DNA of 64,000 nucleotides, from NCBI GenBank assembly GCA_038501195.1, contig JBBPUQ010000010.1, positions 3,532,001 to 3,596,000 of the forward strand, in the 5' to 3' direction. The notes under the pieces were generated by a model. The model saw nothing but the letters and a program-made list of their open reading frames with translations. It had not been told where the DNA came from and did no database searches. Source of the DNA: Nemania diffusa (taxonomy: Eukaryota > Ascomycota > Sordariomycetes > Xylariales > Xylariaceae). The translations under genes were made by a program, and so were the position numbers. This document shows, piece by piece, positions 1 to 64,000 of the stretch (its first letter is position 1; each line of letters begins with the position of its first letter).

Positions 1-406
1 TTCCAGCGCTGTTAATGATAAATTAGCATTGCTATCAAAATTTACGTATTAGTAACTAGTTCATGCAGTGTGACTTTGAAAAGCGGGATCAGAACTTGGC
101 GCAGATACCCAGTGAACTGGAAACGGACCGGAGAATTGTAGATTGTCGAGAAGTCTAGACAACAAAATTTGTCATATCATTACTTTGGGGAATGCCGAGC
201 CCTGAGCCGCACGCGGCCACTATTACTAAAGAACCAGGTTTATTATTAAAGATATAAAGTATAGCAGCCTGTTTGTGTTTTCTTTTTTAGATTTATTATG
301 GTCATTAACGGTATTTAATGATAGCACTGATTCAATAGGTCGTGCGGTAATAGAAATAAAAGCCTCAATAGTACACAAAAACGCCGAATAGTGGATTAAT
401 AGATCA
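1..406. other. gene-free left edge
   Basis: Nothing supportable is seen here. It lies downstream of the minus-strand receptor gene, so it should contain that gene's 3' untranslated region. The only open frames are short and have no recognisable content. Confidence 0.5.
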
Positions 407-1889
407 TCAATCCGAACCCTCATAGCGCTTCGCATTTTCCTTTGGTAGAAAGCTCCGCGGCGTAGTCGTAGTAAATAGGTCCATTGCCTCCTTGGAGGGC
501 TGCGGGTTGAGCTTCTCTTCACTCTGACTGCGGCCCCTGAATCCCCGCCCCATGCCCCAGGAGCTGTTCCGCTTGCTGCCGTCGGTGTTGCTGTCGCTCG
601 ATACCGAAATCGTCGTGGTAGCGTATATCTTGCTGCCGTGGTCAGCCTGCTTCAGGCTTTTCCCGTCGCTGCTGCAGTTCACGTTTGCTTCCTCGTCATC
701 CTTCTGAACGAAGGTCGCGAGAGAAATGCCGCCGAACTGGTTTGCGGCTGCCCTTCGCCCTTTGAACTTGTCCGTACTGCCGATGGTGCGGGGGAAGGCG
801 TCGTCGGAAAGCGGCATACTCGCTCGCGGCGTCCACATGCCGAGTTGCTGGGCCATGCTTCGAAATAAGGGGCGTAGTGTCGCGAGTGAAGCGGCCGTGA
901 TGGCTAGACCCTGCTCGCTCGTTGACCAAATGGCAATATCAAGCGTTGCCCCTGAATCCTGTGTTAGGTCTGTCTACGGCTTAACTGCAGCAAGTCGGGA
1001 CTTACATAAAAAGTCAGGGTTCGTAAAATTATGGATATAAGCAAGTCGCACAACAACAGCAATACTTGCTCTGCGACCGTGTTAACAAATGCCCGTTAGT
1101 AAAAGGGGGAGTCTTGGGAACGTACACGCAACCAATGCTAAGAATGGGTATCAACGCAATTTTAGTTCTCCGATCAATTTGAAGAGTATAGATCAGGAAC
1201 ATGGGTAATATGGCAAAGGTAAAATCGCAGATGACGCTAAAGGCGCTGTAGAGATAGGTGAGAGCGGCAATAATGCTCGGGTCTATGCACTTTCCTCCGT
1301 TGATCTCCTTGTCCCAGAAGAAGGTGATAGGAGTGCATTGAAAGACGGTGACGAAGAAGAAGACAATCCCGGATGAGACGGTGAATAGCATGATAACGTA
1401 GATGATATAGTGGTGAATCTTCGAAACCGTGAGTCGTAGAAGGAAAACGCCAATTGAGATTTTCGAGGTAATCATAGTCAGGCAGTACCAAACGTAACAA
1501 AGCCACCAATACTGTAAGTATCACAGTCAGCAATTGTCGCACGTCGTGTTACTTGTCGTCCGACTAACCTTCATCGCCTCTTCTCTGTCGCTTTGCTTGA
1601 GATCCGCATTATGTCGTCCGGTTCCATAATGAATACCTGTGATAGCAGAGGCGACGAAAAGGGTGAAAGAAATCTGCGATAAATCATAAAGATGTTAGAT
1701 GATTGAGCTGGAAGGCGTTTTTATCGGGTTACTGACAGCCGCAAAACTCATGAACCAGTCATCGAGACCCCATGCTTTCACAATAACCAGCCGAGTGTAT
1801 ATTCTTAATGTGAAGGCAACGACGGACGCGGCCAGCAGAGTAACGCACACAGAGAAGAGCTCTGGCCCACGATTCGGAACGTCGGTCAT
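407..1889 (-). CDS. Pth11-like rhodopsin-domain integral membrane protein (five exons)
   Basis: Reads as a fungal seven-helix membrane protein of the Pth11/rhodopsin-domain (DUF-type GPCR-like) family. Exons on the minus strand: 1889-1737, 1673-1569, 1511-1126, 1070-1006 and 951-407, with introns of 63, 57, 55 and 54 nt. The joined frame is 1254 nt (417 aa). Family hallmarks are visible: GLDDWFM near the end of exon 1, GIHYGTGRH in exon 2, YWWLCYVWYCL then SKISIGVFLLRL in exon 3, and the junction FLWATLDIAIWS followed by GLAITAASLATLRPLFR in exon 5. The last roughly 130 residues are a Ser/Thr-rich cytoplasmic tail. Pth11 in Magnaporthe is a surface-sensing receptor; the ligand here is unknown. 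The first intron donor (GTCAGT) is weaker than the others. The start is the first Met before helix 1. No neighbour suggests a pathway. Confidence 0.9.
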
Positions 1890-4800
1890 CTTGGCGGCTC
1901 ATCCATAAACTGAATGAGTTCTATAAACGAAGCTTACATCAATGTCAAGGAAGCAGAAAAAAGCATGGCGCCTAATAGCATCCAGAAAGCAGACCTGGCA
2001 AATGGAGGCTTGAGGATTCCCAGCACACCGGGGATATAACATGGTCTTGTAAGGCAAATTCCACGCCATCCAAACCTGGGTGTCGTTACCAGGAACCGGG
2101 CAATTGTGCCTTTTCGGGAAATTCGCCGTAACCTTCTGAACCGTTCGGGTGCGTCCGCGCTCTCGTTTAGTGGAGAGAACTACTGTTATGCTTATTAGCT
2201 AGATACTACTGTCTTCCGCAGCGCCCGAATTATAAGTAGAGAGCTATATTCTGTAGTATTCAGAGCTATCCCCGCCCGCCTGAGAGTTGGTGCGACGACT
2301 AATAGAGGTAGTGCGAGCACTAAATACGAAGGTCGGTAGTCACAAATGGCAGCCTAGCGCCACCGGCGAGTCAGTTAACAGAAGGTGGAAGACGGGGCTC
2401 CTGTCAAAACCGGCGCTGTAGCGTGATTTGAAATGTTGTGTAGCATTAATACCCGACTCCTTGGTTGTCAAAGCGGCGGCGGGCGGTGATAGTACATAAC
2501 GACCTAAGCATTGATCGGCGATCTCCTCTACTAGTGGCTTTTCCTTGCACGAGCCGAGGCCTTTCCGGTATCTCTGCGTGCCCTTGCAGGTCCGACACGG
2601 TGGATGGCCCTCGAGGGGGCACGGTAGTGCAATCCTGCCGCCGGCAATTGCATCACAACGGCCAGGTTCACCGGTTCGACGATCCCAGGACAGGGCTCCC
2701 TATTTCGTTCCATTATCGTGCTATACCTCGCGACTAGCAATTACGGAAATACAGACCTTCAATTTCTATTACCAAATCCGGAGCCTTAAGTATTGAGCTA
2801 GGCTGTTTAGTCGAGCTAGACTAAGTGAGGCACCGACGCTAGCCAAGGTCTGGCTATTCGCCCGGTGGATGTGAAACGCACCCGGCGCACATCCCGGGAG
2901 GCACCTATAGGCTCGGGAAGATATAGCATACCCGTTTTTAGTTAGGCCCAACGGTTTAGAAACCTTCAAGTCCAAAATCACGAACCTAGTGCTATGCATT
3001 AACTAGGAAGTTCTAATAGTAAGGACCAACTATTAATGTTTGGGTCGTTCAGGCATCTATACTAAGGGAAGAGTATATCCTCTCTAAGATATCTCGAAAT
3101 TACTATGTGTCAAAAGAGCCTCATATCTTTCGACGCCTTGTGGAAAAATATATCGCTGGTGTAGATCGGGTCGAGAGGCAGTACCTCGATTATAGTAAAT
3201 GCACCCTACGGTATATGCTAGATGTAGCTTCCACCTAACCATTTCTTTAGTGGTACCAACTGTTTTTGATCCCGCGGAGATGCATCATGAAGCATGCTAT
3301 GAAACAGGTAGCACTACTTGAACGTATCACTCAGCGCCATCAGAGCCGTTGCTAAGACACTAAATGAGGCAATCTTCTTGTGAACAAATACAGCATTATG
3401 CAGTATACGCGGGAGCTTACGTTGTACAGTATGATAAGTTAGTACTCCATGTGTTTCGTACATTATGACACTGTAGAGGACTATACGCTCCGGCTTCTTT
3501 ACTTTCGAACCCCAGTTTTCGGCGAATAAATCTAAGCCAGCTGCGAGACTAATGGCCAGATCCCATTATAATTCATCCCTGGCCATTGGGCCTGATGCTA
3601 AATTAGACCCGTAGGCCAAAGATATGGTGTATAGACCAGAACCAGAATGAGATAGCTAGTTGATGAGCTTAAATTAATCATCATTCGAAGGAAACGGTGG
3701 ACTGCGGGGCCCCCAGAGCATCCAAGCCAACTGTTTGGTCCCGTGTTACCAAGATTTCCAAACTAAACAAGCCAAAGCCATTGAAGATGGCGAAATGAGA
3801 TATGCTAACCGGCAAGAGAAACCTAAAAGCGAGCCGCAGCCTCTAGTTCAAGGTCAAAATATTTCTAAGCTTGAAAGAACTAAGAATTAGGGGTTAGGCA
3901 GAATGATTGCTAACTTAGATACAACTCCAAAAACTCGTTCTTATCTAGGAAGATAGGATAATTAGTAAGGTGCAAGGGGAATTCAACGACATATTGACAA
4001 AGATCAGCGCCTCAACTCCACACTATAGTGCTTCTCCTAAGCAAAGGCGCATCAATAGGGGAAATTTCAGTACACTAGATTTAGAGGGGTTGACAGAAAA
4101 CGTCTTGTTCTGGAGCTATAAAGACCAATTTTGTCGCATAAAACGCTAGGAGAGTAGCGCGCGGCGAAGACACAGCAGCTCACTTACAACAGGGATGGTC
4201 TCCCCCATTGAGTGACAAGACGTTGTATCTACTTAGGTGATATTATGGTCGTCGAAGAAACCGACTTGAACGAGATAGGTAATGATAGTTTGCGGGTAGC
4301 GAACTCGCTGTCTGAGTCTATCTAAGAACGGATTGTCCTGGGCTAACGAAAGGAAGAGCCTACAACATCCGCAGCAGTAGGACGAGAAATAAACGACGTT
4401 TGCTTGACTAATGGGACTATGATTTGTAATTTATATCCGGAATTTAACCGTTGTCCTTTGTGACTAACGCTGTAGGCGCTACGCGGCGTTAAGAAGCTGT
4501 AGTGAGGTTTCTAGAGTTTTTGCTTCTCTTTGCAATGAAACTAGATGTAAAAATAACGATACATTAAGGATTCATACTTTATTCAATATATATCTATATA
4601 TTTACCTATATAAAATTCTCCTTACCCGTATTTCTCAATTCCCTTTCGTTAAAAATGAAACATATAAACATCACCTTAGTTTCCACTCTCGTAATATTAC
4701 AGCTAGCAAAACATGCTGTCCTAGGAAGCACAAATAATGCCGTAATATGTATTACCGATTGCTAAAATTTCCCTTCTAGAAGTCTAATATGTTAATTATT

Positions 4801-5158
4801 GAGTCTATTCATTCAATGTAACCCCTCTATGCCCTCGCTTCAACATTAATCGAATTCAACATCTGGTGACATGTAGAATATATGTTATCAAGCAGACGAA
4901 ACACTCGGTTCCCTAATATTTTAACTAAATACCTCAACTGGCTCTTTCCCTTCTTCTCTTTCCAGAAAGGCCGGCAAATAATTGACTAGATACCTCTACC
5001 AGAGGTCGCAATTTATTCTGTGAATAGAATGTATTTATTTCCTTGCTTTTCAGGATTTGGGAACATTTGAAGTGGGCAAAGTGGCCTGGCCACCCCTTTT
5101 AGGTAGCTTGGCCGCCTAAAAGCTAGATTTATATGAAAGAACAACTATTAGTAAAGAA

Positions 5159-5292
5159 CATCTGTGTATTGTGTGTCTCTAAAGATACAGAGGGTTCTCC
5201 ACAACTTGCCCGAATTTATTGCCATCCTTATACACCCACACAAGCCACACTTCTTATGGCTTGTGTGACTTAACAGCCTGCTTTACTTTTAC
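5159..5292. repeat. diverged repeat copy with ACACAAGCCA hairpin
   Basis: Contains GTGTATTGTGTGT near its start, the inverted repeat CACACAAGCCA/TGGCTTGTGTG at about 5231-5263, and ends in ACTTAACAGCCTGC. The same order of landmarks recurs at about 5890-6014. It is probably the remnant of a short mobile element. Confidence 0.55.
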
Positions 5293-5618
5293 ACTTCATT
5301 CAACCAGCAACAAACTGAGGCTTCTTCTTTCCTCCTTTACACACTACCCTAGAGTATTAGACATTGTTTCAATATGGATGAGATTCAACTACTCGGCCCC
5401 ACTGCCAGCGAACAAGGAGCCTTCTAGAACTCGGGATATTAACAGGGGCACTAATATTTTCTAAGTCAAGGGGCCTCAGGCAACTCTTCATTGTAGTCTA
5501 ATATTATTGACTTGGTTTTATATCTATTCTTTTCATTTGCAATATCTAGTAGTCTAGTTAAGGCCATATTGAAGTGGGTAGTATGGATTGGCTACTGAAG
5601 CAGGGTAGGTGGACAGTG

Positions 5619-5658
5619 AAGCCACACAAGCCACAGTTTGTGTGGCTTGTGCAAGTGT
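5619..5658. repeat. hairpin: CACAAGCCACA inverted repeat
   Basis: ACACAAGCCACA and TGTGGCTTGTG form close inverted arms around a loop of only a few bases, so a stable cruciform or RNA hairpin is possible. It uses the same motif as the repeat copies on either side. Confidence 0.6.
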
Positions 5659-5768
5659 ATAGTTAAAGAAAGTTGTAGATTCTGGCAAGCTGTTGACAGC
5701 ATTCCGTACCTTTAGACGTACATAATACAGCCGTTCTTTTGTATTGCTTTCTCTTTCATGATATTCTA

Positions 5769-5793
5769 GGTTCTAGGTGGTTATGCTACCTAG
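5769..5793. repeat. short inverted repeat TTCTAGGT...ACCTAGAA
   Basis: The arms TTCTAGGT and ACCTAGAA are separated by nine bases. It lies between the two larger repeat copies and may mark an element end. Little more can be said. Confidence 0.4.
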
Positions 5794-5888
5794 AAGGGAC
5801 AGCGAGACCTAACTACCCACTTCACTACCCATTAAGGAGGCGTAGGCCTCCTACAGGTTATAATAACAACAAGGAGCAAGGATGACTA

Positions 5889-6016
5889 ATGAATATATGT
5901 GTATTGTGTGTACTTACAGGCGAGGAGTATTTTCAACAGTTTTCCTGATTTTATAGTCCTTCTTCCTGCATAAGCTACATGAAGGTGTGGCTTGTGTGGC
6001 TTAATAGCCTGCCCTC
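5889..6016. repeat. second diverged copy of the 5.16 kb repeat
   Basis: Shares GTGTATTGTGTGT, a run ending in TTTTCCTGATTTTATAG-like sequence, GTGGCTTGTGTGGCTTAATAGCCTGCC, and the same order of landmarks as the copy at 5159-5292. Similarity is moderate, as expected of an old duplicated element. The two copies are about 730 bp apart in the same orientation. Confidence 0.5.
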
Positions 6017-7255
6017 ATTATGCAGTATACGCGTAAGCGAGTTCAAATGCTCGAGGTCCCTGCGTCTAGAATATTCTACTTTGCATAGAACTGTTGTCGT
6101 CAATCGGTGATTTAGTTCTGTTTCCTAACTAACTATATATAGAAAAGAATTCAAGAAAATTAGACCCAATCAATAGACTCACCAGCGCAACTTGATCGCA
6201 CACACTGTAACACTGCTTCGCGGCTTAAGCTTGCGGCAGTCTGTTCCTATATCATTCAGTTGAAAGTGAAAGTTGGCTTCCCCGGGACTTTCGGTGAGCA
6301 CGCTCTAGAGCGGTAAGACTACCCAAGCTGATGTGATCCACCAAATAACTAATTTTGGGGTAATCATCAGATTGATGGACAAATGAGGAGCTCGTTAAGG
6401 TTGAGGGGAGTACAACCACAAGTGGCACGGAAAGATGACACGCGGCCCAGCTGTCGATTCCATCAATGGGAAACAATTGAGCTCAAACGTCTGACAGTAC
6501 TGTAACGAAGTGACGTAGCACTAGAGCCGCAGTGAGACGGAACAAAACAACTAATAATTCAACAGAGATATTGACACAAGAATAATCCGAATTCCCTTCA
6601 CAACGCTAAGCCTATCCTAGCATAAAATCGGAATATTTGGATAACAGAGAAGGTGAGGGAATCAGGATAGTTTATTTTGATATTCATCACCTCACAACAT
6701 CTCAAGACCCCAATGATGATTTATGGGAATATCAGAGCGACGAACAAATAAAGAAAAGCGTTATGATTTCGACGCGATCGACGTGGACTTCGGGTTTTTA
6801 GTAGATTTCCGGTGTACGGTGAGACTATTCATCGGAAGATTGAATTTTCCGTTCATCTAGATAAATTTGCCCAACGGACATCTAGCAGAACTCATGCAGA
6901 AAACTAGGGTTAGAAATCTCTACAGGAAATTACGCTGAAATAACTCGTATTAGCCATTGACGTCAAAGACTACGACGCTAATGACTCATCAAGGTCCCGT
7001 ACGTATAGACTTCTGGCATTGGGAGTCATAAATTCACTGAGCTGAACTTGGGAAGGGGATGACAGGGGGCGGGGTTCTAGGCGCCCGCGTGGGATCCTGT
7101 AAGCAATGGCCCCCTATGAGAATATAGAATTTAAATATGTCGGGTGAGAAGATTCGTACTAATATTCTGTCACTCAATCCATCAACACTCTCAACAGGAT
7201 TCTGAATATTGTCTATCTTGCTATCTCTATTGAACAATCTCTCAATCCAGTCGCT

Positions 7256-8560
7256 ATGGCCTCCTTAGACGTGCTCATCGTTGGCGGTGGTATTGCGGGC
7301 CCAGCCGCCGCTTACTGGCTATCCCGCATTCCTGGTGTCAGAATCACACTTATCGAACGTTCATCAGGAATGCGAGCTATAGGCCAGCAGATAGACCTTC
7401 GCGTGGCGGGCGTGGATATCATGAAGAAAATGGGCATAGAGCCTGCCGTCCGAGCGGTACGATGTCAGGAGCCTGGCACGCAGTTAGTTGACACCGATGG
7501 ACGAACGCGAGCCTACTTCCCAGCCGCCGAGCATGGCAGCGGAAGACAGAGCATGACGTCCGAGTTCGAAATCATGAGGGGCGATTTGGTCAGAATCCTA
7601 TACGGTCTCACCGAAAACAAGTCGAATGTACGGCACGTGTACGGCATAACCGTTCAGGACTTCACCCAGGACGACGAGAGCGACCCCAATGGCAAAGTCC
7701 ACGTGACTTTCTCAGACGGCCGCCAGCAGGATTACGATCTCGTGCTTGCTGCCGATGGAACGGGCTCGAAAACACGAAAGATCATGCTCGGCCCCGACGC
7801 TCCTGATCCACGACATAGCACCGGCGGCTACATTGCTTATTTTAGCATGCTCTCGCAGCCCGGGGACTCGGATAGGTCAACGGGCTGTCAGTTGCCCGGA
7901 TCTCGTATGGCCCGGACCATTATGACGCGGAAGGACTGTCCTGAGCTCACGCGCTGCTACATGATATTGAGCGAGCGGGATGATGCCGTCGACGCAGCAC
8001 TCAAGTCTGGAGATCTCGCGGCCCTGAAGAAAGGATTGGCCGATATCTACGAAGGTGGCGGGTGGGAAACCAAGCGATTCATGGAGGCATTAGTCAACGC
8101 ACCGGAAGCAGACGATTTATACTGCACGCCGTACGAGGAGGTCCGGCTTCCTGTGGGGTCTTGGTCAAAAGGCCGGGTCGTTCTCATCGGCGACGCGGCA
8201 CACTCCGCTACGGCAAACGGGTACGGGACTTCGTGGGGCCTGATAGGACCGTATATCCTGGCCGGCGAGCTTGCGACGCTATACGAGAAAGACAAGTCAT
8301 TGCCCACCGCATCTATCGTTCAGGCCGCGAAGAACTACGAGGAAATATGGCGACCGATAGCTCTTACAGGCCACGGAGGATCTGGGTGGGTTGCGTCTCA
8401 CTTCCCTCCTCGATCGGCAATCGGTATTGAGATTATGAATTGGGCTGCCGCACTCGCGGCATATCTCAGACTTGACCAGCGCATTGGGTTCGACGGAGCA
8501 CTCGGAAAATGGAAACTTCCAGTTTACCCTCCTCTGGATAAAGATGAGGAATCAGTCTAA
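7256..8560 (+). CDS. FAD-dependent monooxygenase (aromatic hydroxylase fold)
   Basis: A single-exon 434-residue flavoprotein monooxygenase of the FAD_binding_3 (TetX/para-hydroxybenzoate hydroxylase-like) group. The N-terminal Rossmann motif GGGIAG lies at residues 10-15, the DG motif (LAADGTGSKTR) at about 162-172, and the FAD ribityl-binding GD motif (GRVVLIGDAAHS) at about 306-317. All three family fingerprints are in order and the length is normal. Such enzymes use NAD(P)H and O2 to hydroxylate or epoxidise small molecules, often in secondary metabolism, or inactivate them. No biosynthetic partner is adjacent, so the substrate is not predicted. There is no signal peptide or membrane segment, so it is presumably cytosolic. 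The ATG is followed directly by a hydrophobic beta strand, as expected for this fold. GC is clearly higher than in the flanking DNA. Confidence 0.93.
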   Translation: MASLDVLIVGGGIAGPAAAYWLSRIPGVRITLIERSSGMRAIGQQIDLRVAGVDIMKKMGIEPAVRAVRCQEPGTQLVDTDGRTRAYFPAAEHGSGRQSMTSEFEIMRGDLVRILYGLTENKSNVRHVYGITVQDFTQDDESDPNGKVHVTFSDGRQQDYDLVLAADGTGSKTRKIMLGPDAPDPRHSTGGYIAYFSMLSQPGDSDRSTGCQLPGSRMARTIMTRKDCPELTRCYMILSERDDAVDAALKSGDLAALKKGLADIYEGGGWETKRFMEALVNAPEADDLYCTPYEEVRLPVGSWSKGRVVLIGDAAHSATANGYGTSWGLIGPYILAGELATLYEKDKSLPTASIVQAAKNYEEIWRPIALTGHGGSGWVASHFPPRSAIGIEIMNWAAALAAYLRLDQRIGFDGALGKWKLPVYPPLDKDEESV

Positions 8561-9893
8561 CCGGGACTGTCTGTGAACTAGGTGCCTAGGCGCCTGTCTC
8601 TCTCTTTTTCTGCCTTTCGAGAATACCCTACTCATTGCTTGCTATGTAATAATTAGAATACCACTAGATACCCATCTCTGTACTATGAAGCCAGCCTAAT
8701 AGAGAAATTTATTAACATAAATATCGAAACTTAATTTCAACAACCTTGCTCATAGTCCTAGCTGTTAGAAGACTAGTATTCCTATAGTAGCAGTAGCGTT
8801 GGCTTCACCTACGCATGGGATTTTATTCTACCCTTGCTCTTGGGGGTCTGGGGTTATTGACGGGTAAGGCCAGGTATACTTAAGTATCCCGGCAGGATGG
8901 TGTGCGTTGACATAGAAATGGCCGCTACCTATTAGATAGCGATGAGTACGTCGTTGACGCCAGTGTCTTTGACGTCCCTACCGACCATGATGGCTACGTC
9001 TCTGGCGCAGCCTTATAGAAAAGGCAAACCAAGAGCGGGGAGCAGCGCAGATAGAGTATGCTACGGCAACATGGAATATACTAACAGCTCGCACCCTAGC
9101 AAACTTTGAGCCTTTTTTTTATAAAACTGCATGAGCTGAGCTGTAATTTCCAGGGCAGTGCCGATTTATGACCACTAATACTGAAGAAGCTCGGTGCCTT
9201 CCCAATTTTGTGGTTTTGTTTTGTGATTGGGGGGGTGCAAGGTATGATGCAAGCTGAGCCGTAATTTGAATGGCAGTGCTGCCGTGTGACCAATCGCACT
9301 GAAGAAGCTCGGGATCTTGGGCAATTTTAGGAATTTTTTCTCTACTGGGGGCGATAACGCTACAAGATGCTTTGAGGTTGACCGTAGTTTTGATGGCGGT
9401 GCTGATGTAGAACCAATAGGACTGAAGAAGTTCGGTGCCTTCCTAATTTTGGACATTTTTTCCCCCGCGAATGTGAAACTTGCTGAGCCGGAATCTGAAT
9501 GTAGTGCTATCTCACCCACTTGCTGCTGGCGCGAAAGTAGTTCCATATCCAATCACTACACTTGCGATATTGCCGCATTAGACTTAAGCAATGTTGCCTA
9601 CATAAGTGTAACCCACTGATTCAACTACTATTATATTCACAAGAAGTGTTCAAGTGAAACTATGCTGTTGGCAGATTAGTATCCCTATTCAAGCTAGGTG
9701 TGACCGAGGTAGGGAGTTGTTCATAAATGCGACCGTGTATTTGGCCTAAAACCTAGCCTTTCGATGGCATATGGTAGAGTGCTATGTAGATACGGCACGG
9801 CGGATATGAGTGAAGGATTGAGTACATAAATCATACATGCGCGGGGCGCCCTTGCTACGCTTTCCCTTTCTTTCCCAGAGCCGCTGAGCCGGA
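8561..9893. other. intergenic region holding a decayed tandem repeat
   Basis: Lies between the monooxygenase and AIM18 3' ends (convergent genes). Apart from the roughly 120-bp repeat array at 9121-9525, nothing is recognisable. Confidence 0.5.
9121..9525 (-). repeat. degenerate tandem repeat of about 120 bp, 3.5 copies
   Basis: The landmark CTGAAGAAGCTCGG (or TTCGG) recurs at 9181, 9299 and 9422, spacings of 118 and 123 bp. Each is preceded by a related GAGC..TAATTT..GGCAGTGCTG block and followed by AATTTTG. A further partial copy begins near 9480. On the minus strand the copies encode a periodic peptide of the form KxxKxPxFFSxIGxxxALPxKLR, in two overlapping frames (9552-9175 and 9299-9096). 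The frame breaks between copies two and three. It may be a minisatellite or the remains of a repeat-protein gene; I do not recognise the family. Confidence 0.65.
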
Positions 9894-11120
9894 TTATATC
9901 ACGCGGGTGGCCACGGTGCCGACGGGCCTCCCCACGAACTCCATGATGCCGTCGACGATGCTCGTGCGCGCGGGCTCGGACGCTACTTGCTTGCCGGCTA
10001 GGTAGTTGAGCCAGAGCAGGCGCGACACGCGCTCGTCAGCGACGCGGCCGAGCGCCGCCATGCCCGTCTGGCCGTCGTTGTACGCCACGCTCAGCCGGCC
10101 GGCGGCGTCGCGGCAGAGCAGCATCTCGCGGGACTTGGGCACCTTGCCGCGGTTGAAGAGCGCGCGGAAGTCCTTCATGGCGGCGCCGAACGCCTCGTCG
10201 CCGAACTCCGCGCCGTTGCCCTGCGAGCGCGCCGTGATGGCGCGTACGAAGCCGTCCCGCAGGTGGTGGAAGTCTGTGTCACGGACCGGCACGATCCGGA
10301 ATAGGGACCGCGGGCGGACATCCTGCAGGATCGAGTTCCAGAGCATCTCGCCCTGCTTGGGGTCTAGGAGGGCCTGGCGTAGGGTGTCCTTCTCGGTCGA
10401 GATCAGCGTTGTGGCGATGGGGTTGATTTCCTTGACGAGCCGCGACTGTATCGCTGCGATGTCCTGCGTTGCTATGTAGTATCCGACCATGTAGACTTGG
10501 ATCCCGATGAACGTCACGGTCCGCACGCCAAGACCGACTAGCGTGTACTCGACGCCGTTGACCTTCTCCTTGCCGGCCTCGGCTCCGATCTCGAGGTCGA
10601 GTAGGCGAGGGAATGTAGGGACGGTGCTGTTCCCGGTGGGCACGACCTCGCGACCCTCGACATCGTAGACGATGGTCTTGAGCTGGGATCCATCGTCGGC
10701 GGTAAAGGGGTCGACATTGGCGGGGAGGCCGGAGTCCATCTTCTTCGGCTTGCGGATCTCACGGTAGAGAAGATATGCGGTATAGAAGAAGAGGGTGAGG
10801 CTGGTGACGGAGCCGAAGAGAAGGAATAAAAACCGCCTGGATTCGTACTTGAAGGAGTCGTTCCTCATCTGACTGATGTCGAGGCTTTCAACGACGCGGC
10901 TGGACCGCCGGCGCTGTGGGCGCAGGAAGGTTCGGCGCTGCAACGGCGATAGCTGCTTTTGGAGACATCGTACGCGGGCTGGGGCGGTTGAGAGATGTGA
11001 GCTTGGAGTAAGCGACCGCACAAGCCGTATTGAGGGCAAGGACCGTACCGCTGCCCTCATGATGGACGACGATCTGGGGTAGCCGGCTTTGCTACCTGTG
11101 CAGAGTATACTAATAGCCAA
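9894..11120 (-). CDS. AIM18: Aim18-like mitochondrial protein with chalcone isomerase-like fold
   Basis: Single exon, 408 aa from the first ATG, or 388 aa from the second Met at 11060, which starts an Arg/Ser-rich presequence (MRAAVRSLPSIRLVRS) and is the likelier start. It has an N-terminal mitochondrial targeting region, one transmembrane helix (FLFLLFGSVTSLTLFFYTAYLLY, about residues 97-119 of the long form), then a chalcone-isomerase-like domain (GVEYTLVGLGVRTVTFIGIQVYMVGYYI). This order matches Altered Inheritance of Mitochondria protein 18 (Fmp22) of yeast and filamentous fungi. The family lies in the inner membrane facing the intermembrane space. Its biochemical role is not settled and it is not a flavonoid enzyme. 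The C-terminal half is GC-rich, giving long meaningless open frames on the other strand. Confidence 0.9.
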   Translation of the reverse strand: MAISILCTGSKAGYPRSSSIMRAAVRSLPSIRLVRSLTPSSHLSTAPARVRCLQKQLSPLQRRTFLRPQRRRSSRVVESLDISQMRNDSFKYESRRFLFLLFGSVTSLTLFFYTAYLLYREIRKPKKMDSGLPANVDPFTADDGSQLKTIVYDVEGREVVPTGNSTVPTFPRLLDLEIGAEAGKEKVNGVEYTLVGLGVRTVTFIGIQVYMVGYYIATQDIAAIQSRLVKEINPIATTLISTEKDTLRQALLDPKQGEMLWNSILQDVRPRSLFRIVPVRDTDFHHLRDGFVRAITARSQGNGAEFGDEAFGAAMKDFRALFNRGKVPKSREMLLCRDAAGRLSVAYNDGQTGMAALGRVADERVSRLLWLNYLAGKQVASEPARTSIVDGIMEFVGRPVGTVATRVI

Positions 11121-13716
11121 TCGGCGCTAGATTAAATCCGTCGTATTCTTCTCTTAACTGGACTCGAAGTCGCTCTCAATCGTGACTTGAATTGGTGTGG
11201 TGGGGAGATGTATGCTATTTAGATGGTATGACCGGTGATGCCATAGGTTAGGTAGCCGACCAGGAGCTTGTGAGCTCCACTCTTTTGCATGGCATTGAGC
11301 CATATGGTTGGATGAATTGATTGCGGGGCAGAGTACCTGATATAACAATACCTCTATAGAGTATTACATACACTCTCTGCACGTGTCAGTGCGGTTGACG
11401 ACTACATGTAGATAGCAGATCTTGCTAAGGATGGATATTGTCTTTTTTCAAAGCCCAAATATTATGAATTAATCTAATTATCCGGAGTAAAGATAGTAAA
11501 CCTTACCTAGTCACACGTTGATGTGATTATCTAAGATAGGAAATGTTATCCTCCTCGTTAAGCGGCCAATCGGTCTCGGGTCCGAGTCCAAGCAGCCGAG
11601 CCCGAAACCCACCTTTGACCGCCTGTTATAACTTATAACATCTCTTGCCGTATATTCGGTATATTTGTATAATGCCACGCACATGCTGTTGTGTTGCGCC
11701 GTGCGGGAAAACTATCATTACTAACAGATGTTAGCATGTTAGGCCTCATTGAGTGGCCCAAAGTCCAAATCGCCTTGTCGGCCATCAGAGCATATAGGAA
11801 GGAAGGACATCGCGGCAGGGGGGGCATTTAATAGGGGTTACACGGTCGGGCACAGCCCTTTTCTAACTGCCTCACTGCTCCTTATATTTGGGGGTGTTTG
11901 CGTAGGCATTGGCTAAATCTTAGGATTCAGTGCGTGTCCCTTTTGCAAAGAACAAGGGCACTCCCGCATATCAATTAAAACTATCCTTGTCGAGGTACCA
12001 TTTGCTCTATAAACCTTTGAAGGCTGTTTGCTCTCTACGCATCGCACTCCTGAACCGATGTCTCCAAAGTCCATGCAGGACTGAGAAATTTCCATGTTGA
12101 ATCTAATAGAAAGCTACCCTTCTGCAGAATTAGCGAAAATAAATATAGCTGTCAATTGGGGGTGGTTTGGGCTCCTTAATGATTCGAGATGCTGCGATCT
12201 TCTGTCGAAGATGAAAGGTAACAAACAAGTTATAGGCTTAGGTGAAATAGATACTCAAATAAAACAATTAGTTCGCCCTCATGCAGAGAATATTGAGACA
12301 GATCGTGTAAACCATACTGCCGCGCACATAACTAAGGACTTCATAATGCTTCATTGTAAATTAATCAAATTATTGAAGAGGACATCGCTATCTAGCTAGC
12401 TAGCAACGCTTCTGAGGCGTGGACTATTAGTCAGCCAACCATTTCCTGTTCACTGATTCAATTGATTTACTGTGAAGCCTTCGTGAAGTCCTTAGATGGT
12501 TATGTGATTGAGATCAAGCTTCTAGATAGGCTGTAGTGTTTTGAGTGACACGATTCGTTACACTGATTAATAGAAAGTCTAGAACCGGGCTTGGAACTGC
12601 GATATATTAACGTTTCATGAGTAGTAAGAAAACTTAAATAACGTAGACAATTCTACATACGAAGAGTTTATGGGATGGCTGCTGGCTGCAACATGAGCTA
12701 CAGGGAGCAGCTAATTTCATTTGGTACTGCGCAAGAGCGCATATGCCAAATAGTAACCTGTGCCCCATACAAAACGGGATTAAAACGCTCTAGCGTAGAT
12801 ACATATACGGGGTGCTAAACTAGATCTGATCGATCCGACTAGTCGGATCGATCTGGCAATTCCTAGGATCCTTCTAGGGATCCACTCATCCGTGACAGAA
12901 GAGAGGAAGGTCTTATACGGCCGTAGGTGTAATTAATCATAGTAATTAACGATAGTCCAAACATCATCATGACGGCCTTAATCAACATAAGCCCCCTGAA
13001 ACTCGATGTGGTGGCGTCTATCGCCTATTTTTGTTAGGCTTGCGTAGTTCTGTATGTTTCGATGCTTAGAGGGCCTGAAATCGTGTACTGAAATGATGTC
13101 GCTAAACATACGCAGTAAGATTTTGATGAAACACGGCAATATGCATGAAATATTCTTTACTATCTTAGCCCTGCCAAATCCTCCTCCCACTACTTGTTTT
13201 AAGGATTAGGAGTACTGTACGTGTCACTCATATAGGATCAGCAGAACCACGGGAGTAGCGATTGCTTGGTAGCACTGGTATTCATGGTATTCATGGCTAC
13301 TCGCCATTTCAGCTTATCCATTCTTTAGGTTATAGACTGGTGACCAATTGAGGTCGTAAGCCAAGTAAGCCACGTCCATGCGAGCCCGAATTTGTAGTGG
13401 AAATGCTACTCCCGAAGCCCGGAGTGTTATGTACTGATAAAATAATAAATAAGGAGACCTTTGCTCATAGGTTGACTTTCGACCAAAAAGTGGCTAGCAC
13501 AGATCCTTCAAGGCCTATCCAATGAGCTAACTCAACAGCCAAGCGCGACATGAACAATGGTGGCAATGAGTTCGGACCCCCAATACCTACCCTGTTTCAC
13601 CGTCCTCGGGCTTTATATTATCTCTCGCGACCTCTGCGTAGTCCAGTCGGTGTCTTTGCTTCATGTACAATAGCACTTACCTATCGTCAATAATTCAATA
13701 AGACCTACTTACTACC
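11121..13716. other. gene-free region with a 26-bp palindrome
   Basis: No supportable gene. A 101-codon plus frame at 12094-12399 has no family features and no splice partners. The only striking item is the perfect palindrome at 12828-12853. The last few hundred bases should be the promoter of the membrane protein that follows. Confidence 0.5.
12828..12853. repeat. perfect 26-bp palindrome
   Basis: The left arm GATCGATCCGACT is followed at once by its exact reverse complement AGTCGGATCGATC, centred between 12840 and 12841 with no spacer. BamHI-like GGATCC words follow within 30 bp. It could be a protein binding site, the tip of an element, or a recombination scar; the sequence alone does not decide. 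Confidence 0.75.
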
Positions 13717-14746
13717 ATGTCAAACCTAGGGCCACTAGCAACGGACTTCCTCAACACATCGAATTGCCAGACTGCGCTAAATGATATATATTTTGTGGAC
13801 AACAACTATTTGCTTCAAGGGAACAATAACCAGCTCACTTGCTATCCAAACGGGTATGCAGGCAACACGGCACAGTACTATTCGCCGGCTCGATGCCCGA
13901 GCGGCTTCACACAAGCATGTTCGTCGACCAATCGAATAGATACACTGGTAGAAACTATAAGTATATGTTGTCCGACGTACGTACTACACCGTAGAAAGCA
14001 GGGCTGGCCGATCAAGTAAAATATGCTGATACGACTTTTCATTAATAGAGAGCATGTTTTTGTATGCCAATCGACTAGTAGTCTTACGTGGGAGAGCACG
14101 TTAGGCTGCCTCTCTCTGCATACGCAAGTGGAACCTGAAACTATAGACGTTATTGTAGATTCAGATGGATCGACATCGCTCTATACCATAGAGGTCGGTG
14201 CCATAGGCGCTTATTCCATTCAAGTGCGTTACCAGTCGACCGACTTTATATCGAGCACGTCTTCCGCTGTAAGTATAGATCCATAGCTACTTGGCATTAC
14301 CTCCATTAGTTGTATAGTAGAGAACTAACCCTAGACAGGTACCGGCAACCCCTACATCGACGACTACAAGTAGCACGAATACGAGCACGGGCGGTACTAG
14401 TGATCGCACTACTAGTTCGAGTGATAGCAATGGGGGCATTAGTGCTGGTGCCGCAGCTGGGATCGCTATCGGGGCCTTCGCTGGGTTTTTGATCGTCATC
14501 GCGGTGGTTTGCTACCTGGTGAAACAAAAGCGGCGGCAACGGCAGCTTGACCAAAACACGGTTCCTGAATTCCAGTCGGCGGCTTATCACCAACATCTCG
14601 GTAAAGCCGCCGCCGTGGGTCACCATCACGAGCTCCAGGGCAGAGATCAAATCCACGAGTTACCAACTTCAAACCGAAACAACAACCCGGCTGCTAGAGA
14701 GGCAAAGAACCCTCCGGAACGTCAGTCTCGGACCCCGAGCACATAG
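13717..14746 (+). CDS. single-pass membrane protein with Cys-containing ectodomain and Ser/Thr stalk
   Basis: Three exons, 13717-13976, 14049-14268 and 14339-14746, with introns of 72 and 70 nt (GTACGT and GTAAGT donors), join to 888 nt (295 aa). The ectodomain carries conserved-looking cysteines (CYPNGYAG, YYSPARCPSGFTQAC, ICCPT, WESTLGC), followed by a Ser/Thr/Asn-rich stalk and a single Ala/Gly/Ile-rich transmembrane helix at about residues 196-221, then a basic stop-transfer KQKRRQRQ and a polar tail. The pattern (YYSPARCP, TWESTLGC, YSIQVR..S.DF) is one I know from uncharacterised ascomycete membrane proteins; the architecture resembles cell-wall stress sensors. No classical signal peptide is evident, so topology is inferred. 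The function is unknown. Confidence 0.82.
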
Positions 14747-16076
14747 TAGAATGCTGAGCTCGGCGATGGCCCTCGTTTCGCCCCGGATTGACCTAGTAGT
14801 CGGCATGGCTGGTCCTAGGCCCGCGCTGTACTCACGAAAACGCCCCCGCATCGCGGCGCTAGACGTCTGGCTCTGCGACAACGAGGGACCGCTTCCTCCG
14901 CCTACTACGAACGTACTTTCGAGATTGTGGGATGAGGCCCCGGGATCGGCTGGAAAGATGATTGTAGAGAGGGTTATCGAGGTGAAGCACCCTCCGAGCT
15001 ACCCGTGGTACGTCTGCCGTACACGTTGCTTAACGGCGTTCCCTGGGAAGCCGGGCGAGGCACTACCGTTGCAGGCGATGCGGTGCATCTAATAGAGCTA
15101 TTCATGTTGCGTGGATGGACGTACCGAATTGAGTGCAGGGAGTCAGTGGTTGCCTTAAGACGGGAAGAGCGGATGAGCATCAACTGGTGGGGCTCCAAAA
15201 GTATGAGACGGGTATGTGTCGGACAAGGAGACTGCTAAAATCGAAGGTGCTATGCAGTTGCAGTTCTAGAAGGGCGGAGCCGAGAACATGATCACTTAGG
15301 TACCTAGTATGAACAGAGGCGCGCATCCTAAGATTGCCTGCTTGTTCGGGATGCTTTGGGTGCATCTAGATTATGTGTACTGTACGGTGTATTCATAGAC
15401 TTTGATAGATAGTTGTTCCTGGGCAGCGCGTTTCCCCAGAGAATAATATATTCAAGCCTCTTACAAGGAGTCAATCTATCGAGTATCTGGGTCGAAGGTT
15501 TACCTATGTAGTTAACGGGTTTCGAGAATAGGGCCTGAGCTCCCTCTTGGTCTCTCTCACAAGCCCTAAGATTGAATTGTTCTTGGATACTAGTGCCATT
15601 TTGGGTGGCATTCAAAATGAATTGTTGCATTATACGGAAGAGAATATTGCCTCGAAAAAAATGATGCTGGAAAGGCGAAGATTCCTCATCTCCTCGGGTG
15701 ACTTGGGGCTGTTTCTCCCAGCATTATAGCGAGCTACGGTGGTGGCTGCATTCCGCATAGTTATTGAGCATAGTGTGTAAATAATCATATACTGTACACA
15801 CATCGAGGTAGCTTTATCGATAACACGATCCTAACATCTCAATACCAGGTACCCAAGGTAACTATCAACTGAAAGCCAACCTACAACTCCCTTGATCTGC
15901 TTTTCGACTGCGTCTCATCACGCAACATAATTTTGATGGCTTAATACTTCTTCTTTTATCAACGACACCCATCTGTCTCTTGATACCAACTTCACTCTCG
16001 TCGCCGCTTAGCTACGATTCACCATCCTTGTTGCCAACACCCCTCCATCTTGGTGGTCCTCGCGAGCAACGACACC
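14747..16076. other. intergenic region, no supportable gene
   Basis: Plus-strand frames at 14756-15240 are open and moderately GC-rich, but show no family motif and cannot be joined into one model. They may be a gene remnant. The part before 16077 should be the promoter and 5' leader of the cyclin gene. Confidence 0.4.
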
Positions 16077-17213
16077 ATGGCAACAGAAGACGCTCGCTAT
16101 CGGCAATCCAGCCAGTATCGGCTGTGGTCCTTCTCGCCCTCGCACCTTCAATCCCTCCGCGAAAAGACTAACTCCCTTGCTATCTCGCACATTTCGAACC
16201 GCCTACGCACCTCGTCGCCGCCAGTCAACCCGCTACCCGAATTCCTAACGCCCGCCGACGAGGCCATGCTACTCAACTTCTACATCGTCGATCTATTGCG
16301 CGCTGCCCAGTTCTGCGATCTCCCCTCGGAAATCCATGCAACAGCTGCCATATTTTTCCGTCGTTTCTATCTCACCAACAGTCTCATGACGTACCCGCCC
16401 AGAGCCTTGACCATGACCTGCATCTTCTTCGCCTGCAAGGCCGAGGGTTTCTACTATCGTCTGCAGAAGTTTGTCGATAGATTCCCCGGAATCTCCGGAG
16501 AGGAGGTACTGGCAGCCGAATACGTTTTGTGCCAGGGTTTGCGCTTCGCTTTTGACGTACGCCATCCCTACCGTGCTTTGGAGGGTGCCATCATGGAGCT
16601 TAGGAGGTTGGGCGACTTTGACGAAAACCGACTTGGCCGCGCACACCAGAGGGCGAGAGAAATTCTGAAATTTAGTCCACTGCTCACCGATGCCTACTTC
16701 CACTACACTCCGAGCCAGATCATGTTCGGCGCATTGGCTATGGCCGACGAAGGTCTACTGCAGCGATTACTCCGCGACGCATTCGCCGGCCAAAGTGAGA
16801 GTGCGAGGAACCAAGTTTTGGAGATGATTCAGAAGTGCAGAGCCATGCTGGAGACGGAGCCGCCCGAAAGACGAACAACCTACTGGGATGCAGTAAGAAT
16901 AGCCTTACTCAAACTTGTATGAGCCTCCGAATACTAATCGACATCATAGAGCGGCAGTAAAGACACGATGAAACCCCTTAACAAGAAGCTTAGAAAATGT
17001 CGAGATCCAGATCGGGTCGATTTGATCGCATTACAGAAGGCTAGACGAGAGCAAGCCTCTCAGAAAACAAAAACAAAGGTGATCGTGAAAGAGGACGGCG
17101 ATGTCTTTGGTAAGACCAACGGCAAAGGCAAAGATGAGGAGAGGGACGCTAAGAGACGGAGAGTCGTAGCTGGAGGCGGAGGTGGAGGTGATATGTTTGG
17201 CCCTCCGCTGTGA
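16077..17213 (+). CDS. CCL1: cyclin H homologue Ccl1 of TFIIH/CAK
   Basis: Cyclin subunit that partners the Kin28/Cdk7 kinase in the TFIIK module of TFIIH, phosphorylating the RNA polymerase II CTD. It begins with a typical cyclin H N-terminus (YRQSSQYRLWSFSP), followed by the first cyclin box (NFYIVDLLRAAQFCDLPSEI, then ATAAIFFRRFYLTNSLM and ACKAEGF) and the second (GLRFAFDVRHPYRALEGAIMEL). Two exons, 16077-16892 and 16950-17213, join to 359 aa. I chose the GTAAGA donor at 16893, giving a 57-nt intron with an ACTAAT branch site. The alternative donor at 16917 is also in frame but would leave a 33-nt intron. The C-terminal tail is Lys/Arg-rich with a Gly run, probably nuclear targeting. The start is the ATG just before the YRQSSQ block; an upstream in-frame ATG at 16050 adds residues foreign to the family. 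Confidence 0.93.
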
Positions 17214-18403
17214 AGCACACTGCCTCCAGCCAGCCAGCCCGCCGAAGTGGTTGTTTTTATTCACGAAGGGGCTTTAAAGAGCCCACCACAGTTCTAGAGT
17301 TACGCCTTCCTAGGATGAGACGATTAAGTGAACACTGATATAATAAGGCGTCGGCACCGGATCAAACAAACACTGGGCTCGATCATCACGGTTTTTAATA
17401 GAGGGCCGCTATTTTCGCTCATGATCAAAACGCATCCGGGCTAGGACCTTGTCATTAAATCACGCGCAGACACGTCGTCGAAATATCGAAACACAACGGG
17501 GCGATTTTCTAAGACGTTAGATCTCTAAAACGCTGTCACGAGAATGGGAACTCGGAACATCCAGCCCGTGCGATTTCTCTAACGAGATAGGTTGCTTGAG
17601 AAGCTGGCTTATGTACAGCGCTAGAATGCGTACGTATGGCGGTCGATGCGAACCCTAGCCTGCAGAGACGAACGAGTTACACCTCATTAATAGGGTCGTG
17701 GACCAGGTATCTCAAACCTCGTTCTCACTCATCTGACCTGATTCTAAATGCGGCTCGCTAATCCGATTTAGCTACGCCCAGAGATTATTCGACGGTTCCC
17801 GTCGTCCCGAAGTCTCGTCACTTGAGCATATGCTAGCCGTATATAGCCTTAGTAATGTGTAATTCAAGCTATTGCTCAAGTGTTCTCTCTATCTCTGTTA
17901 TTATCTTCGCCTCCTGCGAATCCAACGTGTGAAAGCATTCTTTACTCCACGTGATACTGGAGAATTAGCTGGTCCAACTCGTCTAGGTCCCCGCATTTGC
18001 TCTCCAACTCGCGGTACGCAGATCGACAGACCTCACCCACTTAGGTGGGATACCTAACATTGAATCCCAAGTTTCTGTCTCTGCCAAGGTGTGCAAGTAA
18101 GACAGGTCCTTCACAATGATACGTAGCATTCAATCCCAAAGCAACATGGGCCATAAAGCTACCCCGCGAAACTCGACAAGACTCTATCAGTGACCGGGGT
18201 AGAGATATCTCATAGATAAAATGCCCTATCTTCCCCTCGCGAGCAAAAAGGGAAGAAGAAATCGTGCCTACGGCACTGATAAGAAAGTTCTTCAGAAGTT
18301 TCACGTATTTACCAATCGCTGTCTCAAACACCTGAGATTGAACATAGGTGAAAAGGTGCACGTATTAAGGGGCCCATTAACGTAGCAGCAACAGGCCGCT
18401 ACA
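17214..18403. other. intergenic region between cyclin and permease genes
   Basis: No gene, RNA or repeat recognised. Both neighbours are on the plus strand, so this holds the cyclin 3' end and the permease promoter. Confidence 0.5.
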
Positions 18404-20065
18404 ATGGATGACATCGAGGTAGCAAATGAAACAAACGAGTCGAAGTCCGAGTCGGATCCCACCGTCCGCCAGGATGAGCTAGCTGGCAGTCTCAAGGCCG
18501 AGCACGAACGCCGCAACGTCGGCACGCTCGAGCGGCGGCTGAAGTCGCGGCACGTGCAATTCATGGCTCTCTCGGGGGCGATCGGCACGGGGCTCTTTGT
18601 GGGCAGCGGGCAGGCGCTCTCGCTCGCGGGGCCGCTGTCAGCATTCCTCGCGTACGTCATCACAGCAGCCAACGTGTACTGCGTCGTGCACAGCCTCGGC
18701 GAGATGGCGGCGTACCTGCCCCTGCCGGGCGCGGCGCCGGTCTACGCGGCGCGCTACGTCGACGAGGCGCTGGGCTTCGCCGTCGCGTGGAACTACTGGT
18801 GGCAGATCGCCGTCGGCGTGCCCATCGAGGTGACGGCGAGCGTCGTCGTCGTGGGCTACTGGCGCGACGACGCCGTGCCCGCGCCGGCGCTCATCGCGGT
18901 CTTCCTCGCGGCCATGCTCGCCGTCAACTGCCTGCCCGTGCGCGCCTACGGCGAGGCCGAGTTCGCGTTCGGCGCGCTCAAGCTCACGACCGTCGTGGGA
19001 TTGCTCATCCTCATGCTCGTCATCACGCTCGGCGGCGCGCCGAGCGGGGACCGCATCGGCTTCCGGTATTGGGTGGACCCCGGCCCCATGAATGCGTACC
19101 TCGTCGGCGGCCCGCTGGGCCGCTTCCTCGCGTTCGCGAAGGTCTTCGTGCAGGCTACGTTCTCGTACGGTGGGAGCGAGATGGTCGTCGTCGCGGCCGG
19201 CGAGACGGAGGATCCGCGGCGCGCCATACCTAGGGCGATCCGTCGCGTCTTCTGGCGACTCGCGCTGTTCTACGTGCTTGCCATCTTCCTCGTCACGCTG
19301 TGCGTGTCGTCTAATGACCCCCGGCTGCTCGATGCGATTAGGACTGACGCCCCCGGTGCCGCGGCTAGCCCGTTCGTCATTGCCATCGCAAACGGCGGCA
19401 TCCAGATCCTGCCGAGCATCGTCAATGCGGTTATCCTGTCCTCCGCCTGGTCGGCGGGGAATTCGTTCTTCTACGCGTCCACGCGCGTGCTATACGCCGC
19501 CGCGCTCGACGGCAAGGCGCCGCGCTTCTTTACATTTGAGCGCTGGGGCGTGCCGTACGCGTGCGTGGCGGCCACGGCGCTGCTGTCGCTGCTCGCGTTC
19601 CTCAACGTCAGCGAGAGCGGCGAGAGCGTCTTCTTCTGGCTCTCGAGCCTGTCCGCCGTCTCGACGCTCGTGGTCTGGTCGGCCGTGTGCGTGACCTACC
19701 TGCGCTTCTACTACGGGCTGCGCCACCACGGCGTGCCGCGCGACGCGCTGCCGTACAGGGCGCCGCTGCAGCCGTTCCTGGCGTATTTCGCGCTGTGCTT
19801 CTGTGTTGTCGTGGCCTTCTTCAATGGCTTCGACGCCTTCTTTCCGGGCAGGTTTAGCGCCAAGACGTTCGTGCCGCCGTATATCGATATTCCGATCTTT
19901 GCGGCGCTGTTTGTTGGGTATAAGGTTGTTAAGAGGACGAGGATTGTACCCCTCGCGGAGATGGATCTTTGGAGTGGGAAGGCGGAAATCGATAGTCTTG
20001 AGGGCACGTGGCCGGAGGTGAAGCCGAGGAATTTCTGGGAGAGGATCTGGTTCTGGATTGCGTAG
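18404..20065 (+). CDS. amino acid permease (yeast AAT/APC family)
   Basis: Single exon, 553 aa, twelve predicted helices. The first helix carries the family's substrate motif GAIGTGLFVGSGQAL after the conserved pre-helix LKSRHVQFMALSG. Further hallmarks are GEMAAYLPLPGAAPVYAARYVD, FSYGGSEMVVVAAGETEDPRRAIPRA (helix 6 region), SAWSAGNSFFYASTRVLYAAALDGKAP and PYRAPLQPFLAYF. It is a plasma-membrane proton symporter for amino acids; substrate specificity cannot be read from sequence. Codon third positions are strongly G/C, so the gene stands out against flanking DNA and gives several long spurious open frames on both strands. The N-terminal cytosolic tail is about 50 residues. It ends 467 bp from the convergent terpene synthase; I see no functional link. 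Confidence 0.95.
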   Translation: MDDIEVANETNESKSESDPTVRQDELAGSLKAEHERRNVGTLERRLKSRHVQFMALSGAIGTGLFVGSGQALSLAGPLSAFLAYVITAANVYCVVHSLGEMAAYLPLPGAAPVYAARYVDEALGFAVAWNYWWQIAVGVPIEVTASVVVVGYWRDDAVPAPALIAVFLAAMLAVNCLPVRAYGEAEFAFGALKLTTVVGLLILMLVITLGGAPSGDRIGFRYWVDPGPMNAYLVGGPLGRFLAFAKVFVQATFSYGGSEMVVVAAGETEDPRRAIPRAIRRVFWRLALFYVLAIFLVTLCVSSNDPRLLDAIRTDAPGAAASPFVIAIANGGIQILPSIVNAVILSSAWSAGNSFFYASTRVLYAAALDGKAPRFFTFERWGVPYACVAATALLSLLAFLNVSESGESVFFWLSSLSAVSTLVVWSAVCVTYLRFYYGLRHHGVPRDALPYRAPLQPFLAYFALCFCVVVAFFNGFDAFFPGRFSAKTFVPPYIDIPIFAALFVGYKVVKRTRIVPLAEMDLWSGKAEIDSLEGTWPEVKPRNFWERIWFWIA

Positions 20066-20531
20066 AAGTCGATTTTGCCAATATCTATTTAGATTTTTGT
20101 CCCAGATTTTGCCTGTTTTCACTTTGAGCTATTGCGTCAAAGCTAGTTTCCCCATTGATTCCACGGAAGTCCTCATAAGGACATTCAGCTTAGTGATTAA
20201 CGATCACTCAGTCTTGAGCCGATTGAACTTATCCTACTATTTAAGTCTCTAGAGTGCAGTGCGTGTATTCATGTGTTTCATTGGGCTATCAGACCTTGAA
20301 TTCACCTATTGAGATTCGAATAAACCAACCCCAGTATATGTGCCCTACATCAATAGTATCTCCAAGCTACCCTATCCCTTCAAGTGCCGCCTTCGTACCG
20401 CGACTTTCAGTAAACACTAGCCAGGGGTAAATAACTAATGAAAATCATAATGTCATGCATTTAAGGAGCGTTCTTGCAGGTCAATCGGGATTTAGAAGTC
20501 ACCAACCTATGCCACTTATATAGTAATTAAG
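20066..20531. other. convergent intergenic region
   Basis: Shared 3' flank of the permease (+) and the terpene synthase (-). Nothing else is seen. Confidence 0.5.
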
Positions 20532-22097
20532 TCAGAGAACCATCTCTACCTCGTTACTTGTCAGTGAAGGCTGAACATAATACCGTCCCGAGATCAAACT
20601 ATTCGGGTATGATTGTTAGAAATTGTCTCTGAAGCAGGTGGGAGACAGCTAAACATACCTCCAGTGGATGTTTCCAGTGCAAGCCAATTTGCACGCCTTG
20701 ATTTGAAGACGTATTTCCTCTTGGATTTCTTTAGTCGCAGACGAATAGTGGTTCATTGCGTCCCTCTCCGCAGCCTCAAGTCTATCGATAGAACTTGCTG
20801 CCATATGCGTTGCTTCATCAACCGCTGCTTGGAGAGATCCACATTTCAGAAGCAGAAGAGGGACGATACTATCTACTTGTAGTTGTGCCTTGTTAAGATG
20901 AGCTGAGAGTATAAGTAACGAGATAAGGTCATATGAACTCACAATTTCCTTCTTGAGTGACAATATGTCATTCATACTAAAGAAATGTCAGTTCACATCT
21001 AGGCTTGTACTTGATGATGGACTGTGCATACATGCATATGATAACATTGGCTTCGTGCCAAATCGCCTGTATTGAGTCGCCTAGCAGGATATCTTGTGAC
21101 AAAGCAGATCCGGTTGCAAATCTGTACAGACATTAGTTTTAATGACCGAATGGGGAACACGCGGTTCGGTGTGACATACTCAGTGAAGGCTAGGTTGAGT
21201 CTCACTGCGCCTGAGCCCATCCGTCGTTGCATGTATTCCTCCACAGTAGGTATGTGACCAAGTGCTTGAGTATTTTGTTCTTCTTCGCACATCTTGAAGA
21301 AGAATTTCACCTCATCTAGAAACAGATTGATTTGGTCTAGTGACGAAAGTTAACAGTGAACACATTTATATCCCATGAAGTCAAAAAGACATGCCGTCAT
21401 TATACGACCTGCACATGGCCTTCCCCACTGGATCGAAGCCAGTGATGAGTCGTGGGTTATTAGCCAATTTAGGGCTCTGAGGCTTAAGGCTCGTTAGGCT
21501 CTCGTGAAGATACTCCAGAGTTACCTCTCGAAAGACGCTGGCCGAGTTCAAGTCGTTTATTAAAGGCGAAAACTCGATCGAATCTAGCTCTATTCTATAG
21601 TTAGTACTTAGATTCAAAGTTTTGTCTAGGAATTATAACGCACCATCATCCCAGGCAAAAAGCTATTGAATTGTTATCAGCAAACATCATCAGATTCCAG
21701 CAAGTTGTACCCATACCCAGACTGTATAGGTCGCAAGTACGCACAAAGCTTCAAATGAAGCATATGGCCACCAGGAAGCAGTAAACAATCCAAGCTTCGC
21801 TGCCTTCATCTTACACAGACGGCCTTCATCATCAGGCTTGTTGAAAACCCTACTCATTTCTGTTAAACTCCTCCTGTATTGTAGGCGATTAGCTTACCAT
21901 TCAAGAGTCTTCCCCACGTGCTCCTCTACCTCGCCAACTCGTGGATGGACTCCCTGTGGCCAGTGGCTTAATAAGCTTTTTAGGTCGGAGATTCTCACTC
22001 TAGAACCATGGATCTGGTGCAACAGAACTTTTCTTCCATCGTTAGACGGCTCTTGTGACGGCAACGTCACCGAAGGCTGATACAAAATGGATGTCAT
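20532..22097 (-). CDS. class I terpene synthase, with a possible nonsense lesion
   Basis: A fungal sesquiterpene-cyclase-type enzyme that would ionise a prenyl diphosphate in the cytosol. Exons (minus): 22097-21717, 21662-21644, 21589-21395, 21336-21180, 21121-21032, 20976-20943, 20888-20659 and 20598-20532; introns are 54-60 nt. The total of 391 codons is in frame. Metal-binding motifs are intact: DDELD at about residues 132-136 (LFAWDDELDS) and NDILSLKKE at about 283-291. GFDPVGKAMCRSYND, FKMCEEEQ, PTVEEYMQRR and a terminal SGRYY follow the family order. Two oddities: codon 68 is TAA (21896-21894), removable only as a 24-nt intron (GTAAGC, CTAAT, TACAG signals) or explained as a premature stop; and the intron after exon 3 needs a GC-AG donor (GCATGT). 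Either the gene has unusual splicing or it is a young pseudogene. An upstream in-frame ATG at 22142 is possible. The product is unknown. Confidence 0.85.
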
Positions 22098-22142
22098 CTT
22101 GAGGAAATCAACGAGATAGTAGTAGAGCGTAGGCTTGTCCAT

Positions 22143-24834
22143 ATGTGACTTCTACTGTTGGTTTCAAGAAATGAGAATGAGCTAGGATAAGACTTCAATT
22201 TATATCTATGTGCGCCGCATGCTATTTAGAACGCTTTCATGTAAAAGTTGTTCCCAATTCCTCCAATGCGTAGAGGCTTCAAGAAGGCCGATTATACCGA
22301 ACCAATGGAGGGACTCTTTTTCACTTAATGGACCCTTTCAAAAGTACCATGTATTATATCTCCGAGGTGCTGACGTGGAGGTCTGCCTATGCGATCGTAG
22401 ACAGCTTAATTCTCACTAGTAAATTCGCTTATCGTCATACAGCCCTGATGCATGTGAATGTAGTACATGAAATCTGACATCATCCGCCATCGAAAGGTCT
22501 GAACAACACCAAGTATTACTTTGCGACATTTGCGTATTCACACTATTCAACCATTCGCCAGATTGCCACTACTTGTGTTGAAGCCATGCCAAGCCTAAGG
22601 CCTTATTCACCGCATTTCTTAGCTAATTGGGTTTGTTAGCTTCCTAGAAAACCAGAAACCTCACGATTAAATTATCCATGGCTAGTGTTAGTCTAACTCT
22701 ATTTATTATGTCGTGATGTTTAACGTGTGTTAGCTACTTCGTGAGATTTCTAGGTCCCGTTTCTTTCAAAGCAATTCATTTGAACCTGCTTCCGAAGAAC
22801 AGTCTGACTGGCTAGGTAAGGAAGACCCTAGAGTGAACTAGAAGGAATACACAGGAAAAGCCACTTCTCTTAAGCTGGACCGAATTAGAAACCCTCCTCT
22901 TCTCCAGGGGTCTGTTCACCTGCATCACCACAGTGTCAACTAAGGACCAGCGTTGATAATCTGGAGACACAAGTGTTACACTTTACAACGTGTAAACATG
23001 GGATATGTTCCACTTGTGGCTGGATAATAGCCGAAGCTGAATGTGCAACTTTGTTAATCAACCACAAGCTCCTTCCCAGTGTGGGGGTAAACGTGTTGAT
23101 GTTATTTATCTGATAGTTATAAGATGAGGGGTCGATGTTACGATAAGATCGTTTTCGATTAGTTGTGGGGGTAATAGGTGTACGTAAGAGAGTAAAGGGT
23201 CTTGAAATTAGGTTACATAACTCTTATATATCCTTTGGCGAGTTCTTATCAATCTCACCACTCGCTCTTAAAGTAGGCCTCTTGTTAAAATTAAGCATCA
23301 GTAATAATATTATAAAGAGTTTTGACAGACTTTAAGACTTCCTAAATTGGGCCATGTTACCGGTAGCGGTTTGGGTATGTTTACCTAAATTGCGATCTAT
23401 AAATGTCATTAAGTATGCAGCTTTATTTATTTATACTAAAACAACTAAGCATGTGTAGATTACTCAGTTACTATCCTTTGTTTAGCACTTTTCGAGAAGA
23501 CGTATAGATGGCTCCCCTTGTCTAGGCCGTTAGAGTACAAATAATTTCCACGGCCTGTTCATCGATTGTCGACTGAACTTCCGTGTATTGAAACGAAGCG
23601 TGCAATATGCACACAACGCACTCTAGAGGACTGGTCACGGCCATCTCAATCACTTCTAGAGATTTGAGGCAGTAAAAACAGTAGTCTAGTAAGGCAATCG
23701 AATAATATTGGTGTAGCAAAACTACTGTAAAAGCTGCGCAACAACCCATTCGGTCGATGCCGCCCATGGCCCATGTGCTCCCTAATAGAGGACTATCTCC
23801 TTGCTGGCTAATAAATAGAAAAATAAAAAATCTAGGGTCCTGATGACCTAATCAACATGACCCCCTGTAGCAGTGTTGCACGCACTGTCTCAGTATTAAA
23901 ATCGAGTAGTTCTTGGATTAGAGCCGCCATACAGTTAAGTGATATTATGGTAACTGATATATTCCATTTCTTATTAAGTATTCTTAATATAACTCATACT
24001 CCGGGCACTACCAAGTACTAAATTCCCTTGAATATTATAGCTAGTGATTAATTAAGATAACGCCGCTCACTGACCTTTGTTATCCATTTTCACCAGAATA
24101 CGTAAGTCTAGAGAATTACATAAGAGTGAGGTAGCTGAATAGGAATTGGACTATAGTAGACCATACAAGTTCAAAGGACCCTAGATACTACGGAGGACTA
24201 TAACTGATTTGGATATCTTCCCACTCGATCGCAACAATTAGCCTCAAATGCTGGTCTTTCGTCACTTATTATAGTATATATTACTACTCGCCCCACTCAT
24301 AAACTAACCGTGATATCCATAATTCTAACGCCAGCGGCTCTGGCGGCTCTGGCGGCGTTGGCGACTTTGGCGACTTACTTTTTTCTTTTCAGCTTTTATG
24401 AATGCGCTGCCACCTGGACGATGGCTGCTACCGTAGTATCGCATTCACAGCTGACTCAATGGGCAAATCTGACGTAATAGATAGGGTCTGCACCTCAGTT
24501 GCTGTGATTAAGCGGTATGGAATACCCAACTTGTAATCTAGCAACTGTTGGCGAAGTAGTGTAAGTAGTATTTATGGCAAACTACTAAGCAGTCTTGGCG
24601 ACACGAACAAATTTCAGAATATATAATACCCCGGCCATAACCAAAGTCAGCAGTAAGCTGAACAATCGCCGACCGTCTGGGATAGTTAATCGGTATGTAC
24701 CTAGTTTTGGTAGGTTAGTCACTTCGATATTGACTGCTCGCTTATTAAGTGCGAGAAACATCGACTTGTCTAGATAGAATGTGGCCTAAGCGACTACTGT
24801 CTAGGAGAAATAAAGTATGCTCTTCGCGTTATGC
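22143..24834. other. gene-free region with one dispersed repeat copy
   Basis: No gene is supported. It contains one copy of the dispersed repeat (23570-23745) and grades into the A+T block at its right end. The part adjoining 22143 should be the terpene synthase promoter. Confidence 0.5.
23570..23745 (-). repeat. dispersed repeat, copy A
   Basis: The reverse complement of this stretch matches 34740-34926 over its best part, including CTCAAATCTCTAGAA, GGCCGTG(A/G)CCAGTCCTCTA and GCTTCGTTTCAATACAC. Most differences are G/A and C/T transitions, as expected of RIP-mutated copies of one element. The element family is not recognised. Confidence 0.7.
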
Positions 24835-24841
24835 TAATTAT

Positions 24842-25062
24842 GTTAGAAATAAGCCTTCTAGATTGATTGAATTGATTAGTGTAATTATTGTTGTTATATG
24901 TCACCGCTGTTTTAAGAGATTTTTTTCTAGTATATAAAATAAGTATATAAATAAAACTTTTTAAAATAGAAAATATTTTTTTTTAGTTAAAGCTTTTTAA
25001 TATTTAAAATATAAAATTTAATTTATTTTTTATATATTTAATATATTTTTATAAAACTAAAT
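24842..25062. repeat. left long terminal repeat (mutated)
   Basis: Aligned by eye to the right copy with an offset of 5410-5411. Its outer part (before about 24925) is less mutated than the inner part. Exact ends and target-site duplication could not be fixed. Confidence 0.7.
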
Positions 25063-28000
25063 TTTTAAAATATTATTTTAATTAATATAAAAAGTTTAAA
25101 ATAAGTTATAATTTAATTTAATAATTATTTTAAAAATATAAATAATAAAACAATAAAAAAACTAGTTAATATTTAAATAAATAAATAGTTTAAAAATATA
25201 TTAATTTTTTTTATTAATTTTTTATTATATTTTTAAATATTTTAAATAATTTAAAATAATTTAATAATATAATAAAATAATAAATATATATATTTAAATA
25301 AATAAACAATATAATAAAATATATATTTTTTTTTAATTTTTTATTATATTTTTAATTAATTTAAAAGTTATATATTAGTTTTAATTTATATTAATTAATT
25401 TAAAAACTATAAAATTATTTTTAAAAATATTAAAATTGATTTAAAAGTTATAAATTAATTTTAAACTAATAATTTATTAACTTTTTTTTTTAAAAATTTT
25501 TTTTTAAAACTTTTAAATTTTTATTAATAGTTTTTTTTATTTATTTTATTTATAATTTTTTTTTTATATTAATTAAATTAAATTATTTTAAAAAGTTTTT
25601 TTATTTTTGTTTTATAAAACTTTTTATAAATTTATTTATAATTATTTTATTTATAAATATATATTTAATTTATAAATATTTTTATTAAACTTTTTATTTT
25701 AACTAATAATTATATATATTAATATATTTTAATTTAATTTTTAAAATTATTATTTTTTTATTTATTAGTTTTATTATTTATTAATTATTATATTTAATTA
25801 TTATGTAGCTTTTTTTTAATTTAAAGTTTAATTTTTTAAAAAATTAACTTATAAATAAACTTTTTTTTAAAATTTATAATAATATTAAAAGTTTTATTTT
25901 AATTATTAAAATAATAATAATATTTTATTTTATAGTTTTTTATTTTATATTAAAAAATATAATATTTTATTTTATATTAATAAAAAATTATTTTATTAAT
26001 AATAATATAATATTTAAAGTTTAAATTTAAATTAAATTAAATTAATTCAAAAGCTATAAAAATATATTAAAGTTTAATTTATAATTTTGTTATAAAATAA
26101 ATATTTTTATATTTGTATAAAAATTTTTAATTTAATAATAAATTTATTTAATTTATTAATTTTTTTAATATAAAAAATTTATAAAAGCTATAATAAATAT
26201 TTTTTTCGATTTTTTATTATTTTTATATTTAAAAATTATTCTAAATTATTATTATTAATTATTTAATATTTTTTTTAAAAAAACTATATAATAATTAAAA
26301 CTATTTTTTTTTAATTTTTTTTATAAATAATAATTATATTGTTAATATAAATAAAAATTAAAATATTTTTTTTAATATAATAATAAAGTTTATAAAAAAT
26401 TAATAAAAATTTTATTTTTTTTAATAAATTTATTAATTTTTTTTATTATAAAAATAATAGCTTTTATAAATTATATAATATTTTTAAAAAATTATAAAAT
26501 TATTAAAAGTTTTTTATAATTTAAAAATATTTTTATATAAATTTTTTTATTTAATTTAATATTTATAAAAATATTTATAATATTATATTATTTAAATTTA
26601 AAATTAAATTTAATTATAATAACTATTAAAGTTTTAAAAAAAATTTTAATTAAAATAAAAATATAAGTTTTTTTTTATTTATTAAAAAATTATTAATTTT
26701 TATAAATTATTAAATTTATTTTATATTTTTAAAAATTTTTTTTTTTTATTAAATTTATATATATAAATTTATATATAATTAAAAAAAAGCTTTTTTTTTA
26801 TTTTAATAAAGTTAATTTTTATTTAAAATTTTATTTTTTTATAATTAATTAAATAAATTCTTTTTATTTTAATAAATAAATTTTTTATTAAATATATTTT
26901 TAAATTTTTATAAAATTATAACAATAATAATAAATTCTTTTAATTAATTAATAGCTTTTTTTTTAATTTAATTATTAACTTTTTTAATAAATTAATTATT
27001 TTTTTTTTATTATTTTAATTTTTTTTAAAATAATAATAAAACTATTTTATTAATTTAATTTTTATAGTTTTTATAATTAATTTATTATATATTTTTATTA
27101 TAATATTTAAATATTTAAAATTAAATATAGTTTTTTAATAGTTTTTATAAAATATTACTTTAATATAAAAATTAAATTTTTAATTTATTAAATTTTTAAA
27201 AAAATTAACTTTTTAATTAATTAATTTAATAAAAATATAAAAAATAACTTATAATATTATTTTATATAAAAAAATAAAATAAAGTTTTTATAATAAATTT
27301 AATAAAAAATAATTAAGTTTTTTAATTATTATTTTAAATATTTTTAAATTTTTTTTTTTTTTTTTTTTTTTTTATAAATATATTTTTTAAACTAGTATTT
27401 ATTAATAAAAATATAATTTTTTTTATTTTTTTATATAATTTTTTAATAATTAAATTAAAAAAATTTTTTATTTAAATATTTTATAGCAAATTTTTTATAA
27501 TATTTAAATTTATATTTAAAAAATTATTTTTTAAAAAGTTTATATTACTATTAAAAATAACTTTTATATTAAAAATAATATTTTTAGTTTTTATAATTTT
27601 ATTAATTTAAAAATATTAAATATAATATATATTAAAAAAATTATAATTAATAAAAAAATTTATAAAAATTTTAAAATTAAACTTTTAGTTTTTTTTTTAT
27701 TTTTTTTTTAATTTATATAATTATTATATATATTTTATAATTAAATATTTTTAAATATATTAAATAAAACTTATAATTATTTATTATTTTGTTTTTTAAT
27801 ATAATAAAAAAATAAAAACATTTATAAAAAAGTTTTTAATTTAAAAGTTATTTAAATATTTAATTATAAAAATAAATTATTATTTTAATAATTTTAAGTT
27901 ATAAATATTAAAACAGTTTTATATTTATTTTTATAGTTTTAATTTTTTTTTTAATAAATTAATTAATATATTTAATATTTTTATTTTATATTTATATATA

Positions 28001-30252
28001 TAATATAAAAAGTTTTATTTATATATTATAATTTTTTTATTTATTTTTATTATAATTATTTTTAATTATTAATATATTTTAATTTAATTTAAAAAATATA
28101 ATAATATTTTTTAAATATAACAATAAAATCGATTTTTAAAATAATAACTAAAATAAATATTTAAAAATTAATTTATAATAAATATAAAGTTTATAAAATT
28201 TTTATAATTTTTTATAAAAATATAAAAATTAATAGCAATTTTTTTTTTATTTTTATAAATATTTTTTTAAAAAATTTATTAATTTATTTTATAATTTTTT
28301 TTTTATATATTTTTTATAGTTTTTAATTTTGATTTAATTATTTAATAATTTTTTAATTTTAATTTTAAAAATTTAATTTATTAAATAATTTAAAAATTTA
28401 ATATTAAAATATTTTAATTATAAATATTATTTAATTAAATCTTTTTTTAAAATATTTTTTTTTATATATAAAGTTATAAAATTTTTTTTTATATAAAAAA
28501 TATTATAATTAGTTAATAAAAATAAATATTTAATTATAAATTAATTAAATTAATTTTAAAGTTTATAAAAAATTAAATTATTAAATTAATATAAAATATT
28601 ATTTATAAATTTATTATTTTATTAAGTTTTTTATTTATTTAATATTTTTAAAAATATTAAATTAATAATAATTTTTTTAATATAAATTATATTATATAGT
28701 TTTATTATTTTTAATTTTTTTAATTTTTAAAATTTAATATTTATATTTTTATAAATTAAAATTAAAAAAATAAAGTTTTTAATATATATATAATTTTTTA
28801 AATTAATAGTTTAAATATTATAAAATTATTTTATTTTATTAAATATATATATATTAATATTTAAATTTAAAATAATTAAATTTTTTAATAAATAAATTAT
28901 TTTATTATTATAAATAAAATATATAAATATAGTTTTTATTATTTTTTTAATTAGTTAAAAAATTTTTTTTTTTTTTTTTTTATTAACTTTTTACTTTTTA
29001 TTTTTAATTTTTTTTATTAGTTTTAAATTTTTAATAAAGTTTTTTTTAATTAAAGTTTTAACTTTTAAATTTATAAATTAATTATTAAAAATTAATTTAA
29101 AAAAAAAATATTAATATAATTATTAAAAATAATAAATTATTTTATATATTATATAAAAAAAGCAATTTTTAAAATTAATATTTAATTTTAGCTTTTTTTA
29201 AAATATTAAAAATTTTTTTTTTTTTTTTAAACTATTAAGTTTATTTGATTTTTTTTTTAAAGTTTTTTTTTATTTTAAAATTTTTTAGTTTTATTAAAAG
29301 TTTTATTTAAATTTTTTTTTAATTTTTTATTACTAAAAATAATAATAAAAAAAAATTTTATTATTTTTTTAATTTTTAATAAAAGTTTTTAATAAAATAT
29401 ATATTTTTAAAATTTTATTTTAATTTTTTTATATATTATTTTTTTATTTTATATAACTTTTAACTAGCTAATTATTAAAATAATTATTTATTTAAATAAA
29501 ATTATTAAAAAAGTTTTTTTTAAATCGATTATTATAAAATAATTATTTTTAAAATTAAAATTGCTATATTTAATAGTTTTATTTATTATATTTATTTAAA
29601 AAAAGTTTAAATTAATAAATTTTTAAATATTTTATTAAAAAGTTTTTTTATTAAAATTATATATTTTTTTTATAAATTAATTCAAAAAAAAAATATTATA
29701 TAATTTTTTATTTTTTATAAAAAGTTATATTATTAATTAATAAATTTTTTATTTTTTATAATAATATATTTATATTTTTAAAAAATAATAAAAATTATTT
29801 ATTTTTATAATTTTTTTATTTAATAATAATATTTATTATATTTTTTATTTATATAAATATAAATATTTCAGTTAATATTAAAAACTATTTTTTTTTTAAT
29901 TATAAAATTTATAATTTTTATAATAAATTTATTATTACTTTTTTTTATTTATAAAATTATAAATAAAACTTTTTATATTAATTTAAATTAATTTATAAAG
30001 TTATAAAAATAATTAATAAAATTAAATTTTAAAAATTTTATAATTTAAAAAGTTTTATTTTTATATTAAATAAACTTTTTAATTTTTAATTATAATATTT
30101 TTATTAAAAACTTTTTATTTTATTAATAAAAGTTTTTTTATTTAATAAAAAAAATAAAATTATTATTAGCTATTTTATTTAATTAATTAAACTATTATTT
30201 TATTATAAATAGTTTTAGTTTTAAATTTAAAAAATATATAAAATTTTTAATT

Positions 30253-30472
30253 ATTAAAAATAAACTTTTTAAATTAATTAAATTAATTAATATAATTATT
30301 ATTATTATATATTACTATTGTTTTAAAAGATTTTTTTTTAATATATAAAATAAATATATAAATAAAACTTTTTAAAATAAAAAGTACTCCCTTTTAGTTA
30401 GAGCTTTTTAGTACTTAAAATATAAGGCCTAATTTATCCCCTATATATCTAACAAATTACTACCTAGTTCAG
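30253..30472. repeat. right long terminal repeat (mutated)
   Basis: The outer half (from about 30385) keeps C and G (for example CCCTTTTAGTTAGAGC, AAGGCCTAATTTATCCCC), where the left copy reads T or A at the matching positions. The mutation therefore fades toward the element's outer edges on both sides. Confidence 0.7.
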
Positions 30473-30476
30473 TCCC

Positions 30477-30841
30477 GCTTGTATGTACCTAGGAAACAGC
30501 AAGGCTGATAATTGGAAGAGGTGTATTCTGGATCAACGTGCCCCTACTATCCAGAGAGGCGGCACCTGCACGCTCTTTATGGGTCTCTTGCTCCGATGTT
30601 TCGCATTGTAAAAATGAACAAACCTGGCCCCAAATTGTCTACCCGGCCGGCACAAGGAGTCCGGGGCCGGCTTTTTAGCTCCTCATTTAGTCCCCCGCAC
30701 TTCACGCTATTTTTAGGGTATGCGGGGTGCGCAAGGTCCGTCTATGTGTAAATAAAATGTCAAATACCGAGTGACACCCACGGCATGTTCCTATTACATC
30801 TTTCCTTAAACTAAACTCGAGATATATCAATAGCTCTCGCA
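30477..30841. other. intergenic: promoter region of the ThuA-like gene
   Basis: Normal base composition returns abruptly. A short frame at 30512-30751 has no family features. The region should contain the promoter of the gene at 30842. Confidence 0.45.
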
Positions 30842-31516
30842 ATGAGTAGCCAAGAAAGGTTCCGTGTCCTGGTCTTCAGCAAAACCGTGGATTACAGACA
30901 TGACTCTATCCCCGCAGGCATCGAAGGTCTAAAGAAGCTTGGCGCTTCGACTAACTCTTTCACCGTCGAGGCCTCGGAGGACGCATCCCTCATCAATGCT
31001 AACTTCTTATCGCAATTCAAAACCATCGTGTTTCTATCCACAAGCGGCGAGTTTCTCACGAAGGAACAACTGCATGGGTTGAAGACATACATCAACAATG
31101 GCGGGGGATTCGTCGGCATTCACTGTGCCTCATCAGGCATGCGCTCGGAGCCATGGTACGGCGAGCTGGTGGGCGCCTATTTTACGAATCACCCAGAGCC
31201 ACAACATAGCATCGTGAGGGTTGAGAATAAGGAGCATATTATACTATCTGAGTTCCCGGAAGAGCTGAAATGGTTTGATGAATGGTACAACTTCACATGG
31301 AATCCGCGCGATAAGGTGACAGTCCTGCTGTCGACAGACGAATCGCTTTACAGCGGTGGCACGATGGGTAGTGATCATCCCCTGGCCTGGTGTCGTGAGT
31401 TTGATGGTGGCCGATCCTTTTATACTGCTCTGGGCCATTTCGATGACGCATTTGCGAATGAGGTTTTTATGAAGCATGTGTTAAACGGCATTCTTTGGAC
31501 AGCCCAGATCGTTTAG
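30842..31516 (+). CDS. ThuA-like domain protein
   Basis: Single exon, 224 aa, matching in length and order the ThuA (trehalose-utilisation) family, which has a glutamine-amidotransferase-like fold. Visible features are a beta strand then YRHDSIPAGIEGLKKLG near residue 20, the FLSTSGEFLTKEQ segment, GGGFVGIHCASSGM at about 86-100, and the C-terminal HPLAWCREFDGGRSFYTALGHFDDAF. The family is linked to sugar (trehalose) catabolism in bacteria; the fungal role is not established. No signal peptide, so presumably cytosolic. The stop lies only 38 bp from the stop of the convergent amidase, so the two 3' ends may overlap as RNA. Confidence 0.92.
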   Translation: MSSQERFRVLVFSKTVDYRHDSIPAGIEGLKKLGASTNSFTVEASEDASLINANFLSQFKTIVFLSTSGEFLTKEQLHGLKTYINNGGGFVGIHCASSGMRSEPWYGELVGAYFTNHPEPQHSIVRVENKEHIILSEFPEELKWFDEWYNFTWNPRDKVTVLLSTDESLYSGGTMGSDHPLAWCREFDGGRSFYTALGHFDDAFANEVFMKHVLNGILWTAQIV

Positions 31517-31554
31517 TGATCCATACTTCAATTGACGTACCAAGTCCCTCAATC

Positions 31555-33420
31555 TTACAACGTCTTCCAGTCAAATGCCTTCTCCCAAGCTGCTGCGACT
31601 TTGAGGCAGTCAATGTCTCTGTATTTGCGACCGATGATCTGCATCCCTACTGGCAACTTCACGCTTGGGTCCTCGCGAGCGGGCGAAAACCCGACCGGTA
31701 GAGAAAGAGCAGGATGTCCAGTGCCTAGGATGTTCACGTCAGCTAAATATTTATGAAGTCTTTGATGGGAGATTAAAAACTCTGCTTACTGTTGAAGGGA
31801 CAAGTATTGGCTATAAGACCGGCCGTCATGCCCATGAACTTCAATGGCTCTTCGTTGTACCCGGCTTCTGGCAACCGAATCGGTAGGTTAGGTAGCGTAG
31901 GTGTGATTAAAACATCGACATCCTTCAGCGCTAAATCGTACGCATCCTATTGCAGTGTCAATGTTTCGTAGGGCAATCAAGAAGCGGTAGATGTTTACGT
32001 ACGCCAACCGCCTTCAACAAGTTCATGCACTTTGAATGAATTTTGGGGCCATGACGCTCCTGAGCCCACAGGTATGCGAGATAGATGTACGAAGCTCCCG
32101 GTCCAAGAGCCTCGAATTGGGTTTGTGTGAGCTTCTGGCCGACCAACTCGCATCGATCTGGAAAGTGTAGTTGTTTTCGCCCATGCCTATCCCCAAGCAA
32201 CGAACCCCGGGGGCATGACGAAGTAGCAACCATCCAAGCAATTGGTGCTTCTAGGTGCTTTGGCACCGAGACAGAAGAAATCGTCGCTCCAAGCTCGCTC
32301 AACTTTATTGCCGCAGAGTGAACGGAAGCCACAACATTTTCGTCCTGGCCGGGAATTTGGAATCCCTCAGATAGAATCCCAACCTTCACCCCATCAAGCA
32401 TGGTCTCCTTTGGCAAGCTGGCCAACGCATCTAAATCTTGAACAAACTCCAGTTGGTACCCTCCAAGCTCGATTGGTGGCTGGCGATCGTCCCACCCGTC
32501 GCTTCCGGCAATGACTTCAAGAAGAAGAGCACAGTCCCGAACAGTCTTCGCCATCGGACCAGCATGGTCGATCGTAGCATCCATGCCCAGTATACCGGTG
32601 TATGGGACCAACCCCCATGTCGGCTTAAGCCCAACGATACCACAGGACGAGGCCGGAATGCGAATACTACCGCCCTGGTCGCCACCAATGGCAAGGTCAA
32701 CAGACCCTGTAGCTACAAGTCGCCCGCTTCCGCTGCTTGAGCCGCCGGTGCTGTATCCTTTTGCATAAGGGTTGTGAACGAACCCGGTGACGGCTGTGCA
32801 CGAGAGAGCCTCCATACAGGAATTCTCGCAAGCTTTACATTGTTAGCTACGGAACTATGTCGCTGTCACCGGCTGCTGCGAGGGTTTAAGGGATCTGACC
32901 AGCTTTTCCTGTTATCGTAGCCCCGGCGTCCATGATCCGCGTAGCAATTGTCGCGTCGACCTCGGGAACCCATTCCACCATCGATGTGCCGTTAGTGCAC
33001 CTCACGCCGGCGAGAGCCACATTATCCTTGAGCGCTACCGTCCGCCCTTCCAGTGCGTTGCTCTTCGGGGCGGTGCATTTGGCTGTCACCTGACGTCATA
33101 TGAGCGCGATCTACGATGGAGTGATTCCAATGCCGCTTGTGACCCAGCGACTAGTAATGGCATACCTTAGTTGCCCAGGCGCCAAACTCGTTATCCTCGG
33201 GGATATGAATGTCTGTTCGAGGATACTTCTCCAAGTCTGGCCGTGGCTGGATTGGTCGGTCATCTGGCAGTGAGTCCACAGCGGCCTCAAAGCTAGTAAG
33301 CAGTGCGCTGAAGTCTCCGACGAGAGATTCAGAGAGCTCGAGCCCGGCTTTCTTGAGCACCGGCTTCAGTTCGTCGCCTGTGACTTTGATGGCGCCTGAT
33401 TGAAATTGGACGAGAGCCAT
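31555..33420 (-). CDS. amidase (amidase-signature family)
   Basis: Hydrolyses amide bonds with a Ser-cisSer-Lys triad; the natural substrate is unknown. Exons (minus): 33420-33166, 33089-32900, 32832-32003, 31946-31790 and 31724-31555, with introns of 76, 67, 56 and 65 nt; 533 aa in frame, normal for the family. The catalytic Lys is at residue 106 (VALKDNVA). The signature [12 protein letters not shown] spans about 174-185, with the cis-Ser near 180, and the nucleophile Ser is 204 in [28 protein letters not shown] and [12 protein letters not shown] complete the pattern. Introns 2 and 3 needed care: GKA joins to CENSCMEAL through a GTAAAG-ended intron, and LKAVG joins to [11 protein letters not shown]. 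There is no signal peptide. An alternative frame around 32023-32241 is not a frameshift; the main frame continues correctly. Confidence 0.93.
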
Positions 33421-34560
33421 TGGGAATACCTTTTTTACTCAAAGATGGTCCGTCAAAATGATCGAAATGCTGACTTGGTGATGGAGAATGTGAAAAGGAG
33501 GGGTACGCACAGCTTCGATGACATACCTACTCAATATATAGTGCGCGGTTAAGCGATCTCCGCCAATCTGCCAGCTACTAAACATATGCAAGCTTCTGTG
33601 TGCTTTCTCTTTCCTAACTCATCAGCACCGCGAAACCCACTAACCGGCGACCGTCCAATATGCGAATACGACCTAGATAGATTTGACCACTCACGTTAGC
33701 ACCGCGGGGGAGGGGTTGCATGGAGATGAGCATTCTGATTGCAACCTCTTTTAAGTCGATTTTCTGACTAGGTATAATACGAATGCGGGTATAATATGGA
33801 TAATTATAGCTCTCGCTAGCAAAGAGTTCGTCGAATATTTGAATAGTTTTGCTATATAAGCATGCATTGAAGGGCCCGTTCGATATCCCCTACACACCGA
33901 CTTTGGAAGTCGTTTTGATAGCACACTTGTATAGCGGCGTTGCCGTTTCGAACGCGGTCGACGGCTTAACCGCCGTGCAACGTGCCCCGGGAGGCAAGAA
34001 AGTAGGTATTCTTATCATTCTATACTTGGCTGCACTCGTTATTCCTGCTGGGAAAAGCGTCTAGGGATCTATCAACACTCTACCTTGCCCTTAGGATGAC
34101 ACTGGGGTAAACCTCTCTTTCCCGACATTTTATGACACTAGGTCCCTAACGAAGGAATGGTTAGGATGGCTCTCTAGTACCCAATAACCCTATTTACAAT
34201 TTCTAAGCTGATGCCGAGGGTTCGCTGGCCAAGAGAGCCGTCAATGACCTGAAGCCGATCGCCTCACAGGTCTCATAGACGAGTTAACATTCGAGCCTAG
34301 ACCCAGGGCTTCGAGGTCAGTTATATCTTCACCGATAAGGATAGGTAGATACGAACTATGTACCCATCTTCAGCCATACATCTAGACCTTACTTCTCTAC
34401 CTCGAAAATAAAATTAATTCGAAGTAATTGCTATATTACACCGCAAATATCACCGTCATAACTATGAGGAAGTGAAAGGTATTAATAACAGGGGTTTATA
34501 TGTAGGGCTTGAAACCTAATTATATTTAGGTTATAATTTTCTAGGAGTCTTAATGCCCAC

Positions 34561-34562
34561 AG

Positions 34563-34643
<81 letters not shown>

Positions 34644-34647
34644 TCTT
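34561..34647. repeat. 12-bp tandem repeat (CTCTCTCTCTTT)n
   Basis: About seven units of a 12-bp pyrimidine motif. Because 12 is a multiple of three, an open frame encodes a Leu-Ser-Leu-Phe run, but nothing around it looks coding. Strong polypyrimidine/polypurine asymmetry could favour H-DNA. Confidence 0.9.
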
Positions 34648-34739
34648 CTCGAAGAGAGAAACCAGCCTATTTATACCGAGTCAGTATGGGCGACACGGCC
34701 ATATGGGGGATAAGTTGATTAAGTTATCAAGGCCTAGTT

Positions 34740-34926
34740 TTTCTATTACACAAGCACGTCTCTTAGTAGCAGCCCCTTCGGAGGTCTTCTACACTAAAAA
34801 TATACAATGTTTTTACCAGATTACTTGTTTCTTTGCTCTCAAATCTCTAGAAATGATTAAATGGCCGTGGCCAGTCCTCTAAAGTGCGTAGTATGTATAT
34901 TGCAAGCTTCGTTTCAATACACAACT
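34740..34926 (+). repeat. dispersed repeat, copy B
   Basis: Matches the reverse complement of 23570-23745; the shared blocks and transition-type differences are given under copy A. It lies on the other side of the A+T block in opposite orientation. Confidence 0.7.
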
Positions 34927-35585
34927 GTTCTCATACAATTTATTTATATCTTCTATAACCTTCTATGCCTATTGGTTGTATAACAAAGTATATCTTATTA
35001 TGCTTGTAGTTACTTATACCAACTAATCCGTATTTTCTAATGCGTATTCTTCGGAATAGGTGCTGAGGGTATTGGTAGTCTGTTATAAAACTCGACCGTG
35101 TGATAATTCCTATAATTTATAATTGCTACGAAACTTTCAGAAGGAACGTAGACCTAGACGAATCTAAAGCGGGGTGCCATTTACCTTGGTTATGCTTTAC
35201 CTCATATTCGACGACTGACGTGCGAATTGTAAGATCACCTGACGACTAAAGACACTGATCACCCTTGCATCGTTACTGAGACACGCTTCATAACCAGGTA
35301 GAGGTACTTGTGACGACAATGTGGTAGGCTAGATACGGGTATTAATTATGTACCTCAGCCAAGCACCCCTGACCTGTTAGCATTCATGAAGCTTTGCCGT
35401 ATTTGAGCGAAGCGCATCATAGAAAAATAATTCGATACTAAAGCTGGTAATACTGGCTTTATGTAGCTTCACTGAAAATTCTACAAGTATCAATATAAAG
35501 GTGCTCAGTATCTAAAGCGTGTTTTTAGAAATTCCAATAATCACTTTATTTTATTCTTGGTTCAACTGACAATTAACTGACGAAA

Positions 35586-35890
35586 ATGACTTTTCTTCAA
35601 AGCTTTGGCTGGCCGGGATTCCCACTTCCCGTTATCGCAATCCTTTGTTTGATATCTAGTTTCTATCTTTCGAGAAGGCTCTCAGATAAACTAGTATGTA
35701 TTATCCTCATTATCTTTTTAGACAAGACGTCGAGTTGATTATATGTGTAAAGGCTATCCAGGACTCATCGCATTCTGACAAGCATGAACTCATCGAACCA
35801 CTGGCCAACTTCAACTGGGCACAGACTGATCCAATAGCCTACCGTCCATTTCGTAACAAACAACATGTTGCTATGGGTTCGTTATATCTA
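35586..35890 (+). pseudogene. 5' fragment of a DUF3445 (heme-dependent N-demethylase-like) gene
   Basis: Exon 35586-35693 starts with ATG, encodes an N-terminal hydrophobic anchor (PVIAILCLISSFYL) and ends at a GTATGT donor. A 59-nt intron leads to an exon from 35753 encoding HELIEPLANFNWAQTDPIAYRPFRNKQHVAMG. The block F.W....P..YRPF....H..MG is the start of DUF3445, the heme-dependent oxidative N-demethylase-like family. A full protein would need some 250-300 more residues, but similarity stops at the MG (about 35876), a few bases before sequence belonging to a peptide transporter. The fragment is therefore truncated at a rearrangement breakpoint. Family assignment rests on this short block. 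Confidence 0.65.
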
Positions 35891-37262
35891 TGTCTACAGG
35901 GGGCCAATGCTCACAAATAAGTCCAAAGGTTACGACCTTGAAGGATGGCGAGCGTGTCGTCGTCGACCCTGACGCGACAGTGCAGCATGCCTTCGATGTT
36001 TATTATTGGTGCGTTGAGCCCCAGCCATCGCATAGCTGTATATGTCACTGCACGACTCAACTAATACCGTCACACAGGTGCGTCAACCTCGGGGCCCAGT
36101 CCAGAATCGTGGCAACCTTCATTGAGAAGGATGTCGGTTTCTGGGCCGCTTTTCTAATGGCACTTATTGCCATTGTTGTTGCTGCCGTGGTTTTGTTGAT
36201 CGGGAAGCGTCGAATTGGTATGTGCAACAAGTAATACCCTTTTTCTAACCGGGTATCAACTGCTTGTCGAGATCTAACTGATCTATTGTTTGTATGTAGT
36301 CTCCGCCGAAGCCGGGGTCACCACCCTCTGGCCAACTGTGCAAGTTCTCGGCATCGCGATTCGCCATGGCTTCAATTTGGACAGCGCAAGGCCGGATGCA
36401 ATCCGTTCCCGCGAGGGAAAGGAAGTCAGCTGGACTGATAATTTTATTGATGAGCTAAAGAAAACATTGGCCGCATGCACTGCCCTGTACGTTTTGCATA
36501 CTCGGATAAGATGTGAAACGAAAATCTTCTGAGATGCGGTCAACTAACATCAGATCAACAGTGCCCCCTTCGTAATATACTGGCTCTGCAACTCACAATT
36601 GAACACCAATACAATCTCCCAGGCAGCTGAGATGCAAACTCATGGAGTGCCCAACGACCTCCTACCGAGCTTGAATTCCCTCACCATCATACTGATCATC
36701 CCCTTTCTCACAAACTTTCTATATCCATTCCTCCAGCGCAAGGGGATAGGCATGGGTCCTCTCCAGCGCATTGTTATAGGGTTTCTTTTCGAGGCTGCCA
36801 GTATGGCATATGCGGCCGGTGTGCAGCATTGGATCTACATCAGCCCGTCATGTTATTCGCGCCCACGAGCTTGTCCCGCATCGATGAACGGATCTCTCCC
36901 TAACGAGATAAACATAGGTATCCAGGTGCCTGTGTACATCCTAGACGGGATTAGTGAGGCGCTTGCTAGCCCTGCTGGCTATGACTACGCATTCACGATG
37001 GCACCTAAGGGAATGAAGTCCATAGTGCAAGCATTGGTCAGTCTAACTTCGCAATCTCTGTTCACAAAACCAAAGACTACGTTATTGAATACTGACAACT
37101 CCATAGTTTGGCTTGACGGCTGCAGGCGGTTCTGTGATTGGCTTAGCGTTGGCTCCCATTGCTGTAGATCCTACTCTCTTATATTTATACGTGGGAGTGG
37201 CGAGCGCTATGTTCCTCGCAACCTTGGTCCTGGTTGCGCTATCGTGGAAATTTAGAATTTGA
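35890..37262 (+). pseudogene. 3' half of a PTR2/POT peptide transporter, missing its N-terminal half
   Basis: Exons 35890-36008, 36078-36217, 36300-36486, 36562-37036 and 37107-37262 join to 359 in-frame codons with introns of 69-82 nt and no stop. The content is the second half of a proton-coupled oligopeptide transporter: KVTTLKDGERVVVDPDATVQ, YYWCVNLGAQS, EKDVGFWAAF, the loop VSWTDNFIDELKKTLAAC, HGVPNDLLPSLNSLTIILIIP, and LDGISEALASPAGYDYAFTMAPKGMKS. About 250 N-terminal residues (helices 1-5 or so, including the ExxER region) are absent and replaced upstream by the DUF3445 fragment. Splice sites and frame are intact, so the break is recent or the half gene is still expressed as a chimera. 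It is probably not a working transporter. Confidence 0.85.
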
Positions 37263-37844
37263 GGGTTTAGAAACAGTACTGTACGAAGCGTTGGACGCGA
37301 TAGGAGCACGAATCGTTCTGACTGGAAACCATTGTAGATTAGCGGGTATATTGAGTATAACAGGCTGAAATTCGTATAGTCTAATCTAGTTATACTAAAC
37401 TCGTTCCTCTATAATCTGTCCCTCTTCTTCTAGTATTTCAATACAATTCGTCGCAATCCCATTTCCCATTACATTGCAAATCCGAGCGCCTCTCCTTCAT
37501 CATCAACAACCCGCCCCCGCTCTAGCAACAGCCGAAACATATAAATCCGCATGTCCTCTTTCCTCAATGCCTTCCGAGCTTATTTTAGCTTAAATTAAAA
37601 TTAATTAATTGCTGTTTCGACCTTGTGACTTGCAAGTGGGGTAACGGGGTTTCTATATACTGGATGCAAGCTTACTCTGTAATTAGATAACTAAACATGT
37701 AGGTGGTCCGTGCGCTAGGCAGGGTCCACTATATCGGGCGGGATAGCCATCCATCCTTGATACAACCCACATTTGCTACCACGACCTACAACTACGCGCG
37801 TCCGGACGCCATCGCTTTCTAAAAATCAACAAACCGAACATTAT
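37263..37844. other. intergenic; promoter region of the HNH gene
   Basis: No gene recognised. An in-frame non-ATG extension runs into this region but shows no conservation. Confidence 0.45.
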
Positions 37845-39260
37845 ATGATGCCATCCCCACGGCCTACAAATAGCCTCATTCGCGAATGTCTCGTACCTCC
37901 TCAACGCCAACGTAGCGGATCCCATCGTACCATCCTCTTCCGACATCCCGGTTATCCCGACACAGCCAACGCCTTGTTGTCCCTGAGCGCCGTCGACAAG
38001 CTCGGCATCGATTACGATGTAGCGTTGGCCGCCTGTGGCATTGTGGCGGGTAATCGTTGGCATCAAGCCTGGTTCGGTGTTCGGAATGAGGATGAGAATT
38101 TCCAACGCGTGAGCCGCCCCGAAGACGGTATTCTCCCGTGTCTGCCAGACGGCAGCCAGTATTACTTCTTTGTTGGCTCCGACGAAGAAGAAAAGTACGC
38201 CGTCGTGCCATCGTTCGAGCATTGGTTGTTCCCACACAATGATCTGCCTCTAGTCTGGCAAGGGCTCGTCAACGACCTCCCCGATCTGCCTCTCGACACC
38301 GACGCTCAGCAGGCCACCCGTGTGCGAGATCGCAGCTGTCGCATCACTGGTTTCTTCGAGGCCACAGAGGCTGCCCATCTCGTTCCCAGAGAAGCGGCAG
38401 CATGGTTCGAGACAAACAACATGGAGCGGTACTGCCGAGTTCCCAATCGCACAAACCCCATTGACGACGACGCAAACATGATGTTGATACGGAGAGACCT
38501 GCATTACATGTTCGACCGCCGGCGATTTGCTGTAGTCCCCAAGAGCCAGCACCCATGCCCCATCGTCCACGTCCTCATCCCCGGCGGCTTCGGTGAGCTG
38601 CAGGAGCTATATCATAACCGACCCCTACAGCCCTCCCCTACCTCGTCGGGTATTTGTTCCGAGTTCCTCTTTGCCCGTTTCGCCTGGGCTATCTTCAGTG
38701 ACGAGATTTATCGCTTTCTCAAACTCCGATCGCTCCTCTATTCTGTTCTGACCTTGAATATCAAAACAGGCAAGCGTGACATTAGAGAGCTGAAAGCCGA
38801 TGCCGTGCAACCCCATATCTTTCCTTCCACCACTCGCAATAGGAGCGTGAGTCCCCAGAAGCGGAAGAGAGGCACTCCCGAAGAGGCGGATGGCGACACA
38901 TCGGACGACGAATACGTCTCTGGAGATATTGGGAGTCAAGATGAGGATTCGCAGCCTACCTCTGAGTCTTCTCGTGGTCGTTCTAGATGGCGCTCCTTCT
39001 CCGACGCCAGCCCACCTCGGTCCCCCCCCTCTTGTGTCTCTTCATCTTTCTCGACTTTGGAGGGGAAATCACCGCACAGTCTACCAGATCTCACCCTACC
39101 TGGCAATGTGCCAGGACAGTGTAGTACAGAGGAGCACGGCGAGGCGAAAGACCAAGAACTGCCGCGTACTTCCATGGTTTCGACTCAAAGACCTCCTAGT
39201 TCTATCAACCTCTACGAGGATGGGCTGCGATCGCGAAAACGGAGACGGACGTCCTCTTGA
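37845..39260 (+). CDS. HNH-nuclease-domain protein
   Basis: Single exon, 471 aa from the ATG at 37845. The central HNH_2-type domain reads ATEAAHLVPREAAAWF (first His about residue 178), then DDDANMMLIRRDLHYMFDRRRFAVVPK (Asn about 210, His about 219), giving the H-N-H triad used by beta-beta-alpha metal nucleases. Such proteins form large families of unknown function in Pezizomycotina. The C-terminal 150 residues are acidic and Ser-rich with basic runs (KRKRG, RSRKRRR) that look like nuclear localisation signals. Whether it cuts DNA is not known. The frame is open upstream to a TTG but no ATG lies there. Confidence 0.85.
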   Translation: MMPSPRPTNSLIRECLVPPQRQRSGSHRTILFRHPGYPDTANALLSLSAVDKLGIDYDVALAACGIVAGNRWHQAWFGVRNEDENFQRVSRPEDGILPCLPDGSQYYFFVGSDEEEKYAVVPSFEHWLFPHNDLPLVWQGLVNDLPDLPLDTDAQQATRVRDRSCRITGFFEATEAAHLVPREAAAWFETNNMERYCRVPNRTNPIDDDANMMLIRRDLHYMFDRRRFAVVPKSQHPCPIVHVLIPGGFGELQELYHNRPLQPSPTSSGICSEFLFARFAWAIFSDEIYRFLKLRSLLYSVLTLNIKTGKRDIRELKADAVQPHIFPSTTRNRSVSPQKRKRGTPEEADGDTSDDEYVSGDIGSQDEDSQPTSESSRGRSRWRSFSDASPPRSPPSCVSSSFSTLEGKSPHSLPDLTLPGNVPGQCSTEEHGEAKDQELPRTSMVSTQRPPSSINLYEDGLRSRKRRRTSS

Positions 39261-40368
39261 AAATGGGTTTGAGCTGCTTTTAACCATGTTCAGCGATGAT
39301 ACCCCTATACCATTCAATGTTTCAAGTTATCCTCGAGGTAACATCCGCAATCGATGACATCCTCCCGTTCAAGGGTTTTGACAAATACTGCCACAGGAGA
39401 CATACCGGACTTGTGGGATGTTTGTTTCGCGGGGATCCATGACTGGTAGCCTATTGCTCCGCGGCTATTAAGGCATACCATAAACCCGATATTGAGTAAC
39501 ATATCGCAGGTATGGTTGCGAATCTGTATAGATTACTATGTCCCACACGATAACTATGCTATTCTAGCAAGCTCTATGTTTCCACAAGCTATAGGGCCTA
39601 TCTAGTCTATGTGACGAGCTATAGGGTACAAGGTTAACGGCTTGCTTGTTGCAGCTAAATCTGACAATTTCTACCAATCGGTCAGAATATTGGCAGAGCT
39701 AGCAACGGGTGCAATCAGCCTTTGCGGCTGCCACTTTATCAGCTGAGGACTTAGGTTGAGTACCTTCGACATCTATCACTATATATGCTTCCGCATGAGT
39801 AGATGTGTAGCGTGTATAGAGTTGCTGTATGATCTGCACGAATAGTGATCGGAGAATAAGCTGCTCCTTGTGATTTCTATACTTCCTGATCTTGATACCC
39901 AATATCTATGCCATATCACAAGAAGTCTATCCTTGCCGCAATTCTTGCCTTTCAAATGGTCTACAAACTATGATGACATCCCATGAAGTAGCATATTATA
40001 AAGCTTTATAATATATAATATATATATATATTTAATATAAATTATTAAAATGATTATAAAATATATAAAAAAATATTGAAAGATTTTTTTTTTTTTTTTA
40101 AATGTGTTAAATTTAAACGTCGTTGATATAAACTTACAGCTTATATTTAGAAAGCTTATATAAATTATGGAAACAGTATAATTAGTAATAATTAATTTAT
40201 ACACCTACCAGAAAAAGCTTGTCAAATTTTACTACAAATAATAGCTGGTCACCAATAGAACAGCAGAGCACATGCACCAAATCTGACATTTCCAACCCTG
40301 AGCTAGAGTGCCAAGAAATACCTGACTAGGTACGTCTTACTGAACAGCAACTACGTACAGGGATAAAT
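39261..40368. other. intergenic, A+T-rich patch near 40.0-40.2 kb
   Basis: No supportable gene. About 40000-40200 is A+T-rich with a poly-T run, perhaps a small RIP-mutated fragment. Confidence 0.45.
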
Positions 40369-41226
40369 CTACAATTTGCAGCTATTCAAAAAGTCCAAGA
40401 ACACCGTCAGAAAACCCTGCGGGTTGTCGTAGAAGGGTGCATGTCCTTCGTCCTTGAGCCTGACACATTCACCACGCCATAGTCGAGGCGCTCCTTTGCA
40501 GACAGAGTCACAGTAGTCCAGGTCCAAGAATGGCTCAGCTCCACCGTTGACGACGGCTATCGATCCTTTGAAATCATGCACAATCTTGACCTGATCACTG
40601 CATAGGCCTTCCATGAATTTGCCACCCATAGTCCTCCCGGCTATGCGGTCCGTACGCAAGACATCTGCGACAAGCCAGTCTGGCGTCGGTGCGGCGTTGG
40701 TGAAACCGCTCGCGACCTTGATGAGATCCTCCCTGGAAGCCTCGGGGTTGAACAAGGCTGACAAATCGGCGTCTTTCTGGAAACCAGTGATTTGCTGCTT
40801 CGGCACTGGTGGCGTTCCGGTGATCAGGATACCAGCGATCTTAAGGTCGATGGGCTTTTTGGTATCTGCGAGCACCGAGACAAACTCCAGCGCGACATGC
40901 CCACCGAGGCTCCAGCCCACCAATATAACTTGCGTGACGTTGTAATGCCGGAGGACTTCCAGGGCCGCTTCTGCATAGGCGTATTGGTAGTAGGATCTGT
41001 TGGGGTCAGGAGCGTTGGAAGAGCGGCTGTGGCCGGGATAATCGAAGACTATGAGTTTGTAATTGTCTTTGAGCTCGGGCGAGCTCATGAGCGGCTCGAA
41101 GATACGTGAGCTAACTGCATTGCCGTGTAGGAACAGGATAGCTGGGTTCGAGTTGGAAGATGCCTGAGGGTCACTGGAGGCAGTCCAGAGCGTACCGAAC
41201 TCGGTCTCGATCTTTTGCTCTTGCAT
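40369..41226 (-). CDS. alpha/beta hydrolase
   Basis: Single exon, 285 aa from the ATG at 41226. The oxyanion segment LFLHGNAVSS lies at about 31-40, the nucleophile elbow GWSLGGH at 104-110 (Ser106), and the C-terminal catalytic His in DEGHAPFYDNP (about 262). FDYPGHSRSS is the usual loop after strand 4. The catalytic acid is probably in NGGAEPFLDLDY. The frame continues upstream to another ATG at 41334, but those 36 residues precede the first strand and are not needed by the fold, so I take the shorter form. The substrate is unknown; the enzyme could be an esterase, lactonase or epoxide-hydrolase-like. It is probably cytosolic. Confidence 0.9.
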   Translation of the reverse strand: MQEQKIETEFGTLWTASSDPQASSNSNPAILFLHGNAVSSRIFEPLMSSPELKDNYKLIVFDYPGHSRSSNAPDPNRSYYQYAYAEAALEVLRHYNVTQVILVGWSLGGHVALEFVSVLADTKKPIDLKIAGILITGTPPVPKQQITGFQKDADLSALFNPEASREDLIKVASGFTNAAPTPDWLVADVLRTDRIAGRTMGGKFMEGLCSDQVKIVHDFKGSIAVVNGGAEPFLDLDYCDSVCKGAPRLWRGECVRLKDEGHAPFYDNPQGFLTVFLDFLNSCKL

Positions 41227-42915
41227 GGTGGGCGGCGTGCAGACGGGAACAGAGGAGAAATAGGTAAGGATGGAGTTGAGAGACAGAAACGACGCCAAGT
41301 GCGTTCTGTTAAAAAGGGGGCTTTGATATTGCACTCACCGGTGTTTCCGACCCCTCGCATCGGTGTTTCCTCGGTACCTACTATCCCTTTGGGCGCCCAC
41401 CCGGCTTAAAAGTGCACATGTGAGGTAGCAGGGCTGAGCTTTATTTGCATACACCCAACAAAACTATTATCTGAGCATGATTATATACTCTTATTGGGTA
41501 TATATAAATAAGTTCGGCCCTGCTACCCCACCTTTAAGTCGCTGTGCCCAGTGGGCGCTCAAAGGGATATGTACCTACCTAGCCTAGGGGGCTGCCTTGC
41601 CTCCAAGGTTGTGGCAAAAACAAGCCAACAGGCCAAAAGGAAATGGAGGACTGTAGCAGTACAGAAGCCAGCGAAAACTATAGTAGTCTCCTTACCCACC
41701 CCCCAACCTTCCTTATTACACCTTCGCACCTACCTCAAGTGCCGGTAGTTAGAGTATTGGCTAGTGCTTGGTTTTACGCTAGAACCCATTCAGGTTAGGT
41801 AGTCAGATCTCTTAATTTTCTCTCCCAGATCCCGCTCAGACGGTAGCCCGTCGGATTGGTTGACTCTAGCGCACAGCCCCGCACTGCGGACTCCAGGATC
41901 TCTTGGCTTCCGTGTCTCGCAGCATGCAGCCTTATTGGGTATCTAACCGGGTGGACCCACCACTCGGTCAGCTGCGAGTTGGCACCCAGGTAAAGTACAC
42001 GTAGGCTCGCGAGGGAGGGTCGCTTCCAGGTTGGCTGCCGTCATCCTACTAACGACTACAACCCTGTGCCACATAGCTACCTTGCCTGCCCAATCCTTCA
42101 GTTTCACGCGCATAGATCAGGCTGCGCCAGAGGAAGCAGCCTTGATCCGTATCAGTATCGCCGATGTGATGGTCCAACCAACCACATAACTAGCGACGTC
42201 CAGATCACTGCGTCGTCAGACTGACCTGACCACAGCATGAGCCTAGCAGGGTAGAACTTAGCTGATAGGTATAGTATGATTCCTGCAGGGTACTAATGCC
42301 ACTAGTCTGCTTGGGGTAAGACGTACTGTGTAACGTCAATAAATCTCCGGTCCAACGCGAGCGGGTCGAAGAAGTCACTCAAACAACCACACTCGCGGAT
42401 AGCCACGTCTCGCGCGCAACCTACCCCGTTCACATGTTATACATAGTATCGGTCGGTCTTGCAGGTCTTGGCGTGGGGTTGCTTGGGCCCGCTTAGTAAA
42501 TCTGCCCAGGGTACAATTATAGGCATCTCTATCCGGATACAAGGGCACGGCATTGAAGGCGTAGTTCCACAGGTAGGAAAGCTCACGCCGGAAGTACTAG
42601 GCACCCTAGCCAACCTGCAATACTTGCGTTGAGACAAGGTGCGGTAACAACTGGTAAAGAATGCAACAATGCGCATGGAAGAGCTTGCCCGGCCGCTAGG
42701 TTCCATATTGTTTGTTCAAGAATACGTATCGCTGAAGGCCTGCCCCTGGAAATGGACAGTGGCAAACGTACAGAATTACCCTCTCTAGATGTTCTCAACA
42801 CTGGTGTGTAAGCATTGTGACAGCTTCGCCAAAATTCTCTATAATACATTGCCAGCCTACATATAGCCCAATCAAGTTACGACCCTGACGCTACCTATTA
42901 ATCAAGAGCAATATC
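41227..42915. other. intergenic region containing a MITE
   Basis: The hydrolase 5' flank and the receptor 3' flank. Apart from the MITE at 41382-41570 nothing is recognised. Confidence 0.5.
41382..41570. mobile_element. MITE-like element with terminal inverted repeats and 8-bp target duplication
   Basis: The left end TATCCCTTTGGGCGCCCAC and the right end (reverse complement TATCCCTTTGAGCGCCCAC) form inverted repeats that continue inward for about 80 bp (GGTAGCAGGGC..GA.CTTATTT.). GTACCTAC occurs directly outside both ends (41374-41381 and 41571-41578), an 8-bp target-site duplication typical of hAT-type elements. It is about 190 bp with no coding capacity, hence non-autonomous. One extra T at the right end makes the exact boundary uncertain by a base. 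Confidence 0.82.
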
Positions 42916-44274
42916 CTACATTACTTCGTGTTGTCTCTGGTGGTCCCCGTGCCTGTTCATATTCGACATCTCCCATTCCGATCCGTGTAGATTCACTTGA
43001 CTAGATGTCGGAGCTGGTTCGCTAATCCGACTCCACGGATGCCACGTCCCATCACCCCCCTGACTTGTCCTAGAAGGAACACTACTTCCTTTTGAGACCT
43101 TTCCGTTGTCTTCTCCCGTTACCGTAGACTTGGATCTACTCGAAAGAAAGCGTGACCGTAGGGAACGGAAGAGGCTGCCCGGGCCGTATTTAGAGCGCAG
43201 AAGTGGCCCAAAAGTCAACATCGAATTGGCTATTATGAAGACCGGTAGTTCGATCAGAGCCGTGAGTATGTTGTATATGAACGGAACTGAGACAATTAGT
43301 ATCCTGTTCCCAATATCTTGTGCCATTTGTCTCGAACCTTCAAAGAAACTGTTCCCGGTTTCGGGTTTCTTGGAATATTCCACCGCAAAATGCAGTCGAA
43401 GAAAGGTTACTACGACGGTGCTAGAGCCAGAATAAGCGTCCGGAATCTCGGTCCAAGTCTGGTCTGAAACTTACATGCTACCAAGACTCAGAATGACCGA
43501 CAACAAAAGTTTCCGGTTGGTATTCATTTGAAGGTTGCGGATTGTCAGGATCGGGAGAGCCAAAGCCACGACATCCAATGCCGCATTTCCAGCACAGAAG
43601 CTGATGAGCAGTGTCGAAACATTGGCGGTGTATGGAGTCAGGGGGTTCCACTGCTCAGGCACAGGGTATTTGTCGAAAATGTTCACCTGCAATGGATTAG
43701 CCAGTGAAAATGAATCCATGAGCATCTTGCACTGACCAGGATGATGCTTAAAGCTAAGAGGGATGTGATCGCAATAAGGATGTTGGCAGCTAGTAAAAAG
43801 GGCTTCGATATAAATATGCGGCTGTAGTACAGAAGCAAAGAGATTTTAACGAGTGCCAGCCCTGCTATCTGGAAGTTTTCTAAAGCGAGGTTGGCCTGTA
43901 TCATCACCATGAGCTAACGAACCAGCAACTACCAAGACATGTGCCAAAGGGTGGAGGGTGCTCACTTTCAAGGCAAAAACCGTTGCCTCAAAGCTGGGCT
44001 CGTAGGACGGTTCTCCCACTCCTGTAGTACACGCAACATAATCCGTCAATATGGCGATTCCAGTAGAGAAGAACTGATCAGAAGCTTAGCAAGTTCGGTC
44101 CACGGATTGGATTGGGAGTAGCCGTACCAAAGCCACAAGAATGCAATATGTGTCAGGCCCCAGAGGTATCTTTTGAGAGAGCCGGACATAGACTCGCAGG
44201 CCGACAGCAACTATGGCTAGAACGCCTAGTATTACTGTCACCGAGACGGCGACCGTTGCAGCTTGATTCAGCAT
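42916..44274 (-). CDS. Pth11-like rhodopsin-domain integral membrane protein (second copy)
   Basis: Exons (minus) 44274-44128, 44073-43966, 43895-43737, 43686-43475 and 43420-42916 join to 1131 nt (376 aa); introns are 54, 70, 50 and 54 nt. The helices read AVSVTVILGVLAIVAVGLRVYVRL (TM1), a second after exon 2, ALVKISLLLYYSRIF (TM3 block of the family), ILIAITSLLALSIIL, ALDVVALALPILTI, and a last one after STVVVTFLRLHF. The tail of over 80 residues is Ser/Arg-rich and cytoplasmic. It is more divergent from family consensus than the first copy at 407-1889 (the usual WDD and YWW blocks are weak), so sub-family placement is uncertain. The ligand is unknown. It is the nearest intact gene on the left of the candidate peptide cluster, but nothing shows it belongs to it. 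Confidence 0.85.
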
Positions 44275-46060
44275 GGCCGTCTGTTGCTCTTTGAGGGCCT
44301 TATACTAAACACCTTGGAAACATGACGTTTAGCAAAATCGGGAATTTGAGGTTCGCTGAAATACTTGGCAGAATAAGACGGGAGTCAAGCGATTGTTCCA
44401 TTGTGGCCATTCACCTCTTCAAATGCATCAATGCGGGTTTCGTCGAGACAGGGGCAGTTTCCGAATCCGAAAGACGGGGGCGGATAAGATGTGTATAAGG
44501 AACGACGGGGATCCTTCTTGGGAGAGCCCATGCTGACAGCCACAACAGCGTGGCGTCTGGTCCCCCATTTCGGATCCTACGTCCGCAAAGAAACCGAGAA
44601 GTTGGCCGCAAGAGATCCATCTGGGTTCGTACTGGTCGATTAAGGAGGGCGGGTGCGATTAGAATAGTAAGTGCCGTACATTCGGTATCCTTGGCATGTA
44701 AGAATAGTAATTAAGGTAAGTACCGTACATTGAATATCGTTGGCATGACTCGCGTTGCCACCCAACTTGGTCTGTATGGATAACAAGGAGGGGGGAGACC
44801 GTAGGAGCGTAGCTGCATACCGACGTTGGATTGTCGGCGTCCGGGGAATAGATATTGGGCCAGGCGATTGGGAGGAAGACATGACGAGTGGTGCGTTAAT
44901 TCTTTCGGTCTCAATTTCGCCAGGCCGTCGATGCATGTGCACGTAGCCTAGCGGGCTTTATTCGGTGCCGCGTAACCACTACCTACCCTTGGGGTGTTAT
45001 TGGCGAGTTGGGTCACATTTGTAAGCCCTTGGGCGTCGTTCTGCTTTGTTTCGCTTGCAGTCGGTGTGGCATCCGTGTGACACGAGAACAAGGCTCGCCG
45101 ACGCCCAGTACTCGTTCCCCAACCTATGAGAATGAAGCTCAAGGAGCCTCTATAAAGTGAGTGTACCCTGCCGCCGGCAAGTCTTAGGTAGTCAAAATGA
45201 AAAGGCGGAGGCTCCCCAGGACTACACCAAGACACGCACTGCAACGCTGACACGCAGCCTCCAAGTTCCGTGCCCACGGCACCGGCTGCCGCTTGGATCT
45301 TGATCAAAAGCTTGAATTCATTCCCTGTGCCCCTGAAGTTGCCGTACACCGTGTGCTCGGAACGTGGTCACAAACAGGCACCCTGAAATAGCACCTAGTG
45401 ACTAGGTAAATAGCTCACATCGTAGGCTATTAATTAGCTTACGCAAGAGATCATTGTTTGAAAACTAGTTTTTACATCGTTCAAGACAGTCGTTCAGATC
45501 CGTAGCATTGGGACTTCAAGCATACGAGTAACGATATAAACTATTACGGAAGCGTTCTTTAACGTGATTCTCAGTCGTCAGCTTCTCACTTATCCCCTTG
45601 GCTGCGGATTCAGCATCAGTACGTAGCTACAGCGTTATATCAGGTAAAGCAAATCGAGCGAGCTATCTGATTGGATGCCAAAAATACGCTTACTTGGTAT
45701 AACGTTGTAGCTACGTACTGATGCTGAATCCGCAGCCAAGGGGATAGCATGCATTTTCAAGTAATCTTCAGGCAACATTGTAAGGCTTAGTAACACAGAG
45801 TGAGAGGAGCAGTAGATTTGAACTATAGGTCTGGTTGGAGAGACTGCAAAGCCTGAGGAACATCAACTCGGGGGATTCCTCTAGACCCTATGTGATTCTG
45901 TATTTAAACTACTCTCACGCGCGGCGGAACCTACGCCAAGAGATGAGGTACTCTAGGGTCCCAACCAACAAACACGCAAACCAAATGAGTGAACCTGCGA
46001 CCCAAACGTGCGATCTAAGCCCTGCTGACACTATGATGCAGTGACTTCCAAGGGTCTCCC
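44275..46060. other. intergenic region with a MITE
   Basis: Open frames on the minus strand at 44640-45349 show no family features and use non-ATG starts. The MITE at 45591-45746 lies here. A repeated GTAAGTGCCGTACATT-like phrase occurs at about 44668 and 44714. Confidence 0.45.
45591..45746. mobile_element. 156-bp MITE with near-perfect 49-bp inverted repeats
   Basis: The arm 45591-45639 (starting TATCCCCTTGGCTGCGGATT) and the arm 45698-45746 are reverse complements over 49 bp with one difference (ACAGCG versus ACAACG). The loop between is 58 bp. The outermost TA on each side would fit a TA target duplication of the Tc1/mariner-pogo type. The near identity of the arms implies recent insertion or a constrained hairpin. 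It lies about 300 bp from the 3' end of the precursor-peptide gene. Confidence 0.85.
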
Positions 46061-46363
46061 TCAAGCTTCGGTCTCGTAGGTTCCGAAGCGGGTGTTGACA
46101 ACGGCGTCGGGGTCAGCGTTGCGAGCCTCGTTCTCGTAGGTTCCAAAACGAGTGTTGACAACGGCATCAGGTTCAGCATTGCGAGCCTCGTTTTCGTAAG
46201 CTCCGAAGCGAGTGTTGACAACAGCGTCAGGTTCAGCGCTGCGAGCCTCGTTCTCGTAGGTTCCGAAGCGAGTGTTAACGACGGCGTCAGGGTCAGCAAT
46301 GGGTGCCGGGAGAGCTGCGACGGCCCCCAGAAGGACGCTGATGAAGACAGGTGTGAAATGCAT
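46061..46363 (-). CDS. secreted repeat-containing RiPP precursor peptide (candidate)
   Basis: 100 aa, single exon. Residues 1-17 (MHFTPVFISVLLGAVAA) are a clear signal peptide. From residue 24 there are four tandem units of exactly 20 residues (60 nt): 24-43, 44-63, 64-83 and a shortened 84-100 ending at the stop. The shared core is PDAVVNTRFG(T/A)YE followed by NEAR(S/N)A. Codons differ between copies at many third positions while the core protein is unchanged apart from one Thr/Ala. There is no Lys and no dibasic pair, so classic Kex2 cutting is absent; the single Arg in EAR and the acidic-Ala spacers are the likely processing sites. The divergent UstYa-type gene and nearby methyltransferase suggest the Phe/Tyr-containing core is cyclised and modified. 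An in-frame ATG at 46414 would mask the signal peptide, so I reject it. A secreted unmodified peptide is the main alternative. Confidence 0.85.
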   Translation of the reverse strand: MHFTPVFISVLLGAVAALPAPIADPDAVVNTRFGTYENEARSAEPDAVVNTRFGAYENEARNAEPDAVVNTRFGTYENEARNADPDAVVNTRFGTYETEA

Positions 46364-47205
46364 GGTAGGCAGAGCGGCTGTGGAGTTGGTCTTTGATTCT
46401 GGAATAAGTCTCAATGAAGGTTGAGTCGGCTGAGGACTTGGGCTTCTGGGGCAGTAAAGAATATATCGTTTTGTATTTATTTGCAGAAGGCAAGCCGCTG
46501 TATCACTTGATACCCTCGATCTTGAACGTGTGACCCGTTATATATGCCTATCTATGAACTGCTAGACTGAAGGACTCCTCTCTTGGCCACCTCTCTCTTC
46601 CCTTCGGGATTTGTTATCTCGCTGAGACGTAATAACTGTCATGCACTACTGCGGCGCAGATACAGAATAAATCTCTTCGGCGAGCGATGCTAGGAAAGCC
46701 TTCCGTTATTGCGTGAGCCTTGCAGATTGTTACTCTATCTGGAATGTGACATGTCAGGTGAGAGCGGCCGGGCAGCCAATGTTGGCATTGCTAACACATC
46801 GAGTCACCTTTGCCGACTTTATTACTTTGATTCGATATGCATCCGAGGGGCATATATGCCGTCATACGACTCGTACCACCTCTGATTCGCATTGATAACC
46901 AAAAGCCAACTTCCGATGTAAGCCTACTCTCGTTGTTAGATGCACAGGACTTTAATGCGAGTGCAAGGTTGACCATTGTATTTGAATGTGACTTCCAGCG
47001 AGAGCGACGGCCACCGGCCACTCTGGTATTGCAGTGGCGCCGTGAAAAGAAGCCACTCAGGCGCTGAACAAACATTGTCTCGTTGAACCCTTCTGCGAAA
47101 AAGTACCGAGGACCAACCTGGCGCTCCCCTATTGCTCATCATCCCCCAGCAGAGTCCAGGCTCACCACGTTCCCGCCTTTCCGTCAGCGTTCCGAGCAAC
47201 TCATA
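46364..47205. promoter_or_regulatory. divergent promoter between precursor and UstYa-type gene
   Basis: 842 bp separate the two start codons, which point away from each other, so the pair can be co-regulated. A TATATAA box for the precursor is present on the minus strand at 46544-46538, about 175 bp upstream of its ATG. No regulator gene lies in the cluster. Confidence 0.5.
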
Positions 47206-48251
47206 ATGTACGTAGAAGACGAAGACAAACTCGACAAGGAGAACCTCCTTGAAAGGCATGACAGTATAGACGGCCATAACATCAAAAGCCTTCAGTCAGC
47301 ATGGCCATGGAGACGCCAAATCTATCTATGGATCCCGCAGCTAGTCTTCTTCCTTATTTCATTGTCCCTCTTATTAGCGGCTCGTTCAAGCTACTATAAC
47401 CCCCGTAGAGACGGCTGCGAGGATCATATGCCTATGTACTCTCCCGCCCTCGAGAGCATCAAGAACACTGGCCACTACCATCGTTTCGACGGGAGCTTTG
47501 CGACGCCGAACGCTTTCAAAGGCACGCCGAATCCCTCAATCGACGAACACTGGGATAGCGTCGTATATCAGGATGGTAACATAATGCCTCCCCTCGACCC
47601 TTTGCAACCTTTGCTGACAGCGGTAGGAGGTGTGATCAATATCTCTGAAGAGAGTCTTCACGCCATCAATGCATCGGCCAAGTACTCCGTCAAGCTGGCC
47701 CCAGAGATCGGTGGTGGTTACATGGCGTCTGTCGAAGTCCTGCACCAGCTGCACTGCTTGAACATGTTGCGCCAGGCGACTTATGAGGATTACTATAAGG
47801 ATAAGGCGGAGCCGTGGAAGGATAGCCCGCAGGTACTACGGTACCATCTTGGTAGGTGTTCGGCCAAGGAGGAGGTTCTCAAAACCCGTGATAGCTGATT
47901 GATGATACAGATCATTGCATTGACAATCTACGTCAAAAAGTAAGAGCTCGCTCCCGAAATGATAGCCACAGATGCTGATGATATGCAGTTAATGTGTGAC
48001 GCTGATGCTGGTATTCTGACCTATGTTTGGGTGAAAGGCCATCCTGCACCCTTTCCAGATTTCAGCGTGTGAGTACCGTGGCTAATAAGAGACAAAATGA
48101 TTTGTGCTTACTTCTTTATTCCTCCAGGCAGCACAAATGTCGTGACTTTTATGCCCTGAAAGACTGGGTGACCGAACACCAAGTCTTTACCACAGAGGAG
48201 CATGGAATAGAACGACTCCCTGAATCTCATGAACTTGAAAGCCCTCCCTAG
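47206..48251 (+). CDS. UstYa-type oxidase/cyclase (DUF3328)
   Basis: Exons 47206-47851, 47911-47939, 47989-48068 and 48128-48251 (introns 59, 49 and 59 nt) join to 292 aa, normal for the family. A cytosolic N-terminus of about 40 residues is followed by one transmembrane helix (LWIPQLVFFLISLSLLLAA) and a lumenal domain. Family marks are PNPSIDEHWD, then two HxxHC motifs, HQLHC at 180-184 and HLDHC at 214-218 (the second spans the first splice junction), NLRQKLMCDADAG, and HKCRDFYALKDW. UstYa homologues catalyse oxidative macrocyclisation of dikaritin-type ribosomal peptides (ustiloxin, asperipin); some family members act in other pathways. It is the only such gene here and the only oxidase in the cluster. 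The frame is open upstream to a TTG; the ATG at 47206 precedes the family-like start. Confidence 0.93.
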
Positions 48252-48469
48252 AAATTGAATGTTCTTGTCATGTTTATATAGGAACTTGGGTGGAGTGGCA
48301 TAGGGGTAGTGGTAACTCTTTAATACTATCGTTAAACGAAGACTTTTCTTGGAAGCACAATACCCAATTTGATAAAGTAGTGACATTCATCACAAGAAAG
48401 CTGCTCCCCAACGCCTCTTCTAATTGAATTTTCAGTTCCTCTGATATTTAAGGTTCGTATGATATTATA

Positions 48470-49548
48470 CTACTTGGGGAGAGCATCATCCAACTTTCGT
48501 GCTATTACCTGCGGGAACATTCCAGCCATCTTGACTTCACCGGACTGCCGAACTTCATCTATGTAATCCATCAGCGCCCGTATTTCCTCCAAGCGACTCT
48601 GATTATCAGGCTGGATTTTCTTTGTCGCATGGCCATCTTGTGATTTCGCACGAACCAGAGAGGCGTTGAGGAGAAGTTTTACCGTTTCCAGCACTATATC
48701 TGAAAAACGGTCGTTCAGTGCGGATGTCTCAGACCCTTCTGATCTGCTTAGTCCTCCTGGCAAAAGGTTAAAATGAATAATCCTGACTAGATCATTACCC
48801 GCATGGGCAACGTTGGGCCTTGAATCATGGGACAGAAGTTCTCGAAGCATGACATGCGGAAGGCTGCAAGATTATCAGTGTAAAATTTCACAACGTCCTC
48901 TTCCCTGTGGGTCGGCCATACTAAGGTGCAAGATCACGCTCCTCCCGCTCGGAGTTGATAGCAGCCAGAGCTGATGATATCCTCGCCGTAGCTGGATAAG
49001 CCTTGAAAAGCCTCGTCTCAGTCTCAAGCCACTGGAGGTACCCTCCCGGTCCTGCACACAGTTAGAGAAGAAAAACTGCCCTAGGCAAAGTACAGCTTAC
49101 TCAATAACCTGATGGCGTTTTTTATCATAAGGGAAAAGCCTTCAACAGACAAGGCATACGCAAGCCCGCGGATATTCACGAGATCGAAAGTGCCATTGTA
49201 ACTGTCGTCAAAAGGCTTGGTGCAATCTTGCTTGATAAGCTGGACGCCAGGAGCGGGGGTCTCGTTGAACGCTTCGGCGTTCAGGTCGAAGCCAACGAGA
49301 CGAGGACCTGTGTGATTCCCGGGAAAGAGTGTGTTTTTGACGTCGTCGAGCCAGACGCCGGTGCCACAGCCTAGATCGGCAATGGCCTTTGTGATCTCTA
49401 CGGCCGGGATTGAGGGGTGCACCAGATGGCCTTCCAAGATTGCGTGCTTGATAGCATCGTGTTGGTAGTTGAGGCGATTGTCTTCCTGGGCGTCGTCACG
49501 GCGGTATCCAAGAAGGTAATTATCGTTTCGATCCTGTTTTGAAACCAT
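48470..49548 (-). CDS. SAM-dependent methyltransferase (LaeA-like fold)
   Basis: Exons (minus) 49548-49101, 49051-48922 and 48863-48470 (introns 49 and 58 nt) join to 323 aa. SAM-binding motif I is ADLGCGTGVW at residues 57-66, the acidic end of strand 2 is VGFDLN, and the post-motif III block RPGGYLQWLE falls at 150-159 across the first splice junction. The N-terminal NYLLGYRRDDAQEDNRLNYQHD is typical of fungal methyltransferases of the UMTA/LaeA-like group found in secondary-metabolite clusters. It ends about 220 bp from the convergent UstYa-type gene. N- or O-methylation of the cyclised peptide is the obvious guess, as in phomopsin-type clusters, but this is inference. There is no signal peptide, so it is cytosolic. 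The start matches the usual length before the SAM motif. Confidence 0.92.
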
Positions 49549-51474
49549 CTTAGGGGAGGAATTGCTAGGGCAAAGCTACCTGTAAGTAAAAAGAAAGGGG
49601 AGAAATAGAGATCTATTTGTAATGCCTGCTCGGACGAAACGAAGAATGTGTATTTCCGGGAATGCAAGCCGGTCAATGGCCACCCTTTAAACTGTGGACA
49701 TCGCTTATTATTCAGCACTCAGTCTGCCTCTCTTTATTTAACGCCACCGAATCCCATGTTATAATAAGCTGCATCCCGCGACGGGCCTGCAGGCGGGGTC
49801 ATAGCTAAGTTGGCGTAGCAAAGCAGCCTGCGCTTGTTTGGCAATAAAACCGACAGCAGCAAACCCAAAGCTTAACACGAATCGACCATGCCCTTAGATC
49901 ATATAACACGGTAATAGCCTACTGAGCTTTCGTCTTGTCTGACTTGATAAAAATTATAAAAAAATCGAATAAACCGGAAAAAGCTAAAGCGGACGGATTA
50001 TTGTATACAGCGCTACCCACAGGTAAAGTCAGTCAAATAATAGCCTCTTGAATTGGTTTCCTGAATTGATGGCAAAAAACGCTTCTTTGACTGACTTGAC
50101 AGATTCTATTATTTGACTTGATTGAGTTAATTGACTAAGTAATTCAAGCAATATATATGAAGTGTACGTAGGCAGGGTACCTAGTAGGTAGAGGTGGTAG
50201 AATGTAGGCTAGGTGGATGTAAGTGGCTAAGTCAGTGGCTAGGTAAGTGGCTTCGTAAGTGGCTGGGTAAGTGGCTAAATAAGTGGGGTTAAGAACAGGG
50301 TACTAGGCCACCTATCGCTCTTTGCCTGCAGGAGGTCGCCGCGTTCGGGTTGCACACAGAAAGAATATCTCGTGGACCGGTTCAGAAGTGATAAAATTGA
50401 GATGATGCATACCCTAGGAGTCTGACATGATGTATGCGCTTCGAGAAAGACTTAAGACTATATCGCGCGGCGATGACGTGGAAAGGAGAAACCAAAAAGG
50501 GGAAATAACGGGAGGGTCCGTTTTTGCAAACCTGTCAATTTGGTTACTATATAATATTTATTTTTAAATATTTATGATAATTATTTCATAAAATAAACTA
50601 ATAAATCATATAATAAATAATATTATTATACTTTAATTGATAAATAAATATTATAAATTTGTTAAAATACTGGTCTACTGAGAGAATAGGTAAAGCCAAA
50701 ATCTTTTTCATCAAAATTAACTTTATAACATTTTCTGATGTAAAATAAAACAGTAATATATAATTTAAAAATTTATTATGATTGTTGCTGTTGTTGTTGC
50801 ACAGTAGTTTATAGCTTCCCAATTTGTTTACTTGCATGGTTATTGATTACTATTATTCAACTTCAGGCGGTAGGACTAAGTAGCAGTGCTTCAAGCCCCC
50901 TGAAATACCTTACATGGGCAAGCTGTCCTCCTATGCAATGCGCTTTAAGCTGTATCCATTTCGCTGATGACTCTTCATTCACCAGACCGCCGCTAAACGG
51001 TTAGACATGCTTTTAACCGCTATTGCTCTCCCTTTTCCCTACCTGCAAGGCTGCGAATCAAGACAAAGACCCTCTGTAGCCCGTTCTTGTCTAGTATAAT
51101 CTCCCTGAAACGCCCTGATTGCGCCTTGATCCCTCTCATATTATGTACTCATTAATCATGTGCAGGCTTTTGTGGTATCTCGCGTATTTATTCCCGAAAA
51201 CGATTGTGAAGTGTTGTGGCCCTTGTCCCTCCCTTTCCGGTTTATCGATTCCCTTTTGGGTTCTTTAGGGGACATCGTTCGTGGGTATTACGTCGAAACC
51301 GAAAATGTTCACCCCTTGCTTCCAACCGGTGATTCTGTGTACCGTGTGTGACAGAAAGAATTTCAGCACTAAGCCACAACAGTAGCACACAAGGAGAATG
51401 TCGACCAGTCAGGCACTTGGAGGTCTACAGTTACTTGCATGTTGGGATCGTAAAGGGCGGCAAGCTGAGCTTGC
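49549..51474. other. intergenic region, right border of the candidate cluster
   Basis: No gene is seen. It holds imperfect inverted arms CAGTCAAATAATAG (about 50030-50043) and CTATTATTTGACTTG (50106-50120), a short AAGTGGCT tandem repeat, and an A+T-rich patch at about 50540-50790. Confidence 0.5.
50218..50289. repeat. short tandem repeat, 12-bp AAGTGGCTNNGT units
   Basis: Five to six imperfect copies of AAGTGGCT(A/T/G)(G/C)GT. The neighbouring sequence also contains TAGGTAG strings. It is a simple repeat with no coding meaning. Confidence 0.7.
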
Positions 51475-52322
51475 CTATTTCTTGTCGTCGCGGAAACCGT
51501 TGGGGAAGTAGATGTGGTCATCCTCGAAGCTGCGAGCCACCTCGAATTCTCGTCGGCACTTCGCGATGGGGTCTTCACGGCTTTCGGGTTCGGGGGTCTG
51601 CTCAGCTTTGTCTAGGGTTGAGCCGGACACTGTTCGCTTTGGCTGGGCTGGCGTCGAGGGTAGACTGTGCTTTGGGCCTGAGGAGCGGTGACGAGTGGTA
51701 CTAGGGGGCTTTCGGCACCAGTCAGTATCTTCTAACTGAGGTTCTCATTTCATTGTAGATAACTTACAGTCTGCGCATAGCTTGGGGTCGCAGAGGCTCC
51801 TGAGGGCGGAGCTGGGTAATATATCTGCTGAGGTTGATATCCAGGAGGGCCTGCTTGGTATTGCATGCTAGAACTACCCATGTAGGGTTGGAATGGTACC
51901 CCGGGGAATAGACCTGGGAAGGCTTGTCCATGATACGGAGGCATGGGCCAAGGAGGATTAAGCCCGGGCATCGCTGGCGAGTATTGCTGCGCTGGCTGTG
52001 GATGTCCGTGTCCGTGTCGTGCTTGCCGGGGTGGTATGTTTGGCAGAGGGATTACGGCAGGCTGGGTCTGGACCCTCCCTCTTGATCGGGTATTAGCTCG
52101 AGAGGTGCTGTTAGAGCGATTGGGGTGCCCATGATCTTGTTGTCCCTGTCCCGCTACCCGCCGCCGGGTACTAGCTGGCCCTTGCGGTGGAGAAAACGGT
52201 CCTTCCGGCTGGTTAGAGGTAAACACGACTGCGTTGGGATTGAGCGACGGTGACGACTCAGACGGGGAGTGCCGCCCTTGAAGGCTGTCTTGAACCGGGT
52301 CGTTTCCGCTTCTGCTACCCAT
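51475..52322 (-). CDS. Pro/Gln-rich low-complexity protein, function unknown
   Basis: Exon 1, 52322-51768, begins MGSRSGNDPVQDS and encodes a Ser/Arg-rich then Pro/Gln/Tyr-rich, largely disordered region (PPYHGQAFPGLFPGVPFQPYMG, YQPQQIYYPAPP), ending at a GTAAGT donor. Exon 2 encodes a more ordered C-terminus (REDPIAKCRREFEVARSFEDDHIYFPNGF) with a stop at 51475. The acceptor is uncertain: AAAG before 51669 gives 249 aa in frame, whereas the better-looking CACAG a few bases on would shift the frame. A CAG|GTATGT at about 52542 suggests a spliced 5' leader upstream. I do not recognise a family; composition suggests an RNA- or condensate-associated protein. Confidence 0.7.
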
Positions 52323-55300
52323 TGCTGCTGGCTGTAAAGACCGTAGCTTTAGTAAGTGTAAACTCAAGACGCGGCTAAAAAAGGATTCGTTAGAAAACAC
52401 AAATATATCGAGAGTTAGGTACAGAAACCAGCTTATCTGACTCAGTCACCTACTCCAAGGCAGCAACTGCGAAGCGATAGGATTGAAACAGTTTAAGTAT
52501 GTTCGCGTGTTAGAGATAAACAAAGAAGATTCGTGGACATACCTGTAGATGTGGTGGGACCAACTCCCGTGAACAGAACGGTAAGTGGCAAGAAGATAGT
52601 CCTGGAATCCAGACAAGTATGTCAGCTTTGTGGTACAAATAGAGGTTGTAGCTGTGTAGTCTTGTTACGGGTTGTGCAAGATTTAGTGAAAAGAACATGG
52701 GTTTGAGATCGCAATGGGATTTTATTTAGAGAAAGAAGTAGTACCTAGGGGTGCAGTGGTAACTTTGTAGCCCAACCAGACTTGTTTGCTGTTTCAACTT
52801 GGATGGAAGCTAGGCAAGTGTCAAATATGGGTCGCACAGACATTATTTTCGAGGACCAAGGACCGAAGCATCGGGTAAACCATCCGGCAGGAGCATGTAT
52901 ATGAGGTTTTCATACAACAAAATGGGTGTTGTATCTATGCCTGAGGCAGATTTTCTTTTGCGCTTCTAGTGGGAAGGGAGCACGCTGAGATGATAATTGG
53001 TAATGAAATAGATTAAGAAGTATCGCTGAAGTATACACCTAAACAAGAATTAGTTTGTATAAGCAGATACGGCATTGGACATGTTCACTAACTTCATCTT
53101 CAACCCTCTGTGTGTATCCTCTTCAGAAAATCCAACAACTAAAATCTCCTAAGGATAAGCATGGGGTGCTTTGATGAATAATTCTTTCCTAGCAAACGGA
53201 GAAGCTTCGATTAAATGATTCAACCAAATTCAGTTGATTCTATTTCATGGCCTTGAGTTGTTCGATACTGTGTTGATTGTACGAGAATAACTGATATTAA
53301 TGCGACCTAAGTTTTCGAGTTGTGTTTCTATAATCAGTGTTACAAACAAACGTCAGAGGGCGGTCTATAATGAAAATAATTGGAATGAAGTTGGAGTAAG
53401 GTAATACATAGAGAAATTAGGAAAGGCAGGTCCTGTTGAGGACACCATCTGAGAATGTTTAGGATATGTTCGAGAGGTATAGGTACAACATGAGGTTAGA
53501 TCAGAGGCTCATCAATTATGTAGCCTAGGTATTCATGAATAAGACCGCGGAAAGGTAGCAAGTTTAAAATTTTTAGGAATTAATGACGCTTACGGTCGCA
53601 GGAAAATTGACAAATTCAAAGCTTGTGCTGTAGAAAGGGCTCGTGAAGCGAGGGATAACAATCCTACCTGATACTGCAGTAGAATGTACCACACTACTTG
53701 TGTGATATGAACAAAAGTGAATGATGTTCCAAAAGGAGAAGAGAATGAATAATTGCTCCTAGGATCTGTAGCAAATTTTTGAATCTGGATAGTCAAGAGG
53801 AAGGTCAGTATTCGAAAATGGTAGTTAATAGAATAGTTAAATATGTTTTCTAACTTTAAGACAAAGCTGCAGTGTGGTTATGGAGTTAGGGGCACATCAG
53901 GGATGAGCTGTGGATGGAGGGACAAGTATTTGACTAGCAAAGAAATTTATTGACTTGCAGTTGAATTAGGTTGCCGTTAGGCACGCCAACGAAGCAAAGT
54001 TGTGAAGGGTAAAACCAGATCTCGGATTGAATAGGCAAGTAAAAGTACAATAGTAAGTCAAGCCTAGGGATTAAATCAGCTATTAGAACGTCGAGAGAGA
54101 GTGTATATAAGCAGTAAGGCAAGAACGAGAATATCAATGTGTAGAAGTTGAGAGGGGAGGCGTGAATGAGTGAATGTACGGTTTGGTTGAGCTTACAGAT
54201 GACATGAATAAAGGAGAAGAGTGGGGGACGAGGATATACTGGGTGCCGAGGAAAGGTGGAGGGGTATAGTAGGAGGTAAACAAGTATATATAGAAAGCTG
54301 GGTGCTTGAGTATTAAAGCCGATCTATTATTACACAGTCACAACACTAGACGTGGTAGGAGAGGCGGAATTAGAAGGATGAAAAATATCAGAGGGGAAAA
54401 GGGACATAGGGGAAATAAAAGAGGGAGATACGTACTAGCCCAGTATAGTATATTTGCCTCTCTAATTCGAGAAAGATTAAAACATGAAAAATGATCTAAG
54501 TCACAAATAGAAACTATGGGAGATATTCTCAGCTTTCTATCCTAATTCTTGGTGAGATATACACAGGGCTTCTCTAGACTGGAGGAATAAATGGAGAAGG
54601 TTCAACTGAAGAAATAAGGGTACCCATCAACAAGGCAGGAGGAAAGACTCAGGGGCTCAGTTAGCAGCCTTCTTAGGAAGGGTCCGGGAGGAGAAAGAGA
54701 AACTACCTATAGGAATAAACAATATAGAGGAGCTACAACAGTGAGTTATTTGCTACATTGACAGAGCCTATGGGCTTGTATTAAGGCATATCCCATTAGC
54801 ACATGAAAGTTCGGAAAATGATATGTAGTTTAGTACTACGGTTAAATTTCTATGTCTTCCTCTTCGCAATATGTTAAATAGGTAAAATACCAAGCTAATA
54901 TGACAGAACTGTCTAGGCTAATTATCTAATATTAGAAATGAGTTGATTTAGACGGTAATGAGTCAGCAGCAGGGGCAGACTACCAATCGTCTAGAACAGT
55001 TAGAAATCTAAGAGCTATTGCTGGAATTCGGAAGTCGCGTTCGTATCTAACATCGAAACCAAGGCAATTACGCTTTTTACACAGAATGGGCTGCTATTTT
55101 ACAAATAGGTATCTGAGAGAAGCCTCAAAACTCTCTTATTGAATAGGGATTTCTTATTGCTGTAACACCTATCGATACCGGATATTAGGTCGATGATGGA
55201 TATAGGTAGTTCACTGTAAAAATAAATCATTGGAGGGTTTCTGGAAGGAACCCCCAAAGGAATAACAGAAATACAAGAACAGAACGTGGTATCATGACTA

Positions 55301-55683
55301 TTGAAACACAGTCAGGTAGACTCAACCGTGTTAAAGCTTAATTCATATGCTGTACTTATATCCATATCTACAACCGTCTTTTGATATATATACAGCTCTC
55401 ATAGTTATGTGCTTATCTCCAGCGATGCCGCGACTCTTGAGACGGGATCACGCTCACCATACAGAGACAGACGTAGGTCTCCGGCTCTATCCTAAGGGCA
55501 AGGACCCATGTAAGTAGTTACTACACCAAGCAAAAGCCGCATGCACAGGTAGCCTAGCCTACTTGTGAAGTTGTCAATGACATGCATCATGACAACCTAC
55601 CTAGGTAGCTCGATAGCTCGGTAATAAGTCGTGATAGAGTAATCATTATTGAGACTAGATGTCGTTGAATCGATAGAACCCCC
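52323..55683. other. long gene-free region
   Basis: No supportable gene in 3.4 kb. The first part probably carries the spliced 5' leader and promoter of the preceding minus-strand gene. Much of 53-55 kb has a purine-rich plus strand and only short frames. Around 54960-55110 a frame beginning MSQQQGQTTNRLEQLE and then FYTEWAAILQ is broken by stops and may be a transposon remnant. Confidence 0.45.
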
Positions 55684-56670
55684 TCATGGCGCCTGTGCCG
55701 GTAGTGTGTTCCCATTGTATGCCGAAAACAGATCGCTTACACTAAGCCTACGGCCAGTAGCCTGCGCCGCTGGACCGGTCTCTGCTAATGCGGCGAAGGT
55801 TGCGGGATCTGAAACGGCGGCCTGAGCGCGAGCGTCACGAGTGCGGAGTGCTTGACTCCACATGTCATTAATAAGAGCAGCATTCGTCTCGCGGTCGCTC
55901 TTGTCTTCGGCATAAGTCCACAGGCCCAGGACAAGAGGATGGACAGCTTCTCCGCTTTCCAGATGGACTTCGTGGGCGGCAAAGTCTAGCTTAAAGATGA
56001 GCAGGTCGCCGGCAAGCTCAAAATCCCCCACGGTATCCAGATCGAGCACAAAATTCTGCAGGCCCTTACGGTTGAGAATGAAGAGGCAACCGGTCTCCCC
56101 TGCGTCGCCGGGCGCCTTGCGCTGCGAGCATATGAACATGGTCCCCTCGAGATTGGTCCGCTTCCACTCCGAGGGCTGCTGGAAGGTATAGACGACGGCA
56201 TTGGCGGCGATGGAGAGGACGGTGGTGATGCTCGGGAGGTAGCGCTGCAGGACGCTGAGGTTCAGCTCGGTATTCGTCCGGCCGGCCAGAGCCGCGGTAG
56301 GCTGCATGGAGGGGTGAGAGGCCATGTATTGGGGCGTGTCGGACTCGTAGTCGGAGGTCGGGAAGTGTGGTGGTGGTTGTTGTAGGTGTGGCTGGGGTTG
56401 CTGTTGGTGAGGTTGATAGTGTTGATATTGGTGTCGCGCTTCTTCTTGGAGTTGACGTGACCTGGTCCTCCCATGTCCTTGGCCGTGGCCATGTGAGTGC
56501 GAGTGCGAGTGCGCGTGCGAATGCGAATGCGAGGGTGAGTGTGAGAAGTTGGACTGTCCGAGGTGGCTCTGCTGGTTATGGTGATAATGTTCGGGCAGGC
56601 TGGAATTCTGGTCTTGCAGAGGTGGCTGGTGGTTCTGGCTCTGGTTTCTGCGAGGGGTTGACCGGGACAT
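55684..56670 (-). CDS. DCP1: Dcp1-like mRNA decapping protein with His/Gln-rich extension
   Basis: Single exon, 328 aa. The EVH1-like domain of Dcp1 begins at LNLSVLQRYLPSITTVLSIAANAVVYTF (about residue 136), followed by WKRTNLEGTMFICSQ, LFILNRKGLQNFVLDLD and a C-terminal LGLWTYAEDKSDRETNAALI. Dcp1 activates the decapping enzyme Dcp2 in cytoplasmic P-bodies. The first roughly 130 residues are unusual: a Ser/His alternating tract (HSHSHAHSHSHSHGHGQGHG, about 48-67), then Gln/Pro/His-rich sequence. Such an extension is absent from yeast Dcp1. The ATG opens a continuous frame. The opposite strand and another minus frame show long spurious open frames because of the repetitive codons. Confidence 0.88.
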   Translation of the reverse strand: MSRSTPRRNQSQNHQPPLQDQNSSLPEHYHHNQQSHLGQSNFSHSPSHSHSHAHSHSHSHGHGQGHGRTRSRQLQEEARHQYQHYQPHQQQPQPHLQQPPPHFPTSDYESDTPQYMASHPSMQPTAALAGRTNTELNLSVLQRYLPSITTVLSIAANAVVYTFQQPSEWKRTNLEGTMFICSQRKAPGDAGETGCLFILNRKGLQNFVLDLDTVGDFELAGDLLIFKLDFAAHEVHLESGEAVHPLVLGLWTYAEDKSDRETNAALINDMWSQALRTRDARAQAAVSDPATFAALAETGPAAQATGRRLSVSDLFSAYNGNTLPAQAP

Positions 56671-57773
56671 AGTGAATACTTCTCTTTCCTATTCGCATTT
56701 CCGGTCTGGCTTCGGACTAGGTAGTCTGTGTGGTTCCCCGACGAAGAAAAGCAATGTGTGGTGAGCGACGGTCCTTTGGGCGCACCGAATACCAACACCA
56801 GATGTTGTATCTGGAAACAGTGCTGCTGCGTAATGTACCAGAGACCAAGAGAGTAACTGCTCAATATCACAATAACGCCAAGGTGGCTAGCTGGCGGATG
56901 CTGCAAAAAAGAACAAGACGATGGTCAAGGTGAGCTACCTATTAGACTTGCGATGATGTTCTGAGGATGAATGCAGCCGAGCGCGACAGTCGGTAAGTAC
57001 ATAAAGTACCTACCTACATACATGTAGGTACCTGTCCAGGTGAGGTCAGGTACAGTACATTCTTATACCTGAGAGCCCACTATAAAGTATGTAGATACCG
57101 CTGTGCGATACAGTACCCTGGGGTATCGGTACTTGACCTACACTGCACTTCTAGTGCCCCGCCTTCTATCACCCCGCCTCCCCCCAACAACTAGAAACGC
57201 GCCAGAACAGAGTGATCTAACTATGCGATCTGGATAAGAGCACTAATTGCATCATATCACTTCAAGCTGGATATTCAACCTCGAGCCATCCTACCTGTAC
57301 CAGCTACCTTTACCGACCTACCTAGGTAGGTATCTATCTACCCACTTGGATTGTATATACAGCTCCAGCACCGCGGCCTCATTTTGGCTATTCTCGAAGC
57401 GCGATTCATTCCTGAGCTCCCTACACATACGCATGAGTACATACATAATACATTCACAAGCCACTGCTATCCAAGTTCGATATATCCAAGACATTGTTCC
57501 CTATAATAGCTCCAACTCGCTTTAACTGTTCAGGCCTTGTCCAGGCATTGTCCAGGCATTCTACAAGTGCTGCGACTACCGCGACCACCACGCCATTGTC
57601 ATCGTCATTGTTGTCGCAATCACCTGTGCTTGTTCTCAAGTTCCCCAACATCATCATGTTGGCTGAAGCGCATGCGACAATAGCAGTAGCAGCGACCTAA
57701 ACCAGTCTCGGCCCTTAGAGACACCCTACCTAGCTTGTCAATACGCCAGACCGTAACTCTATATATATACATC
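56671..57773. other. divergent intergenic region between DCP1 and the 5-phosphatase
   Basis: Holds both promoters. Strings of TACCTACCTAGGTAGG and TATATATATAC just before 57774 are present. No gene recognised. Confidence 0.5.
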
Positions 57774-60700
57774 ATGTCCTCCGCCGACCCCGACCATGAT
57801 CCGTCGATACACTCGGGAGCTGGCCCTGCTAGCCCTGCGGATCCTGTTGACCCCGCCGATCTCACGTCAACCACGCATTATTCTCTCTCGCGCGCCGTCA
57901 ATGCCCGAAGGTCCGAATACACGAGATCACACCGGATACGCATCAAGATTGGCACCTGGAATGTCGCCAACTGCCCTGGCACCGACAAGGATCTCGCTAG
58001 CTGGTTTGTTGATGGGGACAGCCCCGAGCCCAGGGTGAACACAGACCTGAAAAAGCTGAGCCTATCGGAAGACAGTATTGAGGCAGATAGCGAAGGCGCG
58101 TCTCATCAAGCGCCAGAGGTGGCATTAGATCAAGCTGGAGGGCTATCTGACGTGCAAACTGAGCGAGGCGAGGATACAGAGGAGCCTGCTGTACGAATAA
58201 TCGGAGGTGACAAGATCGGTCTTTACGTTCTTGGGCTCCAGGAGGTTGTCAATCTGAATGTTGTTCAGCAGTCTTTTTATACGGACTCGGGCGCTGTTGC
58301 GAAATGGCAAGAGGCACTCGAGGCTGCCCTGCCCAGAGACTATACGCTTGTGGCATGCGAGCAGCTTATTGGACTGCTTTTGCTCATCTATGCCTCGCCA
58401 GAGGTAGCAGCTACTATCTCCAATGAGTCCACCGTTCCCATAGGCACAGGTCTATTTGGCTACATGGGGAACAAGGGAGCTGTTGTCTCTCGCCTCCTGT
58501 TAGGCGAGACTACTCGCATAGTCTTCTCCAATTGTCACCTTGCATCTGGGCATGATCAAGCTAGTCTCGATCGACGATGCTGGGATTACAATAAGATCTT
58601 AACGCAAACTGTCTTTGCTCCCATTAGCCGCTCGGGCGTTATGGAGGAAGAAGGCGATAAGATCGGTGATGAAGACTTTGCCTTCTTCTTTGGTGACTTA
58701 AACTTTCGTCTCGACGGCCTTCCCGGGAACGACATCCGACATCTTCTTACCTTACACGCCCGCGGCGAATATGATATTAGTAATACCAATTCTACTCCGC
58801 AATTTGGGGAAGACAGCGTGTTTATTCTCCACGATAATGAGGACGAAGCCCTAGATGGCACCTCGACACCCGGCATGGTTTCGCGAGAGGCATCCTTTGA
58901 CCAGAATGAAAGTGAGAGCAGTGAGGAGCTACCTGATCCTGATGACTTCATGCCAGACCCCCATGATGATCCGGCGTCCCTACAGGCAACCCTTGATTCT
59001 CTCCTACCTCACGATCAGTTGCGATTGGCAATAAAAAATGAAAAGGCATTCCACGAAGGATGGCGAGAAGGGCCTATCACGTTTCTGCCCACATACAAGT
59101 ATGATGTCGGCACAGTTGGACTCTTCGATACGTCCGAGAAGAAAAGGGCACCGAGCTGGTGTGATCGGATACTCTATCGGACTCGCAAGGACAAAGAACG
59201 GTACACGAAGAATCATCAAGACCATGTTGATACCCAGAACAAGGACGACGACATGAAGAGACAGGGCATTGAACAAGCGGCCGACGACGAGAGCGTTTTG
59301 TTCGATTATGATCCCACCACCGACTCGAGTGGGGAAACCCCGACTACAGATGACACGGTTTATGATTATGATGAATACGAAGAGGAAGGAAATAATACAG
59401 AACAAGTCACCACACAGGATAGTTTCATGGATGAGATAAGTCTGGACTTATACACCAGTCACCAACGAATCATGTCTTCAGACCACAAGCCACTGGTAGC
59501 CATTTTCAGCTTAACATACGACGCTATCGTACCGGAGCTCAAGGCCAAAGTTCATGCTGAAGTGGCTAGGGAGCTGGACCGTGTTGAGAATGAAGGACGA
59601 CCTAGTATCACAATTGTCGTTGACGGGAGTGATCCCACCACTACGAACCGGAGTACTGCCATAGATGGTAGTGGGGGCATTGATTTTGGACACGTCGGCT
59701 TCATGCGTAAGAAGGCACGCTTTTTAACTATCGCAAACACTGGCCGCGTACAAGCAAGGCTCAATTTCCTAGAGAAGCCGAACAATGACGACAGTGATAA
59801 CCAAAGGCCGGGATGGCTCGGAGTCAAATTTGATCATTCTCTGAATGGGCATAATGAGAGAAACGAAAACATACTGGATAATGAAATCTCACTAGAGCCC
59901 GGTGAGACAGTCAGTGCAGCCATCGAAATTGAAGTTCGTGAATTGAAGCAGTTACAGGGGTTGAATGAGAGGCCTACGCAGCTGGAAGACGTATTAGTGT
60001 TACGTGTTACGGATGGTAGAGACTACTTTATTCCGATACGAGCTACGTGGCGACCTTCATGCTTTGGTCGATCTCTTGAAGAGTTAATACGCATCCCTCG
60101 AGGCGGCATCACGGCGCTAGTGAAAGAACGCCCAAATACGGGATCAATACCGTACAGTCTCGACGTGCAAAGCTCATCGCCGTCCGAGCTTTTCAAGCTC
60201 ATAGAAGCCATTGAATCATTAACGGAACGATTGATAGCCGATGAGAACATGATAGAAGATATTCGAATTCCCCGCGAGAAAGTGGGTTGGCCATTTGATA
60301 GAGATATGTGGCAGACAAACGAGGACGAGGATTATGCTACATTACGGGGAGCCATTTTTGAGGCACTGGAGAACGACCAGCCTATTCTTGAAGCACTGAC
60401 AGCGGATTTGCCAGCACTGAAACGCTTGGAGATCGTGAGCGAGTCGCTACTACTCTTCCTCGAGAGCATGCCTGATGGCATCATCTCAGCACCGCTCTGG
60501 GCCAGAATTGAGCAGACCCTGCCACAGATCACAAGCGCGAAAACGTCGGCGGAAATAGAGGACGTCAAGACGGGCGTTCTCGACATCCTCTCCTCAGCAC
60601 CGTACTACAATATCTCATTTGTCTTTCTCACGGCGATGCTGGCACGGGTGGCTAGCGAGCTCCTACCTCTGAACAAAGACGAGCGCGAGGCTGTCAACAC

Positions 60701-60932
60701 GCGCAGACCCGGCTCCCTGGGCAAACGGAGCCTGAGTTTCCGGCGCAGTGCGGGGTCGACGGTGGACGAGGGCGCGATTCAGCGACGCCTGGCGTGGGAG
60801 AGGAGGGCTGCTGAGATATTCAGCAGCGCCATCTGTCGCACTGCAGCACCGGCTAGTGCTCGGGAGAAGAAGGGTGTAGAGGAGAAAATGCGAGGCGTAG
60901 TTGAAGTCTTCATGCGCCGAGATGGATTATAG
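57774..60932 (+). CDS. OCRL/INPP5B-type inositol polyphosphate 5-phosphatase with ASH and RhoGAP-like domains
   Basis: Single exon, 1052 aa. The catalytic domain has all 5-phosphatase signatures in order: GTWNVANC (about residue 60), LQEVVNL (about 155), GYMGNKGAVVSRL, NCHLASG, GDLNFRLDG (about 306), PTYKYD, APSWCDRILYR (about 458) and SSDHKPL (about 567). The enzyme removes the 5-phosphate of PtdIns(4,5)P2 and related lipids at endosomes, Golgi or plasma membrane. An ASH-like beta domain follows (about 640-760, RKKARFLTIANTGRVQARLNF), then a RhoGAP-like domain (about 850-1045), the human OCRL order. Long acidic inserts interrupt the catalytic domain. The GAP domain shows no clear arginine finger, as in OCRL, so it is likely a binding module. 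The upstream frame opens at a TTG; the ATG at 57774 is the likely start. Confidence 0.93.
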   Translation: MSSADPDHDPSIHSGAGPASPADPVDPADLTSTTHYSLSRAVNARRSEYTRSHRIRIKIGTWNVANCPGTDKDLASWFVDGDSPEPRVNTDLKKLSLSEDSIEADSEGASHQAPEVALDQAGGLSDVQTERGEDTEEPAVRIIGGDKIGLYVLGLQEVVNLNVVQQSFYTDSGAVAKWQEALEAALPRDYTLVACEQLIGLLLLIYASPEVAATISNESTVPIGTGLFGYMGNKGAVVSRLLLGETTRIVFSNCHLASGHDQASLDRRCWDYNKILTQTVFAPISRSGVMEEEGDKIGDEDFAFFFGDLNFRLDGLPGNDIRHLLTLHARGEYDISNTNSTPQFGEDSVFILHDNEDEALDGTSTPGMVSREASFDQNESESSEELPDPDDFMPDPHDDPASLQATLDSLLPHDQLRLAIKNEKAFHEGWREGPITFLPTYKYDVGTVGLFDTSEKKRAPSWCDRILYRTRKDKERYTKNHQDHVDTQNKDDDMKRQGIEQAADDESVLFDYDPTTDSSGETPTTDDTVYDYDEYEEEGNNTEQVTTQDSFMDEISLDLYTSHQRIMSSDHKPLVAIFSLTYDAIVPELKAKVHAEVARELDRVENEGRPSITIVVDGSDPTTTNRSTAIDGSGGIDFGHVGFMRKKARFLTIANTGRVQARLNFLEKPNNDDSDNQRPGWLGVKFDHSLNGHNERNENILDNEISLEPGETVSAAIEIEVRELKQLQGLNERPTQLEDVLVLRVTDGRDYFIPIRATWRPSCFGRSLEELIRIPRGGITALVKERPNTGSIPYSLDVQSSSPSELFKLIEAIESLTERLIADENMIEDIRIPREKVGWPFDRDMWQTNEDEDYATLRGAIFEALENDQPILEALTADLPALKRLEIVSESLLLFLESMPDGIISAPLWARIEQTLPQITSAKTSAEIEDVKTGVLDILSSAPYYNISFVFLTAMLARVASELLPLNKDEREAVNTRRPGSLGKRSLSFRRSAGSTVDEGAIQRRLAWERRAAEIFSSAICRTAAPASAREKKGVEEKMRGVVEVFMRRDGL

Positions 60933-63900
60933 CTTCATTTGGTAAATCAACCTGTAGATCTCGGTGGCGGCGGCGGCGGCTGTTCGGCGATATATACATA
61001 ATAGAGTCTTGTGTTGGGATGGGGTGCCGTATCAGTGCTCATTGCATTAATGGTTCTATATACACGTTCCTGTTCATTACCCACCGCTCTCTGGGAGATG
61101 TACTCAGTAAGGGGAAGCATGGAGCGAACATGGCAGTTGTATAAAACGCTAAAATTGTAATATCGATCATTTTCCCGAGTATAGGCTGGGATACCGTTGA
61201 TACTCTCCTCGCCTAGACAGGTACTGTACATACACGCAAGTAGGGCCGTCCCTGGAATTCGGAGCAAAGACGTTTTAGATTCATTCATCGGCAATGCCCA
61301 CCTACCAACTGCCCTCCTTCCTGGCCTACATATTTATATACCAAGGCCCATATAGATCAGGGATCTCTCTGCGCAGGTAGGTAGGTATTCAGAGTCGCAG
61401 CGAAGGCGGGCAGACGAACCTACGGTAGGGTTACCTGCCTACTGCAGAAAAGGGACATGCCATTGTCCCATCCATGTCAGACGGGTAGTTTACAGAAAAC
61501 GCAGGTTCGCAGGCGGCTGATTCGCGCGGGGCCCATTCTCCTGCCCTTCCACTCGTACATACACAGTATGGGCGTCGCACCGGTGGCTTACCGAGGTTAT
61601 AGGGGCAGCAGCGTCGCAGTGTAGCAGTGAGAAGTGCAAGTCTTGTTGCGGTGTTGTATGTAGGGTAGGTAGGTAGCACTCGTCTGATGGCGGCGGACCT
61701 GACCTTGCTTCCTGCATGCATGACGCGTCTAGCTAGTGCGCGGAAACCCTGTGGGAGAACGCCATAGGCCGGTGCGGGAGATGTTCTAGAAGGAATGTTG
61801 CGCCCGCCCGCGCGCGCTGTCAGATGTGTCAGATTGAGATTCCGCGCTCACTGCGGACGGTAAGGGATCTAGTGATGAGTGAAGTGTTGTTGGGAAACGT
61901 GGAATTGCCGTTACCGTTGCTGGTTTGTGATTACTATTGTATGCCCTTTGAGACAGGTCGCGGCCGATAGTTGGCACGAGGTATGAGGCGGTGTTGTGTC
62001 ATGTCGTCGATGCATAGTGGCATACGCATTCGTACATTTTAGACTCGAGGGATGGAGGTTTTGGATTTCGTTCACCACGCCAGTTTCGCTCACCTTTCCA
62101 GATGCGGTAAGTCATCTGGCAATAAAACATATACTAACCTAAAGAATAGCATTAAATACCATTACACTAAACTACATCTGCGTAGTCTGCCTTTGTACAG
62201 CATTCCGCAAGTATGTACATATAGATAAATTTGGCAACAGTCAGGCAAGGCTAAGAGACATTCGTATTAGGGATCCCCTACGCATAATTCCGCGCAACAC
62301 TAACCACCACCAACACCAACACACTTGGGCTAGTAACGGCGCCAGTTACCTGTATCTGCCTGTACCTTTCACCTAAACCAGGTAGGCATGCCGCACTACC
62401 CCAGTGCTCTCCACCAGTTCCGCCAGCGCGGTATTAAACATCGTAGACCTACCTGGCCGGTCGGTCGGTTGGGTTTAGTGTGACTGAACTAGTTGCTAGA
62501 TTGGGATCCCTCGACCGAAATGATTGGGGTTCGCGATAACAATCGGCGCTACTACGAAAGTATATATGCCAGAGGTTATTTACTGATACCTATTACACAC
62601 CGGATGAAGTGGTGGTATCTTGGGTCCAAATTGGCCATGCTACCTACCGACGCTACCCTACGTATAAGTAGGTAACTTATATCGAGTTCGCGATGTAGAT
62701 GTAGGTACGCATACAGATACAACACCAGAATCAAAGGCTGAGACGACTGTGCTCTCTGGTACCTGCAGGAGAGGGATGGCCAGAGTCTCCTCCACGTGGG
62801 AATTATTTCCGGTTGATGACTGCGAGAGACAAACGCATTCCGCACGTCGTTCGTTTGTGTAATGGTTTGCTTATTCTCTACATATGTAGTGCGTCAGCAG
62901 CCTCTCAGACAGATGCTTAGATAGATATGTAGATAGATAGATAGCTATGAAGCCACTCGCTCCCCGACGATGCCGGTTTCGGCCAAGGCGACGCCCACGA
63001 TCGCTGTCCGCTTTCGTGGCCAAGATGTTTCGCGCAGGGCTATTTTGGTTTCGATTCTTTCGTCGACAAACAAGCCCGTGATGACAAGGCAATCAGTCAA
63101 CTGAGTCAGGATGAGGAATCACGGGGAATATGAAGAGCTACTTATCTATCTACATACATTATCTACGCCAGTACATCACACGCACGCAGAACATTCCAGC
63201 CGAACAGCGCCCTCCTCGCTACCTTAGATCTACGATTCGTCGCAGACGCACTAGGAGCCCGGCTGTGGCGTTCTCTATGCCCACTGACTAACCGTCTACA
63301 GCATAGTACTTACATACCTACTACTAAGAGAAAGCCTGCACTGTATTATACACTGTACATCTTTTTAGCAGGGATATCAGCGCCCCTCAGCAGGCTTTTT
63401 TGTTCTGGAAGGACGCTCGGCTGTCATTGGACGAATACACGTCCTTATCTCTGGGCGAAAGCAGGGCGTTTGCTTGGCGCGCCCATTCCCTATGTAGCCC
63501 GCACTGCCCGCCGGGGTGTGTGGAGGTCGTAGAGCTGAAAAGCGCATAGCATAGCATTTAGTCTAGTGCTGCTGTGGTATTTCTGTAAGTATGGATAGCG
63601 AACCGTGGAGTTCGAGGGGAAGAACTGTAAACTTCAAGTCGGGGTATGTAAGTAGAGTGCTTAGCCCATTGATTTCGCTGATTTATCAGCCTTTCGTGTC
63701 TGGCTAGCCGGCTGGCTGGCTGGGCTTGGAGTTTCGTCTGATCTTTCTTACATACAGTACTGACTCTAGGACGAAGGATAGCTACAGCATAGAGTTGTAG
63801 TGCATTCGGCGGGTGACACTCCCGGGGACATCAGACTGCCAACAGCCCGGCTACACGAAGCACCTCCTGTAAATGTGAGGTAGGTAGTGGATGTAGTATG

Positions 63901-64000
63901 TAGTATACCCAGCATAAGGTTGGCAAAAGTAGGTAGGTATCCAGTAAATCTCAGATGCGTGATCTTGGCGCTAACCAGGTAAGCGTAGGTAGGTAGTAGT
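60933..64000. other. gene-free right end
   Basis: No gene is supported in about 3 kb. It contains many TAGGTAGGTA and TACATAC strings and a GATA microsatellite. All open frames are short and without family content. Confidence 0.5.
62913..62945. repeat. (GATA)n microsatellite
   Basis: Imperfect GATA tetranucleotide tract (ATAGATAGATAGATAG and neighbours). Confidence 0.8.

Follow-up and report, generated by a model that had tools for sequence, protein, structure and literature searches.

We propose that three adjoining genes in Nemania make up a minimal biosynthetic cluster: a repeat precursor, predicted to be secreted, is probably cut into 13-mers at single arginines, trimmed dipeptide by dipeptide, and modified by a UstYa-type enzyme and a methyltransferase. 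The best reading is a dikaritin-like RiPP, with 13-mers (VVNTRFGTYENEA) that would arise by monobasic cleavage and dipeptidyl trimming and then be oxidised and methylated. A constrained precursor, an intact UstYa gene, and methyltransferase relatives that neighbour UstYa relatives in other Ascomycota support well the RiPP cluster proposed in the initial annotation; the processing anatomy is an addition to the original proposal. The features lie within the window (the whole stretch of DNA that was analysed, 64,000 nt) as follows.

46061-46363, (-) strand: precursor gene, single exon from ATG to TGA, 100 aa, with a predicted signal peptide
46064-46303, (-) strand: array of tandem 60-nt repeats encoding the units
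46364-47205: intergenic stretch of 842 nt from the start codon of the precursor to that of the divergently read UstYa gene, a candidate shared promoter
47206-48251, (+) strand: UstYa-family (DUF3328) gene, 275 aa, five exons (47206-47575, 47627-47851, 47911-47939, 47989-48068, 48128-48251)
49548-48470, (-) strand: SAM-dependent methyltransferase gene, 323 aa, three exons (49548-49101, 49051-48922, 48863-48470)

The precursor units and their predicted processing

By hydropathy, the precursor has a hydrophobic N-terminus (MHFTPVFISVLLGAVAA), the predicted signal peptide. Its unit, PDAVVNTRFG(T/A)YENEAR(S/N)A(E/D), is 20 aa long and occurs four times, the final copy being incomplete; in the DNA, the 60-nt spacing is exact in three 120-nt registers, at 85% identity. 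Over the 17 codons common to the four units, 33 synonymous and 6 nonsynonymous differences were counted (six pairs summed; pS 0.458, pN 0.027), and the repeat score was 46.6 in the precursor frame versus 17.6 in each of the two other open frames of the same DNA. Constraint at the protein level is strong and takes in the whole unit, residues beyond the core included. Given the intact ORF, the 60-nt repeat and this constraint, the precursor with four tandem 20-residue units described in the initial annotation is real. Across nine units of three homologues (the focal precursor, P0001 and P0002), 9 of 16 columns are invariant (P, A, V, N, R, F, Y, E, A). Each tandem core thus contains a constant Tyr and a constant Phe; the two positions that separate these are variable (G/A; T/A/I).

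The layout resembles alpha-pheromone trimming. A leader, LP-AP-IA-DP-DA, precedes four copies of VVNTRFG(T/A)YE(N/T)EA, with spacers of Arg plus (S/N)A-(E/D)P-DA. Every unit except the last closes with one lone Arg, after which XA/XP dipeptides run in phase (NA-EP-DA, SA-EP-DA and NA-DP-DA). KR, RR, KK and RK are absent from all three homologues, and so the standard processing route at dibasic Kex2 sites is inapplicable. All three also end one residue short of the Arg position, implicating Arg as a processing residue and the Ala before it as the mature end. Ala-Arg is a poor kexin site. At least as described in part of PMC9769878, expression of repeat precursors in Pichia gave products apparently derived from cleavage after a single Arg.

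Shuffling gave chance values for the XA/XP phase of 0.024 (leader) and 0.05 (one spacer), with the segments chosen by eye; these tests are individually weak, and copies of a single repeat do not count as independent cases. By hand count, X is Asp or Glu in 8 of the 14 dipeptides, and one passage of PMC9769878 presents these residues as often described at Ste13 sites. Two DPP-IV-type matches were found in the genome. Together, the single Arg, the XA/XP pattern and the C-terminus before Arg lead to a predicted peptide of approximately VVNTRFG(T/A)YENEA, replacing the core NTRFG(T/A)YE first suggested.

We predict that the signal peptide would direct the precursor into the ER and Golgi, where a kexin- or yapsin-like protease would cleave every ...YENEAR behind its one Arg. 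The exposed Arg would then be lost to a carboxypeptidase, the final unit already ending in ...ETEA, and a Ste13/DPP-IV-type enzyme would strip NA-EP-DA and its like, as well as the leader dipeptides. Such trimming would yield VVNTRFG(T/A)YENEA and VVNTRFGTYETEA. Oxidation of the peptide would fall to the UstYa protein, predicted to be a membrane-anchored, lumen-facing, binuclear copper enzyme. It may act as a cyclase, most likely by forming a bond between Phe and Tyr, the constant residues of F-x-x-Y; otherwise, another oxidation of the Tyr can be envisioned. The methyltransferase would methylate the peptide, at its N-terminus by analogy with PhomM.

The UstYa and methyltransferase genes and their recurrence

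The UstYa designation of the initial annotation stands. The gene matches Pfam PF11807 (UstYa) with an E value of 4.5e-55, obtained from a 292-aa splice model that retained a 51-nt intron; the five-exon model gives 275 aa, exactly as in P0003, the orthologue from Nemania serpens, and the two agree at 264 of 275 aligned residues. An N-terminal hydrophobic stretch is followed by the motifs HQLHC (residue 163) and HLDHC (residue 197), and HxxHC(x)nHxxHC is complete. This arrangement is given in a section of PMC12435403 as the binuclear copper site of CctR; work on copper-dependent cyclases (Chiang et al. 2025) is relayed in parts of that paper and of PMC12186524. The methyltransferase matches Methyltransf_25 (E 1.9e-7), carries the SAM motif ADLGCGTG and is identical to its N. 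diffusa orthologue P0058 at 311 of 323 residues.

As first described, the precursor and the UstYa gene stand head-to-head. The methyltransferase does come next, but not in one direction with its neighbours throughout: the UstYa gene is on the (+) strand, and the precursor and methyltransferase are on the (-) strand. The UstYa and methyltransferase genes are convergent, with 218 nt separating their stop codons. The initial annotation saw no tyrosinase, P450 or flavin oxidase next to the cluster. In the searches, no tyrosinase-family (PF00264) match is listed on this contig (C10), with all 33 genome-wide candidates scored; no P450 is listed within the window, with 92 of 346 candidates scored; and a FAD-monooxygenase-type gene (FAD_binding_3) at 7163-8557 of the window lies about 38 kb away. 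A hairpin at 45591-45746 occurs in one place only in the genome and thus gives no sign of a dispersed element.

Among approximately 5.8 billion proteins searched, the precursor had only two homologues, P0001 and P0002; the one from N. diffusa is too close to count for much as independent evidence. The N. diffusa precursor (F4825DRAFT_429008) and methyltransferase (F4825DRAFT_429006) appear to be linked, their contigs being equally long (130,175) and their gene numbers near-adjacent. The initial annotation had named precursor homologues that mostly lack UstYa neighbours as evidence against the cluster. That pattern was not found, with the UstYa gene not directly seen on that N. diffusa contig and P0002 unplaced.

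Further afield, 10 of 55 UstYa matches share an exact contig size with a methyltransferase match (49 of 50 methyltransferase matches were sized). These ten pairs span five Ascomycota classes, and in five of them the gene numbers are consecutive (Hypoxylon texense, Cudoniella, Heterodermia and, twice, Pyrenula). The other 45, including the two closest, N. serpens P0003 and Hypoxylon trugodes P0004, showed no contig in common with a methyltransferase match. In the distant species that keep the pair, the same protein search revealed no precursor homologue; its substrate in those species might therefore be a different peptide. With the recurring pair as a sequence handle, the pathway could be sought among lichen fungi, Leotiomycetes and Dothideomycetes.

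Known fungal peptide systems and alternative readings

How the cluster is classified depends on the description used. Under the narrow description of dikaritins, a KEX2-processed repeat precursor with a UstYa protein, the predicted signal peptide and Tyr-bearing repeats are present and the dibasic sites, which part of PMC9769878 gives as a feature between dikaritin cores, are not. Since all three homologues lack them, we do not file the cluster as a dikaritin in the narrow sense. Under a broader description, in which a DUF3328/UstYa gene is the defining feature, the cluster belongs, its UstYa gene with complete HxxHC(x)nHxxHC adjoining the precursor; the oxidatively cyclised, modified peptide that either description expects is a prediction. 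The portion of PMC12048977 that gives this definition also states that UstYa proteins are not exclusive to RiPPs and that they hydroxylate, halogenate and serve non-RiPP pathways. The KEP definition, as worded in a passage of PMC7329392, calls for at least 3 repeats of at least 8 aa between KR, KK, RK or RR; the precursor, having no dibasic site, falls outside it.

With ustiloxin and phomopsin, the Nemania cluster shares a signal peptide, Tyr-bearing tandem units, UstYa-family enzymes and a methyltransferase (UstM and PhomM in theirs). Those systems have KR-flanked cores, several UstYa genes and the tyrosinase (UstQ/PhomQ) that marks their subgroup, whereas the Nemania cluster has another core, one UstYa gene, no dibasic site and no tyrosinase match listed on the contig. 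Ascomycete alpha-pheromone precursors and STE13-type KEPs likewise have in-phase XA/XP dipeptides after a basic residue, a likeness that in Nemania is suggestive only, given the shuffling values, and extends to the region after the signal peptide. They differ, as far as excerpts of PMC6339444 and PMC9769878 describe them, in cutting at KR, RR or KK rather than a single Arg, in having Cys and in lacking a UstYa neighbour. Among the top matches listed in the open-licence literature, there was no report of a UstYa protein with a STE13-type or monobasic precursor.

An ordinary dikaritin-type cluster with one UstYa gene, like that of asperipin-2a, seems to us unlikely, if the most durable of the alternatives. 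Here, host proteases would cut at non-dibasic places, the XA/XP pattern would be a by-product of a spacer rich in Ala, Pro and Asp, with the short NTRFG(T/A)YE as mature core. Asperipin-2a of Aspergillus flavus comes from four genes, aprA, aprY, aprT and aprR, according to part of PMC6514808, and it too has one UstYa-family enzyme and a repeat precursor without a tyrosinase; each core can be read as holding two aromatic residues at a distance of three (YTGY in FYYTGY; FGTY in Nemania). The XA/XP shuffling values, just 0.024 and 0.05, are consistent with this reading, as is a second repeat ORF in the genome (L045, below) that has neither a dibasic site in its repeats nor an XA/XP run. However, three of three homologues stop exactly before the Arg, and constraint covers the whole unit rather than the core alone. 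Unlike asperipin-2a, moreover, the Nemania cluster has no dibasic sites, includes a methyltransferase and has a longer predicted unit, and no reductase or transporter was found adjoining it.

It is improbable, in our judgment, that the precursor encodes a linear signalling peptide, a hormone like alpha-pheromone, beside a UstYa-methyltransferase pair that serves another substrate. The alpha-pheromone motif is WC(x)3GQxCW. It has no exact match in the genome, and thus no separate pheromone was found, as this reading would have it; with two mismatches allowed, there were 89 matches versus 61 for a reversed control, too small a difference to be informative. Part of PMC6339444 treats the XA/XP pattern as an alpha-pheromone-type signature that marks hormone candidates and is said to be absent from cyclic-toxin precursors. 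On the other hand, in the account given in one part of PMC7329392, almost all mating-factor or pheromone KEP genes, with three exceptions, have no DUF3328 neighbours. The predicted peptide has no Cys and does not look like the motif. The N. diffusa gene numbers (429008/429006), the 842 nt between the divergent genes and a Tyr that never varies speak for a connection of precursor and enzymes.

Very improbable is a repeat-rich cell-wall or surface protein that releases no peptide and is unrelated to its neighbours; short tandem repeats are known in such proteins and the precursor has no dibasic site, but 100 aa is small for a wall protein, and the adjoining UstYa gene, the way in which the units end and the constancy of Phe and Tyr speak against it. 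A match of the precursor to DUF7468 (PF24272; E 4.9e-4, 20.7 bits versus a curated cut-off of 27) was treated as chance: its best stretch is 11 residues of the fourfold repeat, P0001 gave E 0.057 and P0002 no match. A search of the genome with the profile gave no match, its controls being silent too, and no paper naming the family was found in the literature searched.

Returning to the preferred reading, a cluster of single-Arg release, dipeptidyl trimming, oxidation and methylation would unite pheromone-type trimming with UstYa oxidation, which the literature has kept apart. One can entertain, tentatively and with rather more doubt than belief, a third kind of fungal secreted peptide, in which pheromone-style processing (single-Arg release and Ste13 trimming), UstYa copper chemistry and methylation would produce an N-methylated 13-mer that a crosslink closes into an F-x-x-Y ring, with the UstYa-methyltransferase pair recurring in five Ascomycota classes and with the peptide and its kin missed by surveys that require dibasic sites.

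Other UstYa loci and the search for precursors

A published survey, as outlined in part of PMC7329392, detected such fungal precursors by requiring dibasic Kex2 sites; any survey of this design would miss a precursor without them. A relaxed rule, a single basic residue plus tandem repeats adjoining a UstYa gene, is a testable route to the missing precursors.

The genome has 52 UstYa matches in 29 loci (10-kb clustering). Flanks, read incompletely over 1.5 to about 5 kb, cover 27 loci, all except C10:3014 kb and C3:4349 kb. A clear tandem-repeat ORF lies within about 2 kb at seven of the 27, the focal locus included; two others have weak two-copy repeats (C8:772 kb and C2:1314 kb), and 18 have none. 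One of the seven arrays, on C5, contains many IWLWKK copies and scores 17.5, close to the 17.6 that the focal array gives when read in a wrong frame. A small, non-random control, made up of the remainder of the window plus eight 3-kb loci picked by DNA pattern, showed no arrays.

At L045 (about C9:2508.5 kb), an ORF of six 18-aa units (TQIYTIDTK...) lies about 1 kb from a UstYa match. Like the focal precursor, it has tandem units free of dibasic sites; unlike it, it has Lys in place of Arg, and nearby there is a tyrosinase match along with another UstYa match. Upstream of these repeats is a signal-peptide-like stretch, a candidate for being joined to them.

Precursor, UstYa and methyltransferase genes

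The focal genes most likely constitute a minimal UstYa-methyltransferase RiPP cluster with unusual processing.

46061-46363 (-), precursor gene, encoding MHFTPVFISVLLGAVAALPAPIADPDAVVNTRFGTYENEARSAEPDAVVNTRFGAYENEARNAEPDAVVNTRFGTYENEARNADPDAVVNTRFGTYETEA
47206-48251 (+), UstYa-family gene
48470-49548 (-), methyltransferase gene

The initial annotation had proposed a candidate RiPP cluster here, and this stands: the precursor is real and intact, its units are constrained, and the genes are linked. The repeat period in the DNA is exactly 60 nt, and the four units (six pairs, 17 shared codons) show 33 synonymous differences versus 6 replacements (pS 0.458, pN 0.027), implying that the protein sequence of the unit is kept while the DNA drifts. 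A genome search found the precursor to be single copy in the 55.6-Mb, 16-contig genome. Elsewhere, a protein search matched only two other proteins, one from N. diffusa (identical to the focal precursor at 76 of 80 aligned residues) and a second, P0002, on a 4.4-kb contig. Across nine precursor units, 9 of 16 columns are invariant, including Phe and Tyr; the two positions between these residues vary, as do five other columns. We infer that this pattern, read from few homologues (three), is compatible with an F-x-x-Y crosslink.

The UstYa-family gene is divergent from the precursor gene, 842 nt away. Our splice model, which includes a 51-nt intron recognised by comparison with relatives, gives five exons and 275 aa, with an N-terminal hydrophobic stretch and the full HxxHC-type motif pair (HQLHC and HLDHC) in the same protein; in a structure model of an orthologue, the motifs are predicted with moderate confidence to sit on two helices. 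The class I methyltransferase (three exons, 323 aa) is convergent with the UstYa gene, with a stop-to-stop distance of 218 nt. Identity is 264/275 between the focal UstYa and its N. serpens orthologue and 311/323 between the methyltransferase and its N. diffusa orthologue; the nearest relatives of all three focal proteins are in Nemania, so the source of the window is most likely Nemania itself or a close relative within the Xylariaceae.

Processing signals and class assignment

No dibasic KR, RR, KK or RK was found in the focal precursor or in either homologue. Every unit except the last terminates in ENEAR, and the final unit in all three proteins stops at ETEA or ESKA, exactly where Arg would come. 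Such an ending is what cleavage after Arg, with the Arg then trimmed off, would predict, because the terminal unit would need none. According to PMC9769878, expression of repeat precursors in Pichia yielded products apparently cut after a single Arg. Like alpha-pheromone precursors, the focal precursor carries in-phase XA/XP dipeptides, both in the spacers after each Arg (NA-EP-DA, SA-EP-DA or NA-DP-DA) and in the leader after the signal peptide (LP-AP-IA-DP-DA). In shuffling tests on segments picked by eye, the chance value was 0.024 for the leader and 0.05 for each spacer; since the repeat copies are not independent, this is suggestive and no proof. The genome has two DPP-IV-type matches. 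The predicted released peptides would be VVNTRFG(T/A)YENEA and VVNTRFGTYETEA. A passage in PMC6514808 describes PhomM, the methyltransferase of a related pathway, as methylating the N-terminal amino group; by comparison, N-methylation here would fall on the Val that trimming leaves at the N-terminus.

Narrow descriptions of dikaritins and KEX2-processed repeat proteins (KEPs), as worded in parts of PMC9769878 and PMC7329392, demand dibasic sites; the focal precursor was tested for these and has none, and thus we do not class it with the narrow-sense dikaritins or KEPs. In a broader description, found in a section of PMC12048977, the UstYa gene defines the class, and the focal cluster fits it. 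Judged from sequence, the cluster looks dikaritin-like by its neighbours and pheromone-like in its cutting signals. Le Marquer and colleagues (PMC6339444) report that cyclic-toxin and epichloecyclin precursors lack the STE13 signature; what is new here is a STE13-type signature and UstYa in one cluster.

UstYa-linked genes elsewhere

UstYa matches occur at 29 loci in the genome, with some flank read at 27. At 7 of these 27, the focal locus included, a clear tandem-repeat ORF lies no more than about 2 kb from a UstYa match; 2 others have weak ones, and at 18 none was seen in the stretch read. KR or KK separates the units in five of the seven clear arrays. The two without dibasic sites between units are the focal precursor and an ORF at about C9:2508.5 kb, so such repeats are not unique to the focal locus. 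The XA/XP run was seen in one of the seven, the focal precursor.

UstYa-flanking tandem-repeat ORFs
L045 (G000:C9:2502300-2512200), repeats at about C9:2508.5-2508.9 kb: no dibasic sites inside repeats, six 18-aa units TQIYTIDTKAAEVD...
L042: 38-aa units (PIALIESLIGKN)
L043: 31-aa units (QYQLVVSVHDIEEP)
L048: 15-aa units (AIWLWKK)
L052: about 21-aa units (ISFKYPFKAAEGEAEKR)

Near the L045 array are a pair of UstYa matches and, at C9:2506228-2506974, a tyrosinase match; a signal-peptide-like stretch upstream may be spliced to the repeats. At L058 (G000:C6, position 4777-5178), a KR-type tandem-repeat ORF adjoins UstYa, with units ...EADSDYIFIDLPDKR that recall the published EDYxI motif of ustiloxin/phomopsin. 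L060 (G000:C3:4015900-4022700) holds a pair of UstYa matches, and tyrosinase matches fall at C3:4022895-4023625; the stretch read there showed no tandem-repeat ORF.

For linkage in other fungi, two genes on contigs of exactly equal size in the protein-search listings were treated as sharing a contig. In N. diffusa, precursor F4825DRAFT_429008 and methyltransferase F4825DRAFT_429006 share a 130,175-base contig by this measure, with gene numbering that may not follow position. Ten of 55 UstYa matches share a contig with a methyltransferase match (compared against the 49 of 50 with a listed contig size), a lower bound because only one contig size is listed per protein cluster; sharing was not seen for the other 45, the two closest included. 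Gene numbers are consecutive in five of the ten pairs (Hypoxylon texense, Cudoniella acicularis, Heterodermia and, twice, Pyrenula) and two apart in Calogaya, and two pairs are on short contigs, one of 3.4 kb and one of 22 kb (Polyplosphaeria, gene numbers not close). In Pyrenochaeta and Aspergillus tubingensis the two genes have only a long contig in common, which does not imply adjacency. Pairs occur in Sordariomycetes (Hypoxylon), Leotiomycetes (Cudoniella), Lecanoromycetes (Calogaya), Eurotiomycetes (Pyrenula) and Dothideomycetes (Polyplosphaeria). We infer that the pair is probably an old or mobile module.

Surroundings in the window

A large imperfect hairpin (45591-45746; arms of 57 nt with 95% complementarity, loop of 42 nt) lies some 300 bp beyond the stop codon of the precursor, on its downstream side; the genome search located it at one position only. 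Fungal rhodopsin-domain (PF20684) genes lie at 43474-43845 (-) and 1032-1520 (-), the former being, of the ORFs scanned, the nearest one with a Pfam match on the downstream side of the precursor. A partial terpene synthase at 20652-21349 (-), with Terpene_syn_C_2 at 21002-21349 (E 1.4e-8), is about 25 kb from the cluster and is a possible separate biosynthetic locus. Beyond the methyltransferase, a 12-nt tandem repeat (50219-50286) and a strongly AT-rich stretch (50540-50790) may mark a cluster boundary.
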